Of a stretch of 64,000 nucleotides of DNA, positions 1 through 64,000 are shown one piece after another. Below the pieces are notes generated by a model that was not told where the DNA came from, ran no database searches, and saw only the letters and a program-made list of their open reading frames with translations. Within the stretch, counting starts at the first letter, position 1. Each line of letters starts with the position of its first letter. A program made the translations under genes and the position numbers. The DNA is from Trichlorobacter thiogenes. GTDB taxonomy: Bacteria > Desulfobacterota > Desulfuromonadia > Geobacterales > Pseudopelobacteraceae. The stretch spans positions 62,001 through 126,000 of the forward strand of contig NZ_FUWR01000010.1 of assembly GCF_900167465.1 (NCBI RefSeq). The letters run 5' to 3'.

Positions 1-85
1 AGTTTAATTTTACATCTGTCAATAAATAGGAATGATAGTGAGTTATCGTTGTTTTGTAAGTGGCTTAATGAATGTTATACAAGTC

Positions 86-1351
86 TTATTTCAGTGCATT
101 GATATAGGCTCTGATTCCGTCAAGAATACCATCTGCAGTCAGGTCATGAAAGGACGGGTCTTTAAGATGAGCCTCTTCAGTGTTGTTGCTCAGGAATCCG
201 ACCTCAGTCAGGATACTGGGCATGCTGGCTCCTACCAGAACGTAGAAAGGTCCCTGTTTGACCCCCAGGTTTTTTGTGTCAGGGTACTTGGCTTTCGCGG
301 TTTTATAGATCGCCTTCTGGATCTCTTCTGCCAGGTGGGCCGAGTCGTTCAGCTTGTAATTTGCCATCAGGTCAAACAGGATCGCCTGCAGGGTGCTGAC
401 CTTTTCCAGGCTGGTGCCGTTTTCCTTGGCTGCCAGCTGGGCAACTTTTTCTGTTTTGGCCAGGTTCAGGTAGTAGGTCTCAATGCCGGCAGCATTACGG
501 TTGGGGGCGGCATTAGCATGAATTGAGACAAACAGGTCGGCGTTGACCTTGTTGGCAATGGCGGTCCGTTCTTCCAGTGGGATAAAGACATCGGTGGAGC
601 GGGTCATCACGACATCCAGCCCCAACTCTTCCTTCAGTTTCTCCCGCAGTTTCAGTCCTATGGACAGCACTACATCCTTTTCCTGCAGACCGCTGTGTCC
701 CACAGCACCGGGATCATGGCCGCCATGGCCTGGGTCTACTACAATTCGGCGGATCTTTGAGATAGCCGACGGTTTCTTTGCTGTTTTGGGAGGGCGATCA
801 GTTTTGGGTGTGGGAGTGGGGGCGCTAGGTGGTTCCTGTACGCGGTTAGTCAGGCTGCTTTCAAGTTGGCTGATTTCGGTGCGCCGTTCTCCGCGCACAT
901 CAATGATCAACCGGGCCGGGTCAGAGAGGGGGAAAATTTTGTAGTCGCGGATGTTGTCGGTATCCAGCACTACCCGCACCACACCCGGCTTGTATAGCCC
1001 TGCCCGCACACCTTTGAGCAGTCCGTCACCAATGGTAATGTCCCGTATACTGCTGCCCAGTCGGACATTGTGCAGGTCAATAACAATCCGTCCCGGTTTG
1101 CCGTTGCGCCCGGCAGTCTTGTCAAGCTCTCGACTTTCCCAGGTAACATCCCGCTCAAGGGCAATGGCAATCCTGGTGTAGTCAGGGTTTGACCAATGTT
1201 TCAGCTCAAGCACCTGGGCTTGAGGGGCTATTCTGTTTTCAGAAGTGGATTGTTTTCTGGCTGTTCTGGCGGCATGGACAGGAGGGGTGAACACAGCGAG
1301 AGTAAACAGTGCCAGCAGCAGGTATATAATCGATCTTAGTCTGATCATCAT
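86..1351 (-). CDS. amiC: N-acetylmuramoyl-L-alanine amidase with AMIN domain (AmiC type)
   Basis: Periplasmic zinc amidase that cuts the amide bond between muramic acid and the stem peptide, typically during daughter-cell separation. The 421-residue product has an N-terminal signal peptide (about residues 1-27, ending near VHA), an AMIN domain at about 45-155, a Pro/Thr/Lys-rich linker at about 172-200, and an Amidase_3 catalytic domain from about 201 to the end. Visible zinc/catalytic motifs are VDPGHGG (His209), SIHAN and TEVGFLSN. The start ATG overlaps the mutS stop by 4 bases (ATGA), so the two genes are translationally coupled. The family is clear; the exact name (AmiA/B/C) is by analogy to E. 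coli. Confidence 0.92.
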
Positions 1352-3993
1352 GCCATTTTCTTCAATTCATCAAGCAGATTCAATGCTTCCAACGGTGTCA
1401 TAACAGAAATATTCAGTTTTTTCAACCGTTCCCGCAGCAGGTCCCCCTGCTGTTCAAACAGGGTAAACTGGGCAGTCTCTTTTCTGGGTGGGGCGATGCT
1501 GCTCTTGGAGAGGCGGGGTGAGCCCTGTTCAAACTCCCCTTCTTCCAGTGTTTTGAGCACTTCTTTAGCCCGTTCTATGACGTCGCGGGGCATGCCTGCC
1601 AGGCGGGCCACCTGAATGCCGTAGGAGTGTGAGGCAGCACCGGGGATGATGGTGCGCAGGAAGATGACCTGATCGTTCCATTCTTTCACCGCCACGGTCA
1701 GGTTGGTGATCCGCTCCCGGGCGGCAGCCAGATCAGCCAGTTCATGGTAGTGGGTGGCAAACAGGGTGCGGGGGCGGCAGACCTGATCATCGTGCAGAAA
1801 TTCCGCCACGGCCCAGGCAATGGAGAGACCGTCAAAGGTGGAGGTTCCGCGGCCGATCTCATCCAGCACCACCAGGCTGCGGTTAGAGGCTGTGCGCAGG
1901 ATATGGGCGGTTTCCATCATCTCCACCATGAAAGTAGATTGTCCCTTGGCCAGGTTGTCACCAGCCCCGACCCGGGTGAAGATCCGGTCGGCGATGCCGA
2001 TGGTTGCAGCGGTGGCCGGGACAAATGAACCAGCCTGGGCCATCAGGGCGATCAGCGCCACCTGACGCATGTAGGTTGATTTACCGGCCATGTTGGGGCC
2101 GGTGATCATCAGGATCTGGTTGGCCTCGCCATCCAGCCGGGTGTCGTTAGGGACAAACCGCTCCCCCAGGTTCATCGCCTCCACCACCGGGTGACGGCCT
2201 TCAATGATCTCCAGGCAGTCGCTCTCATCCACAGTCGGCTTGCAGTAGCTGCGCTCCACCGCCACCGTGGCCAGGCTTGACAGTACATCCAGACTGGCGA
2301 CTGCCGCAGCAGTACGGCTGATCCGGGCTCCGGCAGCAGCCACGGTTTCCCGCACCTGCTGGAACAGGGTGTATTCCAGTTCACAGATCCGGTCTTCAGC
2401 CCCCAGTACTTTTTCCTCGTAGTTCTTCAGCTCTTCCGTAATGTAGCGCTCGCCGGTGGCAACGGTCTGGCGACGGATATAGTTGTCCGGGACATTGGCC
2501 AGATGGCTCTTGGTCACCTCAATGTAGTAGCCAAAGACCCGGTTATAGCGGATCTTGAGTGACGATATACCGGTCCGCTCCCGCTCCTGCGCCTCCAGCC
2601 TGGCGATGTAGCCTTTGCCTTCCCGGCTGATGGAGCGCAGCTCATCCAGCTCAGGGTTATAGCCATCAGCGATGATTCCCCCTTCACGCAGCGAAAACGG
2701 TGGAGTGGGAGAGATGGCGCTGTTAATCAGCTCTTGCAGATCAAGAAGTGGATCAAGCTGTTCCAGTAACCGGCAGAGCAGGGCTGATTCCACGCCAACC
2801 AGCGCATCCCGCAGCAGCGGTATCCGCTCCAGCGAATCATGCAGGGCGCGCAGGTCACGACCGCCCGCTCCGGCCATGCTGATCCTGGCATTCAGCCGTT
2901 CCAGATCATGCATCCCTTTCAGGCTGGCCACCAGTTGATCCCGCAGCAGCCCCTGTTCAACCAGTTCCTCAACCGCAGACAGGCGCTGGCGGATTGGATC
3001 AACCTGCACCAGCGGGTAGGAAAGCCACTGCTTGAGGGTTCGGGCCCCCATGGCAGTGGCGGTGCGATCCAGACAACCCAGCAGGGAACCTGCCTTCTTG
3101 TTGTCGGTCATGGTGGCGGTCAGTTCAAGGTTGCGGCGGGTGGCCGGATCAAGGGCCAGAAAATCATTTTTGCGGATAATGCTGATATCCCGCAGGTGGG
3201 GCAGGCTTGCGTGACGGTTTTCCTGTAGGTAGTACAGTACCATCCCAACCGCCAACAGGGCCAGCGGCAGGCTGTCTAGACCAAAGACATCCGGTGAGGC
3301 GATGCCGAAACGGTTGCAGATCAGGCCGGAGCAATAATCCTTATCCAGCACCCAGTCTGCCACGCTGGAGCGGGTCCGTTCGCCATGCAGCAGCCCCAGT
3401 TCTTCCGGCAGTTCCTTGCGCATCCCTTCTGCCAGCAGCAGTTCCCGTGGCCCGATTGCAGCCAGCATGGCAGCAGCGCCGGTCAGGCTGTCTTCTTCAG
3501 ATGCCTTGAATTCGCCGGTGGAGAGATCCAGCCAGGCGCAGCCCCAGCGTCCTTCCTGCTGGCAGAGCGCCAACAGATAGCTGTTCTCATCCGGGATCAG
3601 GCTTTCGCTCTCGGTCACCAGTGCCGGGGTCACCACCCGCACCACATCCCGCTTAACGATCCCCTTGGCCTGCTTGGGATCTTCCACCTGTTCACAGATC
3701 GCCACCCGGTGGCCTGCCTCAACCAACCGGGCAATATAGGGCTGGGCCGAGTGGAACGGCACTCCGCAAAACGGGATCTCGTCAGCGCTGTTTTTGTTGC
3801 GGGAGGTAAGGGTAATATCCAGGATGCGGGCTGCAATCAGGGCATCATCCAGAAACATCTCATAGAAATCACCCATCCTGAAGAACAGGATGCTCTCGGG
3901 ATAGCGGGCCTTGATCTCAAGATATTGCTTCATCATGGGTGTTTGAAGGGCTGAACTCATAGCGCTGTTTTGTAGCACATCGGCAGTTGCCAT
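1348..3993 (-). CDS. mutS: DNA mismatch repair protein MutS
   Basis: Mismatch-recognition ATPase of methyl-independent mismatch repair. The 881-residue length is normal for MutS. The N-terminal mismatch-binding domain carries the [10 protein letters not shown] segment, with the Phe and Glu that contact mispaired bases. The ATPase domain has Walker [10 protein letters not shown] near residue 630, followed by the [12 protein letters not shown] signature and FATHYHEL. No Shine-Dalgarno is obvious before this ATG or before an in-frame ATG 11 codons later (MSSALQTP), so the first dozen residues are uncertain. It is the first gene of a two-gene minus-strand unit with the amidase. Confidence 0.97.
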
Positions 3994-4056
3994 TGCAAGG
4001 AAGCGGGGCAGGGTGTATAGGGAATTAATTCAGATTTTGACAAGAAAGAAGCCTCA

Positions 4057-5172
4057 ATGAAACGTATCGCACTGCTCCTGTTCTGCTTTGCATTGCTGCT
4101 GTTTAATCTGGCCTGCAGTCCAGTCAAAGAGAAACCCAAAGCGAAACCGGCAATTCCGGTTAAGACCGCCCAGGCAGTGCAAAAAAACGTGCCGGTTCAG
4201 ATCAAGGGGATCGGCACGATTGAGGCATTCAGCACGGTGGCGATCAAGGCTCAGGTAACCGGGCAGATCAGCAGGATACAGGTTGCTGAGGGGAGTGATG
4301 TCAGGGAAGGGCAACTGTTGGTCAGTATTGATCCTGAGCCGTTTCTTGCTACGCTCAGACAGGCTGAGGCAACCCTGGCCAAGTCCCAGGCTCAGGCAAG
4401 GTTTGCGACAGATCAGGCCAGACGTTATGATGGTTTGGTCAAAGAAGGGATTGTTACCCATGACCAGTACGATCAGTTGCGGGCCAATGCCGAATCCCTG
4501 TCTGCAGCGGTTGCCGCAGACCGTGCAGCGGTTGCCAATGCCAAGATCCAGCTGGGCTACTGCTCTATCCGTTCACCCATCTCTGGCCGCACCGGCACAA
4601 TAGCCCTGCATGCCGGTAACCTGGTCAAGGCCAATGATCTGACCATTCTGACGGTTAATCAGATCAGCCCGATTAATGTCACCTTTAACCTGCCGGAGAA
4701 GCGACTGGCAGAGTTGAAACAGGCCATGGCAGGCGGGCAACTGAAGGTGGAGGCGATGATCCCCCAGAATCCGGGAGCTGCCGAAACCGGTTCCATCAGC
4801 TTTCTGGATAACGCGGTTAATCCGGCCACCGGCACCATCAAGCTGAAAGGGCTGTTTGCCAACAAGGCACGCAAGCTCTGGCCGGGCCAGTTTGCAGATC
4901 TGGTGCTTACCCTGGCCAGCCGCCAGAACGCGGTGGTGGTGCCGGCCTCGGCGGTCCAGAACGGTCAGCAGGGGGAGTATGTCTATGTCGTGACCAAGGA
5001 TCAAAAGGCTGAGCTGCGCCAGGTGGTGACTGCTCCGGCCACTGAGGGTGAGACCGTGATAGAAAAAGGGGTGGCCAGCGGTGAGACCGTGGTGATTGAC
5101 GGCCAGCTGCGTCTGACCCCCGGTGCAGTAGTTACCTCAGAGATTCCCCAGGTTGGCGGGAAGCAGAAGTGA
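4057..5172 (+). CDS. RND efflux periplasmic adaptor (membrane fusion protein), MdtA-like
   Basis: Adaptor that joins an RND inner-membrane pump to an outer-membrane channel. The 371-residue protein starts with a hydrophobic signal ending in NLAC-S, a probable lipoprotein cysteine. It then has a biotinyl-lipoyl half (PVQIKGIGTIEAF...KAQVTGQI), an alpha-helical hairpin at about 100-160 rich in Ala/Gln, the second lipoyl half (IRSPISGRTG) and a beta-barrel. It is immediately followed by the pump gene with a 4-base GTGA overlap. No outer-membrane factor gene is next to it, so the TolC-like partner must be elsewhere. The substrate cannot be told from sequence. Confidence 0.93.
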   Translation: MKRIALLLFCFALLLFNLACSPVKEKPKAKPAIPVKTAQAVQKNVPVQIKGIGTIEAFSTVAIKAQVTGQISRIQVAEGSDVREGQLLVSIDPEPFLATLRQAEATLAKSQAQARFATDQARRYDGLVKEGIVTHDQYDQLRANAESLSAAVAADRAAVANAKIQLGYCSIRSPISGRTGTIALHAGNLVKANDLTILTVNQISPINVTFNLPEKRLAELKQAMAGGQLKVEAMIPQNPGAAETGSISFLDNAVNPATGTIKLKGLFANKARKLWPGQFADLVLTLASRQNAVVVPASAVQNGQQGEYVYVVTKDQKAELRQVVTAPATEGETVIEKGVASGETVVIDGQLRLTPGAVVTSEIPQVGGKQK

Positions 5173-8100
5173 ATTTCGCTGATCCCTTTATCCGGCGCCC
5201 GATCATGACCTCGCTGGTCATGATTGCTATCCTGCTCTTTGGTCTGGTCTCCTACAATCAACTGCCGGTCAATGACCTGCCCAACGTGGATTTCCCCACC
5301 ATCCAGATCAATGCCAGCCTGTCCGGCGCCAACCCGGATACCATGGCCTCGGCCGTGGCCACCCCCCTTGAAAATCAGCTCTCCACCATCGCCGGGGTCG
5401 ATTCCATGACCTCCACCAGCGGTGTCGGTCAGACCCGGATCACCATCCAGTTCGGTCTGGATCGTGATATTGATGCTGCTGCCCAGGATGTGCAGGCAGC
5501 CATCTCCCAGGCGGTCCGCTTCCTGCCCAAAAACATGACCACGCCTCCCTGGTTCCGCAAGGTCAACCCGGCTGATCAGCCGGTGCTGTATCTGGCCCTC
5601 AGCTCACCAACCCTGCCGCTCTCCCGTATTGACGAGTACGCCCAGACCATGATCGCCCGCCGGGTCTCCACCATCAATGGTGTGGCCCAGGTCAATGTGT
5701 TTGGTGCCCAGAAGTATGCCGTGCGGGCCCTGCTTGATCCAAAACAGCTGGCCTCCCGCCAGATCGGTATTGATGAGGTGGCTTCTGCCATCAGCGCTGG
5801 CAACGTCAAACTACCCACCGGCACCCTGGATGGCACCCATCAGGCCTATACCATTGAGACCGATGCCCAGCTGATGCAGGCTGCGGCCTACCGTAAACTG
5901 GTGGTGGCCTACCGCGACGGGTCACCGGTCTATCTGGAGGAGCTGGGGCGGGTGACCGACAGTGTGGAAAACAACAAGGCCGCTGCCTGGTATAACAAGA
6001 ACCGGGGCATCATCCTGGCGGTCTATCGTCAGCCCGGTACCAACACCATTCAGGTGGTGGACAGCGTCAAAAAGCTGCTGCCCCAGTTTCGTGCCCAGAT
6101 CCCCGGCGCCGTGGGGATTGATCTGCTGTATGACCGATCCCTCACCATCCGGGAATCAATGCATGATGTGAAGTTTACCCTGGTGCTGACAATCGGGCTG
6201 GTGATCATGGTGATCTTCCTGTTCCTGCGCAACCTGCGGGCAACACTGATCCCCTCTCTAGCCCTGCCGCTTTCCATTGTCGCTACTTTCAGCGTGATGC
6301 AGATGTTCGGTTTCTCCCTCAACAACCTCTCCATGATGGCCCTGACCCTGGCGGTGGGCTATGTGGTGGATGATGCGATTGTAATGCTGGAGAACATTGT
6401 CCGCCATATGGAGCAGGGGGAGGATGCCCGTGAGGCGGCCTTCAAAGGATCAAAGGAGATCGGCTTTACCATCATCTCCATGACGGTCTCGCTGGTGGCG
6501 GTCTTTCTGCCGGTGCTGTTCATGGGCGGGATTCTGGGGCGTCTGCTGCATGAGTTTGCCATCACCATCAGCGCGGCCATTCTGGTTTCCTGCTTTGTTT
6601 CCCTCAGTCTGACCCCGATGCTCTGCAGCCGGTTCCTGAAACCTCACGTCCAATCGCACGGTCGTTTCTATCTGGCCATGGAACGTTTTTTTGACGCTCT
6701 ATTGCACGGGTACGAACGCTCACTGAAACTGGTGCTGCAGTATCGTCGCAGTACCATGGTGGTGACACTGCTGATCACGCTGCTGACGGTCTGGCTGTTC
6801 AAAGTGGTGCCGATGGGGTTCCTGCCATCGGAGGATACGGGAAGGATCAACATTGATACCGAGACCGCCCAGGGCAGCTCCTTTGAAGAGATGAAGCAGC
6901 ATCAGGAGGCGTTGGCCCGTATTCTGGCTGAAGATCCCAATGTTGACGGGTTTATGTCATCAGTCGGCGGTATCAGAAATATCAATAACGGTATGTTTTT
7001 TGTCCGGCTGAAACCCCGCAGCCAACGCAAGCTGACCGCTGATCAGGTGGTCCAGCAGTTGCGGCCCAAGCTGGCCAGGGTGCCCGGTATCCGTGCCTAT
7101 CCCAAGAACGTCCCCTCAATCCAGATCGGCGGCATGAGTTCCAAAAGCCTGTACCAGTTTACCCTGCAGGGGCAGGATACTGCTGAACTGTATCGCACCG
7201 CTGCCGGCTTTGAAGCAAAACTGCGTGATCTGCCGGAACTGCAGGATGTGACCAGCGACCTGCAGATCAGCAACCCCCAGATCAAGGTCTCGATCAACCG
7301 CGACAAGGTGGCTGCCCTGGGCTTAACCATGCTGCAGGTGGAGGATGCCCTGTCCTATGCCTATGGTAGTCGGCAGGTCTCTACCATCCTGGCCCCTGCT
7401 GATCAGTATCAGGTGATCATGGAGCTTGACCCCCGCTGGCAGGGTGATCCATCAGCCCTGCAACTGCTCTATATCCGTTCTGCAGCCGGGCAGTTGGTGC
7501 CTTTGGAGACGATCTCCTCCCTCTCGAAAGAGCTGGGTCCTCTGGCGGTTAACCACTCCGGCCAGCTGCCGTCGGTGACGATCTCCTTTAACCTGCGTCC
7601 CGGCATGGCCCTGGGTGATGCGGTCAAGCTGATCGAGGCCAAGGCAGAAAAAGAACTGCCCCCCACGGTCAGCACCAGCTTCCAGGGCACGGCCCAGGCG
7701 TTCAAGGACTCCTTCCGTGGCTTCTGGCTGCTACTGGCGTTGGCCATCTTTGTGATCTACCTGGTGCTGGGGGTGCTGTACGAAAGTTATATCCACCCGA
7801 TCACCATTCTGTCCGGTCTGCCTGCAGCCGGATTCGGTGCGTTGCTGACCCTGCTGCTGTTCAAGAGTGACCTGAACATCTACGGCTTTGTGGGGATCAT
7901 CATGCTGATCGGCATTGTCAAAAAGAACGCCATCATGATGATCGACTTTGCCCTTGAGGCAGAGCGGAAGCAGGGCAAGACACCGCTTGAGGCGATCTAC
8001 GAGGGGGCGATTGTCCGTTTTCGGCCGATCATGATGACCACCATGGCCGCCCTGATGGGAACCCTGCCGATCGCCCTGGGCTACGGCGCCGGTGGCGAAT

Positions 8101-8255
8101 CACGGCAACCGTTGGGGCTGGCAGTGGTGGGCGGTCTGCTCACCTCCCAGCTCCTGACCCTCTACATCACGCCGGTGGTCTACTATTACATGGATAGGCT
8201 GCTGAAACGGGTGCGACAGGGCAGGACACCGGCTGGGCTTATTGAACAGAACTAA
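5169..8255 (+). CDS. RND family efflux permease (AcrB/MdtB-like)
   Basis: Proton-driven inner-membrane efflux pump of 1028 residues, the full length for the HAE1 group. It begins with the cytoplasmic/TM1 signature ADPFIRRPIMTSLVMI. TM4 carries the paired aspartates for proton relay in VGYVVDDAIVMLENIVRH (about residue 400), and there is a second repeat with TM10-type residues (IGIVKKNAIMMIDFALEAER). The start codon is GTG at 5169, overlapping the stop of the adaptor gene, so the two are co-translated. Substrate unknown. A selenoprotein gene follows only 18 bases downstream and may be co-transcribed. Confidence 0.95.
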   Translation: MNFADPFIRRPIMTSLVMIAILLFGLVSYNQLPVNDLPNVDFPTIQINASLSGANPDTMASAVATPLENQLSTIAGVDSMTSTSGVGQTRITIQFGLDRDIDAAAQDVQAAISQAVRFLPKNMTTPPWFRKVNPADQPVLYLALSSPTLPLSRIDEYAQTMIARRVSTINGVAQVNVFGAQKYAVRALLDPKQLASRQIGIDEVASAISAGNVKLPTGTLDGTHQAYTIETDAQLMQAAAYRKLVVAYRDGSPVYLEELGRVTDSVENNKAAAWYNKNRGIILAVYRQPGTNTIQVVDSVKKLLPQFRAQIPGAVGIDLLYDRSLTIRESMHDVKFTLVLTIGLVIMVIFLFLRNLRATLIPSLALPLSIVATFSVMQMFGFSLNNLSMMALTLAVGYVVDDAIVMLENIVRHMEQGEDAREAAFKGSKEIGFTIISMTVSLVAVFLPVLFMGGILGRLLHEFAITISAAILVSCFVSLSLTPMLCSRFLKPHVQSHGRFYLAMERFFDALLHGYERSLKLVLQYRRSTMVVTLLITLLTVWLFKVVPMGFLPSEDTGRINIDTETAQGSSFEEMKQHQEALARILAEDPNVDGFMSSVGGIRNINNGMFFVRLKPRSQRKLTADQVVQQLRPKLARVPGIRAYPKNVPSIQIGGMSSKSLYQFTLQGQDTAELYRTAAGFEAKLRDLPELQDVTSDLQISNPQIKVSINRDKVAALGLTMLQVEDALSYAYGSRQVSTILAPADQYQVIMELDPRWQGDPSALQLLYIRSAAGQLVPLETISSLSKELGPLAVNHSGQLPSVTISFNLRPGMALGDAVKLIEAKAEKELPPTVSTSFQGTAQAFKDSFRGFWLLLALAIFVIYLVLGVLYESYIHPITILSGLPAAGFGALLTLLLFKSDLNIYGFVGIIMLIGIVKKNAIMMIDFALEAERKQGKTPLEAIYEGAIVRFRPIMMTTMAALMGTLPIALGYGAGGESRQPLGLAVVGGLLTSQLLTLYITPVVYYYMDRLLKRVRQGRTPAGLIEQN

Positions 8256-8273
8256 CCAGAGGAGGAATAACTG

Positions 8274-8504
8274 ATGAAGATTTTAATCCAGTACTGCGCA
8301 TCTTGAGGCCAGCAACAGATGGCGGCAGGTCTTGCCGCTGAACTTGAAAAAAACCTGGAAGATGTAATCGTTGAGATTGAGCGTGGTCCCAAGCAGAGTG
8401 AACTGGCGGTGCTGGTGGATGGCGAGCAGATCTTCTCCCGGCTGGAGCAGATGCGGTATCCGACGGTACCGGAGCTGATTGTGGCCTGCCGTAGCAGGCA
8501 GTAG
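8274..8504 (+). CDS. Selenoprotein W-like (Rdx family) protein, selenocysteine at an in-frame UGA
   Basis: Small thioredoxin-like redox protein of the SelW/SelT/Rdx type. From an ATG at 8274, eight bases after a strong AGAGGAGG ribosome site (8258-8265), the frame reads MKILIQYCAS, then UGA at 8304-8306, then GQQQMAAGLAAELEKN and on to TAG at 8502. This gives 76 residues with a C-x-x-U motif (Cys8, Sec11), matching the Rdx family active site, and the downstream residues fit the family (VLVDGEQIFSRL, YPTVPELI). A 6-bp hairpin with a GGTCT loop (8322-8338) lies 15 bases after the UGA, as in bacterial SECIS elements. Ordinary gene calling would report only a 61-residue stub starting at 8319. It sits 18 bases after the RND pump. 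The redox partner is unknown. Confidence 0.87.
8322..8338 (+). promoter_or_regulatory. Bacterial SECIS element for the SelW-like gene
   Basis: A perfect 6-bp stem (GCGGCA pairing with TGCCGC) closes a GGTCT loop. The loop begins 21 bases after the UGA at 8304-8306. The E. coli fdhF SECIS has the same GGUCU loop about 18 bases from its UGA (known from the literature). The hairpin lies in the coding region, as bacterial SECIS elements do. Confidence 0.85.
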
Positions 8505-8510
8505 GTACTG

Positions 8511-8548
8511 GGCTGTTCCGGACGCTGCATTGGTCTGGAACAGCCTTT
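8511..8548 (+). terminator. Probable terminator after the efflux/SelW-like unit
   Basis: A 9-bp inverted repeat (GGCTGTTCC at 8511-8519 with GGAACAGCC at 8537-8545) is followed by TTT. It starts seven bases after the stop of the SelW-like gene. The T-tract is short, so termination efficiency is uncertain. Confidence 0.55.
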
Positions 8549-8727
8549 AAACCCGGATATTCCATTAGGCGGCACAAAGCGCCTACACGAGCCCTACCGG
8601 ATGTTTTTCGGCATCTATCCGCCCGTTTTTCGCGCCAATAGACCCAGCTATTGGCTTGTCAAACGGACGAACATCTGCTCGCAAACCATCTCGGCAGCAT
8701 CTCGTGTCCCAATGGAAAATCCGGGTT
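8549..8727. repeat. About 180-bp nested palindromic element (MITE-like)
   Basis: The ends are inverted copies of about 24 bases (8549-8574 and 8704-8727; both read AACCCGGAT-TTCCATT-GG inward with few differences). Nested inside are GATGTT/AACATC (8600-8605 with 8670-8675), CCGTTT/AAACGG (8623-8628 with 8661-8666) and an 8-bp hairpin GCCAATAG/CTATTGGC (8634-8641 with 8648-8655). The whole element can fold back on itself. There is no convincing ORF. It may be a miniature inverted-repeat element or a structured RNA. No target-site duplication was identified. Confidence 0.6.
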
Positions 8728-8731
8728 ATTA

Positions 8732-8905
8732 CATTTTCCCCTAGTCCATCCCCTCTAACCTTCATTCATCCTGTCTGTGCGGATTCCCGCACAGGGAAAC
8801 ACCCCCATTCTGGAAAACCGCACTGATGTAATACCTTCCCAAACCATCCCTTGGTAAAAAGTTGCTGAATTTTAATGTGTTAGCATTAAATTTGGAAACG
8901 CTGTT
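8732..8905. other. Intergenic stretch with no recognised feature
   Basis: AT-rich sequence between the palindromic element and the sigma54-type promoter. I see no ORF with a ribosome site, no repeat and no strong hairpin here. It is the expected place for an upstream activator site of a sigma54 promoter, but I could not identify a convincing one. Confidence 0.5.
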
Positions 8906-8908
8906 ATT

Positions 8909-8924
8909 CGGCATACGCCTTGCT
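8909..8924 (+). promoter_or_regulatory. Candidate sigma54 (-24/-12) promoter
   Basis: The sequence CGGCATACGCCTTGCT has GG (8910-8911), ten bases, then GC (8922-8923), matching the sigma54 pattern TGGCAC-N5-TTGC well. It is about 80 bases before the TorD-like gene. A sigma54-dependent response regulator is encoded in the same cluster (13562-14902), which makes a functional link plausible. Confidence 0.6.
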
Positions 8925-9001
8925 ATTCAGACTGCAGTTAAAAGGTTTTGTTCAGCTGTAGTGCGGTTTAGTAGAACGACTTTATGTCTGGAGCGTTGCC
9001 T

Positions 9002-9673
9002 ATGACACCTTTTCCCCCATCAAGCTGTGCAGTGTCTGAACCGGTTTCCGGCATTCGGGAACTGCCGGTTCTTGAAAACGGTTTTCAACTGCTGGCATCG
9101 ATGTTCCGCTATCCCGATGAGCCAATCTGGCAGGCGCTTGCAGAGACGTTACCAGCAGCAGAGCTCTTCTCATCAAGTCTGCTTGGACGTCCACTGTCTC
9201 TGCCGCCTCGGCAATCGCTTGAACAGACCTATACAGCACTGTTTTGCACCAATCCTATCGGGTTGACGGCGTCTCCATATCTCTCCTGTTATCTGGAAGG
9301 TCCAGGGCGGATTGAAGGGGGCGGCAGACTGATGATCCAACAACTTCTGGCAGTGGAGGGTGGTGTTGCCGATCCGGCGATGAAGGAACCGGAAGACCAT
9401 CTAGCCACTGTGCTGGAACTTGCAGGTGTGTTGTGTCGCAAAGCCCACGGGGATGATCCTGCAGAGGCTGCCGATGGTCGTATTCGCCTGCTGCAACTGA
9501 CCGATACCATGCTGATTATGTTACCCCCTTTTCAGTCTGCTATTACGACTGCCGACTTCAGTTGCGTCGATTTCTATGTTGATGCCGTTACGCTCAGTCT
9601 TTGTCTGACCGTACTCTGTCGGGAACAGATACTTTTGGGGCAGCCAGAATGTGATGTAGATCTCGCACGGTAA
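9002..9673 (+). CDS. TorD/DmsD-family redox enzyme maturation chaperone
   Basis: All-helical cytoplasmic chaperone of the TorD family (223 residues from this start). These proteins bind Tat signal peptides and help load cofactors into molybdoenzymes. Family motifs seen are LFCTNPIGLTASPYLS, in the place of the usual xxSPYESV region, and EPEDHLATVLELAGVL, matching the conserved EPEDHLA helix. I chose ATG 9002 because GGAG at 8990-8993 precedes it by 8 bases, whereas the ATG at 8984 has no ribosome site. It is the first gene after the candidate sigma54 promoter, followed by a Tat-exported cytochrome and a cytochrome b rather than by a molybdoenzyme. Its client is therefore unclear. Confidence 0.8.
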   Translation: MTPFPPSSCAVSEPVSGIRELPVLENGFQLLASMFRYPDEPIWQALAETLPAAELFSSSLLGRPLSLPPRQSLEQTYTALFCTNPIGLTASPYLSCYLEGPGRIEGGGRLMIQQLLAVEGGVADPAMKEPEDHLATVLELAGVLCRKAHGDDPAEAADGRIRLLQLTDTMLIMLPPFQSAITTADFSCVDFYVDAVTLSLCLTVLCREQILLGQPECDVDLAR

Positions 9674-9769
9674 CCTGTTGAAGCTTTCCGCTGTAAGCAC
9701 GGATAGCAAGGCTTCTAAGTATCAAATGCCCTTGGGTATATCTCACAAATTGAAAAACAGGAGGAACAA

Positions 9770-10801
9770 ATGAAGGATTTGCAGAGAAGGGATTTTATCA
9801 AAGGGATCGCTGTTTTATCAGGAGCGGCGCTCTGTGGTGTGGCTACGACGACTATTGCAAAGGCTGCTGCTCCGAAAGAAGAGTTTGTGGCGCCTCCATT
9901 TCCATGGCCATATCAGGAGATTGATCCTGAATACGTCAGAAAACTCGGCCATTTGGGGTACTACCTTGAAGAGTGTGGCGGTGGCGCTTTCTGGGCGATC
10001 ATGACTGCATTAAAAGAAAAAATCGGCTACCCCTACACCATTTTGCCTATGCCGACCAAAGAACAGTTTATCGCGCACCTTGCCAGCGGAAAGAAGGAAA
10101 GTCCCTTCGCTCCGATCTTGATGCAATATGGTGTCGGAGGGGTGGCAGGATTCGGATCTCTGTGTGGAGCGCCCAACGGGTCAGCCTCTGCGATTACACT
10201 TGTGGCGCCTTTTAAGGCTGCAGAAAAGATCATCCCACGGCTGATGCGCTACTATGAAATAGAAGCGTTCCCAACCGATAAGTCCAATGAATATGCGGTC
10301 AAGAAACAGTTTTTCCCACCAAAATATAAAAGCGAGAAATCGTTGCCACAATCGCCAAGCCATTCTGTTCTATGCCATGTAAGCGTTGGAAAATGGTGCG
10401 AAAAAGCCGGTTATGCCAGTGGGTCCAGTGAACGATCAGAACGCTGTGCACGAGTAACAGGAGATGTGGCTGCAATGGCGGTAACACTCTTGAACGCCTA
10501 CTACAAAGGAAATCTGGAAACCGCATTCCCCATGAAACTATCGCAGGAAACCGCTGGCTGCATGACCTGCCATACAAAAGGTGAAAAGTATGAAACAGGT
10601 AACTTTACCCGGGGTGAAATGGAGTGCAACAGTTGCCACACCGATATGAGCCCCCATAAGTCAAAAAATAAAATAAAAACGGCTTATGGCATGGATATCG
10701 GCACCTTGGCCGGCGCTGCAGCGGTCGGGACCGTTGCAGGTATTGGCGCCCATGCGATTAGTAAGCGCGCCAGCAAGGGGGAAAACGATGGTGAAGAATG
10801 A
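9770..10801 (+). CDS. Split-Soret-like diheme cytochrome c, Tat-exported and membrane-anchored
   Basis: The product (343 residues) begins with a twin-arginine signal (RRDFIKG) and has two CxxCH heme-binding motifs, CMTCH and CNSCH, near residues 265-290. The middle has the spaced Cys/Gly pattern of the C_GCAxxG_C_C family (EECGGGAFWAIM, GSLCGAPNGSAS, CHVSVGKWCEKAG, SERCARVTGDVA), which in Desulfovibrio defines split-Soret cytochrome c. The C-terminal Ala/Gly-rich segment (about 308-330) looks like a membrane anchor, which is not typical. GGAGGA precedes the ATG. It overlaps the next gene by 14 bases. Likely acts as a periplasmic electron carrier with the adjacent cytochrome b; partner and substrate are unknown. 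Confidence 0.72.
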   Translation: MKDLQRRDFIKGIAVLSGAALCGVATTTIAKAAAPKEEFVAPPFPWPYQEIDPEYVRKLGHLGYYLEECGGGAFWAIMTALKEKIGYPYTILPMPTKEQFIAHLASGKKESPFAPILMQYGVGGVAGFGSLCGAPNGSASAITLVAPFKAAEKIIPRLMRYYEIEAFPTDKSNEYAVKKQFFPPKYKSEKSLPQSPSHSVLCHVSVGKWCEKAGYASGSSERSERCARVTGDVAAMAVTLLNAYYKGNLETAFPMKLSQETAGCMTCHTKGEKYETGNFTRGEMECNSCHTDMSPHKSKNKIKTAYGMDIGTLAGAAAVGTVAGIGAHAISKRASKGENDGEE

Positions 10802-11453
10802 AACCATAACCGTTAAGAGACACAGTTTTCTCTACAGGATGCTGCATTGGTTGATTGTGGCAGAGGTGTTGTTGCTGTTGCTGTCAGGACTGGGAGTTAG
10901 TGACTATCTGCCGTTTGGCGTTATGAGCAGAGGGGCGGGGAGGAGCCTGCATATTGTCCTTGGTTTGGGCTGGATGGGTACGATCACGTTCTTTGTCTAC
11001 AATTTTGTGATGAGTGGCGAATATAACTGGTTTGGCGTCTCCAAGATAGGTAATGCCTTTGACTTCTTTGTGCACGAAATCAGATGTCTTGTGGGTGGTA
11101 AGAAGATTGAAAATCCGGTTGGCTATGAAGTCGATGAAAAGCGGTATGTCGAAAAGATCATGGCGACTGAAGTGCTGGCCTGGTGGGGCTGGCTGGCATT
11201 GTGGATCGCAATGGCCGTAACCGGTCTGGCCCTGCTTTTTCCCGAGAGTTTCAGTATAACAAACCGGCTGTGTCATTGGCTGTTGCCTGCCTTCAAGCAT
11301 GCCACTGCGGCAACAAGAGTCATCCATATGGTCTTGTCCATGGTGATTGTCGTGTACATCATGATTCATGCCTATGCCTCCTGGGCCTTTGGGATGGTCG
11401 GTTCAATGATTTCAGGAAATAAGGATGAGCGGATTATTGCGTCAAAAAAATAG
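10788..11453 (+). CDS. Cytochrome b561/formate dehydrogenase gamma-type membrane subunit
   Basis: Integral membrane diheme cytochrome b of 221 residues with four predicted transmembrane helices. Histidines lie at helix ends (YRMLHWLIVAEV, RSLHIVLGLGW, LCHWLLPAFKH, RVIHMVLSMVIVVYIMIHAY), as expected for b-heme ligands in the FdhI/b561 superfamily. The start is taken at ATG 10788 (MVKNETITVKRHS), since the family begins just before the first helix; the longer upstream reading is not conserved-looking and overlaps the cytochrome gene. It probably passes electrons between the quinone pool and the preceding diheme cytochrome. Confidence 0.85.
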   Translation: MVKNETITVKRHSFLYRMLHWLIVAEVLLLLLSGLGVSDYLPFGVMSRGAGRSLHIVLGLGWMGTITFFVYNFVMSGEYNWFGVSKIGNAFDFFVHEIRCLVGGKKIENPVGYEVDEKRYVEKIMATEVLAWWGWLALWIAMAVTGLALLFPESFSITNRLCHWLLPAFKHATAATRVIHMVLSMVIVVYIMIHAYASWAFGMVGSMISGNKDERIIASKK

Positions 11454-11481
11454 TGATTTCAGGTTGATATATTTTTGTCCC

Positions 11482-11512
11482 GGTCCCCTCTCCCTGCAAA
11501 GGAGGGGGGACC
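11482..11512 (+). terminator. Hairpin between cytochrome b and tatA
   Basis: GGTCCCC at 11482-11488 pairs with GGGGACC at 11506-11512, and the stem continues inward to a short loop. There is no T-run, so it may stabilise or attenuate the transcript rather than terminate it. Confidence 0.45.
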
Positions 11513-11566
11513 TTCACTCAGGGGAAAATTACAACAGATGGTTTTCTGACAGATAGGAGAAACAGC

Positions 11567-11755
11567 ATGTTTGGATTGGGAATGCCGGAACTGGCCGTGA
11601 TTGGCGGAATTATGCTGGTTATCTTTGGGCCGAGCAAGTTACCGCAACTCGCTTCTTCTTTGGGAGGCGCTATCAAGAGCTTTCGTACTGCAGCCGATGG
11701 TGGCGACAAGCAGGTTGAGTGTGGGGACTGTAAAAAACATGAGGAGAAAAAGTAA
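11567..11755 (+). CDS. tatA: Sec-independent translocase protein TatA/E
   Basis: Pore-forming component of the twin-arginine translocase (62 residues). It has the standard plan: a short N-terminus, one membrane helix (MPELAVIGGIMLVIFGPSKLP) with the FGPSKLP hinge, an amphipathic helix (LGGAIKSFRTA) and a charged tail. The tail is unusual in carrying a CGDC pair. Its position beside the Tat-dependent cytochrome suggests a dedicated TatA for this cluster; tatC is not in the window. Confidence 0.92.
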   Translation: MFGLGMPELAVIGGIMLVIFGPSKLPQLASSLGGAIKSFRTAADGGDKQVECGDCKKHEEKK

Positions 11756-11929
11756 ATGGGCAGAATGAGAGAAAATCCCCGTTACAATGTTATTTCAATG
11801 CGGGTTAGCGATGAAGAACGCAAGCATCTTGAATCGTTGGTGCGGCATACCCGTAAGTCTGTTTCAGAGCTGATGCGGGAGGCGATGGTGGAGCAGATTG
11901 AGGGGCGCGGGGGCTGTCGGGCAGCCTAG
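11756..11929 (+). CDS. Small ribbon-helix-helix (CopG-like) protein
   Basis: A 57-residue ORF starts directly after the tatA stop codon. The middle reads YNVISMRVSDEERKHLESLV followed by RKSVSELMREAM, which fits a ribbon-helix-helix DNA-binding fold (a beta strand, then two helices with a SxSELMREA turn). The close packing with tatA (GGAGAAAAAG precedes the ATG) supports real translation. It may be a local repressor; its target is unknown. No toxin gene lies beside it. Confidence 0.65.
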   Translation: MGRMRENPRYNVISMRVSDEERKHLESLVRHTRKSVSELMREAMVEQIEGRGGCRAA

Positions 11930-12093
11930 AGGAATCCTATGCCATGAACGTTTTGAGTCTAAAATGTCGTATGATCAGTTTTGACTGTGGTATGGTCCTT
12001 CCTGTGTCTTGACAGATGTAATTGTGGCCGACCGTCTGCGTGAGGCTGCAACGCTGTTCAGGCTTTCGTTAGATTGTAGAAAGAGGTGGCGAT

Positions 12094-13590
12094 ATGGGCA
12101 TGAATCGCAATCTGGCATTTTTCAGCGGGGTGACGGTTGCCTTTGTGGCGCTGGCGGCTGTTGTTGCCGGTTGGGGTATCTACAGCCTGAACAATGCCTT
12201 TGAGTCGCTTCATCGCCATGAGATCAGCACCAAGCTGCAAACCATCAATATTGCCCGTGATGTCAACTATGTCTCCCGCCTGACCCGCGACATCATGCTG
12301 GGGGCTGATTACGAAGAGGATATGGAGGAGCTTGAAGAGACAGCCGCCGACATTGACAATTCCTTTGAGGCGCTTAACCGGGCCGCCCATGACGCCGGTG
12401 ACCGCAAGCTGGTTGAACAGGCCAGACGTGACACCATGGCCTTTGTTGACAACTGCATCCAGCGGATGGAGCGGATCAGCGCTACTCCGCCCTCCCAACG
12501 TAACCGGGCCTTTGCAGCGTACAAGAAGGAGGCCACCCCGCTGGCCATGAAGTCGCGGGCAAGCTTCAGGGCCATCATCCAGAACGCCGATCTCCGGTTT
12601 GAGCTGGCGAATCAGCAGTTTTCAAAGACCATTCAGCGTACCTTCACCATCATCGCCTTGGCCGGTGCCTTGCTGACCGTATTTTTTCAACTTTCCACCA
12701 GACGCTACAAAGAACGCCGCATGGCAGAGGCGGCCCTGCGCAAAGCCCACCAGGAGCTTGAAGAGAAGATCACCGAACGTACCGCAGAACTGACGGCAAC
12801 CAATAGTTCGCTCCTGGAGAAGATTGAGGAGCTGAAAACCACGGAAAAGATCCTGCGCGAGTCACGTGACAATGCGGTACAGGCCGGAAAACTGGCGGTA
12901 TTGGGCCAGATGTCGGCCGGGATCAGCCATGAGATCAGCCAGCCGCTGACCGCCATTCATACCTTTACCGATAATGCGGTCAGTTTCCTTGAAAAGGGGC
13001 GTCTGCCAGAGGCGCTGGAAAACCTCGGGGTGATCAGCCGCATGACAGACCGGATCGCTGCCATTGTCTCGGAAATCAAGTCGTTCTCCCGCAAATCACC
13101 TGCTGAAAGGCAACGGGTCAGTATTGTTACTGCCGTCAATCATGCGGTTATGCTGGTGGAGCCGCAACGTCGTCAATTGAATGCGGTTGTTGCGGTGCAG
13201 CCGTTTCAGGAAACCCTGCAGGTCTGGGCTGACGTGGTCCGGCTTGAACAGGTGCTGGTCAATCTGTTGCGCAATGGTCTGGATGCGGTGAGCGACCAGC
13301 CGGACAAGCGGGTGACCGTGACGGTTCTGCAGCAGCAGGCAGAGGTGCTGATCATGATTCAGGACAGCGGGCCGGGCATTGCTGAGGAGGTCCTGCCGCA
13401 GCTCTTTGAATCGTTTGTAACCACCAAGCCGGTTGGCCAGGGGGTAGGGCTTGGCCTGGCCATATCCCAGATGATCATCACTGAACTTGGTGGTAGACTC
13501 ACCGCCAGGAATCCTGCTACAGGAGGGGCTGAGTTTACCATTGCGCTGGAGGAGGTCGTTGATGGACAGCCACAACAACCACCAGAATAA
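12094..13590 (+). CDS. Membrane sensor histidine kinase (DctB/NtrB-like)
   Basis: The 498-residue protein has an N-terminal TM helix (about 7-30), a periplasmic four-helix-type sensor region (about 35-175), a second TM (about 183-202) and a coiled coil with ERTAELTATNSSLLEKIEEL. A HisKA domain follows with the phospho-acceptor His in GQMSAGISHEISQPL (about residue 279). The HATPase domain shows N box VNLLRNGLDAV, G1 DSGPGIAEE and G2 GVGLGLAISQ. The next gene, its cognate sigma54 activator, overlaps it by 29 bases. The four-helix sensor does not reveal the ligand. Confidence 0.92.
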   Translation: MGMNRNLAFFSGVTVAFVALAAVVAGWGIYSLNNAFESLHRHEISTKLQTINIARDVNYVSRLTRDIMLGADYEEDMEELEETAADIDNSFEALNRAAHDAGDRKLVEQARRDTMAFVDNCIQRMERISATPPSQRNRAFAAYKKEATPLAMKSRASFRAIIQNADLRFELANQQFSKTIQRTFTIIALAGALLTVFFQLSTRRYKERRMAEAALRKAHQELEEKITERTAELTATNSSLLEKIEELKTTEKILRESRDNAVQAGKLAVLGQMSAGISHEISQPLTAIHTFTDNAVSFLEKGRLPEALENLGVISRMTDRIAAIVSEIKSFSRKSPAERQRVSIVTAVNHAVMLVEPQRRQLNAVVAVQPFQETLQVWADVVRLEQVLVNLLRNGLDAVSDQPDKRVTVTVLQQQAEVLIMIQDSGPGIAEEVLPQLFESFVTTKPVGQGVGLGLAISQMIITELGGRLTARNPATGGAEFTIALEEVVDGQPQQPPE

Positions 13591-14902
13591 TCTTCCGATT
13601 TATCTGATTGAGGATGATGAGGCGGTCCGCTGCGGGTGCGAACAGACAATTCGGTTGGCCGGTCTGACTGTCCGTTCATTTGCCGCTGCTGAGACTGCCT
13701 TGAGCGCCATGGATGATCTGCCGCCCGGCATTGTGGTCAGCGATGTCAGGCTGCCCGGTATCTCCGGTATGGAGCTGCTGGATGCAATGCGGTGTTACGA
13801 CCGTGATATTCCGGTTATCCTGATTACCGGCCACGGTGATGTCTCCATGGCGGTGCAGGCCATGCGCCAGAATGCCTATGATTTTATTGAGAAGCCGTTC
13901 CATTCAGAGCGTCTGCTGGATGTGATCAGGCGGGCCCTTGAAAAACGGCATCTGATCCTTGAACTGCGTCGGCTGCATGAGGATCTGGCTGATAGCGGCG
14001 CAATGCCGTTGATCGGGCATTCAGACGGTATCCAAAAGGTGCGTCGTTCCATCGCTGCCCTGGCCCCCACCGACGTGGATCTGCTGATCCTGGGGGAGAC
14101 CGGTAGCGGCAAAGAGGTGGTGGCCCATGCGATCCATACCAGAAGTGGTCGCAGCGGGCCGTTTGTGGCCTTAAACTGCGGGGCGCTACCTGAGACGATC
14201 TTTGAAAGCGAGATGTTCGGCCATGAGTCCGGGGCCTTTACCGGGGCGACCCAGAAGCGGATCGGCAAGATCGAGTATGCCCATGGCGGCACACTTTTTC
14301 TGGATGAGATCGAATCAATGCCGCTGCAGCTACAGGTCAAACTGCTACGGGTGCTGCAGGACCGTTGTGTCGAGCGGCTGGGCAGCAACAAATCCATCCC
14401 GGTTGATTGCCGGATTGTGGCGGCAACCAAGGTTGACCTGCAACGTCTGTCCGAGCAAGGCGGTTTCCGTGCCGACCTGTATTACCGTCTGAATGTGGTC
14501 ACGATCGAACTGCCGCCCCTCAGACAGCGTCCCGGTGACATTGCACCGTTGATGGCCTACTTCATCTCCCAGGCCTGCGCCCGTTTCAAACGTGAACCGG
14601 TGGATTGGAATGAGCAGGATCTGCTCCGGTGGCAGCAACATGACTGGCCGGGCAATGTCCGTGAACTGAAGGCCGTGGCAGAACGGCTCTGTCTTGGTGT
14701 TGGTGACAGCCTGGAACCATCCAGGATGGTTACTACCTCCCTGACATCGAAGGTGGAGCTGTACGAGCGGGGGCTGATCCGGGATGCGTTGAAGAGTTCA
14801 AAAGGAAATGTCGCAGATGCTGCAGAGCTGCTCCAGATGCCGAAGAAGACCCTGTACGATAAACTGAGTCGTCACGGGCTGGACCCGGAACAGTTCCGAT
14901 AG
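13562..14902 (+). CDS. Sigma54-dependent response regulator (NtrC/DctD type)
   Basis: Three domains in 446 residues. The receiver has Asp61 in VVSDVRLPG. The AAA+ domain has Walker A LGETGSGKE, the sigma54-contact loop ESGAFTGA near residue 224, and Walker B GGTLFLDEIE. A Fis-type helix-turn-helix lies at the C-terminus (GNVADAAELLQMPKKTLYDKLSRHG). I start at ATG 13562 because the receiver begins immediately after it. It is coupled to the kinase by a 29-base overlap. The likely target is the sigma54-type promoter at 8909, and possibly the arr operon that ends convergently downstream. Confidence 0.93.
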   Translation: MDSHNNHQNNLPIYLIEDDEAVRCGCEQTIRLAGLTVRSFAAAETALSAMDDLPPGIVVSDVRLPGISGMELLDAMRCYDRDIPVILITGHGDVSMAVQAMRQNAYDFIEKPFHSERLLDVIRRALEKRHLILELRRLHEDLADSGAMPLIGHSDGIQKVRRSIAALAPTDVDLLILGETGSGKEVVAHAIHTRSGRSGPFVALNCGALPETIFESEMFGHESGAFTGATQKRIGKIEYAHGGTLFLDEIESMPLQLQVKLLRVLQDRCVERLGSNKSIPVDCRIVAATKVDLQRLSEQGGFRADLYYRLNVVTIELPPLRQRPGDIAPLMAYFISQACARFKREPVDWNEQDLLRWQQHDWPGNVRELKAVAERLCLGVGDSLEPSRMVTTSLTSKVELYERGLIRDALKSSKGNVADAAELLQMPKKTLYDKLSRHGLDPEQFR

Positions 14903-14925
14903 GTGTTTATCCTACAAAAAGCAGT

Positions 14926-15058
14926 TCACACAACGGCGCAACGACGCAACGCAATAAAAAGCAGTGTCTTGCATAAGCGCAGTCTCTCACCAAACGGGTA
15001 AAACAGAATGTTTCTGTAACTGTTTGGTTTTCGTTGCGAGCGTTGCGGCTTTGCGTGA
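14926..15058. repeat. Palindromic element with periodic arms, GCAACG type
   Basis: The left arm (14926-14951) and the inverted right arm (15032-15058) are both built from CGCAACG units a few bases apart. Between them is a second hairpin, ACCAAAC/GTTTGGT (about 14989-15028), with ACAGAA/TTCTGT inside it. The element lies between two convergent genes (response regulator and polyferredoxin), where it could also act as a two-way terminator. It belongs to the same structural class as the elements at 22699, 40073 and 55685. Confidence 0.72.
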
Positions 15059-15077
15059 GTAACTGCCGTTTTAAAGT

Positions 15078-15983
15078 CTACAAGCTGATCGCCTGATCCA
15101 GGCAAAACTCCACACAGAGACCGCAACCGGTACAGTGATCCTGCTTAAAGGCGGGATGCTGTGCCCGGTCTGTGGTTGTCAGGGCACCGGTGGGGCAGAT
15201 GGCTGCACAGCCCTGGCAGGCGGCGCAGTCCGGGGAGAAGGTTATCTGGTGGCTAAACGGTTTGCTGACCTGTCCCTGTAGATCTGCAGATAGTTTTGAG
15301 ATGGTTTGGTTCAGTAACTCACGGCGTTGCGGCAGTCGTTTGTCTCCGTAGCTACCGTTTTGTTCAACCGGCTCTGTTGCGCTGTTCATGACAACAGCCG
15401 CTGTTTGAAACAGGGCGTTGCGGAATGAGCTGAAGAAACTACGTCGGTCAAGTTGTTCATGTTGAAGCGTTACGTTGGTGCCTGCCTCTGCCGTGATGAT
15501 CCGGCATCCCCCCTGATCCCGTTTCTGTTCGTCAAGTAGCGATACTCTTTCCTGTAGCAGCGCTACCATGCTGTTGTTGGGGCAGTCAGGGCAGCTGCCC
15601 AGATGCAGGGTAAGGTCGGTATTCAGGCGGTGGATGAGTGTCAGCAGGTGCTCATCGGAAAGCCCTCCCAGGCAGGGCAGGGTTGCGTTGGCTGATTCTG
15701 TTGTGCGGCAGCAGCCCAGTACCGGCTTGGTGACCTTGGCTAGTGCTGCCAGACAGGCTGCAAAATCATGGTTGATCTCCAGGGCACCGGAGGGACAGAC
15801 GACCGTGCAGAGCAGGCACCCTTTGCAGCGTTCCTGATCAACCGTTATCTGTTCATCAATGCTGATGGCGCCGTGCGGGCAGGCCTCAATACAACGGCGG
15901 CAGCTGCTCTCGCTGTAGCGGATCGGCAGACAGCGCGAATGATCAATCCGCAGATCGTTGCGGCCGCCGGTCTGTTCAGGCAT
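15078..15983 (-). CDS. Polyferredoxin-like protein with four [4Fe-4S] motifs in the arr operon
   Basis: Soluble iron-sulfur protein of 301 residues from the chosen start. An N-terminal two-cluster ferredoxin has SCRRCIEACPHGA and CKGCLLCTVVCPSGA; a middle section has CPDCPNNSM and other Cys; a C-terminal two-cluster ferredoxin has CAACQGCAAICPTGA and CTGCGLCVEFCLDQA. The ATG at 15983 overlaps the TorD stop by 8 bases; a start at 16061 would overlap it by 86 bases and adds a low-complexity leader. It is the last gene of the arrA-arrB-chaperone unit. It could supply electrons or take part in assembly; it is not a standard part of described arr operons. Confidence 0.78.
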   Translation of the reverse strand: MPEQTGGRNDLRIDHSRCLPIRYSESSCRRCIEACPHGAISIDEQITVDQERCKGCLLCTVVCPSGALEINHDFAACLAALAKVTKPVLGCCRTTESANATLPCLGGLSDEHLLTLIHRLNTDLTLHLGSCPDCPNNSMVALLQERVSLLDEQKRDQGGCRIITAEAGTNVTLQHEQLDRRSFFSSFRNALFQTAAVVMNSATEPVEQNGSYGDKRLPQRRELLNQTISKLSADLQGQVSKPFSHQITFSPDCAACQGCAAICPTGALTTTDRAQHPAFKQDHCTGCGLCVEFCLDQAISL

Positions 15984-16584
15984 CTTCTGTAACCGCTGCA
16001 GCACAAAAGGATGCAGTACACTGTGCAATGGCCGCGTAGAAGGGGGCCTCGCCGTCATCACTAATCGCTGCGCAGAACGGTGTCAGCCAGGGCAGCAGGA
16101 AGGTGGTAAGAAAATCCTGCTGTGCCTGAATATAGGCTGCTGCTCCGGCACTGTCTCCTGCAGTCGCCGCCTCCCGTTGCTTGAAGGCCAGATAGGAGAG
16201 GAACTCCAGCTCAACCGCAATATGGTCAGGCAGCTCCGGGAAGTCATCGGCAAGTTGTAGCCCATATTTCTGGTAGAAGGCCGCGACCCGTGCCGTAGAT
16301 GCTCCCATGACCGTCTTTGACTGGTCCAGCCAGACCGAGCCGTAGGGCGGGGCAACCAGCTTGAACGGTCCTAAAAAGAGGCGGCTGTACTCCACCAACA
16401 GCTGTTCATCGGTGCTGCTCTTCAGGTAGGCTGCAGCCTGATTGGCATGGGCCGCAGCAGCCGGGCAGCACTGATCCAGCAGATCTGCCAGGATGTCACA
16501 ACTCTGTTCCTCCCGCAGCTGTTCCGTGGGTGGATAAAAGCAGGCTGCCAGCAAACGGTAGGTGTCTTCATGCAGGGTGTTCAT
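15976..16584 (-). CDS. arrD: TorD-family chaperone, likely ArrD (arsenate reductase maturation)
   Basis: Cytoplasmic all-helical chaperone (202 residues) of the TorD family. The motifs seen are YSRLFLGPFKLVAPPYGSVWL, matching the family's F.GP...APPY/SPY region, and FPELPDHIAVELEFLSYLAF, matching the conserved EPEDHLA-type helix. It lies 72 bases after arrB in the same orientation, so its client is almost certainly the molybdenum subunit ArrA, whose Tat signal it would guard. This gene order is known for arr operons that carry an arrD. A strong hairpin separates it from arrB. Confidence 0.82.
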   Translation of the reverse strand: MNTLHEDTYRLLAACFYPPTEQLREEQSCDILADLLDQCCPAAAAHANQAAAYLKSSTDEQLLVEYSRLFLGPFKLVAPPYGSVWLDQSKTVMGASTARVAAFYQKYGLQLADDFPELPDHIAVELEFLSYLAFKQREAATAGDSAGAAAYIQAQQDFLTTFLLPWLTPFCAAISDDGEAPFYAAIAQCTASFCAAAVTEDA

Positions 16585-16600
16585 GGATACTCCGATACAG

Positions 16601-16631
16601 ACGGGGGATGGAAAACCGCTCCATCCCCCGT
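16601..16631 (-). terminator. Intercistronic hairpin between arrB and the chaperone gene
   Basis: An 11-bp perfect stem (ACGGGGGATGG with CCATCCCCCGT) with a 9-base loop lies between the arrB stop and the TorD-like start. There is no T-run on either side. It probably lowers expression of the downstream chaperone and ferredoxin genes or protects the arrAB transcript end. Confidence 0.5.
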
Positions 16632-16656
16632 GATTCAGCGTGCGAATGTAGCGCTA

Positions 16657-17421
16657 TCAAGCCTTCTTTTTGGTGTCAAATGACCTGATGTAGGCCACAT
16701 TGGGCTTGGTCTTCTTCTCTTCCTTTAGCCGCATCGGCTTGTGCTTCCTCAACGCCTGGGCCGGTGCGCTGGTTGCATCGTTCAGATCGCCAAAGATGCG
16801 GGCCTTTGAGGGACAGGCAGCTACGCAGTAGGGCTGCTCTCCCTTTTTTACCCGGTGCTCGCAGAAGATGCACTTTTCCGTTACCCCTGCCTTGCGGACG
16901 CTGGCGTAGTCAGGGTGCTGGTAATTGTGCTTATGGGGAGGGATAGCGCCGGCTGCCTTGGCCGTCTCTGCGCCGGAGGCGGTACAGCCCTTGATTATTT
17001 CGCTGCTGTCCTGTGAAGCCGGGTGAGCTTCAGCCATGTTGGCGCTGATGACGCTGTACTGAGCCTTTTCCTTGGTTATATCCGATACGCTGTAAGGACA
17101 GGCCTTCTGGCAACGCAGACAGCCGATGCAGCGCTCATCATTATGCATGGTGATGCCATCCGGTGTCTTGAACATAGCCTTGGGCTTTACCGGGCAGGCC
17201 TTGACACAGGGGGCGTCGCTGCAGTGGTTGCAGAGCACCGGGATGGTGCGGTAGGACGCATTGGGGAATTTTCCCTCTTCCTGATAGATAAAATCAGCCC
17301 AGTTAAAGCTCTGCCCATCGGCACGGCCCTGGGTGTTGTTTTCGGTCTTGCAGGCCAGGGCGCAGGCGCCACAGCCGACACACTTCTGCAGGTCTATGAC
17401 CATTCCATATTGTTTTGCCAT
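16657..17421 (-). CDS. arrB: Respiratory arsenate reductase iron-sulfur subunit ArrB
   Basis: Electron-transfer subunit with four [4Fe-4S] clusters (254 residues) that passes electrons to ArrA in the periplasm. Cysteine groups seen in order are CVGCGACALAC (residues 14-24), CNHCSDAPCVKACP, CIGCLRCQKACP and CIFCEHRVKKGEQPYCVAACP, the standard DmsB/PhsB/ArrB layout. There is no signal peptide, so it is expected to be carried out with ArrA by the Tat system. It lies 18 bases downstream of arrA. The family is sure; the ArrB name depends on the ArrA identification. No ArrC-type membrane anchor follows. Confidence 0.87.
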   Translation of the reverse strand: MAKQYGMVIDLQKCVGCGACALACKTENNTQGRADGQSFNWADFIYQEEGKFPNASYRTIPVLCNHCSDAPCVKACPVKPKAMFKTPDGITMHNDERCIGCLRCQKACPYSVSDITKEKAQYSVISANMAEAHPASQDSSEIIKGCTASGAETAKAAGAIPPHKHNYQHPDYASVRKAGVTEKCIFCEHRVKKGEQPYCVAACPSKARIFGDLNDATSAPAQALRKHKPMRLKEEKKTKPNVAYIRSFDTKKKA

Positions 17422-17439
17422 CTGTTAATCCCCCCTTTC

Positions 17440-20010
17440 CTAAACCTTCTCGATCTTGACGCCGGTAAAACCGCCGTTGCGTGCTGTAGCGCCACTGAGA
17501 CGATCATAATCATCCGGCATCAGCTCGTTGTTGTTGCCGCCACGGGGCTGGGCCTTGGCATAGTCCTTGGCTGCGGTACGGCCATAGGCCCAATGGCCCT
17601 GTCCGAAGCATTTTGCCACGGTACCGGGACGTACCCCTTCCCACAGCTTGGCCTTGGTGATAATCGAGGCAGTGGGGGAGGTCAGGCGAATGGTGTCGCC
17701 ATCCTTGATCCCCAGCTTCTTGGCATCGGCCGGGTTGATCTTGGCTACGTCGTCCCAGCTGACATCACCGGCATCAAGCTTTTTAAACTCCTGATACCAG
17801 ACCGTGTTGGCAGAACGACCTTCACGGTTCAGGCGGGATTTGTGATCAATAAAGGTGAACGGGTATTCCTTCTCGCTGCCCCAACGTTTGGGGGTTTCAT
17901 AGTGGGGGACAAACACCAGTTCACCCTGGGCCTCATAGCCGCTTGACTTGAGTACATCGTCAATACTGGTCTTGTGCTTGGCCGCAAACAGGGTCAGGGT
18001 CTTTTTCAGGGTCTCGCTGTAGAACTCAAACTTCTGGGTCACGGTCTTGAACTTGCCCCAGTTCTTTTTGTAGGCATAGGTTTCTGAATTGTAGATCCCC
18101 TTTTTCTTGAACTCAGCCCAGCTGGCGATCTTGTCACCCTTCAGCTTCTCCTTGCCGTTCCAGACCTTCTGGCTGGAGATCCTGGCAGCTATCTCGCAGA
18201 ACTCGGCTGCATTGGTCGGTTTCTGCTTGGTCTCAGGGTCTTCAAATGAGGCGTAGTAGTCATACAGATTACTGAAACCACGGGCCTTCAGTTTTTCAGC
18301 CAACAGCCAGACAAACTCGGTCTCTTCTGACTTTACCTGCCAGAGCGGCTTTGCCACCGGCTGCTGGATGGAGAGGTGGCCATGCAGGTTGGCCATGTTG
18401 TTGAGAATCGACAGTTTTTCCGTAGGTGCAAAGGTGGCTGGCAGTACGATATCGGCAAACTGTGACATCTCAGAGGCGTTGGTGACGACATGGGCAAAAA
18501 ACGGCACTTGGGCCATTGCCTTATCCCAACGACTTGCCCCGGTTGCTGAGAAGTTGAAGTTGTTCCAGGTGGCAATGCAGACCTTGACCGCACCAGGGTT
18601 TTTGAGCATGCCGTTGGCAATGTTGTTGGTAACTACACCGGCTTTGGGACTTTCTGTAACCTTGCCGTCCTTGTCCTTCTTGGAATCAAAGCCGCCCATG
18701 ATGGCCGGCATATCCTTGGCTCCGCGACCGTCCAGTTTCTTTTCCTTGCCAAACTTCTTGGCGGTCTCATCCAGAAACTTGTCACTGATTTCCGGGAATT
18801 TGGTGCCGGGGGCACTGGAGGACTGGAATACGCCCCCTTCTGTTTCAACTGAGCCGAGGATGCCGTTTAAGGCATAGATAAACATGGAGGCATAGGTGCC
18901 ACGGGGGGACATGGCTACCCCAGGTCCCATCCAGACCGCGCAGGCGCTGCCAGCCTTGCCCATGGTGCGTGCTACAGCAATGATCTGCTTTTCAGGGATC
19001 AGACTCTTTTTGGCAGCCCAGGCTGGCGTAGCGTCTTTCAGTGCCAGGTTCCACCACTTGATCAGACCGTGGGTCTGCTTTTCGACAAAAGCAGCTTCAT
19101 CAAGTACGGCGCCAGCCTTGAACAGGTTCTTGCCCTCTTTAAAGTCACCTACAAACTCCTTGCTCCAGAACCCTTCCGTCAGCAGAACATGGGCAATAGC
19201 AGCGGCCAGGGCGCCATCCTCACCCGGCTTGATCGGCAGCCACTGGTGGGCCTTGGTGGTGGAGGTGCTCATGCGGGGATCTACGGCGATCAGGGTGCCG
19301 CGATCCAGCAGATCGCCAAACTTGTTGATGGCGTTGGGTACCTGCCGGTTGGAAGAGAGCGGGTCGCAGCCCCAGACCACCAGGCACTTGGTCTTGGCCA
19401 GATCATAGTCACGATAGCCGAAGAACCCCTGAGTATAGCCAGGCCCCATCTTCTCAGCCTCTGCGCAGATGGCGCTGTGTGAGAAGGAGTTAGGTGAGCC
19501 GAAGATCTTGGCGATGCTGCCATAGGCCAGATCAGTGGAGGTGGGGGAGTAGCGGCCACGCATGTACATGAACTTGTGGGGCTCGTTATTCTTGCGCAGC
19601 TCCATCATCTTGTCGGCAATGGTGTCCAGCGCCTCATCCCAGGAGATCGGCACAAATTTGGGGTCAACCCCCTTGCCCTTTTGCGGGTTGGTCCGCTTCA
19701 TCGGTACCTTGATCCGGTCAGGATCATAGGTCTGCTGGATCATCAGGTGGCCGCGGGGACAGCAGTAGCCGTTGTTAGCCTTGGAAAGCTGATTACCCCG
19801 TACCTTGCTGATCCGGTTGTCCTGCACAAAGAACTCCACCGGACACCAGGCGGTACAACCCTGGCAAGTGGAGGGGATCCATTCCCCTGCTGTGACCCCA
19901 GATGTCTTGCCTTCGCTTGCAGCAAAGGCGTTCAGCTTCGGCAGTCCCACGGTTGCCACAGCGCCGGCCGCTGCCGTAACCTTCAGAAAATCTCTGCGAT
20001 TAATCTCCAT
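17440..20010 (-). CDS. arrA: Respiratory arsenate reductase molybdopterin subunit ArrA
   Basis: Catalytic Mo-bisPGD subunit that reduces As(V) to As(III) in the periplasm (856 residues). It begins with a Tat signal (MEINRRDFLKV). A [4Fe-4S] motif C-x2-C-x3-C-x27-C (Cys49, 52, 56, 84) follows, then RGRY at 151-154, described as the ArrA signature separating it from arsenite-oxidising ArxA, and SAICAEAE with Cys182 as probable Mo ligand. The C-terminal FGQGHWAYG and RGGNNN segments also match ArrA. ATG 20010 was chosen because AAAGGAGG precedes it and the Tat signal follows; the frame stays open upstream to 20241 but that part runs into arsR. Neighbours arrB, a TorD chaperone, arsR and acr3 support the call. 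Thiosulfate or polysulfide reductase is the alternative. Confidence 0.88.
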   Translation of the reverse strand: MEINRRDFLKVTAAAGAVATVGLPKLNAFAASEGKTSGVTAGEWIPSTCQGCTAWCPVEFFVQDNRISKVRGNQLSKANNGYCCPRGHLMIQQTYDPDRIKVPMKRTNPQKGKGVDPKFVPISWDEALDTIADKMMELRKNNEPHKFMYMRGRYSPTSTDLAYGSIAKIFGSPNSFSHSAICAEAEKMGPGYTQGFFGYRDYDLAKTKCLVVWGCDPLSSNRQVPNAINKFGDLLDRGTLIAVDPRMSTSTTKAHQWLPIKPGEDGALAAAIAHVLLTEGFWSKEFVGDFKEGKNLFKAGAVLDEAAFVEKQTHGLIKWWNLALKDATPAWAAKKSLIPEKQIIAVARTMGKAGSACAVWMGPGVAMSPRGTYASMFIYALNGILGSVETEGGVFQSSSAPGTKFPEISDKFLDETAKKFGKEKKLDGRGAKDMPAIMGGFDSKKDKDGKVTESPKAGVVTNNIANGMLKNPGAVKVCIATWNNFNFSATGASRWDKAMAQVPFFAHVVTNASEMSQFADIVLPATFAPTEKLSILNNMANLHGHLSIQQPVAKPLWQVKSEETEFVWLLAEKLKARGFSNLYDYYASFEDPETKQKPTNAAEFCEIAARISSQKVWNGKEKLKGDKIASWAEFKKKGIYNSETYAYKKNWGKFKTVTQKFEFYSETLKKTLTLFAAKHKTSIDDVLKSSGYEAQGELVFVPHYETPKRWGSEKEYPFTFIDHKSRLNREGRSANTVWYQEFKKLDAGDVSWDDVAKINPADAKKLGIKDGDTIRLTSPTASIITKAKLWEGVRPGTVAKCFGQGHWAYGRTAAKDYAKAQPRGGNNNELMPDDYDRLSGATARNGGFTGVKIEKV

Positions 20011-20085
20011 ACCGTTTCCTCCTTTCGCAATCCCTGCTACTGTCAAAAGTGTCCAAAAACTTTTTGTTACAACTGTGCAACGGTC

Positions 20086-20115
20086 TTGACGTTTGTCCTG
20101 TCTGCTGGCTATAGT
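20086..20115 (+). promoter_or_regulatory. Sigma70-type promoter for arsR, apparently leaderless
   Basis: TTGACG (20086-20091), an 18-base spacer and TATAGT (20110-20115). Transcription would begin about 7 bases after the -10 element, at or next to the arsR ATG (20122), and no Shine-Dalgarno is present between them. The divergent arrA gene starts 111 bases away, so an ArsR dimer bound here could control both. Confidence 0.6.
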
Positions 20116-20121
20116 CGTTCC

Positions 20122-20463
20122 ATGAAGAACACCGTTAAACTCTTTAAATCCCTGTCTGACGAAACCCGCCTGCGGATTCTGTTTCTGTTGCTGGAGCATG
20201 GCGAGCTCTGTATCTGTGACCTGATGACCGCACTGGAACAACCTCAGTCAACCGTATCCCGTCACGTGGCCTATCTGAATAACAGCGGTTGGTTGAATGA
20301 TCGCCGTGGCGGTGTCTGGATGTACTACTCAATCCGGCCGGGTCTGACCGGTCTGTTTGTCGAACTGTCGACACTGGTTCGCAGCCGTTGTGCAGAGCTA
20401 CCTGAGTGTGCTGCTGATCAGGTTCGGTTGCTGGCTTATAAACACGAAAAGAACTGTATATAA
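20122..20463 (+). CDS. arsR: ArsR-family arsenic-responsive repressor
   Basis: Winged-helix metalloregulator of 113 residues. The sensing helix reads ELCICDLMTALEQPQSTVSRHV, with Cys30 and Cys32 matching the first two cysteines of the classical ELCVCDLC arsenite site; the third is replaced by Met. It is divergent from arrA and upstream of acr3, the standard position for an arsenic repressor. The ATG at 20122 starts the family's usual N-terminus (LFKSLSDETRLRIL); the longer open frame upstream is not plausible. Confidence 0.93.
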   Translation: MKNTVKLFKSLSDETRLRILFLLLEHGELCICDLMTALEQPQSTVSRHVAYLNNSGWLNDRRGGVWMYYSIRPGLTGLFVELSTLVRSRCAELPECAADQVRLLAYKHEKNCI

Positions 20464-20493
20464 CTATCTGAATATATTTTTTGCTCTATATGT

Positions 20494-20509
20494 ATCCGCT
20501 TAAGCGGAT
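20494..20509. promoter_or_regulatory. Perfect 16-bp palindrome upstream of acr3, candidate operator
   Basis: ATCCGCTTAAGCGGAT lies in the 97-base gap between arsR and acr3, about 50 bases before the acr3 start. It has no T-run and is short for a terminator, so a dimeric regulator site is more likely. Its sequence is not an evident ArsR operator, so the binding protein is unknown. Confidence 0.45.
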
Positions 20510-20560
20510 GATAGGGTAAAACAGCGTTGGTGTGAAGTAAATTGTTGTGAGGTTTTTTTC

Positions 20561-21610
20561 ATGGAACAGCAGCTTGGATCACGTCTCTCGTTTCTTGACC
20601 GTTGGTTGACCCTCTGGATCTTCGCTGCCATGGCGTTGGGGGTCGGGCTGGGCTATTTCATTCCCGGCACGGAAGCCTTTATTAACTCATTTCAGGTGGG
20701 CGCCACCAACATTCCGATCGCCATCGGCCTGATCGTGATGATGTATCCACCCTTTGCCAAGGTGAAGTATGAGGATATGCCGGAGGTGTTTCAGAACAAG
20801 AAAATTCTGGGCATTTCTCTGGTGCAGAACTGGTTGATCGGGCCGGTGCTGATGTTTGTGCTGGCAGCGCTGCTGTTGCCGGACAAGCCGGAGTATCTGG
20901 TGGGGTTGATCATGATCGGCCTGGCCCGCTGCATCGCCATGGTGATTGTCTGGAATGAGCTTGCCAAAGGCAATACCGAGTACGCTGCTGGGCTGGTGGC
21001 CTTTAACAGCATCTTTCAGGTGCTGTTCTACAGCGTCTATGCCTGGATTTTTATCACGGTGCTGCCGCCGCTGGTGGGACTGCAGGGGATGGCGGTTAAT
21101 GTCAGAATCGGCCAGATTGCCGAGAGCGTCTTCATCTACCTGGGCATCCCCTGTATTGCCGGAGCACTGACCCGTTTGATCGGGGTGAAGCTGATGGGTA
21201 AAGAACGCTATCACCGTGAACTGGTGCCCAAGATCAGCCCCCTGACGCTGATCGCCCTGCTGTTCACCATCGTGGTCATGTTCAGCCTGAAGGGCAGCCT
21301 GATCGTGCAGTTACCGCTGGATGTGGTGCGGATCGCCATTCCGCTTTTGATCTATTTTGTGGTGATGTTTCTGGTCTCGTTCTGGATGGGTAAAAAGCTG
21401 GGTGCTGATTATTCAAAGACCACCACCCTGGCCTTTACCGCAGCCAGCAACAACTTTGAACTGGCCATCGCCGTGGCAGTGGCTGTGTTCGGCATTAACT
21501 CCGGGGCTGCCTTTGCCGCAGTGATTGGGCCACTGGTGGAGGTGCCGGTGATGATCGGACTGGTTAATGTGGCCTTCTGGTTGCAAAAGCGCTGGTTTCA
21601 TGAATACTGA
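20561..21610 (+). CDS. acr3: ACR3-family arsenite efflux permease
   Basis: Arsenite/H+ antiporter of 349 residues with about ten transmembrane helices. Recognisable ACR3 segments are [25 protein letters not shown] at the N-terminus, [19 protein letters not shown], and [19 protein letters not shown] with the conserved Cys of TM4. Others are the [22 protein letters not shown] segment and [17 protein letters not shown] near the end. It follows arsR on the same strand and would remove the As(III) made by ArrAB or by the ArsC-like protein at 27068. Confidence 0.96.
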
Positions 21611-21637
21611 AGGTAGGAAACAGCAAGTTTTGATTGT

Positions 21638-21651
21638 TTGACCTGCATCAA
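21638..21651 (+). promoter_or_regulatory. FNR/CRP-type box upstream of moaC
   Basis: TTGAC-CTGC-ATCAA matches the FNR consensus TTGAT-N4-ATCAA at nine of ten positions, and is embedded in a longer near-palindrome (ATTGTTTGA...TCAAAACAAT). It lies 49 bases before moaC. Oxygen- or redox-controlled cofactor synthesis would fit the anaerobic role of the Mo enzyme. Confidence 0.5.
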
Positions 21652-21700
21652 AACAATTAGGACTGCATGCAACTACTTTGTATAAGGGAGATCCTATCTG

Positions 21701-22183
21701 ATGTCATTCAATCATTTTGACAGCAAGGGACAGGCAATCATGGTGGATATCAGTGCCAAGCAGCCCACCCTGCGCACCGCCATAGCCCGCTCAACGGTAC
21801 AGATGCAACCGGCCACGCTGCAGATGGTGGTGGATGGCGCACTGGCCAAGGGGGATGTGCTGGGGGTGGCGAGGTTGGCCGGTATTGCGGCAGCCAAAAA
21901 GACCCCGGACCTGATCCCCCTTTCTCATCCCCTGGCCCTGCATGCCGTGGGGATTGAGTTTAACTGGAATCTTGAAGCTGGCAGCATTGCGGTTGAGGCC
22001 ACGGTGCGGGCCTTTGAGCGGACCGGGGTGGAGATGGAGGCGATGGTGGCCGCATCGGTTGCGGCGCTGACGGTCTATGATATGTGCAAAGGCCAGGATA
22101 AAGGGATCAGCATTACAGAGACGTTGCTACTGTTTAAAGAAGGTGGCAAGAGCGGCACCTATCAACGGGATGCTGCCCTATGA
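21701..22183 (+). CDS. moaC: Cyclic pyranopterin monophosphate synthase MoaC
   Basis: Second step of molybdopterin synthesis: converts the MoaA product to cyclic pyranopterin monophosphate. The 160 residues show the family signatures MVDISAKQPTLRTAIA, KGDVLGVARLAGIAAAKKTPDLIPLSHPL and VRAFERTGVEMEAMVAASVAALTVYDMCK. It opens a run of cofactor genes; mogA overlaps its stop by 4 bases. GGGAG lies 10 bases before the ATG. Confidence 0.97.
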   Translation: MSFNHFDSKGQAIMVDISAKQPTLRTAIARSTVQMQPATLQMVVDGALAKGDVLGVARLAGIAAAKKTPDLIPLSHPLALHAVGIEFNWNLEAGSIAVEATVRAFERTGVEMEAMVAASVAALTVYDMCKGQDKGISITETLLLFKEGGKSGTYQRDAAL

Positions 22184-22680
22184 AAGCGGCAATTTTGACG
22201 GTCAGTGACAAAGGCTCCCGTGGCCAGCGGGAAGATAGCGGTGGACCGCTGCTGCAACAGTGGCTGGCAGGGCAGGGGGTGGAGATCGTCTGCACCGGAA
22301 TGGTGCCGGATGAGCTGGAACAGATTGCAGCAGCACTACGGGAATGGGCTGACCACGACCAGCCGGAGCTGATTCTGACCACCGGCGGCACCGGCGTATC
22401 TCCACGGGATGTGACACCTGAGGCGACCCTGCAGGTGCTGGATCGACTGTTGCCCGGCTTTGGTGAGCTGATGCGGGCTGAGAGCCTGAAGATCACCCCC
22501 ATGGCGATCCTGTCACGGGCAGTGGCTGGTATCCGCAAACAGAGCCTGATCATCAATCTGCCCGGCAGCCCAAAAGGGGCGATTGAGAATCTGGCTGCAA
22601 TCTGGGCAGCAGTTCCCCATGCGGTCAGTAAGATCCGGGGTGATAGTGCAGATTGCGACGGGATCGGACGCCGACAATGA
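22180..22680 (+). CDS. mogA: Molybdopterin adenylyltransferase MogA/MoaB
   Basis: Activates molybdopterin by adenylation before metal insertion (166 residues). Typical motifs are ILTVSDKGSRGQREDSGGPLL at the start, LILTTGGTGVSPRDVTPEA (the MoCF TGGTG loop) and LPGSPKGAIENL. The ATG overlaps the moaC stop by 4 bases. MogA and MoaB are close relatives; I use mogA because of the operon context. Confidence 0.93.
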   Translation: MKAAILTVSDKGSRGQREDSGGPLLQQWLAGQGVEIVCTGMVPDELEQIAAALREWADHDQPELILTTGGTGVSPRDVTPEATLQVLDRLLPGFGELMRAESLKITPMAILSRAVAGIRKQSLIINLPGSPKGAIENLAAIWAAVPHAVSKIRGDSADCDGIGRRQ

Positions 22681-22698
22681 ATCGGATAAAAATATTTA

Positions 22699-22827
22699 GC
22701 CACAGAGGTCACAGAGAACACAGAGGAACTACAGGTAAATCTTTTTTATCTGATCAGGCCGATTGTGAATTTTGCCAATCGTTCGTTTTGTTTTTCTTTC
22801 CTCTGAGAACTCTGTGTGCTCTGTGGC
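22699..22827. repeat. Palindromic element with periodic CACAGAG arms
   Basis: Two 29-base inverted arms (22699-22727 and 22799-22827) flank 71 bases. Both arms read GC, then three CACAGAG-type units 9 bases apart, then GA; the two-base spacers differ between arms (GT, AA against CA, TT) while the units are kept apart from one change. The right arm ends 17 bases before the mobA start, so the element splits mogA from mobA. Confidence 0.8.
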
Positions 22828-22843
22828 AAAGTCTTTTGCCTGT

Positions 22844-23440
22844 ATGATCAGCCAATGTAACGACATAACCGGCGTAATCCTGGTGGGTGGCAAGAGTCGT
22901 CGCATGGGGCAGGATAAGGCGTTCCTGCTGATCGAAGGTCTGCCGGTGATCGAGCGGATTATCAGAACCATGCAGGGCTGTTTCAAAGATCTGCTGCTGG
23001 TGGGTGATCGCCCTGAGCGGTTTGAATCCTACGGTCTGCCGGTGGTACCGGATCTCTACCCCGGTAGCTCCCTGGGGGGTCTGTATACCGGCCTGCAGCA
23101 TGCTGGAACTGACCGGATCTTTGTTACTTCCTGCGATATCCCGTTTTCCAATCCAGAGCTAATCCGGTTTATCTGCACTGATACGAACCCATACGATGCG
23201 GTGATTCCTGCCACGGAAGGCGGGTTGGAGCCGTTGTTTGCCCTCTACCACAAGTCTTGCCTACCGGCCATGCAGACTGCACTTGAGGCCGGCAACTTTC
23301 GGATCACAGCCGTTCTTCAGCAGTTGCAGATTAAAACCATTGCCCCGGAACAGTTGAGGCAGCTTGATGCCGATGGCCGGGCACTGCTGAACATCAACAC
23401 CCCTGACGAGTATGCGGCCTGCAAGGAGCTGAAACCATGA
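22844..23440 (+). CDS. mobA: Molybdenum cofactor guanylyltransferase MobA
   Basis: Attaches GMP to Mo-molybdopterin to form the bis-MGD cofactor needed by ArrA (198 residues). The nucleotide-binding start ITGVILVGGKSRRMGQDKAFLLIEG is diagnostic, and PGSSLGGLYTGL and VTSCDIPF follow. ATG 22844 is chosen because the family motif starts ten residues later; upstream in frame is repeat sequence. There is no clear ribosome site, which may reflect insertion of the palindromic element. It overlaps the next gene by 4 bases. Confidence 0.93.
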   Translation: MISQCNDITGVILVGGKSRRMGQDKAFLLIEGLPVIERIIRTMQGCFKDLLLVGDRPERFESYGLPVVPDLYPGSSLGGLYTGLQHAGTDRIFVTSCDIPFSNPELIRFICTDTNPYDAVIPATEGGLEPLFALYHKSCLPAMQTALEAGNFRITAVLQQLQIKTIAPEQLRQLDADGRALLNINTPDEYAACKELKP

Positions 23441-25209
23441 AGAAACCACCGGTTGTCTCCTTTGTGGCCCATTCCGGCACCGGCAAGACCACCCTGTTGG
23501 AGCAGCTGATTCCGATCCTGAAGGCTCGTGGCTACCGGGTCGGGGCGATCAAGCATGATGCCCACCGCTTTGAGATCGATCATCCCGGTAAAGATAGTCA
23601 CCGTTTGACCGTTGCCGGTGCAGACAGCATGCTGATCTGCTCAGGTGAAAAGCTGGCTCTGGTGCGTCAGCATCAGCAGGCCCCAACCGTTGAGGAGCTG
23701 CTGGCGATCTGCGGGGTGGATCTGGATATCATTCTGACTGAAGGGTTCAAGCAGAGCAGCCTGCCCAAGATAGAGCTGCACCGTGCAGCCTTGGGCCGGG
23801 AGCTGATCTGTCGCGGTACGAACCATGATCCAGCCCTGCTGGCGGTGGCCAGTGATGTTCCACTTGTGCTTGATGTCCCGCTGCTTGATCTGAACAACCC
23901 GGCTGAAATTGCCGCCTTTATTGAGGAATATGCCATGCAGAACAGTCTTGTGACCGAACTGGCAAAAAAGCAGGAAGGTAAGCAGCCGCTGACCTCTGTT
24001 AAACAGGCCTTTAGCACCGTACTGGAGCATGGCGTGCAGGCTGGCGTCTGTTGTCTGCCGTTGCTGGATGCCCTGGGCCGGGTGCTTGCCGAAGACCAGA
24101 TTGCTCAATTTGACATCCCGTCCTGTGATTACTCGGCCATGGACGGCTATGGCTTCTGTCATGACGATGTCGGGCAGGGGGCGTTGCGGGCAGAGGGGTT
24201 TCTGCCTGCCGGGCAAGCCGGACAGGAAACGGTTGCCCCGGGCACGGCCATCAGGATCATGACCGGCGCGCCGATCCCCCCTGGCTGCGATACGGTGGTG
24301 CCTTTGGAAAATCTGCAAGTGTTGGACGGCCTACTGCAGTTTATCAAACCGTTCTCCGTTGGGGACAATATCCGGCGGGCCGGTGAGGATCTGCAGCAGG
24401 GGCAGCGGGCTGTTACGGCAGGTACGGTACTGCGTTTTCAGGAAATAACCCTGCTATCAGCCATGAACCTTAGCACGGTGCCGGTCTATGCGCCGTTACG
24501 GGTGGCGATCCTGGCCACCGGCGATGAACTGCTGGAACCGGGTTCAGAGCGCAGGCCGGGGATGGTCATCAACAGTAACAGCAACGCCCTGGCAGCCCAG
24601 GTGCGGGAGGCCGGTGCAGAGCCGCTGCTGATGGGGATTGCCGAGGATCAACCGGAGATTACCCGTGAGCGGTTACGGGCCTGCCTGTCGGCTGATCTGG
24701 TGCTGGTCACCGGTGGCGCATCAGCCGGCGACCATGACTATGTCAAACCGGCCCTGCTGGAGCTGGGTGGCAGCATGCTGTTTGACGGGGTTAATATCAA
24801 GCCGGGCAAACCGTTTGGTATGGGACTGCTGCAGGGCAAGCCGGTCTTTTCGCTGCCCGGCAATCCGGTGGCAGCCATGGTGATCTTTGAGCTGTTTGTC
24901 AGGCCGATGCTGCTGAAGGGGGGCGGCAGGCAGCAGGTTTTCAGGCCCTCTGTCCAGGCGGTGCTGACTGAGCCTGCACGTAACAAGGGGGCACGGCCCC
25001 ATTTTGTGGGTGCTGTACTGAACAGTAGCTCAGATGGCTGGGAGGTTTCCATTACCGGCAGTCAAAGTTCCGGGCGGATCAGCTCACTGACCCTGGCATC
25101 AGGGCTGGCTTTGCTGGCGCCGGAAAGCAGCTATCAGCCCGGTGATGCGGTAACGGTGCTGGTGCTGGATACCACCGTTGGCATGCAGGCGGTGAGCCCA
25201 TGGGATTGA
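23437..25209 (+). CDS. MobB-MoeA fusion: Mo cofactor guanylation adaptor and molybdopterin molybdenumtransferase
   Basis: Two cofactor enzymes on one chain of 590 residues. Residues 1-165 are MobB, a GTP-binding adaptor with P-loop AHSGTGKTT and the DSHRLTVAGADSMLI segment. Residues 175-590 are MoeA, which inserts molybdate into adenylated molybdopterin; it shows DIPSCDYSAMDGYGF, GTAIRIMTGAPIPPGCDTVVPLEN, the MoCF-type VTGGASAGDHDYVKPAL and KPGKPFGMGLLQGKPVFSLPGNPVA. The start codon overlaps mobA by 4 bases and its end overlaps moaA by 10 bases, giving tight coupling through the pathway. Confidence 0.95.
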   Translation: MKKPPVVSFVAHSGTGKTTLLEQLIPILKARGYRVGAIKHDAHRFEIDHPGKDSHRLTVAGADSMLICSGEKLALVRQHQQAPTVEELLAICGVDLDIILTEGFKQSSLPKIELHRAALGRELICRGTNHDPALLAVASDVPLVLDVPLLDLNNPAEIAAFIEEYAMQNSLVTELAKKQEGKQPLTSVKQAFSTVLEHGVQAGVCCLPLLDALGRVLAEDQIAQFDIPSCDYSAMDGYGFCHDDVGQGALRAEGFLPAGQAGQETVAPGTAIRIMTGAPIPPGCDTVVPLENLQVLDGLLQFIKPFSVGDNIRRAGEDLQQGQRAVTAGTVLRFQEITLLSAMNLSTVPVYAPLRVAILATGDELLEPGSERRPGMVINSNSNALAAQVREAGAEPLLMGIAEDQPEITRERLRACLSADLVLVTGGASAGDHDYVKPALLELGGSMLFDGVNIKPGKPFGMGLLQGKPVFSLPGNPVAAMVIFELFVRPMLLKGGGRQQVFRPSVQAVLTEPARNKGARPHFVGAVLNSSSDGWEVSITGSQSSGRISSLTLASGLALLAPESSYQPGDAVTVLVLDTTVGMQAVSPWD

Positions 25210-26180
25210 AAGATACCCACGGCCGCAAGATCAACTACCTGCGTCTGTCAGTGACCGATCGCTGCAACCTGCGCTGTTTCTACTGTATGCCCCATGAGGG
25301 GGTGCCCGATGTCGGCCACAGCGGGATTCTCTCCTTTGAAGAACTGCAGATGATTGCCGAGTGCTCAGTTGGTCTGGGGATTGAGAAGATCAGGATCACC
25401 GGCGGTGAACCAACCGTACGGGCGGGTCTGGTGGGGTTTCTGACAAAGCTCTCTGCCATTCCCGGCCTGCGTCACCTGGCCCTGACCACTAATGGTCTGC
25501 TGCTGGAGCAGATGGTCGCTGACCTGTACCGGGCCGGTGTCCAACGTCTCAACGTCAGCCTTGATTCCCTGAATCCGCAGCGCTTTAAAGAAATCACCCG
25601 TGGCGGAGAGCTTAACAAGGTGCTGGCCGGGCTTGATGCTGCGGTGGCGGCCGGTTTTCCGCCCCCCAAGATCAATGTGGTGATCATGCGAGGGATCAAT
25701 GATGGTGAGGTCCTTGATTTTGCAGAGCTGACCCGCAGCAGGGGCTGTTCCGTTCGTTTTATTGAGTATATGCCGGTGGTCAAGGAAGATGGCTGGCAAC
25801 GGCTCTGTTTTTCCGGCCAGGAGGTGCTGCAGCGGATCAGAGAACAGCACCCGTTGGAACCGGTCAACAAAGGGGATTTTGCCGGGCCATCCCAGGATTA
25901 CCGGATACCCGGTGCAGCTGGCAGTATCGGCATTATCACGGCAGTGTCCGGCCACTTCTGTGTTGACTGCAACCGGATTCGGGTTACGGCACGGGGACAG
26001 GCCAAGGGTTGTCTGTTCAGTGATGAAAAGGTTGATCTGCTGCCGTTTCTGCGACCACCCGACTGCCAGGCACTCTGTTCGGCGCTGCAGCGGATTGTTG
26101 CCTCAAAGCCGGAAGGGCATGGCATCAGATGTGGCGAGTATGAACACAGTAACTTCAGTATGGCCCAGGTGGGGGGGTAG
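25200..26180 (+). CDS. moaA: GTP 3',8-cyclase MoaA
   Basis: Radical SAM enzyme that starts molybdopterin synthesis by rearranging GTP (326 residues). The N-terminal SAM cluster motif is TDRCNLRCFYCMP and the C-terminal substrate cluster motif is CVDCNRIRVTARGQAKGC (the C-x2-C-x13-C pattern). ITGGEPTVRAGL binds SAM. The usual GG at the C-terminus is present (AQVGG). It overlaps the mobB-moeA gene by 10 bases. Confidence 0.97.
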   Translation: MGLKDTHGRKINYLRLSVTDRCNLRCFYCMPHEGVPDVGHSGILSFEELQMIAECSVGLGIEKIRITGGEPTVRAGLVGFLTKLSAIPGLRHLALTTNGLLLEQMVADLYRAGVQRLNVSLDSLNPQRFKEITRGGELNKVLAGLDAAVAAGFPPPKINVVIMRGINDGEVLDFAELTRSRGCSVRFIEYMPVVKEDGWQRLCFSGQEVLQRIREQHPLEPVNKGDFAGPSQDYRIPGAAGSIGIITAVSGHFCVDCNRIRVTARGQAKGCLFSDEKVDLLPFLRPPDCQALCSALQRIVASKPEGHGIRCGEYEHSNFSMAQVGG

Positions 26181-26184
26181 GGAT

Positions 26185-26979
26185 ATGGCAGAGGTGATAG
26201 CAGTCTGCATCAGTGAAAACAAGGGCGAGCGGAAGAAGCCGGTGGCATCGGTTGAACTGCGGGTGGACCACGGTATTGTGGGGGATGCCCATGCCGGTGA
26301 CTGGCACCGTCAGGTCAGCCTGCTGGCCCAGGAGAGTATTGATAAAATGCGGGCCCTGGGGCTGGATGTCACCACCGGTGACTTTGCCGAGAACATCACC
26401 ACCAGCGGGATTGAGCTGGTCTTCCTGCCGATCGGCAGCCGTCTGCAGATCGGTGAAACCCTGCTGGAAGTGACCCAGATTGGCAAGGAGTGTCACACCC
26501 GCTGCGCCATCTTTTACCAGGCCGGTGATTGTGTCATGCCTAAAGAGGGGATCTTTGCCAAGGTGATCAGGCCGGGCACTCTTAAGCCGGGGGACCGGAT
26601 AGAGGCTGTCGCTGCGCCGATCAAAATTGAATGGCGGCACTATGACAAGGCTGGCGCAACCTGCGACCGTTGCGGCGACACCGGCGCCAACCTGAAACAG
26701 GTGATAGCTGAGTATGGGGCGCAAGGGGTGGTGATCAAGCTGCAGGAAACCCTTTTAAACGAAGAGCAGATCAGCGAATCAAACCTGGTGCTGATCAATG
26801 GCGTAGCATTGGAGGAACTGCTGGCTGCGACCACCGGGGAGTCTGACTGTCCCTCCTGCAGCTGTCTGACCGGTTCTGAAACCAGCTGCCGCACCGTGCA
26901 ATGTGGCGGTGAGACCTTTGAGGAACTGACACCGGAGCTGATCAGGAAAGGGATTGAGGCCGTGTTACGCAACACCTGA
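26185..26979 (+). CDS. MOSC domain fused to a Cys-rich DUF2703-like domain
   Basis: 264 residues from ATG 26185, four bases after the moaA stop; a longer frame upstream runs inside moaA and is rejected. Residues 1-145 form a MOSC domain, the fold of molybdenum cofactor sulfurase C-termini ([44 protein letters not shown]). Residues 150-264 match DUF2703 as I remember it ([23 protein letters not shown] at the start, later [16 protein letters not shown]). MOSC alone (MoaB/MogA-associated) is common in Mo operons; the fusion is unusual. A role in sulfur or metal handling for the cofactor is inference only. Confidence 0.82.
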
Positions 26980-27067
26980 ATGTGACACAATCGTTGGAGA
27001 ACGAACAACATTTGGTAACATTCCTCTGATAACTTCTGCCTCTGATTATTCAAAAAAGGAGTATTTC

Positions 27068-27505
27068 ATGTCAGTTCAGAAAAAAATCAAGGTGTTGTTT
27101 GTCTGTGTCCATAACAGTGCCCGGAGCCAGATGGCGGAAGCGTTTCTCAACCAGCTTGCCGGAGATCGATTCGATGCACAGAGTGCCGGCCTTGAACCGG
27201 GAGTCCTTAATCCATTGGCTGTTGAGGCCATGCAAGAGGTCGGTATCGATATTTCTGCGAATACAGCGAAAGATGTTTTCAGTATGTTTAAGCAGGGGAC
27301 AATTTTTAACTACGTCATTACCGTTTGCGACGGTGCCAATGCAGAACGCTGTCCGATTTTTGCAGGCATTACCCAACGGTTGCATTGGAGCTTTCCTGAC
27401 CCCGCAGCACTGCAGGGAAGCTGGGACGAGAAGCTTGCAGAGACCAGGCAGATTCGGGATCAGATCCGGGCTGCGGTGGATGAGTTTATTGCAAGTCCAA
27501 GGTAG
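27068..27505 (+). CDS. arsC: Thioredoxin-coupled type arsenate reductase (ArsC, low-molecular-weight phosphatase fold)
   Basis: Cytoplasmic As(V) to As(III) reductase of 145 residues. The phosphate loop is VCVHNSARS (Cys13, Arg19), and a second pair Cys87 and Cys95 lies in [13 protein letters not shown], as in the three-cysteine ArsC that is recycled by thioredoxin rather than a plain protein tyrosine phosphatase. AAAGGAG precedes ATG 27068. It lies about 90 bases after the MOSC gene. Together with acr3 it gives a cytoplasmic detoxification route beside the respiratory one. Confidence 0.88.
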
Positions 27506-27881
27506 TCCAGGGCTTCATATCTGTGAGAAACGAGATCCATAGCTTGTTCCATTCTTGTTGTGTCAGCATAACCGGCCGCATCACTGCGTGAGGTCTAACC
27601 TCACGCGGGTTCTTTAGCCAGCGTTTCAGATGTTCTTCATCCCAGGGTTTATTTCCTTCAACATTACGCGGATAAAATCTGGCCACCAGGCCGGACCGGT
27701 TTGGCCTTGCTGTGCCGCTACCCAGGTCTCCCTCCCGCTTTGACAGCAGCTTGTGGCATCCCCCGCATTTTTTCGTAAAACTGTTTTCCTGAGATTTACC
27801 CACGTCGCTGAAATACACGACCTGCGGTGGCTCTTTGGCTGCCTTGCCTGCCTGGGTATGACAATGCTGAGGTGATGGCAT
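27486..27881 (-). CDS. CxxCH-containing c-type cytochrome-like protein without signal peptide
   Basis: A 131-residue ORF, convergent with arsC and overlapping its end by 20 bases. It holds one heme motif, KCGGCH (about residues 38-43), and later [40 protein letters not shown], which fits a small cytochrome c with an axial Met. The N-terminus ([19 protein letters not shown]) is not a signal peptide, so as written it could not receive heme in the periplasm. Either the true start is lost by a frameshift or mutation, or the gene is a remnant. Confidence 0.55.
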
Positions 27882-27932
27882 AACCGGGAATCCTTTCCTG
27901 TTCTTACTGTCGTGGGCGTGCTTTTTAATGCC

Positions 27933-27979
27933 TTGACTCCTGTCAGTCTAAAATAGTATATGAGTATTTAGTCATACAC
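27933..27979 (+). promoter_or_regulatory. Promoter and palindromic operator for the arsP operon
   Basis: TTGACT (27933-27938), an 18-base spacer and TATATG (27957-27962) form a sigma70-type promoter. Overlapping the -10 element is an inverted repeat, GTATATGA (27956-27963) and TCATACAC (27972-27979), seven of eight bases symmetric. This spacing suits an ArsR/SmtB dimer, and an ArsR protein is encoded later in the same operon (30626-30961). Confidence 0.55.
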
Positions 27980-28006
27980 AGTTTGTTTATCTGACTGGAG
28001 TAAACC

Positions 28007-28954
28007 ATGCTTAAACAGTTTGCCGATTACGTTACTTTCTCGCTTATTGGTCTCAAGCCAGGCAGCCATGGCGGTGAGGCCCTTGATTTCTTCATCTACG
28101 ACACTATCAAGATCTTCCTGCTGCTGACCACGATCATCTTTGTGGTGGCTATTATCCGCTCATCCTTTCCGCCGGAACGCACCAAACGGATCCTTTCCCA
28201 TAACCGCGAGTATGTTGGCAATGTCATGGCAGCCCTGCTGGGGATTGTTACGCCATTCTGTTCCTGCTCGGCAGTGCCGCTTTTTATCGGGTTTGTGGAG
28301 TCCGGTGTGCCGCTGGGGGTGACCTTCTCCTTTCTGGTCTCTTCACCCATGGTAAATGAGGTGGCTCTGATCATGCTTTGGGGGATGTTCGGCTGGAAGA
28401 TCGCCCTGATCTACATCGGCACCGGACTGCTGGTGGCGATTGTCTCCGGCATTGTGATCGGCAGGCTGAAGATGGAAAAGTATGTCCAGGATTATGTCTG
28501 GGAGATGCAGGTGGGACAGCAGGAGATCGAAGAACTGACCTTCCGTGACAAGCTGGTCTATGCCCGTGGCTACACCCGTGATCTGCTGAAAAAAATCTGG
28601 CCCTATGTGGTGATCGGGGTGGGGCTTGGGGCCTTCATCCACGGTTATGTGCCTCAGGATTTTCTGGCCAAATGGGCTGGTCGTGATAACCCGTTTGCAG
28701 TGCCAATTGCGGTTGCGTTGGGGGTGCCGCTTTATAGTAACGCAGCCGGGGTGATCCCGATCGTATCTGCCCTGACCCAAAAGGGGATGGCAATCGGCAC
28801 GGTGCTGGCCTTTATGATGGCGGTCACGGCTTTGTCACTGCCGGAGGCGATTATTTTGAGTAACGTGTTGAAGCGGAGGCTGTTGCTTACCTTCTTTGGT
28901 ATTGTGGCAACTGCCATCGTATTTGTCGGGTATCTGTTTAATATCATACTGTAA
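28007..28954 (+). CDS. ArsP-type permease (UPF0718/DUF318)
   Basis: Integral membrane permease of 315 residues with about eight helices. The conserved family loop TPFCSCSAVPLFIGFVESGVP, with a CSCS pair, is present, followed by FLVSSPMVNEVALIML. Some members export methylated or organic arsenicals (ArsP); others have no known substrate, so the symbol is left open. Arsenic link here: downstream ArsR, nearby ars/arr genes. The next gene is a small thioredoxin, a pairing often seen for this family. Confidence 0.85.
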   Translation: MLKQFADYVTFSLIGLKPGSHGGEALDFFIYDTIKIFLLLTTIIFVVAIIRSSFPPERTKRILSHNREYVGNVMAALLGIVTPFCSCSAVPLFIGFVESGVPLGVTFSFLVSSPMVNEVALIMLWGMFGWKIALIYIGTGLLVAIVSGIVIGRLKMEKYVQDYVWEMQVGQQEIEELTFRDKLVYARGYTRDLLKKIWPYVVIGVGLGAFIHGYVPQDFLAKWAGRDNPFAVPIAVALGVPLYSNAAGVIPIVSALTQKGMAIGTVLAFMMAVTALSLPEAIILSNVLKRRLLLTFFGIVATAIVFVGYLFNIIL

Positions 28955-28968
28955 AAGGAGTGGTCGTC

Positions 28969-29196
28969 ATGAAGCTTGAAGTGCTGGGCACCGGTTGTGC
29001 CAAGTGCAAGGCCCTGCTGGAAAATGTGAAGAAGGCGGTTGAGACCTCTGGCAAAGAGGCTGAGATCGTCAAGGTGGAAGATATCCCTTCCATCATGAAG
29101 TACGGCGTGATGAGTACCCCGGCCCTGGTGAAGGACGGCAAGGTGCTGTTCTCCGGCAAGCTGACCACGCCGGAAGAGATTGCGGGGATGCTCTGA
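28969..29196 (+). CDS. Small thioredoxin-like redox-active disulfide protein
   Basis: A 75-residue mini-thioredoxin (Trx-3 type) with a C-A-K-C active site in VLGTGCAKCKALLENV and a typical STPALVKDGKVLFSGK cis-Pro segment. It starts at ATG 28969, after AAAGGAG, 14 bases after the permease gene. Cytoplasmic, with no signal. It may reduce a cysteine pair of the ArsP-type permease or metal-thiol intermediates. Confidence 0.9.
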   Translation: MKLEVLGTGCAKCKALLENVKKAVETSGKEAEIVKVEDIPSIMKYGVMSTPALVKDGKVLFSGKLTTPEEIAGML

Positions 29197-30158
29197 TGTG
29201 TAGCCAACAGAAACAAAGCCTGCACCTGAGGGGATTTATCTCGCTCTTGACCGCACTAAGTTTTTTAATCATGACGGTATCAGGCATTATCCTGTTCATT
29301 ACTCCCCAGGGCAGGGTTGCCTACTGGCTGGACTGGACCTTCTGGGGGATCAGCAAGTCGCAGTGGGGTGACATGCATATCACCACCAGCCTGTTATTCG
29401 CCCTGGCCGGTCTGTGGCATACCTGGCTAAACTGGCGAGCACTGGTCAGTTACTTTCAGGATAAGGTGAAAAAAACAGTAGCTTTGAAGGTAGAGCTGGC
29501 GGTGGCAGCTGTGATCACCCTGTTTTGCACGGTGGGTGGCATCTATAAAACCCCTCCACTCAGCTATGTCCTTGAGTTTAACGACTGGATCAAGGATTCG
29601 TGGGTCAAAGGCCCCGATGATGAACCGATTATCAGCCATGCCGAGCTGCTGCCACTTAAAAACTTTTTACAAAAAACTGATATTGAATTGGAACCAGCAT
29701 TGGCAGAGCTTAAGAAACAGGGGATTGCGGTTAGCGGGCCTGATCAGAAGTTGCTTGATATCTCAAGGAACAATGGTAAATCGCCGGCAGCGATCTTTAA
29801 ATTGCTGAAGCATCTGGAAGGGAAAACATCAGCCCAAACGCCTGCTGTTCCTGTTGTGCAGCAGCCTTCGCCGGTATCACCAGTTATTCCGGCTGAAGCA
29901 AAGCAGACGCCAACAGCGCAGCTCTGGACCTCTGAGCAGGTGCAACAGCAGTTTGAAGGCAAGGGAGCGGGGCGCAAGACACTGGCTGCTATCTGTCTGG
30001 AGTACCATCTTGATCAGGCGGCAATTATCAAAAAGCTTGCAGCACGCAAAATCAGTGCAGCTCCGGATGATACCCTGAAAAAGATCGCTGAGGAGCGTGG
30101 AGAACTGCCGATTGAGGTTTTGAAGCTTGTTTTTGTTGGTGAAAAACGGTTGCCTTAA
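29196..30158 (+). CDS. DUF4405 membrane protein with repeated helical C-terminal modules
   Basis: 320 residues. The first 120 form about three to four helices with histidines (QWGDMHITTSLLFALAGLWHTWLNW), typical of DUF4405 membrane domains that may bind b-heme. The rest is hydrophilic and contains two similar modules: one ending LLDISRNNGKSPAAIFKLL (about 190-210) and one ending LKKIAEERGELPIEVLKLV (about 295-315), separated by a Pro/Thr/Gln-rich linker (about 215-245). It overlaps the mini-thioredoxin stop by one base. Function unknown; a quinone- or heme-linked redox role in the operon is possible. Confidence 0.75.
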   Translation: MCSQQKQSLHLRGFISLLTALSFLIMTVSGIILFITPQGRVAYWLDWTFWGISKSQWGDMHITTSLLFALAGLWHTWLNWRALVSYFQDKVKKTVALKVELAVAAVITLFCTVGGIYKTPPLSYVLEFNDWIKDSWVKGPDDEPIISHAELLPLKNFLQKTDIELEPALAELKKQGIAVSGPDQKLLDISRNNGKSPAAIFKLLKHLEGKTSAQTPAVPVVQQPSPVSPVIPAEAKQTPTAQLWTSEQVQQQFEGKGAGRKTLAAICLEYHLDQAAIIKKLAARKISAAPDDTLKKIAEERGELPIEVLKLVFVGEKRLP

Positions 30159-30182
30159 GCCGTTCTGCAAAGGAGACGTTTT

Positions 30183-30638
30183 ATGCGGCGAACCATCATT
30201 CTTTTCCTACTTTTAGTTGGTCTTTCTGCTCTGCCGGTTTTTGCTGCTGAAGATACCTTTGATACGTTTTTAACCAAATTTGATTACGAAACCCGCGCCG
30301 ATATGAAGGCCAGCAGCAAACAGTTGATAAAAATGATTGAAGAGAAAAAGGCGGTGTTGGTGGATATCCGCTTTCCTGAAGAGGTCAAGGCCTGGCGGAT
30401 GGGCTTTGGCCTGTTTATTCCGCTCAATGAACTGCCCAAACGCTACAAAGAACTGCCCAAAGACAAGATCATCGTCACTGCCTGTCCCCACAAGGATCGC
30501 TCCTCAATTGCCATGGCCTATCTGCGCACCAAAGGGTACAATGCGCGCTATCTGACCGATGGCCTGACCGGTCTGGCCGAGGTGTTGCGCGGAGATGTCG
30601 CTAAAGAGTTTCGTGAGGATACCGGATGCTGCCCCTAG
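30183..30638 (+). CDS. Exported rhodanese-like protein
   Basis: Single-domain sulfurtransferase-like protein of 151 residues with a signal peptide (about 1-21, ending VFAA). The rhodanese domain shows AVLVDIRFPEE and the active loop IVTACPHKDRSSIAMAYL with the catalytic Cys. The C-terminus ends TGCCP, an extra pair of cysteines. Periplasmic location suggests persulfide or thiol chemistry beside metal export. It overlaps the following arsR by 13 bases. Confidence 0.87.
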   Translation: MRRTIILFLLLVGLSALPVFAAEDTFDTFLTKFDYETRADMKASSKQLIKMIEEKKAVLVDIRFPEEVKAWRMGFGLFIPLNELPKRYKELPKDKIIVTACPHKDRSSIAMAYLRTKGYNARYLTDGLTGLAEVLRGDVAKEFREDTGCCP

Positions 30639-30961
30639 AAAAGAATCAGGCAATTGATACGCTGGAATATAGCGCTGAAGTCCTCAAAGCGATTGCTCAG
30701 CCAACCCGTTTAAGGATCATTGAACTGCTGCGTGATGGCGAGCATTGTGTCTGCGAGATCTTTCCGGCCATTGGTCATGAGCAGTCCAATACCTCCCGTC
30801 ATCTGCAAACCATGCTGAAGAGCGGTATCCTTAACCAACGCAAGGATGGCCTGAAGATCTACTACTCCCTGCGGCACCCGGAGGTGCTGGAGATAGTACA
30901 GCTGGCCGGTCTGATTGCAGCCCATGAGGCAACAGAGCGGGCTGCCCGGTTTGCAAAGTAG
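30626..30961 (+). CDS. ArsR-family metalloregulator (second copy)
   Basis: Winged-helix repressor of 111 residues. The sensing segment EHCVCEIFPAIGHEQSNTSRHL has Cys41 and Cys43 in place of the ELCVCDL arsenite site, so As(III) or another soft metal is the likely ligand. It lies inside the operon that starts with the ArsP-type permease and may autoregulate it through the palindrome at 27956-27979. It is clearly different from the arsR at 20122. Confidence 0.9.
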   Translation: MLPLEKNQAIDTLEYSAEVLKAIAQPTRLRIIELLRDGEHCVCEIFPAIGHEQSNTSRHLQTMLKSGILNQRKDGLKIYYSLRHPEVLEIVQLAGLIAAHEATERAARFAK

Positions 30962-30979
30962 TAAGGCAAAGGGAACGGT

Positions 30980-31636
30980 ATGACCAGAGAGCAGTGGTTA
31001 CAACGGGCAAACTGGCTGGCGCTGTTTACCATCTTCTACAACATTGCGGAAGGTGCCGGATCAGTCTGGTTTGGTCTGGCTGATGAGACCCTGTCGCTGT
31101 TCGGTTTCGGGATGGATTCCTTTATTGAGGTCATCTCGGCCGTGGGGGTCTGGCACATGCTGCGCAGGATCAGGCAGAATGGCGGTGAACAGCGGGATGA
31201 GTTTGAACAGCGTGCGCTCAGGATTACCGGTGCAGCCTTCTACCTGTTGACGGTCGGGCTGCTGCTGACTGCAGGCATCAACCTCTACAGTAGTCATAAA
31301 CCGGAGACAACGGTCTGGGGGATCATCATCTCCCTGATTTCAATCTCGTTCATGTGGTTCCTGATCCACCAGAAGAACAAGGTAGGGCATGCCCTGGAGT
31401 CACCGGCCATCCTTGCTGATGCAGCCTGCTCCCGTGCCTGTCTCTACCTTTCGGTGGTGCTGATGATTACCAGTGTCGGGTATGAGCTGACCGGGTTGGG
31501 CTGGCTGGATGCGATCGGAGCGCTTGGCATCGCCTGGCTGGCGTATAAAGAGGGGCGCGAGGCCTTTGGCAAGGCGAAAGGCCTCAGCTGCTCCTGCAGT
31601 TGTTCCTGTAGCTCTATTCGGGAGACTGGTTTGTGA
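30980..31636 (+). CDS. CDF-like cation transporter membrane domain with a Cys-rich tail
   Basis: 218 residues with six predicted helices and the cation-efflux fold (WLALFTIFYNIAEGAGSVWFGL, FGMDSFIEVISAVGVW, AILADAACSRACLYLSVVL). It lacks the C-terminal metal-sensing domain of full CDF proteins. It ends in alternating Ser-Cys repeats (LSCSCSCSCSS), a possible metal-binding tail. It overlaps the next gene, a full CDF transporter, by 4 bases (GTGA). Substrate unknown. Confidence 0.8.
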   Translation: MTREQWLQRANWLALFTIFYNIAEGAGSVWFGLADETLSLFGFGMDSFIEVISAVGVWHMLRRIRQNGGEQRDEFEQRALRITGAAFYLLTVGLLLTAGINLYSSHKPETTVWGIIISLISISFMWFLIHQKNKVGHALESPAILADAACSRACLYLSVVLMITSVGYELTGLGWLDAIGALGIAWLAYKEGREAFGKAKGLSCSCSCSCSSIRETGL

Positions 31637-32562
31637 CCTCACTGGATACCCGCATAACCGGCAAGTTTAAGATCGCCATTGCCCTGACTGCGGTAACCCT
31701 GGTAGCCGAGGTGGTGGGCGGTATCTGGACCAACTCACTGGCACTGCTGTCCGACGCGGCCCATGTCTTTCTGGACCTGTTTGCCCTTGTGCTCTCCCTT
31801 GCTGCCGTACAACTGGCCGGTCTGCCTACCTCGGAACGGCACACCTTCGGTTTTCATCGTTCAGAGGTTTTTGCCTCATTTATTAACGGTCTGACCGTTT
31901 TTCTGATGGGGGCGGGAATCCTGTACGAGGCCTGGGGCCGCTTTGCAGCGCCGCAGGCGGTCAAGAGCGGGCCGATGTTGCTGATTGCCCTGATCGGCCT
32001 GGTTATGAACCTGCTGGCCGCCAAGACCCTGCATAGCCACAGCCATGACGACCTGAATGTGAAGAGCGCCTTCTTGCATGTGGTGGGGGATGCGGCTGCA
32101 TCGGTGGGGGTGATCATCGGCGGGATCGTGATGTACTATACCGGCTGGTATCTGCTGGATGCGTTGCTGTCAGCCGCCATTGGCCTGCTGATCCTTGCCG
32201 GAGCGGGACGCCTGCTGCGGGATGCCACCCATATCCTGATGGAGGGCGCTCCTCGGGGGCTGGATCTGGCAGAGGTGGCAGAGGCCATCCGCGCTGTAGA
32301 AGGGGTGCGGGATCTGCACCACCTGAATGTCTGGTCGGTCTGTTCGCATATCACGGCGCTGTCTGTGCATGTTGAGGTCGCAGCAGGCTACGAAGATGGA
32401 CGGAGCGGTCTGCTGCATGAGATTGAACATGCCCTTGAACACCGTTTTCATATCACCCACACCACCATCCAGCTTGAGTGCAGTGACTGCAACGGTGGTC
32501 CACTGATCAAGCCGCTGCAGCATCGGCAACGACAGGAAGTGTGCTGTGGTCATGACCATTGA
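31633..32562 (+). CDS. Cation diffusion facilitator (CzcD/ZitB-like zinc exporter)
   Basis: Metal/proton antiporter of 309 residues, likely for Zn, Cd or Co. The metal site shows SLALLSDAAHVFLDLFAL in TM2 and the HVVGDAAASVGVII segment in TM5, both with the HxxxD-type pattern; a His-rich loop (HSHSHDD) lies between TM4 and TM5. A C-terminal cytoplasmic domain follows. The start is GTG at 31633. The C-terminal CCGHDH is an additional metal-binding tail. It is followed by the Bfd-like gene after 11 bases. Confidence 0.93.
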   Translation: MTSLDTRITGKFKIAIALTAVTLVAEVVGGIWTNSLALLSDAAHVFLDLFALVLSLAAVQLAGLPTSERHTFGFHRSEVFASFINGLTVFLMGAGILYEAWGRFAAPQAVKSGPMLLIALIGLVMNLLAAKTLHSHSHDDLNVKSAFLHVVGDAAASVGVIIGGIVMYYTGWYLLDALLSAAIGLLILAGAGRLLRDATHILMEGAPRGLDLAEVAEAIRAVEGVRDLHHLNVWSVCSHITALSVHVEVAAGYEDGRSGLLHEIEHALEHRFHITHTTIQLECSDCNGGPLIKPLQHRQRQEVCCGHDH

Positions 32563-32573
32563 GGTGGGCAATC

Positions 32574-32780
32574 ATGCATAATGACGAACTGGTCTGTTTT
32601 TGCAGCAAGGTAACTGCTGGCGCCATCCGGCAGGCTAAACGTGACGGTGCAACGACGATGGATGCAATCCGCCGCATGACCGGCGTCTGCACCGTCGGGC
32701 GCTGCAAAGAACTTTCACCTCGGGGCAGATGATGTGCCCAAGAGGTCAAGCAGGTGCTTGACGAAACGTGTAATCCTTGA
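32574..32780 (+). CDS. Bfd-like [2Fe-2S] protein, probable selenoprotein (in-frame UGA)
   Basis: From ATG 32574 (ribosome site GAGGTGG) the frame reads a Bfd-type [2Fe-2S] domain: VCFCSKVTAGAI with Cys8 and Cys10, and GVCTVGRCKELSPRGR with Cys39 and Cys44. UGA at 32730-32732 follows, then C-A-Q-E-V-K-Q-V-L-D-E-T-C-N-P and a final UGA at 32778. In relatives known to me this place reads GRCC..D/EV..LL, so the UGA falls exactly on a conserved cysteine and the following residues fit the family helix. A 7-bp SECIS-like hairpin lies 12 bases after the UGA. Total length 68 residues with Sec53. Without readthrough a 52-residue truncated protein results. Partner and target unknown; its operon suggests metal or thiol handling. 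Confidence 0.78.
32745..32762 (+). promoter_or_regulatory. SECIS-like hairpin in the Bfd-like gene
   Basis: GTCAAGC (32745-32751) pairs perfectly with GCTTGAC (32756-32762) around an AGGT loop. The loop begins 19 bases after the end of the UGA and has a G in its first two positions, which meets the published bacterial SECIS rules. The upper stem and loop share GCAGGT with the SECIS of the SelW-like gene at 8322. Confidence 0.72.
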
Positions 32781-32802
32781 CCCTTTTGATCTGACCCGTT
32801 AT

Positions 32803-32836
32803 CCTCCCTGAACAGTTATCTGTCAGGGAGGTTTTT
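32803..32836 (+). terminator. Terminator-like hairpin containing the queC ribosome site
   Basis: CCTCCCTGA (32803-32811) pairs with TCAGGGAGG (32823-32831), followed by five T. It ends four bases before the queC ATG at 32840. The right arm holds GGGAGG, the only Shine-Dalgarno for queC, so the same structure could end the upstream operon and mask or set queC translation. Confidence 0.7.
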
Positions 32837-32839
32837 GTT

Positions 32840-33511
32840 ATGCGTAAAGCTGTTATTCTCTATAGCTCAGGTCTTGATTCCACCACCTGTCTTGCCATTG
32901 CCCAGGATCAGGGATTTACCCCCTACGCCATCAGCTTTGATTATGGTCAGCGCCATCGCCATGAACTTGATCTGGCCCGCGCCAATGCAAAAAAGCTGGG
33001 GGCGGTTGAGCATCTGGTGGTTGCCTTTGATCTGCGCCAGGTGGGAGGCAGCGCTCTGACCAGTGAGATTGAGGTGCCTAAAGAGGGGGTTGGTAACGAC
33101 ATCCCGGTTACCTATGTGCCGGCCCGCAATACCATCTTCCTCTCCTTTGCCCTGGGCTGGGCCGAGGTGCTGGGGGCCTATGATATCTTCATCGGTGTGA
33201 ATGCCCTGGACTATTCCGGCTATCCTGATTGCCGTCCCGAATATATTGAAGCCTATCAGCGGATGGCCAATCTGGCAACCAAGGCCGGGGTAGAGGGTAC
33301 CGGCCATTTCACCATCCATACCCCCTTAATCAATCTGACCAAGGCAGAAATCATCAAACAAGGCACTGCGCTGGGGGTTGATTATAGTCAGACCCATTCC
33401 TGCTACGACCCAACCCCGGAAGGGCTTTCCTGTGGTACCTGCGATTCCTGCCGTCTGCGGCTCAAGGGATTCAGCGAGGCAGGATTAAGCGACCCGTTAC
33501 GCTATGCCTAA
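32840..33511 (+). CDS. queC: 7-cyano-7-deazaguanine synthase QueC
   Basis: Makes preQ0, the precursor of queuosine in tRNA (223 residues). ATP-binding PP-loop [13 protein letters not shown] is at the N-terminus; [42 protein letters not shown] and [20 protein letters not shown] are typical. The C-terminal zinc site is [17 protein letters not shown]. Other que genes are not in the window. Confidence 0.97.
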
Positions 33512-33640
33512 AAAGTAATCCACTTTTTTGTGCGTGATACCCAGGTTTTAATCACGTAATAAAAATAGCAATAACAATGTGTTTCGTTATATCGAAATAT
33601 ATGTATTCCAGTATTAAAGACAAAGTTGGTCTTTTTGTGC

Positions 33641-33668
33641 TTGATTTTTAAAAAAGTCCGAGTATGCT
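33641..33668 (+). promoter_or_regulatory. Candidate promoter for cydAB
   Basis: TTGATT (33641-33646), 16 bases, TATGCT (33663-33668), in the AT-rich 209-base gap between queC and cydA. A strong ribosome site (GAGGAGGAAG) lies just before the cydA ATG. I saw no clear Rex- or FNR-type operator in this gap. Confidence 0.4.
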
Positions 33669-33720
33669 TCCTTATCGACGGCACACGATGACCGTCTGAC
33701 TACCCACACGAGGAGGAAGC

Positions 33721-35067
33721 ATGGACGTCCTTGCCCTCAGTCGACTGCAGTTCGCAGTCACCACCATGTTCCATTTTATCTTCGTTCCGCTCACATTAGG
33801 TCTTTCTGTGCTGACCGCCTGGTTTGAAACCAGATATGTGAAGACCGGTGACGAAACCTACCTGCGGATGACCAAGTTTTGGGGAAAGTTGTTCTTGATC
33901 AACTTTGCCCTGGGCGTGGTCACCGGTATTACTCAAGAGTTCCAGTTTGGTATGAACTGGGCCGAATACTCCCGCTATGTGGGTGATATTTTTGGTGCGC
34001 CACTGGCCATAGAGGCAACCGCCGCTTTCTTCCTTGAGTCGGTCTTTATCGGTGTCTGGATCTTTGGATGGGACAAGCTTTCCAAAAAAGGACATGCAAC
34101 CGTTATGTGTCTGGCTGCCTTCGGTACCAACCTTTCTGCGCTGCTGATCCTGCTGGCCAACGCCTGGATGCAGAAGCCGGTTGGTTTTGTACTGCGTAAC
34201 AACCGAGCTGAGCTGAATGATTTTCTGGCTGTGGCAACCAACCCCTATGGTTTGATCAAGTTTGCCCATACCCTGACCTCCGGGTACATGGTTGCAGGCT
34301 ATTTTGTGATGGGGATTGCAGCCTGGCACCTGATTAAAAAGAATGAGATTGACTTCTTTACCCGTTCTTTCAAGACCGCTGCCATGTTCTCGCTGCTTGC
34401 CGGTATTGCCGTTGCTGCTACCGGTGACTTCCATGCTGTTGAGATCGCCAAGTCACAACCAACCAAGTTTGCTGCCATGGAATCTGTCTGGGAAACCCAG
34501 AAAGGTGCTCCTATGCATCTGCTGTTGTGGCCGGATGAGGCAAATGAGCGTAATGCTGTTGCTGGCGCTTCCGTTCCCGGTGCGCTCAGCTTCCTCGCCT
34601 TCCATGATACCAATGCAGAGGTCAAGGGTCTGAAGTCATTCCCTAAAGAAGAGCGTCCGCCAGTTCTGCCGGTGTACCTCAGCTTCCGCCTGATGGCTAT
34701 TCTGGGTGGTCTGATGCTTGGCCTTTCCCTGCTGGCGGTAATCATGCCTCGCTGGAAGAGCTTTGTTGATTTCAAGATCTTCCTTTACATCATGCTGGCC
34801 GCCCTGCCGCTGCCGTACATTACTGTTCAGCTGGGATGGCTGGTGGCAGAGCTGGGACGTCAACCCTGGATTGTCTACGGTGTTCTGAAAACTGCAGGTT
34901 CAACATCATCAGCTGTTTCTGCAGCTCAGGTTGCCTTCTCGTTGGCCGGTTTTACGGTACTCTACGGTGTGCTGGGTGTGATTGATATCTACCTGCTGAT
35001 TAAATACGCGAAAATTGGTCCTGAAAAGGCCGTACCCGGCATGATTCCGGCAAAGGAGGTAGCGTAA
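33721..35067 (+). CDS. cydA: Cytochrome bd quinol oxidase subunit I
   Basis: Catalytic subunit (448 residues) that oxidises quinol and reduces oxygen to water with hemes b558, b595 and d. Typical segments are LSRLQFAVTTMFHFIFVPLTLGLS (heme ligand His), NFALGVVTGITQEFQFGMNW and GRQPWIVYGVLKT. The length and short Q-loop fit the CydA/CIO short-loop group. The oxidase probably serves oxygen protection in this anaerobe. Confidence 0.96.
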   Translation: MDVLALSRLQFAVTTMFHFIFVPLTLGLSVLTAWFETRYVKTGDETYLRMTKFWGKLFLINFALGVVTGITQEFQFGMNWAEYSRYVGDIFGAPLAIEATAAFFLESVFIGVWIFGWDKLSKKGHATVMCLAAFGTNLSALLILLANAWMQKPVGFVLRNNRAELNDFLAVATNPYGLIKFAHTLTSGYMVAGYFVMGIAAWHLIKKNEIDFFTRSFKTAAMFSLLAGIAVAATGDFHAVEIAKSQPTKFAAMESVWETQKGAPMHLLLWPDEANERNAVAGASVPGALSFLAFHDTNAEVKGLKSFPKEERPPVLPVYLSFRLMAILGGLMLGLSLLAVIMPRWKSFVDFKIFLYIMLAALPLPYITVQLGWLVAELGRQPWIVYGVLKTAGSTSSAVSAAQVAFSLAGFTVLYGVLGVIDIYLLIKYAKIGPEKAVPGMIPAKEVA

Positions 35068-35068
35068 C

Positions 35069-36100
35069 ATGGAAATACTCCAAATTACCTGGTTCGTGCT
35101 TTGGGCAGTACTCTGGTCTGTCTACTTCATGCTGGATGGCTTTGTGTTTGGTGTGGGTTTTCTTTCCGGCTTCATCGCCAAGAATGATACTGAAAAGCGG
35201 GTTCTGATCAACTCCATCGGACCGGTCTGGGATGGTAACGAGGTCTGGTTGTTGACCGCTGGCGGGGCCACCTTTGCGGCTTTCCCTACCACCTACGCCC
35301 TGATGTTCAGCTATCTCTACACTGCCCTGTTGCTACTGCTGTTTTCCTTGATTGTCCGTGGTGTCTCCTTTGAGTTCCGTGGCAAGATCGACAGCGCTGC
35401 ATGGAAGAGTGGCTGGGATATCGCCATCATTGTTTCCAGCTTCCTGCCCGCGCTGCTGTTCGGTGTCGCCTTTGGTAACATCTTCAGCGGTCTGCCGATG
35501 GATGCAGCTGGCTATCATGGTGGACTGATTTCCTTGCTGAACCCCTATGGTATTCTGACCGGTCTGCTGTTTGTCTTCCTCTTTGCGGTACATGGCGCCC
35601 TGTACGCCACCGTTAAGACCACCGGTGAACTGTCTGCCCGTGCCTTTGCCCTGGCAAAGCTACTCTGGATTCCGCTGCTGTTGATTGCTGTGGTCTTCCT
35701 GGGCTACACCGCCTATGCAACCAAGCTGTATAATAACTACATGAAGCTTCCGGTTCTGTTTGTGGTACCAGCCATTGCTGTACTGTCACTGGTTGCCGTT
35801 GAGGGCTTTATGATGCTGAAGAAGCCGCTTAGCGCCTTTACCGCTTCCTGTCTTACGATTGTCTTTGTGGTGGTAACCGGTGTGGCAGGTCTGTTTCCGA
35901 ACCTGATTCCATCCAGCCTTGATCCGGCATTCAGCCTGACCATCTTTAACTCATCGTCCAGTCAGTACACGCTGGCTATTATGACGGTGGTTGCCGGTAT
36001 CTTTGTACCAACGGTCATCCTGTATAAAATCTGGGCCTACCGGCTCTTCAGAGCTCCGGTTACCGAGAAGGATGTATTGGATAATCACGACGCATACTAA
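35069..36100 (+). CDS. cydB: Cytochrome bd quinol oxidase subunit II
   Basis: Structural partner of CydA (343 residues, about eight to nine helices). The N-terminus WFVLWAVLWSVYFMLDGFVFGVGFL and the GPVWDGNEVWLLTAGGATFAAFPTTYA loop are diagnostic. The start is one base after the cydA stop. No cydX-like small ORF was identified in the 20 bases before the terminator. Confidence 0.96.
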   Translation: MEILQITWFVLWAVLWSVYFMLDGFVFGVGFLSGFIAKNDTEKRVLINSIGPVWDGNEVWLLTAGGATFAAFPTTYALMFSYLYTALLLLLFSLIVRGVSFEFRGKIDSAAWKSGWDIAIIVSSFLPALLFGVAFGNIFSGLPMDAAGYHGGLISLLNPYGILTGLLFVFLFAVHGALYATVKTTGELSARAFALAKLLWIPLLLIAVVFLGYTAYATKLYNNYMKLPVLFVVPAIAVLSLVAVEGFMMLKKPLSAFTASCLTIVFVVVTGVAGLFPNLIPSSLDPAFSLTIFNSSSSQYTLAIMTVVAGIFVPTVILYKIWAYRLFRAPVTEKDVLDNHDAY

Positions 36101-36120
36101 GCTGTTTTATGCTACACACA

Positions 36121-36154
36121 AAAAAAGCCGCCCCTGCAAAGGGTCGGCTTTTTT
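36121..36154. terminator. Bidirectional terminator between cydB and pta
   Basis: A-tract, AGCCG stem, and CGGCT with a T-tract (36121-36130 pairing with 36145-36154); the inner CCC/GGG extends the stem. It serves the convergent cydB (plus) and pta (minus) genes. Confidence 0.9.
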
Positions 36155-36180
36155 GTTGGTCTTTGTCTTTCGATTAAGGC

Positions 36181-37182
36181 TTATGCCCCGGCCTGCACCG
36201 CTGTGATGGCCACCACGTTGACGATATCATCCACTGAACAGCCACGTGAGAGGTCATTGACCGGTTTGGCCAGACCCTGAATGATCGGTCCCACCGCCTC
36301 GGCGCCAGCCACCCGCTCCACCAGTTTATAGGCGATATTACCAGCATCAAGGTCTGGGAAGATAAGGACGTTGGCCTTGCCAGCAACCGGACTGCCCGGT
36401 GCCTTTTTCTCACCTACCTTGGGCAGCAGGGCTGCGTCGGCCTGCAGCTCGCCATCAATCTGGATATCAGGCTTGATGCTCTTGGCGATCTCGGCTGCCT
36501 TGGTAACCTTGTCCACATCAGCATGGGCGGCACTGCCTTTGGTGGAGAAGGAAAGCATGCCTACACGAGCCTCAACATCCAGGAACGCTTTGCAGTTGCC
36601 TGCTGTGGCAACGGCGATCTCTGCCAGGGCCTGTGCATCCGGGTTAGGGTTCACGGCACAGTCGGCAAACAGGATAATACCGTTTTCACCAAAGGAGGGT
36701 GTCTTGGTGATCATCAGGAAAAAGGATGATACCGTCTTGATTCCTGCAGCAGGTCCCACAGTCTGGAAGGCTGCCTTCAGCACATTACCGGTGGTGCCGG
36801 TGGCGCCGGCTACTTCACCACCTGCGTCGCCAGTGCGTACCATCATGCCGGCATAGTAGAGGTTGTCATCGGCAATCAACAGCTTCTTAGCTTCTTCCGG
36901 GGTCATTCCTTTGGATTTGCGCAGCTCAACAAACTCTGCGATGTACTGATCAAGCTTTGGTGAGTCAGCCGGATTAAGCAGTTCCACGCCAGCCAGATTG
37001 ATCCCCTTGGCAGTGGCCTCGGCCTGAATCTTGGCCGGGTCACCAAGGATGACCAGCTTTGCAAGTCCTTCCTTGACGATCTTTTCTGCAGCGTACAGCA
37101 TCCGCTCATCATAACTTTCCGGCAGTACCACGGTCTGCAGATTCTTTTTGGCCTTTTCCTTGATTTGGTCAACTAGATGCAT
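36181..37182 (-). CDS. pta: Phosphate acetyltransferase
   Basis: Interconverts acetyl-CoA and acetyl phosphate in acetate metabolism (333 residues). Typical PTA segments: VVLPESYDERMLYAAEKIV, ADDNLYYAGMMVRTGDAGGEVAGA, FADCAVNPNPDAQALAEIA, FPDLDAGNIAYKLVERVAGAEAVGPIIQGLAKPVNDLSRGCSVDDIVNV. Start at ATG 37182, after GGGAGG. No ackA follows; it may be elsewhere. Confidence 0.95.
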   Translation of the reverse strand: MHLVDQIKEKAKKNLQTVVLPESYDERMLYAAEKIVKEGLAKLVILGDPAKIQAEATAKGINLAGVELLNPADSPKLDQYIAEFVELRKSKGMTPEEAKKLLIADDNLYYAGMMVRTGDAGGEVAGATGTTGNVLKAAFQTVGPAAGIKTVSSFFLMITKTPSFGENGIILFADCAVNPNPDAQALAEIAVATAGNCKAFLDVEARVGMLSFSTKGSAAHADVDKVTKAAEIAKSIKPDIQIDGELQADAALLPKVGEKKAPGSPVAGKANVLIFPDLDAGNIAYKLVERVAGAEAVGPIIQGLAKPVNDLSRGCSVDDIVNVVAITAVQAGA

Positions 37183-37250
37183 GCAAACTACCTCCCTTAA
37201 ATAATAAAACAAGTTTTTGCTAGATACCTGAACAAGCGTTTGCCGTCAAC

Positions 37251-37278
37251 AAAAAAAGCCGCGAAAACGCGGCTTTTA
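37251..37278 (-). terminator. Terminator after the DHH phosphoesterase gene
   Basis: A-tract, AGCCGCG, short GAAAA-type loop, CGCGGCT, T-tract. It lies 28 bases past the stop of the minus-strand gene at 37306 and about 70 bases before the pta start, separating them. Confidence 0.88.
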
Positions 37279-37305
37279 GTGATGCTAAACAGTGTGCTGA
37301 TTTGG

Positions 37306-38214
37306 CTATGAGTTGAGCTTGTCTACGACATCCTGCAAGGCCTTTTGAACGTTATCATTCTCCACCTGGCAGGTGCCAACCTGGAAATGTCCGCCGCCAC
37401 CATTTTTCAACATCAGTGAACCGACATTGACCTTGGAACCGCGGTTGATAATGCTATGTCCCACCGCAAAGACAGTATTCTGCTGGTTCAGGCCCCACAT
37501 GATACGGACAGAGGTTAATACCTCCGGGTAGAGGCTGTATTCCACAAAGCGGTTGCCGGTTACGATCTCTTCAACATTACGCAGATCAATGATCAGTACC
37601 TTGCCATCGACCTTGGCGTTTTCCTGAATCATTTTCTTGTACGCCGCCTCCTGCTCGGTATAGCGGGCAATCCGCTCCTTCACATCTGGGTTGGCCAGGA
37701 TCTCTTCAATCTGCATGGTGCGGCACATCTCAATCAGCTCTTCCATCAGTTGATAGTTGCTGATCCGGTAATCCTTGTAACGTCCCAGGCCGGTACGGGG
37801 ATCCATCATGAAGGAGAGCAACAGCCAGCCCTGGGGGGTCAGTACCTCATCAACGGTTAGATCACCGGAGTCGGTCTTGTCGACTGCGGTCATCATCGCT
37901 TCAATGCCGGGGAATTTGGCGACACCACCGTAGTAATCATAGATCACTCTGGCGCAGCTTTTAGCCCAACGGCTTTCACCCTTGAAGTCACAGTTAAACT
38001 TGAGTCGCTCATCCTCGCTCATGTGGTGATCAAACCAGAGTCCGCAGCCGGGGATGTAGGGGATGTTGGCGGCTATATCATTTTCTGTTGCTTCAATCTT
38101 GCCGTCCTGTACATCCTTGGGGTGAACAAATTTGTATGAATCAATAATGCCGGCATTTTTAAGCAGTACGGCACAGACCAGACCATCAAAATCAGAGCGG
38201 GTAATCAGTCGCAT
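37306..38214 (-). CDS. DHH-family phosphoesterase (exopolyphosphatase-related)
   Basis: 302 residues. The DHH domain shows RSDFDGLVCAVLL (motif I) and GLWFDHHMSEDE (the DHH motif), and the DHHA1 C-terminal domain ends GGGGHFQVGTCQV, a GGGH-type substrate loop. Members cleave oligonucleotides, cyclic dinucleotides or polyphosphate; which one cannot be told. It stands as a single gene with its own terminator. Confidence 0.85.
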   Translation of the reverse strand: MRLITRSDFDGLVCAVLLKNAGIIDSYKFVHPKDVQDGKIEATENDIAANIPYIPGCGLWFDHHMSEDERLKFNCDFKGESRWAKSCARVIYDYYGGVAKFPGIEAMMTAVDKTDSGDLTVDEVLTPQGWLLLSFMMDPRTGLGRYKDYRISNYQLMEELIEMCRTMQIEEILANPDVKERIARYTEQEAAYKKMIQENAKVDGKVLIIDLRNVEEIVTGNRFVEYSLYPEVLTSVRIMWGLNQQNTVFAVGHSIINRGSKVNVGSLMLKNGGGGHFQVGTCQVENDNVQKALQDVVDKLNS

Positions 38215-38255
38215 GCAATCCTCCAGGATAGGTTGGTAACTGGGTGAGGAGTATA

Positions 38256-39446
38256 TCAGAACTTTACGCCCAGCGCATCTGCCACCGTATGAATATCTTT
38301 GTCACCCCGGCCTGAGAGGCAGACCACAATGGTCTGATCTTTAGGCATGGTGGGGGCCAGTTTAAGGGTGTGGGCAATGGCGTGGGATGATTCCAGAGCC
38401 GGCATGATCCCCTCTTCACGGGTCAGGCGCTGGAATGCCTCTAGTGCCTCATCATCGGTAATGGAGACATACTCTGCCCGGCCGGTATCCTTCAGCCAGG
38501 CATGCTCCGGCCCAACTCCGGGGTAGTCCAGGCCAGCAGAGATGGAATGGGCATTGGCCACCTGTCCGTGGGCGTCCTGCAACAGATAGCTGCGTTGGCC
38601 ATGCAGGATGCCGGGGCGACCGGCGCAAAGTGGTGCCGCATGGGCGCCGGAGGCTATGCCATGACCGGCAGCTTCTACGCCGATCAGGCGGACGCCGGTA
38701 TCCTTTAAGAAGGGGTAGAACAGCCCCATGGCGTTGCTACCGCCACCTACGCAGGCCACCAGGGCATCCGGCAGGCGGCCTTCAACCTTTTTGTGCTGCT
38801 TCTTTGCCTCAGTACCGATGACTGACTGGAAATCACGCACCATCATCGGATAGGGGTGGGGTCCGGCCACGGTGCCGATCACATAAAAGGTGTTATGGAT
38901 GTTGGTGACCCAGTCCCGCAGCGCCTCGTTCATGGCATCCTTAAGGGTGGCAGTACCGGCGGTTACCGGATTAACCGTGGCCCCCAGCAGCTTCATCCGA
39001 AAGACGTTCAGGGCCTGACGCCGGATATCCTCTGCCCCCATGAACACCTCGCACTGCATCCCAAACAGGGCAGCAATGGTGGCGGTGGCTACGCCATGCT
39101 GTCCGGCGCCGGTCTCGGCGATCACCCGTCCCTTTTTCATCCGCTTGGCTAGCAGACCCTGGCCGATGGTGTTGTTGACCTTGTGGGCGCCGGTATGGTT
39201 CAGGTCTTCCCGCTTCAGGTAGATCTTGGCGCCACCCAGCTGGCGGGTCAGTTTCTCGGCAAAGTAGAGCGGGGAAGGACGGCCGACATATTCCCGCAGG
39301 TAGTACTGGAACTCCTGCTTGAACTCTTTGTCATTACGATAGTGGGCATAGGCCTCTTCCAGTTCCTTCAGGGCAGGCATCAGGGTTTCAGGCACATAGC
39401 GGCCACCATGGATACCGAAATGGCCGTGTTTATCTGGTTGTTTCAT
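38256..39446 (-). CDS. trpB: Tryptophan synthase beta chain
   Basis: PLP enzyme joining indole and serine (396 residues, normal for TrpB1). Motifs: [26 protein letters not shown] (PLP lysine), [46 protein letters not shown]. It overlaps trpF by one base. trpA is not directly downstream, where a DHH phosphoesterase gene follows. Confidence 0.96.
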
Positions 39447-40063
39447 TATAAGGCTTCCTTTGCATTGCGTATAAACTGCCGTACCTTGTCTGCATCTTTT
39501 TTGCCGGGTGCAGACTCAACCCCGCTGGAGACATCAACGGCATAGGGATGAACCTGACGGATCGCCTCAGCCACATTATCCGGGGTCAGTCCGCCAGCCA
39601 GCACAACCCGGTGACTGCGTGTGATCGCCTCACAGGCGATCTCCCAGTTGAAACTCATGCCGGTGCCGCCGTAAAATGATGGTGAGTAGGCATCCAGCAG
39701 GCAGCCGGACAGCCGGTAGTCGGCGATCGGATCAAGACAGGTCAGGGAACGGACCCGAAAGGCCTTCATGACCCGCTGTTCAATCTTCCTGCAGTAGTCC
39801 GGTGTCTCGTCACCATGCAACTGCACCAGTCCCAGCCTGCAGTTCCGGCTGACCTGATTAACGACTTCAGGTGCCTCATTCACGAACAGCCCCACCGCCT
39901 GAACAAATGGTGGCAACAGATTGATGATCCGGGCCGCCTCTTCTGGGAAGATGTGGCGGGGGGATTCCTTGTAAAAGACAAACCCCAAGGCGTCCGCACC
40001 CGCTTCAACAGCGGTCAGGGCGTCCTCGGGGCTGGTTATGCCGCAGATTTTAACTTTGGTCAT
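39446..40063 (-). CDS. trpF: Phosphoribosylanthranilate isomerase
   Basis: Third step of tryptophan synthesis from anthranilate (205 residues, single-domain TIM barrel). Motifs: [27 protein letters not shown] (catalytic Cys), [32 protein letters not shown] and [24 protein letters not shown]. The CACGGAG-type repeat element lies upstream of it. Confidence 0.95.
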
Positions 40064-40072
40064 CGAATTTTA

Positions 40073-40148
40073 ACACAGAGACACAGAGACACGGAGAAAA
40101 CAAAAAATCCCCTAAAATGCCTTTCTCAGTGTCTCCGTGACTCCGTGT
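40073..40148. repeat. Palindromic element with periodic CACAGAG/CACGGAG arms
   Basis: The left arm (40073-40097) has three units CACAGAG, CACAGAG, CACGGAG separated by single bases (period 8). The right arm (40124-40148) is the inverted CACGGAG, CACGGAG, CACTGAG series with the same spacing. It sits between trpF and the second trpB. It is the compact member (period 8, about 26-base centre) of the class found at 22699. Confidence 0.8.
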
Positions 40149-40159
40149 TTGATTATTTT

Positions 40160-41515
40160 TTACAGTTTCACCTTCGGTAGATGCTTCAACGACTCCTGGA
40201 CCATCTCCGCCGGATACTCATAGTCTTCAAGGTTGCCGGCCAGATAGTTGTCATAGGCGGTCATATCCATGAAGCCGTGGCCGGAGAGGTTAAACAGGAT
40301 GGTCTTCTCCTTACCTTCTTCCTTGGCCAGCAACGCTTCATCAATGGCTGCCCTGACGGCGTGGGATGATTCCGGTGCCGGTACAATGCCTTCTGTCTTG
40401 GCAAACAGGATGGCCCCTTCAAAGCAGCCGGTCTGCATCACGGCGCGAGCCTCAATCAAGCCAGCATTGTAAAGCTGTGAAACCAGCGGGGACTCGCCGT
40501 GGTAACGCAGACCGCCGGCATGGATGCCAGGGGGCATGAAGTCATGGCCCAGGGTGTACATTTTGGCAATCGGCCCCAGTTTGGCGGTGTCGCCATAGTC
40601 AAAGTCATAGACACCTTTGGTCAGGGTAGGGCAGGAGGCTGGTTCTACCGCCAGGCAACGGACCTGCTTGCCGGCTGATTTGTCAGCCAGGAATGGGAAG
40701 GCCAGACCGGCAAAGTTAGAGCCGCCGCCGCAGCAGGCGATCACCACATCAGGATAATCCCCAACCATCTTCATCTGTTCAATCGCTTCCAGGCCGATCA
40801 CGGTCTGGTGCATGCAGACATGGTTCAGTACGCTGCCCAGTGCATAGTTGGTATCACCGTGGGTGGCTGCATCCTCCACCGCTTCAGAGATGGCCAGGCC
40901 CAGGCTGCCGTTGGAGTCCGGGTTTTCTGCCAGGGCAGCACGGCCAGCTTCTGTCATTTCAGAAGGGGATGGGTATACGGTGGCGCCCCACATCTGCATC
41001 ATGGATTTGCGGTACGGCTTCTGGAAGTAGGAAACCTTGACCATGTAGACCGTGCATTCCAGGCCGAACAGGGAGCAGGCCAGAGACAGTGAGCTGCCCC
41101 ATTGACCGGCACCGGTCTCGGTTGCCAGACGCTTGATCCCGGCCTGCTTGTTGTAGAAGGCCTGTGGAATTGCTGAGTTAGGCTTGTGAGAACCAGCTGG
41201 AGAAACCCCTTCGTACTTGTAGTAGATCTTGGCTGGCGTACCCAACGCCTTTTCCAGGCGGTGTGCCCGGAACATGGGGGAAGGGCGCCACATGGTGTAG
41301 ATATCACGCACCTGCTCAGGGATGTCGATCCAGCGCTGGCTGGACATCTCCTGTTCAAGGATGGCAGGCGGGAAGATGGCCAACAGCTCTTCCGGGGTGA
41401 CCGGCTCTCCGGTACGGGGGGAGATGACCGGCGCCAGCGGACCTGGCAGGTCGGGGATGATGTTGTACCATTGCTTGGGGAGTTTATCCTCTGGCAAAAT
41501 TATCTTGGTCTGCAT
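40160..41515 (-). CDS. TrpB2-type tryptophan synthase beta-like protein
   Basis: 451 residues, the longer TrpB2 form with an N-terminal extension ([19 protein letters not shown]). PLP-binding segment [16 protein letters not shown], then [20 protein letters not shown] and [15 protein letters not shown]. TrpB2 enzymes make tryptophan from indole without TrpA, scavenging indole. The window therefore holds both TrpB types within 3.3 kb. It is downstream of hom with an 11-base gap and may be co-transcribed with it. Confidence 0.93.
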
Positions 41516-41526
41516 GTTGATTGCTC

Positions 41527-42846
41527 CTATTCCAAATTGTCTTCAATTCTAATCAGGCGGCTCTTTTCGCTGATAAAGTCAAAGCTGTCAATCTCGGCCA
41601 GGGCAGCACGGATCGCCCCTTCGCGGGCCTCGTGGGTCTTGATCACAATCGGGACGGCCTGCCCGCCATTGTGACGGGCGGTCTGCACCATGGATTCAAT
41701 GCTGATGCCGTTTTTACCCAGTACACCGGCAATGCCGGCCAGTACACCGGGCTGGTCCTGGGCGGTAAAGCGCAGCATGACGCTGGTGACGATCTCTTCC
41801 ATCGGCTTGAGCGGCAGGGTGGTGATACTGCTGTCCTGAAAACCCAACGGTGCGGATCTGCGATTCTGTACGCCAGCGCAGATGCTGCGTGAGAGGGCAA
41901 CAAGATCCCCCACAATAGCGCTGGCAGTGGGGTTTTGTCCGGCTCCGCGACCGTAGAACAGCACCGGCCCGACAAAGTCACCGGTCAGGTGGATGGCGTT
42001 AAAGACGCCGTTCACATCTGCCAGTGGGTTGCGCAGCGGGATCATGGTGGGATGGACCCGCACTTCAAGCTGGTTGTCACTGGTCAGCTTGCCGATGGCC
42101 AGCAGCTTGATCCGGTAGCCGAACTGTTCGGCAAAGCGGATATCTATGCCGGAGATGGCGGTGATTCCTTCAGTGTGGATGGCATTGAAATCTATTTTTG
42201 TGCCAAAACAGAGCGATGCCAGCACCGCCAATTTGTGGGCCGTATCAACCCCTTCAATATCAAAGGTGGGGTCTGGCTCGGCATAGCCCAGCTCTTTGGC
42301 ACTTTGCAGCACATCGTTAAAGTCTGCACCTTCCTGGGTCATGCGGGTCAGGATGTAGTTGCAGGTGCCGTTCATGATGCCAAAGACCGAACTGAAACGG
42401 TTACCGGACAGGTTGCCCTTGATGGCAGACAGAACCGGAATCCCGCCCCCTACTGCTGCCTCAAATTGAACCTCTACCCCTTTGCGGGCGGCAGCAGCGT
42501 AGATCTCATCGCCATGCAGGGCCAGTAGCGCCTTGTTGGCAGTCACCACATGTTTACCCGCCTCAATCGCCTTCAGAACAAAGCTCTTGGCAGGTTCATA
42601 ACCACCGATCAGTTCAATCACAATACTGATCTCGGGATCATTAAAAATATCGTTTACGTCGGTGGTCAGCATGGCAGGATCAACGGTAACACCGCGATCG
42701 CTGGTGATGTCCAGATCGGCAATCCGCTTCAGGCTGATGCCACGTCCAACCTTCTGTTGTACCGTCTCTGCATTTTTCTGTAACAGCCGAACCACGCCTG
42801 CACCGATATTGCCAAAACCAATCAGGCCAACCTTGATCTCATTCAT
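41527..42846 (-). CDS. hom: Homoserine dehydrogenase
   Basis: Reduces aspartate semialdehyde to homoserine for threonine and methionine (439 residues). N-terminal NAD(P) motif [17 protein letters not shown], catalytic region [39 protein letters not shown], and a C-terminal ACT domain (about 355-435) for feedback control. It overlaps nusB by 4 bases. Confidence 0.96.
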
Positions 42847-43271
42847 TCCGTATCACTCCGCTCCTCATCCTTGGCACAGGCCTCCAGATCATCCAGGATG
42901 CCGTTTACAAAGGCGGGAGATTCCTTGTCTCCGTATTTCTTGGCGATCTCAATCGCCTCGTTGATGCTGACCTTCTTGGGGATGTCCCGTTTAAACATCA
43001 GTTCATAGGCAGCCAGTCGCATGATGTTCAGGTCAACCCGTGGCATACGGGTCAGCGCCCAGTTTTTTGAACGGGCAAGAATTGCCTGATCAATCGCCTG
43101 ACGGTTATCCATCACCCCTTGCACCAGGGCCTCGGCAAACTCCCGTGTCCGCTCTCCGGTCTCAACCCCCTCACGGAAGCCTCGCAGGGTGTCTCTCAGG
43201 TTGCCTTGCAGGGTGTCCTGTGCATACAGCATCTGCAGCGCCAGCTCGCGTCCTTCGCGTCGAAGTCCCAT
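42843..43271 (-). CDS. nusB: Transcription antitermination protein NusB
   Basis: RNA-binding helical protein (142 residues) of the antitermination complex on rRNA transcripts. [41 protein letters not shown] and [27 protein letters not shown] are characteristic. It lies one base after ribH, the usual ribH-nusB pairing. Confidence 0.95.
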
Positions 43272-43272
43272 A

Positions 43273-43740
43273 CTATTTCAGCGCCTTGATCACGTTGACG
43301 GTCTCAATGGCAGTCACTGCGGCCTCAAAGCCCTTGTTGCCCGCCTTGGTGCCAGCCCGCTCCACTGCTTGCTCAATGGTGTCGACGGTCAGTACGCCAA
43401 AGGCAACCGGAATGCCGCTGTCCAGGGATACCGAGGCAACACCTTTTGATACCTCGGAAGAGACATACTCAAAGTGGGGTGTCGAACCGCGGATGACCGC
43501 ACCCAGGCAGATCACGGCATCAAATTTCCGGGATTCAGCCATGGTCTTGGCAGCCAACGGGATCTCGAATGCGCCGGGAATACGGGCCACCGTGATATCA
43601 GCTTCGCTGGCACCGTGGCGTACCAGGGCATCAACGGCCCCCTCCAGCAGACGTTCGCAGATAAAGCTGTTGAAACGGCTGACCACGATACCGAAGGTAA
43701 GGCCTTTGGCGTCAAGATTGCCTTCAATGAATTTAGGCAT
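43273..43740 (-). CDS. ribH: 6,7-dimethyl-8-ribityllumazine synthase
   Basis: Penultimate enzyme of riboflavin synthesis (155 residues). Motifs: [89 protein letters not shown]. Other rib genes are not in this window. Confidence 0.96.
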
Positions 43741-43840
43741 GGGATACTCCTGTAATAAATAATGGTGTCGTCTGTTTGAAAGTTTTTCCTATAGCATGTT
43801 TTGTTGCAGTGGGGCTAGCTTTTCATGCAGGGGGAAGAGT

Positions 43841-44224
43841 TTAGAGAAGTGCCAGCAGGCGGGACTTTTTTGCTTCCTCGATCAGACTTTCTTCAATCGC
43901 TTCCCGCACCCAGGGTTGGCGGGAACGGATCAGCACCAGCGCTACCCCTTCCGCCACTGCCGGAATATCCGACCAGAGCGCATTGCGCAGGGTATGCAAC
44001 TCATTGGGATCAGCAGTAGCACCGTCGGCCAACTGTCGGCAGCGGTCGCAGAGCAGGGCCAGGCCGGAAAGCTCCGGTTCCCGATCCGGGTCATGGTCCC
44101 AGGGGCGCAGTTCATCCTTGCTTTCACACCACTCGCAGCGAAAGCCGGCCCGCTTGGCCAGATCTTTGCCCAGCCGGCTGATCTCTGCCAGACGTTCCTG
44201 ATTGGTGTTGTACCCTTTTGCCAT
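43841..44224 (-). CDS. Small protein with a CxxC...CxxC zinc site (PhnA/HNH-like)
   Basis: 127 residues. Two cysteine pairs, FRCEWCESK and LLCDRCRQL, flank a WDHDPDREPELSG segment, which resembles the PhnA zinc-ribbon or an HNH-type finger. The C-terminal half is helical (AVAEGVALVLIRSRQPWVREAIEESLIEEAKKS). No catalytic assignment is possible. It lies between the PilT-like gene and ribH on the same strand. Confidence 0.65.
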   Translation of the reverse strand: MAKGYNTNQERLAEISRLGKDLAKRAGFRCEWCESKDELRPWDHDPDREPELSGLALLCDRCRQLADGATADPNELHTLRNALWSDIPAVAEGVALVLIRSRQPWVREAIEESLIEEAKKSRLLALL

Positions 44225-44236
44225 GCAAACGTTCCT

Positions 44237-45799
44237 TTATTGGCTCATCATCTTGAGTGATGCTGGATTTTCACAATACTTCAGCGCCTCTTCCTGGCTC
44301 ACCTGTTTTGTCTTTACCAGAGTTGCCAGTGAGATATCCAGCGGTACAAATTCGTCGATTGATTGCTGGAAGAAGGTGCGGATCTGGTGACACTTGTTTT
44401 CGCGGATCATGTTCTTGATCCGGTTGGAGGTGGCCAGTTTTTCATAGGCCAGCACCCGCTTTGATTTGTCCCGCGATGGCAGCAGGCGCTGTCCGATGCA
44501 GAGCAGCAGGCCTTCTGCCAGCTGCGAACGGATCTGGTCCTGTTTCTCACTGGGGCAGATCTCAATTATCCGTTCAATGGCATTGGTGGTGGTGTTGGCG
44601 TGCAGGGTACTGATTACCAGGTGTCCGGTGGATGCGGCCTGTACTGCAATCTCAAAGCTCTCTGCATCGCGCATTTCGCCGATCACAATCACGTCAGGGG
44701 CCTGTCGGAAGATATGTTTGAGCCCCTCCTTGAATGAACGGGTGTCGCGTCCCACCTCCCGCTGATTGATGTTACTCATTTTGTGTTTGTGCAGGAACTC
44801 AATCGGGTCCTCAATTGAGATGATATTACACTTGCGCTGCGAGTTGATGGCATCAAGAATGGCGGCAACAGTGGTGCTTTTGCCGTGTCCGGTTGGGCCG
44901 GCAATCAGAATCAGCCCCTCCGGCTGCAGGATGTATTGATTGAGGTCGGTGCCGAAGCCCAATGATTCCAATGATGGAATGGTGTCGTTGATGCTGCGTA
45001 TAGCCAGTGAAATTGACGAACGCTGACGGTAAGCGTTGATCCTGAACCTGCCGACTTCCGGCTTGAGTAGCCCAAAATCCAGTTCTCCGGTTTGTTCAAA
45101 TTCTTTTTTCTGCTCATCGGTCATAACTTGTAGGGCGAACAGCTCAACCGCCTCTGGTGTCAGGTGTGGCAATGGCAGACGGACTACCTCGTTGTTGATC
45201 TTGAGACAGGGAGGGAGGCCGGCTGAGATCAGCAGATCCGATGCCTTGCGCTGGTATAGTGTGCGCAGGAGCTGCTCAATGGTGTAGGACTCCTCTGTAC
45301 AGTTTTTTGATCGTGCGTCAGACGCCACTTCAGAGCCGAGTAGCGGGCCCTGATGTTTGCCCCCTTTGCGGTTCAGATAGCCGATGATGGCGTTGATCTG
45401 GGCATGTGGTGCAGCAATCGGCTGGATCTTTTTGCCCAGTGAAAATTCAAGTTCATTAACCGCTTCAATGTTGTTGGGATCTGACATGGCAACAAAGATC
45501 AACTTGGGTGAAAACATGATCGGGATAGCCTTGAAACGTTTCATCTGTTCCAGGGAAACGGCATTGATCACGGTTGATTCAATGGAGACATTAAACAGGT
45601 CAATGGAAGGGGTGTGAAAGCATTCCTTCAGAAACATCAGCAGTTGCTCTGTTGTGATATAGCCCAGTTGCAACAAAACTGACCCCAGCTTGTCGTTAGA
45701 CTGGCTCTGGCGTTTCAGGGCAATGGTCAACTGCTCCGGGGTGATGGTGTTTGACTGAATAAAGTAATCGCCAATTTTCGTTTCTTCAAGGTTTGCCAT
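44237..45799 (-). CDS. PilT-like ATPase with N-terminal MshEN (GspE-N) domain
   Basis: 520 residues, longer than PilT (about 360). Residues 1-155 match the MshEN/GspE N-terminal module (YITTEQLLMFLKECFHTPSIDL, ETKIGDYFIQSNTITPEQLTIAL), which in other proteins binds cyclic di-GMP. Residues 170-520 are a PilT/VirB11 ATPase with Walker A AGPTGHGKSTT, the Asp box IISIEDPIEF, Walker B VIVIGEMRDAES and the His box STLHANTT. It probably drives pilus retraction or a related machine under c-di-GMP control (inference). No pilin gene is adjacent. Confidence 0.85.
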   Translation of the reverse strand: MANLEETKIGDYFIQSNTITPEQLTIALKRQSQSNDKLGSVLLQLGYITTEQLLMFLKECFHTPSIDLFNVSIESTVINAVSLEQMKRFKAIPIMFSPKLIFVAMSDPNNIEAVNELEFSLGKKIQPIAAPHAQINAIIGYLNRKGGKHQGPLLGSEVASDARSKNCTEESYTIEQLLRTLYQRKASDLLISAGLPPCLKINNEVVRLPLPHLTPEAVELFALQVMTDEQKKEFEQTGELDFGLLKPEVGRFRINAYRQRSSISLAIRSINDTIPSLESLGFGTDLNQYILQPEGLILIAGPTGHGKSTTVAAILDAINSQRKCNIISIEDPIEFLHKHKMSNINQREVGRDTRSFKEGLKHIFRQAPDVIVIGEMRDAESFEIAVQAASTGHLVISTLHANTTTNAIERIIEICPSEKQDQIRSQLAEGLLLCIGQRLLPSRDKSKRVLAYEKLATSNRIKNMIRENKCHQIRTFFQQSIDEFVPLDISLATLVKTKQVSQEEALKYCENPASLKMMSQ

Positions 45800-45953
45800 A
45801 TGCTACGGTTTCTCCTGACGGTTTATTAACTGGTAGGAAAAATCAGCATAGCGCAGATTGAAGTTTTCTCAAGTGATCGGGGTGAATAAATTGCAATTTA
45901 GTGTTTTGTCTGCGCAGGGGTAATGTGCGTGCGAGAGTAGGGGAAGAGAAACT

Positions 45954-45989
45954 GCAAGGGGGCTAATGACAGATCGTCGGCCCCCTTGC
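45954..45989 (-). terminator. Hairpin after nifH
   Basis: GCAAGGGGGC (45954-45963) pairs with GCCCCCTTGC (45980-45989), 10 bp, 31 bases past the nifH stop in the minus direction. The bases following on the minus strand are AGTTTCTC, a weak T-tract. It shows that transcription probably ends after nifH, with no nifDK behind it. Confidence 0.65.
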
Positions 45990-46020
45990 TGTTATTGCTT
46001 GGCTTGTGAGTACAGGAGTA

Positions 46021-47244
<1,224 letters not shown>

Positions 47245-47280
47245 GATCACGATGCCGCAGGTTTGTACGGCATCGTGATC
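47245..47280 (-). terminator. Terminator after the zinc-ribbon membrane protein
   Basis: A 13-bp perfect stem (GATCACGATGCCG with CGGCATCGTGATC) and 10-base loop. On the minus strand it is followed by TTGTTTTA. It lies 33 bases past the stop of the gene at 47313. Confidence 0.85.
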
Positions 47281-47312
47281 CTCTGTTCTCGTGTTGGTGG
47301 TTCAATCGGGTA

Positions 47313-47969
47313 TCAGTCGTCCTTGCGGGCCTCATACTGGCTGATCACAATCAGCTGACCCCAGGGCAGGGTGATAATAGCAAAAAGACTGCCGATGATG
47401 CCGCCGACAAAAACAGCCAGCAACCAGTTAACCAGATCTTTCTGTACGGTACGGATGCTCCATTTCAAGGCATCCATCGGAGCCATGTTCTTGTCAATGA
47501 CGGCATACATGCCGGGTGACAGGGCAAGCGCTGCTACCGGTATGGCCAGCATCAACACAAAGCCGAACAGCGCCCCCAGGAAACCGATCAGTTTTCCCAG
47601 GATAGTTGAGATGATAAACAGCACCACAAACGCGCCAAAGGGGATTAAGATGTACAACAGCAGGTTTACAAAGCAGTCCCAGGAGTTAAATATATCGCCC
47701 ACTTCCGGTTTTTTTCCGGTCCTTTTAAAGGCGATAAGCGACCGGTTGTAACCGGCAATGAAGCCGACGTTGGCAATGGGTACCCAGGCCACCAGACAGA
47801 AAACCAGACTGGGCAGAATCAAGTCCCCAAGGTTGTCCTTCCACAGGTTAGTTGCATTGCTGAAGGCCGCCCCGAAATCTGTCGCTGGTTGATTCGCAAC
47901 TGCGGTTCCACACTGGGGACACGTCGTGCTGCCGTTTGGAACCTGGGCCTTGCAGAACTGGCATTGCAT
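47313..47969 (-). CDS. Zinc-ribbon membrane protein of unknown function
   Basis: 218 residues from ATG 47969 (MQCQFCKAQVPNGSTTCPQCG). A zinc ribbon with two CxxC pairs sits at the N-terminus, then about five hydrophobic segments (LVFCLVAWVPIANVGFIAGYN, YILIPFGAFVVLFIIST, LGALFGFVLMLAIPVAALAL, LLAVFVGGIIGSLFAIITL). The pattern resembles DUF4013/DUF975-type membrane proteins. GGAGG lies 8 bases before the chosen ATG. No partner is evident. Confidence 0.75.
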   Translation of the reverse strand: MQCQFCKAQVPNGSTTCPQCGTAVANQPATDFGAAFSNATNLWKDNLGDLILPSLVFCLVAWVPIANVGFIAGYNRSLIAFKRTGKKPEVGDIFNSWDCFVNLLLYILIPFGAFVVLFIISTILGKLIGFLGALFGFVLMLAIPVAALALSPGMYAVIDKNMAPMDALKWSIRTVQKDLVNWLLAVFVGGIIGSLFAIITLPWGQLIVISQYEARKDD

Positions 47970-48080
47970 GGTTACTACCTCCTGAAAAATATAAGTTGCT
48001 GGCGGCATTTCCGGCCACCAATGTATCGTTCTGTACAGCGTAACAGATGTTAGAGAAACCACAACCGACCGTTAGCTATT

Positions 48081-51000
48081 TTATCGCACCTCCACCTGCC
48101 AGGGGCTGCTTTCACCCCGCAGTTCCGGTCGGTACATGGGCCAGATGGCCGATGGCAGCGCCATGATCTTTCCTTTCAGCTCCGGGTAGACCACAAAACG
48201 GAACTCATGGCTGCCCGATGGCAGGTAGCCCACAAACCAAGCCATCAGCGTATCGCGGCGCTCCTTGTGATCGTACCAACCCTGGTAGTAGGCCTCATTG
48301 GCATAGCGTGGATCGCGGTCTGCCTGACGCACTTCAAAGCCGGCCGGCAGGTGGTCTTCCAGGATTAGGTACTCAAGTGTTGCACTGTTTTTAACGGTTA
48401 GCCTGACCTCCAGATCCTCGCCAACCGTAACCTGTTCACCCGGTTTTAGCGGTTCATATTCGTGCCGCCACTGCCCGTTTTTCTGTACTGATTTAATCCG
48501 GTAGATGCTGCGCTCAAGTTGCAGGCCATCGGCCTTGGCTACCTGCTCAACCGGCACCCGGTAGGTCAGACGCGCACTGAGATAGGCGCTGCCGTTGTTG
48601 TTTGATTTTTCAAGTTGCAGCCGGTTTTCTCCGGCTGCTGCCGGAACCGTCAGGGTGGCGCGACCTGCAGTCAGGCGGCCTTTATCAACGGTGTACTGCT
48701 CAAGTTCTTTACCGTTGTGCAGCAGACGGGCGGTGTAGCTTGCGTTCAGTTCACCACTTGCAGCGATAAAATCAGCCAGTCCGCGTACCCCAGCAGCCGA
48801 TGAAACCGTGGTCTGCCACCAGCCGCCCCGTTGGTTGCGGGCCAGATAGCGGGCCAGCGCCGGTGAAGTCTGGTCTTCCGGCATGATCCGGCTTGTGGCT
48901 GACAGCAGTGCCGCAGTGGTCTCAAGGGACGAACTGCCCCAACGCCAGCCGGTTTCGTTTTCAGGCAGCCAGGCTGCCTCTGTATCCCGTTGTAGCAGTG
49001 TTTGCAGCCCCTTTAGGATCTGTGCTGCCTGTTGCCGTTCGCCCCGGTTGTCCAGTGCTTCGGCAACAGCGATCTTTGCCTCTGGCGGCAGGCTGGTCAG
49101 GCTATCAATCAGCCGTTTTTTCGCAGCAGGATTGGAACCGCCGTGGGCGGTTAATGCCCGGTAGAGCACGGCAGCCTGTTCAGGACGGGCCTTGTCAAGC
49201 TGGCTTTCAATCGCCTTGGTGCCCCGCTGGACAAGCTGCTCATCCAGCTTCAAACCGGCCCGTTTGGCGGTTGCCAGACCCTGCATGGCCAGGGCGGTCA
49301 GGTGCGGGTTGGTGCTGTCGTTCTTCCACCAGCCCCAGCCGCCATCGTCGTGCTGCAGATCAGCCAGACGCTGCAGCCCTTCAGCCACAATCTGTGGCAG
49401 CTTGGCCTGCAGAGAGGGGGAAACGTTGCGCCCCTGGGCGGTCAGTATCTGCTGGGCATAGACCGCAGGGACAAAGCGGGAAACCGTCTGCTCAACGCAG
49501 CCATAGGGGAAGGAAATCAGATACTCCAGCGCCGGGATCAGGCTGTCTGCCACGGTGGGAGAAAAGGTTGTGCTGATGCTGCCGCTGTCCGGCAGTGCTG
49601 AGCCGGGTTGCGTAATCATGGTCTGTGCCTGTCCACTGCGCAGCGCAATGCTACCGGCCTGTTCCCGTTGCAGGGAGCGGGACAGCACCGGGAAGGTCAA
49701 CTCCAAGGCATCTTTACCGTCGCTTCCCGCTGCGGTCAGCCGCAATAGTGCCTGACCGGGCTGCTGCGCCGTAACTTCGATATTCCTACGCAAAGAACCA
49801 CCAGCCGGAACCGTGCCGCTAAAACTGGTATCCCCCAGCAGAGTCAGACCGGTGGCCTCAAAACGACCTTTGACCTGTTGCTCTTTGCCGGTGGCATCGT
49901 TTAACAGCCCCGGAATCTCCAGCCGGTCTTCAGCCACCATAAAACGGGGTGGCGCCAGACGGGCCATGAACGGCAGACGGCTGATAAAGCTGGCCTGTCC
50001 GCTGCCAAACTGCTGCTCTGCCGTATGCCCCACTGCAGTGGCGCGCCACTTGGTCAGGTTATCCGGCAGTTGTGTCTCGGCAACCACCGTGCCGTTGCTG
50101 TCGCTGGCCAGCATCGGCAACCAGGCTGCGGTATCCTTAAATACCTTGCGGACCTTGATCCCTTTCAGATCATCATCACCGGCCAGTTTTGCCAGATCCT
50201 TTGATGCACCCCCCAGGTAGAGCCGGGGGAAGGAATGGATCGTACGGACCAGATGGTCACGCCGTCCACGGAAGAAGCGGTAGATCTCTTCACGGGTCTC
50301 CGGTGCCACGGCAAAGATCGCCTCATCCACCAGAGCCAGCGATATCTCAGCCGGAACCGGCTTGCCTTCAGACGTGCTGTTGATGACGATCTTTACGGTA
50401 TCGCCAGGGGCATAGACCGGCTGCTGTGGCGTCACGGTCAGATTCAGTTTGCCTGGCTGATGATCAACCTTTAACAGCCCTTGCTGCTGGTAAAAGCGCC
50501 CATTGGAGATGGTGCTGGCTGAGACATGGATGTTGGGGGCCAGATCTTTGGTCACCGGGATCTCAACCACCTGCACCGCTGCGGTGATCGGGATAATCCG
50601 GCTCTGATGGATGCGCCGTCCTTCAAGGGTCAGCAGCAATGAACCACCCAGCGCCGGAGCCCGCAGGATCAGACGGGCCGTCTCACCCGGCTTGTAGCTT
50701 TTCTTGTCAAACTCAGCCTCCAGCTCGCGGTAGCTGCCGTCCCAACTGCTCCCTTTTTGCCAGACCCAGGCATAGGTTTCATCATAGCTGCGGCGCTTGC
50801 CTTCATCAAAGGTCTCGGCCCGCAGCCGCCAGTAGTCAGAGGAAGGGAAGCTGTAACTGATCCGGGTTGCCCCATCCTTGGCGGTGCGATCATGCAGGGT
50901 GGTGAGGGTCTTCCAGCTGTAGGTGCGGCTTTTCTTGTCATAGACCTGCTTTTCAACAATCAGCGCAACCGCTGTGTCGGGCTTGGCAACCCCCTGCCAA

Positions 51001-53198
51001 TCAGCCACCCGCAGGATGAAGCCGGATGGTTTGCCCGGTTGCAGCAGATACTGCTCTCCCTTGATCCTGATATCCAACAGGGACGGCACCACGGTCAGGC
51101 TGGTTGAACCGGTTACCTGACGGGATGAGATATCGGTCACATCAGCCTCAATGGAGTATCTGACCGGCTGCTCATGGTTCTTGGCAGTTACCGTGATGGT
51201 GGCCTCACCGTTGGGATCAAGCTTTGCCTCACCTTCGCTGACAAACTCGTTATAGCCGTCATACTGTAATGATTCCTCGCCAAAGCCGCCTCCGGCCCGT
51301 TCTTCAGTGTACCAGGGTTGGGAATAGACCCGCCAGACGATCTTGCCTTCAGCCACCGGTGAGCCAAAATAGTAACGGGCTGAGAGTTTAACCGGAATCT
51401 GGCTGCCGGACAGTGGGAACTGCTGGTCGGTACGCAGCTTCACTTCAAACTCCGGCTTGCGGTACTCCAGCACCTTGAAGCTTCCTCGCCAATGACTTGA
51501 GCCATTGCTGGCCACAATGCTGTACTCACCCAGGGTAGGTGCGGCAGGAAGCGTAAACTGGCCATGGAACGAACCGGATGGTGCGCTTTTAACGGTCTCT
51601 TCAAAGACGGTCTTATCACCGGAATCAACAATCTTGATGCTGATGTTGTCAGTAGCAGGCAACTGGTAGTCATCACCGGCAGTGCTGCGCAGTATCCCCT
51701 TGTAGAATACGGCCTGGCCCGGCCGGTAAGCGGTCCGCTCGGTGTAGAGATACCCCTTGATGGCGTTGGATTTCTGTTCCCCTTCCTCCGCACCCAGTGA
51801 CAGTACCGCCAGGCTGTTGCCCAGGCGTCCCACAACCCGTTGCCCCTGCTGTTTGATGCTCCAGGTCGTTGTGCCGTCTGCAGCACTGGTTGCAGATGCC
51901 TTGGCAGGGTCAGAGCCGTAGAAAGCCACCTTGCCAAGCGGCTTCCCGCTCTTCAGGTCCAACGCCTGCAGCAGGGTACGGTCAGGTGCGGTCTTGGCCA
52001 CCAGCCCCAGATCGGTTGCCAGAAAGGCGACACTGCCTGTTGCACCGCTTCCCTGCAGCTGCACCAGATAGGCGCCAGAGGGGAGTGGCGGCAGCTTGAA
52101 TCTGCCCCGGCTACGGTAGTCGTTCTTGTTGTCCGGCTTCAGGGTAATGCTGAATTTTTTATGCAGTTTCAGCAGGTGATCCGGGATCTCTTCCGGCTTG
52201 GCAAGGTTAACCGAGTTGTTGATGATCGCCTCCGGCTGAATCCGGTTGATGGTGACCTGGGCCTTGTCAACCCAGAGGCCATAGACCCTGATCGCTACTG
52301 CCTTGTTGGACAGGATCACATCACCGTACAGCTCAACATCAAGTGAGGGAGGTTTTGGAGTTGCCACCAGGCTAAGCTGCAGTTGTTTCCCTTCCTGCAG
52401 GGTCAGTTGCTGCTCGGTACGCTCCATCCGGCTGTCAGAAACCGCAACCGTGTAGTCGCCAGGGGGCAGCATCCCGATCTTCAGCTTGCCATTGCTGTCC
52501 AGCTTGCCGCTGCGCCAGACACTGCCGCCGTTCAGCGATACAGAGACACCGGCAGCAGAGCCCATATGCTGGTGGTCGGAAAGGTTGGCGCTGATCTCCA
52601 CCGTGCCTGCCCGGCGCACGGTCAGATCACCCAACTGCTTGTCTTCTCCAACAGCTGGCTGGGGATAGTAAGATTTTTCCAGCACCCAGTCCGGCTGCTC
52701 CAGAATCAGGTCATGGCCACGGGCATCAAGGCAATCAAAACGGAACCTGCCGGTGGCATCGGTGGTGGCGCTGAACAGCCGGTCAACCAGCATCCTGAAC
52801 CCGCCCAGCGGCTTGCCGGTAGCATCAACCAACCGCCCGGAAAGGGAGGCCGCCTTGTTCAGCCAAGTCTTGATATCAGCCTTTTCCTGGCCATCCAGAT
52901 AGAGGTAGTTGCGGGTGGTTCCCATGCCAGCGGCCCTGGTCAGATAAGAGTAGTTTCCCTTAGGCAGGCTGATCGTACCGCTGCCGTTGCCATCAACGGT
53001 CAGGGTAGCGGTAACCTTGCCCGGGGTCTTGTTCTCCCGGAATTCAACCGTTGCCCCTGCCAGCGGCTTGTTGGTCTCGGCCGCCATCACCGTGACCTGC
53101 ACCGGTATCGGGCCGGTTGCGACAGGAGCGGCAGACAGCGGGGCGCAGGTCAGTAATGAGAGGATCAGGAGGGACAACAGGGTGAGTAGGCGGTGCAT
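48081..53198 (-). CDS. Bacterial alpha-2-macroglobulin family protein with thioester motif
   Basis: Very large (1705 residues) exported protein with a signal peptide (about 1-23, ending LSAA). Repeated MG-type beta domains follow, including carboxypeptidase-like repeats near the N-terminus (GKPLGGFRMLVD). The bait/alpha-2-macroglobulin segment has KWRATAVGHTAEQQFG, and a thiol-ester site reads YGCVEQTV (Cys about 1233). The helical thioester domain and C-terminal receptor-like domain follow. Such proteins trap proteases in the periplasm. In E. coli the gene pairs with pbpC; here no penicillin-binding protein gene is adjacent. It is monocistronic. Confidence 0.88.
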   Translation of the reverse strand: MHRLLTLLSLLILSLLTCAPLSAAPVATGPIPVQVTVMAAETNKPLAGATVEFRENKTPGKVTATLTVDGNGSGTISLPKGNYSYLTRAAGMGTTRNYLYLDGQEKADIKTWLNKAASLSGRLVDATGKPLGGFRMLVDRLFSATTDATGRFRFDCLDARGHDLILEQPDWVLEKSYYPQPAVGEDKQLGDLTVRRAGTVEISANLSDHQHMGSAAGVSVSLNGGSVWRSGKLDSNGKLKIGMLPPGDYTVAVSDSRMERTEQQLTLQEGKQLQLSLVATPKPPSLDVELYGDVILSNKAVAIRVYGLWVDKAQVTINRIQPEAIINNSVNLAKPEEIPDHLLKLHKKFSITLKPDNKNDYRSRGRFKLPPLPSGAYLVQLQGSGATGSVAFLATDLGLVAKTAPDRTLLQALDLKSGKPLGKVAFYGSDPAKASATSAADGTTTWSIKQQGQRVVGRLGNSLAVLSLGAEEGEQKSNAIKGYLYTERTAYRPGQAVFYKGILRSTAGDDYQLPATDNISIKIVDSGDKTVFEETVKSAPSGSFHGQFTLPAAPTLGEYSIVASNGSSHWRGSFKVLEYRKPEFEVKLRTDQQFPLSGSQIPVKLSARYYFGSPVAEGKIVWRVYSQPWYTEERAGGGFGEESLQYDGYNEFVSEGEAKLDPNGEATITVTAKNHEQPVRYSIEADVTDISSRQVTGSTSLTVVPSLLDIRIKGEQYLLQPGKPSGFILRVADWQGVAKPDTAVALIVEKQVYDKKSRTYSWKTLTTLHDRTAKDGATRISYSFPSSDYWRLRAETFDEGKRRSYDETYAWVWQKGSSWDGSYRELEAEFDKKSYKPGETARLILRAPALGGSLLLTLEGRRIHQSRIIPITAAVQVVEIPVTKDLAPNIHVSASTISNGRFYQQQGLLKVDHQPGKLNLTVTPQQPVYAPGDTVKIVINSTSEGKPVPAEISLALVDEAIFAVAPETREEIYRFFRGRRDHLVRTIHSFPRLYLGGASKDLAKLAGDDDLKGIKVRKVFKDTAAWLPMLASDSNGTVVAETQLPDNLTKWRATAVGHTAEQQFGSGQASFISRLPFMARLAPPRFMVAEDRLEIPGLLNDATGKEQQVKGRFEATGLTLLGDTSFSGTVPAGGSLRRNIEVTAQQPGQALLRLTAAGSDGKDALELTFPVLSRSLQREQAGSIALRSGQAQTMITQPGSALPDSGSISTTFSPTVADSLIPALEYLISFPYGCVEQTVSRFVPAVYAQQILTAQGRNVSPSLQAKLPQIVAEGLQRLADLQHDDGGWGWWKNDSTNPHLTALAMQGLATAKRAGLKLDEQLVQRGTKAIESQLDKARPEQAAVLYRALTAHGGSNPAAKKRLIDSLTSLPPEAKIAVAEALDNRGERQQAAQILKGLQTLLQRDTEAAWLPENETGWRWGSSSLETTAALLSATSRIMPEDQTSPALARYLARNQRGGWWQTTVSSAAGVRGLADFIAASGELNASYTARLLHNGKELEQYTVDKGRLTAGRATLTVPAAAGENRLQLEKSNNNGSAYLSARLTYRVPVEQVAKADGLQLERSIYRIKSVQKNGQWRHEYEPLKPGEQVTVGEDLEVRLTVKNSATLEYLILEDHLPAGFEVRQADRDPRYANEAYYQGWYDHKERRDTLMAWFVGYLPSGSHEFRFVVYPELKGKIMALPSAIWPMYRPELRGESSPWQVEVR

Positions 53199-53314
53199 AA
53201 CAGACTCCTATGGGTGGCTGTGGCGTTTGTTTTATTCACGTGGTTAAATGAATACCTGCAGGTTTCAGGGCAGGTACCCCACTCCAATTTCCATTCTTGA
53301 TTTTTGAACTTCAT

Positions 53315-53332
53315 TGTACTAAGTTATGTACA
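53315..53332 (+). promoter_or_regulatory. YefM-type operator
   Basis: TGTAC (53315-53319) and TGTACA (53327-53332) form an inverted pair 12 bases apart just upstream of the antitoxin gene. TGTACA is the core of the known E. coli yefM-yoeB operator palindromes. Confidence 0.65.
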
Positions 53333-53360
53333 TACTTAATGCACGTAGGAGATGATAGCG

Positions 53361-53615
53361 ATGAATGCACTAACCTATACTTACACACGACAGCACTTTG
53401 CAGATGTTATGCGATCAGTCAATGATGACCATAATCCTGTGGTAGTAACAAGCCAGCGTGGCAAGCCGGTTGTCATCCTCTCTCTTGAAGATTATCAAGC
53501 CTTTGAAGAAACCGCATACTTGCTTCGGAATCCGCACGGAGCCAAACGGTTGCTCGATTCGGTCGAGGAACTACGTGCGGGAGGCGGTCAAGTTAGAGAG
53601 CTGATGGAATCATGA
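53361..53615 (+). CDS. yefM: Antitoxin of the YefM/Phd family
   Basis: 84 residues from ATG 53361; TAGGAG is 9 bases upstream, whereas the earlier in-frame ATG at 53352 lies at the ribosome site. The N-terminal DNA-binding domain TYTRQHFADVMRSVNDDHNPVVVTSQRGKPVVILSLEDY is typical YefM. The C-terminus is the toxin-neutralising part. It overlaps the toxin gene by 4 bases and probably represses its own promoter through the TGTACA sites. Confidence 0.95.
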   Translation: MNALTYTYTRQHFADVMRSVNDDHNPVVVTSQRGKPVVILSLEDYQAFEETAYLLRNPHGAKRLLDSVEELRAGGGQVRELMES

Positions 53616-53863
53616 TCAAGTTCTCAACGGTAGCATGGGAAGACTACCTCTACTGGCAGACGACCGACAAGGCAATGCTCAAGCGCATAAATATTCTTAT
53701 TCGGGACATTCAGCGCGAACCGTTTGCCGGTATTGGTAAACCTGAACCGCTCAAGCACCAGCTTACCGGTTTCTGGTCTCGAAGAATTGATAGCTGCCAC
53801 CGTTTGGTATATGCCGTTGAAGGTGATACTCTCCTGATTGCACAGTGTCGCGATCATTATTGA
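53612..53863 (+). CDS. yoeB: Toxin of the YoeB family (mRNA interferase)
   Basis: 83 residues, standard length. WEDYLYWQTTDKAMLKRINILIRDIQREPFAGIGKPEPLKHQLTGFWSRRID and the C-terminal HRLVYAVEGDTLLIAQCRDHY include the catalytic Glu, Arg and C-terminal His-Tyr of YoeB, a ribosome-dependent mRNA endonuclease. Apparently intact. Confidence 0.95.
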   Translation: MIKFSTVAWEDYLYWQTTDKAMLKRINILIRDIQREPFAGIGKPEPLKHQLTGFWSRRIDSCHRLVYAVEGDTLLIAQCRDHY

Positions 53864-54169
53864 AATGTATCAAAATTCATTGCCGTTTCCTGTCATTTTT
53901 GAAGAGCCGATTGGCAATGCCGAAATATCCAATGAACACCAAAATCAACGCAATTACGAATAGCCCAGTTTGTTCTGAATCTCAAAGATAAGACCAATTA
54001 CAGCGACTCCTATGAACCCAAAGAGTAAAGCCACTTCCAGCCTTATTGGATTCCCTTTGGGTTATTGTCGCCCCGCTAAAGCAAACCTTGTATTCGTCTT
54101 TTTCTGACTTCTTGATTTTTCCTTCCAACGTCTTAAAGGCTCAGCGGCTTGCCCGTCTGCCGCCGCTGG
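53864..54169. other. Intergenic stretch, mostly featureless
   Basis: AT-rich, no convincing gene. On the minus strand a possible 26-residue membrane peptide could be read near 53962-54042 (GTG start, ALLFGFIGVAVIGLIFEIQ), too weak to call. CAGCGGC/GCCGCTG at about 54142-54168 could form a hairpin after the Mrr-like gene. Confidence 0.4.
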
Positions 54170-54868
54170 TTAGGCCTGATTTCCCGCCTCGTAAGCAACC
54201 AGCTTTTGTTCCAACTCGCTTACCAAAGGTTCCACTGCGTCAACAACTTCATTAGGAGAATTGAAAACTGTCTGAAAACTTGGGATTAGAAGGGCCATGA
54301 TGGCTTCAGTGTTAAAGGGATAAACTCCTCGAAACGCTCGCGACAATAAATCTCTGCATAGATCAATCATATGATTTCCTGAATAGCCAATTGCACCAAC
54401 ATCAGGGCGAAGTCCATACTCAATTCTCATCTTTTTAGGAATGTTCCAGTAACGATCATTACAATCTTCAATCCGATCAAAAAGTTCTCTTAAACGCATC
54501 GAGAAAATATCATTTCTAGCTGAAGTGCTAATTTCAGCAAGTGAGGTCACCTGAACGTTTGTAAGATGAGCTGCTTCAATTGCACCGCTTTGAAATCCGG
54601 CTTCTGACAAAATTATTCCACGATCAGCTCCTACGTCTGAAACAATCTCGCGTAGAGCAAGAACATGAAGTTTCGATACGCGTGTCTTCCAATACTTACA
54701 CTCGACAAGCCATGTAATTTCAAAGCCTACATGTTGAGATTTGACAAGCACATCAATGTCGTGGTTAGTTCTCACGCCTTTGACAGTAATGTCAGTATTG
54801 GCGTCCAGACCAAGTGACCGGAATAATGAAGCCGCCTCTTCTTGATATTCTTTCCATGGAATAGACAT
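54170..54868 (-). CDS. Mrr-type restriction endonuclease-like protein
   Basis: 232 residues. Residues 1-125 form a PD-(D/E)xK nuclease domain of the Mrr_cat type: YQEEAASLFRSLGLDANTDITVKG, HDIDVLVKSQHVGFEITWLVECKYWKTRV, with Asp, Glu and Lys in catalytic positions, and VGADRGIILSEAGFQSGAIEAA. The C-terminal part has no recognised domain. Codon use is AT-rich compared with neighbours, suggesting transfer. Probably cuts modified or foreign DNA; no methylase is adjacent. Confidence 0.78.
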   Translation of the reverse strand: MSIPWKEYQEEAASLFRSLGLDANTDITVKGVRTNHDIDVLVKSQHVGFEITWLVECKYWKTRVSKLHVLALREIVSDVGADRGIILSEAGFQSGAIEAAHLTNVQVTSLAEISTSARNDIFSMRLRELFDRIEDCNDRYWNIPKKMRIEYGLRPDVGAIGYSGNHMIDLCRDLLSRAFRGVYPFNTEAIMALLIPSFQTVFNSPNEVVDAVEPLVSELEQKLVAYEAGNQA

Positions 54869-54966
54869 ATGGGCTCTCTGTTTGCTTTAAATAATCCAAA
54901 GCTAGTCTTCTATATGATGCAAAACGCGTTAAAGCTAACTGGCATTTTTCTAGGCATGTTCGACAT

Positions 54967-55428
54967 TTAGGCATTTTCTCTGTTCCAATCGGCATCTTTA
55001 TGCCTATGAATAAGTTCTTCTTCAATGTAGTTTCGAAGAGATTCTGGCTGAATTTCGATCCAGGATATTTTCACTTGCCCCCCTAACAGAACGTGCTCCG
55101 TCACATCTTGCAGCTTGGCGCCAGTTCGCTCATTTTTTTTAATAAGATGATTCCTTATCCTTTGTCGGGCGAGTTTTCTTGTTGTTTTGCCGATGTATCG
55201 CAGGGAAAAGTGGCTAGAATTGCTGGGGGCTGTAAAGATTGCGTACACGTTTGCACATCCGGAAACTGCACCCAGAAGTTCTTTGTTTGCAGTGTCTAGC
55301 GCATCTGCATCCCAAGGGGAAATGCAATTTTGCGGATAGGAAACAACGCATCTATTTTCTTCCTGCAACAGCTCTGCTTCTACGTCGTCCAAGAACCGCT
55401 CAAGTGTGTTAATTTCTCTATATTTCAT
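54967..55428 (-). CDS. GIY-YIG nuclease-domain protein
   Basis: 153 residues. The C-terminal two thirds carry a GIY-YIG fold: NVYAIFTAPSNSSHFSLRYIGKTTRKLARQRIRNHL (GIY-like VYAI, YIG, catalytic Arg), then YIEEELIHRHKDADWNREN with the metal-binding Glu and terminal Asn. The N-terminal 50 residues are unknown. It lies 98 bases upstream of the Mrr-like gene on the same strand, so they may form a small DNA-defence or mobile pair. Confidence 0.75.
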   Translation of the reverse strand: MKYREINTLERFLDDVEAELLQEENRCVVSYPQNCISPWDADALDTANKELLGAVSGCANVYAIFTAPSNSSHFSLRYIGKTTRKLARQRIRNHLIKKNERTGAKLQDVTEHVLLGGQVKISWIEIQPESLRNYIEEELIHRHKDADWNRENA

Positions 55429-55472
55429 GTGGTTTTCTCATGTCTTCGTGCCTCATCGTTAATCTACGTTTT

Positions 55473-55565
55473 CTCTATATAAGAAACTTGTTTCCTATAA
55501 TATAGGATGCTTGTTTCTAATATAAGAAGCCAGCTAGGTCTCCTATATAAGATGCTTACTATCTC
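55473..55565. repeat. Four degenerate direct repeats, AT-rich
   Basis: Four imperfect copies of about 22-25 bases with consensus near CTATATAAGAtGCTTgttTCTC occur in a row. The first contains the small palindrome GAAAC-TT-GTTTC. They lie upstream of the GIY-YIG gene, so they might be regulator-binding sites for it. Copies are too divergent for a CRISPR array. Confidence 0.5.
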
Positions 55566-55684
55566 TTGATAATATTGGGTAAATTAGGGACGCTCCCCGT
55601 ATTTAAAAAAATACAACCTTCCAAAGTCATGCTGCCGATCTTCTTGCCGGTTGTTTCAACCATTAATCCTGAAAACCACTGTTT
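55566..55684. other. Non-coding stretch between repeats
   Basis: Contains GGGACGCTCCCC near 55587-55598, a short self-complementary GC block followed by an A-tract. Otherwise no feature is seen. Confidence 0.35.
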
Positions 55685-55815
55685 GCCGCAAAAGAACGCA
55701 AAGAAATAAAGGAAAATCAGACAGATAAAAACGAAAACCCAAACACCCTACCGGTCTGTCTTAAACCCGCTTTAAATATGCAGTATTCTTTGCGATCCTA
55801 GCGTTCTTTTGCGGC
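55685..55815. repeat. Palindromic element with periodic arms, CGCAAAG type
   Basis: The left arm (55685-55705) reads GCCGCAAAAGAACGC then AAAGAA. The inverted right arm (55786-55815) is the same with nine extra bases (TAGGATCGC) inserted between the two halves, i.e. about one repeat unit. The centre is about 80 bases and AT-rich. It ends 37 bases before the stop of the zinc-ribbon gene at 55853. Confidence 0.75.
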
Positions 55816-55852
55816 CAATTGCTTGATGTCTGAAGTTCGATAGATCACTTTG

Positions 55853-56404
55853 TTAGCGGCCTGCGGCTGTACTGGCCTGGCTGTTCCCGTTGTTATGTTT
55901 TGTCTCCAGAACCACAATAGCGTGGAGCACGGCATCCCGGTTGCGTGCCAACTGCATCCATTTAGGCAAGCGGCTTGTTAAAAGCGAGTTTAACGGATCT
56001 TTGGTTTCCCGAGGCGGCGTATGCCTGTCTTTAGCAGCAACAAAGTCACGCAGGTACTGAAGATGCCGTTGATTAAAGGCCCAGAGCGTATGCCCGCAGC
56101 AGGAGGTCTGGAGCCAGAGCGGAAGGTGAAAATAGGGGTCTGCTGCATCACCCAGGGCATACTGCCCCTCTGGCCAGGTACCGGACTGCTTTGAAAAGAG
56201 TACACCCTTTTGGGCGGATGTCCACTGACGCACTGAACCGCAGTTGAGGCAGGTAAGCCGTGGCGGTAGCCCATCCGTTGATGGTTTTACAACCGCCTTG
56301 TGACCACAGCGGGGGCAGACAACCAGAAATTCATCGGTAAAATCATGGATGGTTCGCAGCTCCTGCGGAGTACTCGGTTCTGTTGGTATGCTCTTATTTA
56401 TCAT
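55853..56404 (-). CDS. Zinc-ribbon protein of unknown function
   Basis: 183 residues. A four-cysteine ribbon, VVCPRCGHKAVVKP and LTCLNCGSVRQW, occupies about 29-65. A second part follows, YFHLPLWLQTSCCGHTLWAFNQRHLQYLRDFVAAKDR, and a basic tail (RLPKWMQLARNRDAVLHAIVVLE). I do not recognise a function; similar stand-alone proteins are widespread. It overlaps the preceding Sel1-like gene region by 4 bases on the same strand (its ATG at 56404, the Sel1 stop at 56401). Confidence 0.7.
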   Translation of the reverse strand: MINKSIPTEPSTPQELRTIHDFTDEFLVVCPRCGHKAVVKPSTDGLPPRLTCLNCGSVRQWTSAQKGVLFSKQSGTWPEGQYALGDAADPYFHLPLWLQTSCCGHTLWAFNQRHLQYLRDFVAAKDRHTPPRETKDPLNSLLTSRLPKWMQLARNRDAVLHAIVVLETKHNNGNSQASTAAGR

Positions 56405-56982
56405 TTTGTTTGTGGCGTTACCTTGGCCAACTTGTAGGCTGCTGCTACCTGTTCGGGTGTCATCTCCCGCTCAAGCACGACATGATTTTGTTTGGCATCG
56501 GCAAGCCCACCGGTTTCTGCCTTGATAATCCAGGCCAGTGCCTGCACCAGATCCTTTGCCACGTTTTTACCTTCAAAATACGCCAGGCCCAGCGTGTTCT
56601 GGGCCTCAGGCAGCCCTTTGTCAGCTGCCATGCGCAGCCATTTGTCAGCCAGAGCAGGATTCTGATCAACCCCCATACCCAGAGAGTATGCGATGCTCAG
56701 CAGGTACTGGCCCCTGGCATCGCCACCTTCGGCTGCTTTTTTATACCAGGCAGCTGCTTCGTCAAAGTCGAGGGATACTTCCTCACCACGGGAGTACATC
56801 TCCCCCAGATAGGTCTGTGCTTCGGTATTACCTTTTGCTGCCAAGGCTTGAAAGACCACCAGAGCGCCCTTAAAGTCACCGGCTTTATAGGCTTTAATCC
56901 CAGCGGCTAGGTCTGCAGCACCGGCGGAAAAGACCAGAGCAAACACCAACAGCATGGTGAAAAAAGTGGCTTTTTTGTACAT
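56401..56982 (-). CDS. Exported Sel1-like repeat protein
   Basis: 193 residues with a signal peptide (about 1-22, ending SAGAA). It has about four Sel1/TPR-like repeats: GDFKGALVVFQALAAKGNTEAQTYLGEMY, DFDEAAAWYKKAAEGGDARGQYLLSIAYS, NPALADKWLRMAADKGLPEAQNTLGLAYF, DLVQALAWIIKAETGG. These are helical protein-binding repeats. The partner is unknown. It overlaps the zinc-ribbon gene by 4 bases. Confidence 0.88.
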   Translation of the reverse strand: MYKKATFFTMLLVFALVFSAGAADLAAGIKAYKAGDFKGALVVFQALAAKGNTEAQTYLGEMYSRGEEVSLDFDEAAAWYKKAAEGGDARGQYLLSIAYSLGMGVDQNPALADKWLRMAADKGLPEAQNTLGLAYFEGKNVAKDLVQALAWIIKAETGGLADAKQNHVVLEREMTPEQVAAAYKLAKVTPQTK

Positions 56983-57017
56983 GGGAATACCCTCCGTAGT
57001 GTGTCTGTCTACTGATC

Positions 57018-57608
57018 CTAGTGCCCATCCCTGATATACGCGGCCTTAAACCGATACAACCTGACCCCGCTGCTGCGCTCGTTCAGCCCCAACCGCTGCA
57101 GGGCAGAGCGCCAAGCGTAGTGGGCGGTGCGGGCCTCACCCGGAACTATGGCCACGCCACGGCCATCCGGCCCTTCCACCAGCAGGCCTTCATGCTGCGG
57201 ATCAACCAGACGCCAATCGCTGATCGGTTGCGGCTGATCGGGAAAGGTGATCTGGATACTGGCGGTACGGGCCAGTTCTGGCGTCAGCCGGGTTGCGCGA
57301 AGATCATTCTTCAGGGCCAGCCGGATGTTGTCGCTGATCTCATCAAGCAGGGTGGTGTGGCGCGGGGTAAAACTGCCAAAACAGGCCACCACCTGCCGCT
57401 TGACAAAGAAGGTGACAAAGCAGGCCCGCTGGTTCCCAGCGGTGATTGTCGGTGGGCTGGGCGCTAAACTCTTTTCCAGGCGGCTGACCATGACTGCTCT
57501 GGCGTATGCAAGCAGGGCGGTCTGGTCTGGCTGGCTGAAGGTTGCGCCGGAAGCAGGCAGTACCTGCAAACAGCAGAACAGGAAGATCAACAGCAACCTG
57601 CTTTTCAT
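57018..57608 (-). CDS. AMMECR1-domain-like exported protein
   Basis: 196 residues with a signal peptide (about 1-21). The rest follows the AMMECR1 pattern: ALLAYARAVMVSRLE, then RACFVTFFVKRQVVACFGSFTPRHTTLLDEISDNIRLAL, LARTASIQITFPDQPQPI, EGLLVEGPDGRGVAIVPGEA and a final RLYRFKAAYI. AMMECR1 proteins are normally cytoplasmic and of unknown chemistry, so export is odd. It overlaps the VanW-like gene by 4 bases. Confidence 0.65.
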   Translation of the reverse strand: MKSRLLLIFLFCCLQVLPASGATFSQPDQTALLAYARAVMVSRLEKSLAPSPPTITAGNQRACFVTFFVKRQVVACFGSFTPRHTTLLDEISDNIRLALKNDLRATRLTPELARTASIQITFPDQPQPISDWRLVDPQHEGLLVEGPDGRGVAIVPGEARTAHYAWRSALQRLGLNERSSGVRLYRFKAAYIRDGH

Positions 57609-58363
57609 GGTCTGGCCCCTGTTAAAACCCGGCTGGGCGCCGGATAGATGTCCTGGGAGATCAGCTCATCCCTGGTCTGTCCGTTTTCCTTGATAATCCG
57701 CCTGGTCTCGGTGGAAAAGCCGCTGGCCCCCTGTTGTTGCGTTGCATGGGCAGTGCCGGTGATCACAACCGTATCCGGCACCAGCCTGGTTCGGCTGACG
57801 TTCAGCTCTGCCGTGAACGGCTTTTCAACCGGGCTGTACAATGAGGTGGTCAGGCGGTTTTGATTCAGGACAATCCGCAACTGTAGCGGGTAGGGGTGGG
57901 GGTTTTTCAGCTTCAGGTCTTTGCGCCAGGAGGCGATGGTGGCATCCCGGCCCGGTGGCACATGGCCCACAGTGCGGGAATGGGGGTGTCGCTCAACCAC
58001 CTCCATACCAGCCAGAAGCCCGGCATTGTAGATGGTGGAGGCCAACTGGCAGATGCCGCCACCGGGGATATCCTCCAGCAGCCCGGTTGCGGTGATGATC
58101 GGTGCAGCGCGATAGCCTTTGCCGGTGTCCCGTGCGCCGACCCGTTCGTTAAAGCTGAAGGTCTCCCCCGGTGCAATAATCACGTGATCCAGGTCACGGG
58201 CTGCGGTGGCGGTGTTGTGACGTTGCTGGTCTGAGCGAAGCTGTAGTGAGGTGCTGAAGCCGCCCCAGATATGGCTGAAGGCGTCATCAGCGGCCAGGGC
58301 AGGCTGGCCGATGGAAAAATACAGTAGGAACAGGAAGATGACCGTGACGCTCTTCATGGTCAT
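57605..58363 (-). CDS. VanW-family exported protein
   Basis: 252 residues with a signal peptide (about 1-24, ALAA). The VanW domain is clear: NTATAARDLDHVIIAPGETFSFNERVGARDTGKGYRAAPII, then DIPGGGICQLASTIYNAGLLAGMEVVERHPHSRTVGHVPPGRDATIA. The conserved GGGxCQ-ST motif suggests a catalytic or sugar-peptide binding site at the cell wall. The function is unknown; no vancomycin genes are nearby. Confidence 0.9.
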   Translation of the reverse strand: MTMKSVTVIFLFLLYFSIGQPALAADDAFSHIWGGFSTSLQLRSDQQRHNTATAARDLDHVIIAPGETFSFNERVGARDTGKGYRAAPIITATGLLEDIPGGGICQLASTIYNAGLLAGMEVVERHPHSRTVGHVPPGRDATIASWRKDLKLKNPHPYPLQLRIVLNQNRLTTSLYSPVEKPFTAELNVSRTRLVPDTVVITGTAHATQQQGASGFSTETRRIIKENGQTRDELISQDIYPAPSRVLTGARP

Positions 58364-58417
58364 TAGTTACGGTATCTGGTGGAGTGATTGGAGATCATAA
58401 AGATCTTATAACATAGT

Positions 58418-59560
58418 TTAGATAAAACGCACGAAGACCTGATTGGAAAGTAACATTCCCCGCTTGGTCAGGCTGAGGCGATCAGGGCTGCAGGTCAGTA
58501 ATCCTGCCTGCTGCAGCTGGCGGATTGCCTCTGCGAAACGAAGCTCCAGCCGTTCTCCAAATTCTTCTGCAAAATCGTCAAGGCTGATGCCGTCTGCCAT
58601 CCGCAGTCCCAGAAAGATATGTTCAGAAAGGGCATCATCACGGGTCAGTGTCTGTGGTTCTACGGCAGCAAGCCTGTTGTTCTGGATTGATGTGGACCAG
58701 AGATCAAATGCACTTTGATTGCCCCAGCGGATTCCCCATCCCTGGCGCAGGAATGAGTGGGCACCGGGGCCGATCCCCAGGTAGCCGTCCCGCTGCCAGT
58801 AACCGCAGTTGTGCTGGGAACGGCAACCGGGCCGGGCAAAGTTGGCGATCTCGTAATGCTCATAGCCTGCGGCAGTTAGTATACTATCAGCCTCTTCAAG
58901 CATGTTGGCTGACAGATCATGATCCGGCAGCATGCTTGAACCAATCGGGTAGCGACCGGCAAAGGGGGTTTCCTCTTCAATGGTCAGGCCGTAGACCGAG
59001 AGGTGGTCCGGCTGCAGTGCCACTGCTTCGCCCAGATCCTGCTGCCAAGCAGCCATGGTCTGCTCGGGCAGGCCACAGATCAGGTCAAGCCCGATGCTGG
59101 TGAAACCGGCCTGTTGTGCCAGCTGGAAGGCGCTGCGGGTGTCGGCTGCAGTATGGCGTCTGCCCAGGGTCTGCAGCATCTGGTCGTTGAAGGATTGCGC
59201 CCCCAGTGAAAGCCGGGTGACACCGGACTGGTAATAGCCGGTCAGTGAGTCACGGTTGACCGTGCCAGGATTGGCCTCCAGGGTGATCTCAATGCTACTG
59301 GTGTGGCTAAACAGCTCTTGTGAACGGGAGATCAGACGGCTGATCTGTTCAGGATCAAGCAGGGAAGGTGTGCCGCCCCCAAAGTACAGGGAACGGAGTG
59401 GCTGGTTGACTGGATAGGTTTTGGCAGCAATCTCCATTTCCCGCAGCAGCAGGTCGCAGGTCTGCTCCAGCTTTTCCGGTTCAAGCGGCTGTGAGTTAAA
59501 GGCACAATAACCGCATTTGCTTAAACACCAGGGAATGTGCAGGTAAAGGCGCGAAAACAT
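58418..59560 (-). CDS. hemW: HemW, coproporphyrinogen dehydrogenase-like radical SAM protein
   Basis: 380 residues. The radical SAM motif is IPWCLSKCGYCAFNS (C-x3-C-x2-C). YFGGGTPSLLDPEQI and EITLEANPGTV follow, and a C-terminal HemN-type domain (LSEHIFLGLRMADGISLDDFAEEFG). Members of this size bind heme and act as heme chaperones rather than as the oxygen-independent coproporphyrinogen oxidase. It stands alone. Confidence 0.92.
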   Translation of the reverse strand: MFSRLYLHIPWCLSKCGYCAFNSQPLEPEKLEQTCDLLLREMEIAAKTYPVNQPLRSLYFGGGTPSLLDPEQISRLISRSQELFSHTSSIEITLEANPGTVNRDSLTGYYQSGVTRLSLGAQSFNDQMLQTLGRRHTAADTRSAFQLAQQAGFTSIGLDLICGLPEQTMAAWQQDLGEAVALQPDHLSVYGLTIEEETPFAGRYPIGSSMLPDHDLSANMLEEADSILTAAGYEHYEIANFARPGCRSQHNCGYWQRDGYLGIGPGAHSFLRQGWGIRWGNQSAFDLWSTSIQNNRLAAVEPQTLTRDDALSEHIFLGLRMADGISLDDFAEEFGERLELRFAEAIRQLQQAGLLTCSPDRLSLTKRGMLLSNQVFVRFI

Positions 59561-59642
59561 AGCTGGTTATCTATTAACCGGTTGCAACCGGCTGATTGAA
59601 GGGCTAGGATGCTGAAAATTATTACATGTGGGGATGGTTGTC

Positions 59643-59939
59643 ATGAGATCAGGTCTGCTGCTGTTGGTGTTCATACTGTTGTCCGGTGTTGCTTGGGCAG
59701 ATACGCCCGGAGAGAAGCTGTTTCATCGTAAGTGTACCATGTGCCATGTTGTCAAGGGACGCGGCGGGGCGATTGGGCCAGAGTTGACCAAGGTGGCAGC
59801 GCGGATGACAGATGCCCAGCTGCAGGCCAAGATTGCTTATCCTAAGAAGTCCCACCCTGGCACATCAATGCCTTCCTTTGCCACCCTTGAGGCTGGCGAG
59901 ATGCAGGCGCTGATCAGCTATCTGAAAACCCTCAAGTAG
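59643..59939 (+). CDS. Small monoheme cytochrome c
   Basis: 98 residues from ATG 59643, with a signal peptide (ending AWAD). One heme motif, KCTMCHVVKG, is followed by GGAIGPELTKVAARM. The axial methionine is probably in HPGTSMPSFATL. This is a class I c-type cytochrome for periplasmic electron transfer. It is divergent from hemW. Confidence 0.9.
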   Translation: MRSGLLLLVFILLSGVAWADTPGEKLFHRKCTMCHVVKGRGGAIGPELTKVAARMTDAQLQAKIAYPKKSHPGTSMPSFATLEAGEMQALISYLKTLK

Positions 59940-59955
59940 ATTCAGGGAAAACAGT

Positions 59956-59976
59956 CTCACGCGGCGTACGCGTGAG
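59956..59976 (+). terminator. Hairpin after the cytochrome c gene
   Basis: CTCACGCG and CGCGTGAG form an 8-bp perfect stem with a 5-base loop, 17 bases past the cytochrome stop. No T-run is present; it lies between convergent genes and may end transcripts weakly. Confidence 0.4.
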
Positions 59977-59994
59977 GCATCACGATCGTAACGA

Positions 59995-60405
59995 TTACTC
60001 CCGTTCGCAGCCGATCTCTGCCACCTCTATCTGTCTGGCGCTACTGGACAGCTTGAGCGTCAATTTTTCTGCCAGTTCACGTTTTGCACGCCCCTGCACC
60101 AGTTTTTCCTCACCATGGAACAGTACCCGCCCATTAAAGCGGATCGCTTGGCTTTCATTCCCCGCAGCAACATAACTGTAGCGCACATCACAGTAGTACC
60201 GAACCGGGCCATTTAGGTTGTCTGCGCCACGCAGCCGTATGGTGCCATTCAGGATACATTCGTTTGGCTCTACCCCGTCTTTACCGCAGGTAAGCGACGG
60301 CATTGCAACCTGGATGCTGACCGGCTCTGCTGCCAGTAGAGGCGATGTGGATAGAATAAACAGGGCTCCTGCTGTCACTGCATATCGTGTGATCAATCTG
60401 GTCAT
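59995..60405 (-). CDS. Exported hypothetical protein
   Basis: 136 residues with a signal peptide (about 1-25, LLAA). The mature part has four cysteines (SLTCGKDGVEPNECILNG, YYCDVRYSY, IGCERE) that could form two disulfides, in a probable beta-rich fold. No domain is recognised. It starts 2 bases after the radical SAM gene on the same strand. Confidence 0.65.
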   Translation of the reverse strand: MTRLITRYAVTAGALFILSTSPLLAAEPVSIQVAMPSLTCGKDGVEPNECILNGTIRLRGADNLNGPVRYYCDVRYSYVAAGNESQAIRFNGRVLFHGEEKLVQGRAKRELAEKLTLKLSSSARQIEVAEIGCERE

Positions 60406-60407
60406 GA

Positions 60408-61727
60408 TTACCCCCTGATCGGCCAGCCGGTTTCAAAGCCGGCTGGGAAAAAGTTTTCTTTGGTGCGGTTGTAATAGCCAAACTGCAGGCGCGGGAATTC
60501 CTGCTTTAACTCAACCAGCAGTCGGTACATGCCGATTCCCCGTCCGGTGACCTGCATGGCCTTGTTGTAGAGGTCTGGATCAATGGAGAGGTTACGCAGT
60601 TGTAGCATATCCACGCCGGTATCAGCCACGAACCGCTTCAGTGCTTCCACCTCCTCCGGCGCATCGGTAACACCGGGGGAGATCAGGTAGTTGATCATGG
60701 TGAAGCGTCCGGCCTGTTTGGATAGTTTGAGCGAACGGATGACGTTGCTGAAACTGTACCCTTTGGGGCGGTAGTAGGCGTTGTAGCGTTCTTCCAGAAC
60801 CGAATTGAGTGAGAAACGGAAGGAGTCCATCCCGGCGTCGATCAGTTCCTGTACCTGTTCAGGCATGGAGCCGTTGGAGTTGAAGTTGACCGTACCCCGG
60901 CTGGTGGCGGCCTTCAGACGACGGGTGGCCTCAGCAATGGTAGGGGCCTGCATGATCGGGTCACCTTCGCAGCCCTGGCCGTAGGAGACAATCGCCTGCT
61001 CCGCCTGTTGCAGGTGGGGCAGGGCCAGCTCAACGATCTCTTCCGGTGTTGGTACAAAGCTGATCCGGTCATGGTTGGAGGGACAGCATTCCGATGCCTG
61101 CAGCGAGATACAGCCCAGGCAGGCGGAGTTACAGACCGGTGAGGTGGGCAGCGGCGCTTCCCAACGTTTAAAGAACAGATTTTTGGCCGCAAAGCAGTGA
61201 TAATCAATGGCGCAGCGGGCCAACTGCTCCAGCAGCCGGTTGTTGGGATTCTCGGTTAGGCGCTGACGTACCAGCGGATCCAGCAGTCGATCATCGTAGT
61301 TATCCGGGTTCCAGTTCTGGTTACTGTCCACTTTGGTGGCGGCCACCACAAAACAGTCCTGCGCTTCATCCCATCCAACAGCGGTGTAAGACCAGAGCGG
61401 CAACACCACCTGCTTCTGCGCGTAATCGCAGGCAGGCAACAGGGTGCGGGCATAACCAGGTGCCATGAAGGCTGAGACCGCCTGCAGTTTACCCCTGATG
61501 CCCGGTGCCTTTTCCACGGTGGTAAATCGCTTCGCACGGCTATCCCAGGCAATCGGCGGAGTGGCGGGAATGGTGAAGAGACGGCTGCCTTCCGGTAACG
61601 GGATCAGTTCAATTGATTCCGGCAGGACCGCTTCAGGGCCGCTCATACCGGCCATGGTCAAATAAGGGTGATCGTAGATCTGTCCCTGGGCGTCGGCATA
61701 GACCAGTTTAGGTAACTGGCGTCTCAT
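60408..61727 (-). CDS. Radical SAM protein of unknown substrate
   Basis: 439 residues. The SAM cluster motif is SPVCNSACLGCISLQ (C-x3-C-x2-C, about residue 200). Other landmarks are YGQGCEGDPIMQAPTI, GTVNFNSNGSMPEQVQELIDAG and MDSFRFSLNSVLEERYNAYYRP. It also has an N-terminal region of about 190 residues without a known domain. Its start overlaps lptD's stop by 4 bases. Related to SPASM/pyruvate-lyase-activating-like proteins, but the substrate is unknown. Confidence 0.85.
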   Translation of the reverse strand: MRRQLPKLVYADAQGQIYDHPYLTMAGMSGPEAVLPESIELIPLPEGSRLFTIPATPPIAWDSRAKRFTTVEKAPGIRGKLQAVSAFMAPGYARTLLPACDYAQKQVVLPLWSYTAVGWDEAQDCFVVAATKVDSNQNWNPDNYDDRLLDPLVRQRLTENPNNRLLEQLARCAIDYHCFAAKNLFFKRWEAPLPTSPVCNSACLGCISLQASECCPSNHDRISFVPTPEEIVELALPHLQQAEQAIVSYGQGCEGDPIMQAPTIAEATRRLKAATSRGTVNFNSNGSMPEQVQELIDAGMDSFRFSLNSVLEERYNAYYRPKGYSFSNVIRSLKLSKQAGRFTMINYLISPGVTDAPEEVEALKRFVADTGVDMLQLRNLSIDPDLYNKAMQVTGRGIGMYRLLVELKQEFPRLQFGYYNRTKENFFPAGFETGWPIRG

Positions 61728-63811
61728 GGCGCTGGAGCCCTGTAGCCGGTTGTACCACCGGTGCCGATGCCAAACAGGCCGGCCAGGTTAAAGTTGATGG
61801 TCCAAGTGCGGTTGTTGGGGCGATCTTGATAGCCGACAATGACACTCCAGCACTGGTGTCGGTATTCAACGGTGTAGTTGGATTCGAGGATGTCCCCTTT
61901 GTCAAAGGAGTAACGGGTGGTATAGCCCAGATAAAACGGATTGGTCAGGGCAATAGTTGCTCCGGCCTCAAGGTAGTCAAGCTGGCGATCCACCATCCGG
62001 TAACTGATCCGGGCGGTGTTACCGCGCTGGTCGTTCAGCTCGGCACCGCTGGCAGTGCTGGAGATACGGTGATCGTAGTGGCTGTAGCGCAGATCAGCAA
62101 GCAGCCGGAGGTATCGATGCATCCAGGTTTCGCTTTCAAGAACCAGATCGCTCCAACGCCGGGAATCATCCAGCAGGGTCAACAGGTTGGGGCGGGTGCC
62201 ACTCAGGTTGTAGGCCTGCAACAGACGCAGGGTCTGCAGATTGCGGTATTCAGCAGTTCCCTGGCCCTGTTTTGCTATCCGGCCTCCCAGGTGGCTGGCA
62301 AGGGAGAGGGTAACGGTCTCCTGGGCATTGACGCGATCAAGCTGGTCAAAGACCGGCACGTTACTCTGATCCTTTTCACCCACATAGAGGTAGGAAAGGG
62401 TCGGCACCAGTTCATGGCGCAACCGCTGTAGGTCCAGGAACGATGTATCATAGATCCGGCTGAAGGAGCTGCTGAGCTCTGCCCCGGCCTTTGGTATGGC
62501 CACCAGCTGGTCATCTTTGATGCCGGGATCCGGCTTGTTAGTGTTGTAGCCCCGCAGCTGCAGACTGCCAAACAGGGACAGGTTCAGCCGTCCACTAAAC
62601 AGGCTGTTGACAGAGGTTAGGCGTGGTTCCATCACCGCCCGTTGTCCATCCGTCCCTTTTTCCCGGTAATAGTTGGTGGCCAGCAGGTCCAGATCAAAAT
62701 AAAGGTTGGGGATGTAGGGGACCTTTTCGCGAACCCCGTACAGCGACAGTTCCGGTGCCCGTTGCAGAGTGGTGGTGTTGCTACCGGAGTAGAAATCCTG
62801 GGTGTAGATGGTCTGGGCGCTGGTCAGCCAGTGATCCCAGAACTTGGTCAGTACGATTCGTGAATCATAGTACTGGCGGTTATACTCACCGCTTTTTTCG
62901 CCATAGTCGGTCAGGAAGGTGCGGTCGCTGGTCAGGTTCAGGCTGGTGATCAGGTTAAAACTGTCGGAGAACTGTTCTTTGTGGAACTGGACCAGTTGCC
63001 CCCGTTCCTTCTTTTCGTTGTTATCATAAATAAGGTAACCGCCGATGGAGCCGTCACTGTTACGGTTGCGCAGGTAGCGGTAGTCTACCCCCAGGCCGAT
63101 TCCCCGCTTAGTCTGGACATCCAGATCAATCAGGGCTTCCTGGGAGGGGGAGATGGCCCAGTAATAAGGGATATCAATGAACTCTCCCCGTTTTGTTGAT
63201 CTGCCGAATTTGGGGAACAGGAAGCCTGACTGCCGTTCACTCTTAACCGGCAGGATGATGTAGGGGAAGTAAAAGACCGGGATGTCTTTGACATAGAAGA
63301 TGACGTTTTTGCCGGTGGCAAACTCCTCCAGCTTGAGATCCAGTTCCGTTGCCCCGAATTTCCAGCTGGGTACAGCTGCATCGCAGGTGGTCAGGCCGCC
63401 GTTACGCAGGGCGTACTCTTCTTCACCTGTTTTGCCGATCTGCTTGCCGTTAGCCCGAAAGTTGCCCTGGGTCATGAAGATCTGGCCATTCTCCATTTCC
63501 GCCCGGCCGGTTTCCGTGTCCATGGTCAGGTGATCGCCCCAGAGGATATCACCGGCCTTGACCAGATAGACGTTACCTTTGGCAACCAGGGTCTGATTGG
63601 TACGGTTAAAGGTTGCCTCATCAGCGGTCATGGTCATATCCTGCCAGATCATTTCAACCTTGCCGTTGGCCTTGATCAGGTCAGTGGCAGCATCATGGGT
63701 CATGACATCGGCGCGGATGGTCATACCGGGTGCGCCGGTGGTCTGTTCGGCAGCCTGTAGCAGAGTAGGCAGCAGCAAAAGCAGGATGAGAATGCAGGTA
63801 CGTAGTTTCAA
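61724..63811 (-). CDS. lptD: LPS assembly protein LptD
   Basis: Outer-membrane beta-barrel that places lipopolysaccharide in the outer leaflet (695 residues). Signal peptide about 1-20, an N-terminal OstA jellyroll (ADVMTHDAATDLIKANGKVEM, ADEATFNRTNQTLVAKGNVYL), then a barrel with alternating segments (GRSTKRGEFIDIPYYWAIS, YRYLRNRNSDGSIGG). It is between folC (upstream) and the radical SAM gene. Confidence 0.92.
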   Translation of the reverse strand: MKLRTCILILLLLLPTLLQAAEQTTGAPGMTIRADVMTHDAATDLIKANGKVEMIWQDMTMTADEATFNRTNQTLVAKGNVYLVKAGDILWGDHLTMDTETGRAEMENGQIFMTQGNFRANGKQIGKTGEEEYALRNGGLTTCDAAVPSWKFGATELDLKLEEFATGKNVIFYVKDIPVFYFPYIILPVKSERQSGFLFPKFGRSTKRGEFIDIPYYWAISPSQEALIDLDVQTKRGIGLGVDYRYLRNRNSDGSIGGYLIYDNNEKKERGQLVQFHKEQFSDSFNLITSLNLTSDRTFLTDYGEKSGEYNRQYYDSRIVLTKFWDHWLTSAQTIYTQDFYSGSNTTTLQRAPELSLYGVREKVPYIPNLYFDLDLLATNYYREKGTDGQRAVMEPRLTSVNSLFSGRLNLSLFGSLQLRGYNTNKPDPGIKDDQLVAIPKAGAELSSSFSRIYDTSFLDLQRLRHELVPTLSYLYVGEKDQSNVPVFDQLDRVNAQETVTLSLASHLGGRIAKQGQGTAEYRNLQTLRLLQAYNLSGTRPNLLTLLDDSRRWSDLVLESETWMHRYLRLLADLRYSHYDHRISSTASGAELNDQRGNTARISYRMVDRQLDYLEAGATIALTNPFYLGYTTRYSFDKGDILESNYTVEYRHQCWSVIVGYQDRPNNRTWTINFNLAGLFGIGTGGTTGYRAPAP

Positions 63812-63837
63812 AATAGCGCCTTGAATTGGAGTTTAAA

Positions 63838-64000
63838 TTATCCCCGCACCGCTTCGCAGGGTATGCCTGCCAACAGTGCCTTTAGTTCGCCAACCAGAAA
63901 GAGTGATCCAGCAGCAATAATTAAATCTCCCGGTTTGGCTGCTGCCTGTGCAGCTTTCAATCCAGCAGCTACCGAGTCAGCAGCTGTAGCCATAACCCCC
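63838..64000 (-). CDS. folC: Folylpolyglutamate/dihydrofolate synthase FolC, 3' end only
   Basis: Partial gene cut by the window edge; 54 codons are visible. The C-terminal segment contains AGLKAAQAAAKPGDLIIAAG and then SLFLVGELKALLAG, characteristic of the FolC C-terminal domain. It ends with TAA at 63838 and is followed by lptD 26 bases downstream on the same strand. Confidence 0.75.
   Translation of the reverse strand, partial: GVMATAADSVAAGLKAAQAAAKPGDLIIAAGSLFLVGELKALLAGIPCEAVRG

Follow-up and report, generated by a model that had tools for sequence, protein, structure and literature searches.

Comparative evidence puts it almost beyond doubt that bfdU, a short gene of Trichlorobacter thiogenes (genome 3.57 Mb), encodes a selenoprotein, and our computational analysis shows its in-frame UGA codon to be read as selenocysteine (Sec) under a SECIS hairpin 12 nt downstream. 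Within the window, the 64,000-nucleotide stretch of DNA analysed here, the frame opens at an ATG at 32574 and runs for 52 codons through 32729 to the UGA at 32730-32732; a further 15 codons (CAQEVKQVLDETCNP) precede a UGA stop at 32778-32780, giving the product MHNDELVCFCSKVTAGAIRQAKRDGATTMDAIRRMTGVCTVGRCKELSPRGRUCAQEVKQVLDETCNP. A sequence-only reading of this DNA had described a 52-codon Bfd-like frame that reaches UGA at the first Cys of a GRCC motif, and this is exact to the base. The product scores 32.0 bits against PF04324 Fer2_BFD (gathering cutoff 26), and the cutoff is also passed by the residues preceding the UGA alone and by the whole product with Cys at the UGA. The genome codes for SelB (331.5 bits, cutoff 242.25) and tRNA-Sec (76.2 bits, gathering cutoff 47). 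Feature coordinates are given in Table 1.

Table 1. Features of the bfdU operon (window coordinates).
Feature	Position	Strand	Basis or remark
ArsP_1 permease, SaoE / SO_0444-like	28007..28954	+	nearest models; below both NCBIfam cutoffs
MTH895/ArsE-family thioredoxin (CAKC)	28969..29196	+	TIGR00412 above cutoff
DUF4405 membrane protein	29196..30158	+	
Rhodanese-domain protein	30183..30638	+	probable signal peptide inferred from sequence
ArsR/SmtB metalloregulator	30626..30961	+	
Cation-efflux-like membrane protein, Cys-rich C-terminus	30980..31636	+	
CDF cation exporter	31633..32562	+	TIGR01297, 258 bits
Probable ribosome-binding site, TGAGGTGGG	32560..32568	+	overlaps CDF gene stop; inferred from sequence
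bfdU, 68-residue (2Fe-2S)-binding selenoprotein	32574..32780	+	Pfam match, relatives, structure prediction
Sec UGA codon (residue 53)	32730..32732	+	first position of GR(U/C)C motif
bSECIS hairpin GUCAAGC-AGGU-GCUUGAC, 7 bp	32745..32762	+	fold, covariation
Terminator-like hairpin, CCTCCCTGA...TCAGGGAGG then TTTTT	32803..32836	+	between bfdU and queC; inferred from sequence

Of 76 genomes of the family searched for bfdU homologues, 12 have a gene interrupted by TGA at the Sec codon (T. thiogenes itself, ten others of the genus, and one of a neighbouring genus); homologues without an internal stop are present in other genomes, mainly of genus g4. In Geobacteraceae relatives the codon aligned with the UGA is TGC or TGT, giving GRCC rather than GRUC. 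All of the 12 closest members have TGA at the Sec codon, and all continue in frame into the same C-terminal helix, in agreement with the 15-codon continuation that the sequence-only reading had proposed. Among these 12, mean pairwise dN goes from 0.17 upstream of the UGA to 0.14 downstream of it, and mean pairwise dS from 1.37 to 0.62. All 12 share the same codons at +4 (GAG), +7 (CAG), +8 (GTG), and +9 (CTT), and synonymous sites are frozen across the hairpin; at upstream third positions about half differ per pair. This is the pattern expected of a coding region overlapped by an RNA element. The comparison with relatives that the same reading had proposed as a check thus finds Cys opposite the UGA in one group, and UGA and hairpin conserved in the other. 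The outcomes it had named beforehand as counting against Sec were absent: no relative was found that ends at the UGA position, the hairpin is kept, and constraint continues past the UGA.

The perfect 7-bp hairpin with an AGGT loop is likewise as first described, its first base lying exactly 12 nt past the UGA; 19 nt separate the UGA from the loop, which has G at its second position. With 7 bp, an AGGU loop, 19-nt spacing, and -9.0 kcal/mol, it fits the published bSECIS model. Folded alone, its energy of -9.0 kcal/mol corresponds to a z of -3.8, with 2 of 200 shuffles equally good, and the 51-nt context around it gives a z of -1.0, which is not unusual; fold energy alone is therefore weak, and the SECIS case rests on covariation together with synonymous constraint. 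As a measure of chance, the window contains 2542 TGA triplets, of which 19 (0.75%) precede a stem with 7 or more Watson-Crick pairs that conforms to the SECIS rule for the loop and to its spacing; with a tighter hairpin geometry the share is 0.12%.

In the 12 closest Sec members 98.8% of cells are paired, and the stem changes are G-C to A-U in L004 and L009, A-U to G-U in three members, and one break, in L003. Covariation within the genus alone is thin, with one compensatory pair and 16 of 500 shuffles scoring as high. A wider set of 22 Sec members is made up of the 12 closest and ten distinct sequences of a distant subfamily whose hairpin, of the type GUCCGCC-AGGU-GGUGGAC, has the same register as that of bfdU. 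Across both subfamilies 94.2% of cells are paired, and three pairs are changed on both sides in 22 cells, a count that exceeds the number of events, since the double changes mostly fall between two clades; there may be only one between-subfamily event per pair. The covariation score is 0.433 vs 0.185 in shuffles, none of 500 shuffles is as high, and no slid register matches it. Median best hairpin energies are -8.3 for 33 Sec members vs -3.4 for 23 Cys members, and the Cys versions are without the hairpin; some Sec members, such as L138, have weak ones. An Rfam scan of the window yielded no family reaching its gathering score, as expected for short and variable bSECIS elements. Our covariance model R1 is significant in the window only at the bfdU site (1.9e-09, for a training sequence), and it misses the hairpins of subfamily B, which lie ~8 nt further downstream. 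The window holds a second selenoprotein gene, a SelW-like gene at 8304 (about 8271-8504) with its CxxU motif as CASU; its hairpin has GGCAGGT and shares with that of bfdU the GCAGGT that had been noticed earlier.

The operon reads ArsP_1 permease, thioredoxin, DUF4405 protein, rhodanese, ArsR, two cation-efflux proteins, and bfdU, followed by a terminator-like hairpin and queC, which bears out the description of an operon of metal exporters, rhodanese, and thioredoxin. The loop of the terminator-like hairpin is too long for the hairpin scan that was run; its 3' arm and T-run (the whole spanning 32803-32839) end 3 nt before the queC ATG, and queC translation could also be affected by it. Among 20 loci outside the genus, an ArsP-like permease lies near the GxUC gene in 15, an ArsE-like thioredoxin in 15, and ArsR as well in 13; in six loci of the CYCFGYT type (L170-L175) no more than about 40 nt lie between the ArsP-like gene and the start of the GxUC gene. 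One locus (L180:4175-6700) is a mer-type cluster, ordered MerR-MerB-MerT-MerP-[GRUC protein]-MerF, in which MerB is a MerB-type lyase and the MerP-like protein passes NF041115, 'UxxU metal-binding (seleno)protein' (95.6, cutoff 95). Locus L176 is a relative of this cluster. Ars-type genes are absent from four outside loci (L176, L177, L179, and L180), and no metal gene was recognised among the nearby reading frames of L177 and L179. Taken together, the neighbourhoods suggest soft-metal or metalloid resistance as their common theme, and a protein that deals with toxic soft metals, for instance arsenic or mercury.

The nearest Pfam family is Fer2_BFD and the operon includes both a rhodanese and a thioredoxin, as would suit a general redox selenoprotein, a Bfd-like electron donor in iron release or in rhodanese/thioredoxin chemistry that is merely co-located with metal genes. 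We consider this unlikely, because ArsR, ArsP-like, and mer genes are co-located repeatedly with the family in distant genomes, which argues for a metal role. The product shares the fold and the N-terminal CxC with Bfd (6e6r, 4e6k); however, Bfd has a CxxC after the second helix, whereas bfdU has C39-x4-C44 plus U53-C54. No bacterioferritin gene was seen in the bfdU operon, and the Bfd combination of CxC plus CxxC with a bacterioferritin partner is not found here.

The AlphaFold model of the product has a pLDDT of 87.5, and its best Foldseek matches are Bfd 6e6r (TM 0.69) and 2hu9, the N-terminal domain of CopZ (rmsd 1.4 A), both with weak E-values near 0.01. This domain of Archaeoglobus fulgidus CopZ resembles bfdU in fold and in how CxC, C, and CC are spaced; A. 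fulgidus CopZ, in contrast, is not known to contain Sec, carries an additional part that binds Zn, and is a fusion with HMA. Alignment to 2hu9 sets C8, C10, C44, U53, and C54 opposite C75, C77, C109, C118, and C119, and we take the CopZ cluster ligands to be residues 75, 77, 109, and 119. The description of a Bfd/CopZ-N-like [2Fe-2S] protein with Sec in place of Cys stands. The paralogs L143 and L144 keep the four matching Cys (C8, C10, C44, and C54) but replace Sec by Ser or Thr, so that Sec53 more likely lies beside the [2Fe-2S] cluster than on it, an assignment made from conservation and the CopZ ligand pattern rather than from coordinates. C39 is near-invariant in bfdU's subfamily and could pair with Sec53. 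L143 and L144 (around 1501-1690) also have extra His/Cys-rich ends (HGQGCGCGHQHG, GCGCDHHHG).

We also consider it unlikely that Sec53 itself is a cluster ligand, which would make the protein a naturally selenolate-coordinated ferredoxin. Sec adjoins a conserved Cys in a CC pair aligned with C118/C119 of A. fulgidus CopZ, and a second catalogued form, described below, carries its Sec at the second position of such a pair, which would allow the two forms to differ in ligation; but L143 and L144 keep the second Cys while replacing Sec by Ser or Thr, and the four other conserved Cys suffice. We rejected, as having next to no probability, the default reading of UGA-32730 as an ordinary stop with a functional 52-residue Cys protein, even though those 52 residues alone match Fer2_BFD, because every member of the Sec group has TGA here where the other group encodes Cys, the sequence past it is conserved and under synonymous constraint, the hairpin covaries, and no relative was found to end at this codon.

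On balance, the product of bfdU is probably a small selenoprotein that stands alone, binds (2Fe-2S) in a Bfd/CopZ-N fold with a non-ligand Sec53, and acts in soft-metal or metalloid detoxification. With UGA-32730 decoded as Sec via the SECIS, in the mechanism we propose the [2Fe-2S] cluster would be held by C8, C10, C44, and C54, and Sec53, adjoining ligand C54, would provide a selenolate that does not coordinate the cluster. The protein may then take part in detoxification in one of two ways. It may capture the metal or metalloid at Sec53/C54/C39 and hand it over to the exporter, or it may mediate an exchange of electrons or thiols that links the cluster with the ArsE-type thioredoxin. The best reading is that of a ferredoxin-like partner of the exporter in soft-metal or redox handling, and we lean towards a U-C pair that handles metals or thiols rather than towards the supply of electrons.

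Beyond the genus, profile searches of a phylum sample and of viral contigs found 23 further short GxUC proteins, in Desulfobacterota and on three viral contigs. Nine (L133-L140 and L142) form a subfamily mostly with an AP-x-x-E leader, eleven (L145, L146, L148-L152, L156, L160, L178, and L180) belong to the CYCFGYT... subfamily, and three are on IMG/VR viral contigs (L128:4001-4201, L129:4001-4177, and L130:4001-4177) with hairpins of their own; the L129 gene adjoins a repressor-like gene and a restriction-like gene. Hairpins of these 23 vary in sequence and partly in place, and that of L128 again has an AGGU loop, on another stem (GATTAT/ATAATC). About four Sec/Cys changes are required to explain a tree with 34 Sec and 23 Cys rows, the alignment being short, many forks unresolved, and the root for drawing only. 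One genome carries a Cys paralog (GRCC) directly after an ArsP permease (L100:6785-6964, G061), with a Sec form ~8 kb on. Plasmid and phage collections gave no match, and neither the class nor a phylum sample yielded a full-length CopZ gene interrupted by UGA. The only other match in the T. thiogenes genome, L002 (E 0.19), was dropped as a paralog; it lies in a zinc-finger anti-sigma-like gene where the TGA occurs by chance.

The suggestion that Sec in this family might be undescribed did not hold. Reviews of 2022 and 2026 list a '(2Fe-2S)-binding protein (copper chaperone CopZ family) form 1' (WP_245779778.1, cd10141), with the motif GxUC in the 2026 table, and a form 2 with the motif CU; their entries for form 1 give no function (PMC9312934, PMC13188914). 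The main text of the 2008 paper cited for form 1 leaves it unmentioned. Like form 1, bfdU has a Fer2_BFD/CopZ-like domain and a GxUC motif (here GRUC), and, judged by motif and domain, it is probably form 1; that form 1 has the short architecture of bfdU is unproven but likely. Its CopZ-N similarity comes from the match to NF045877, the 2hu9 alignment, and Foldseek. NF045877 (CopZ_Nterm_CU, the Csac_0668 family, form 2) is itself a catalogued Sec/Cys family and aligns with bfdU over profile positions 97-159 of 161 (2e-11); however, bfdU, at 44.1 bits, stays below the 190-bit cutoff, has nothing to match the first ~95 positions at the N-terminus, and has UC where form 2 has CU. The related NCBIfam models reject the product by score. 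Selenoproteins also occur with SaoE in the Sao organometal systems (NF040736), and the operon permease matches SaoE (2e-40), but at 139 bits vs a cutoff of 325; other Sao components were not found in the window operon.

Our literature search, with most subscription papers outside its reach, found no reported function or operon association for GxUC proteins. The selenoprotein type is already catalogued, and the functional context that gene neighbours suggest for bfdU is putative. More tentatively, and at less than even likelihood, the short standalone GxUC proteins may constitute a distinct family of soft-metal-handling selenoferredoxins in arsenic- and mercury-type operons, in which a selenolate beside the [2Fe-2S] cluster would bind or reduce the metal, with both role and operon link previously undescribed. 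Gene callers stopping at the UGA would truncate bfdU to 52 residues, and the gene is therefore likely under-annotated. Its SECIS is clear, Geobacteraceae supply natural Cys counterparts, and its neighbours are consistently resistance genes of the arsenic or mercury type; bfdU turns a catalogue entry without a function into a testable system, a small and easily expressed protein with Sec beside a [2Fe-2S] cluster.
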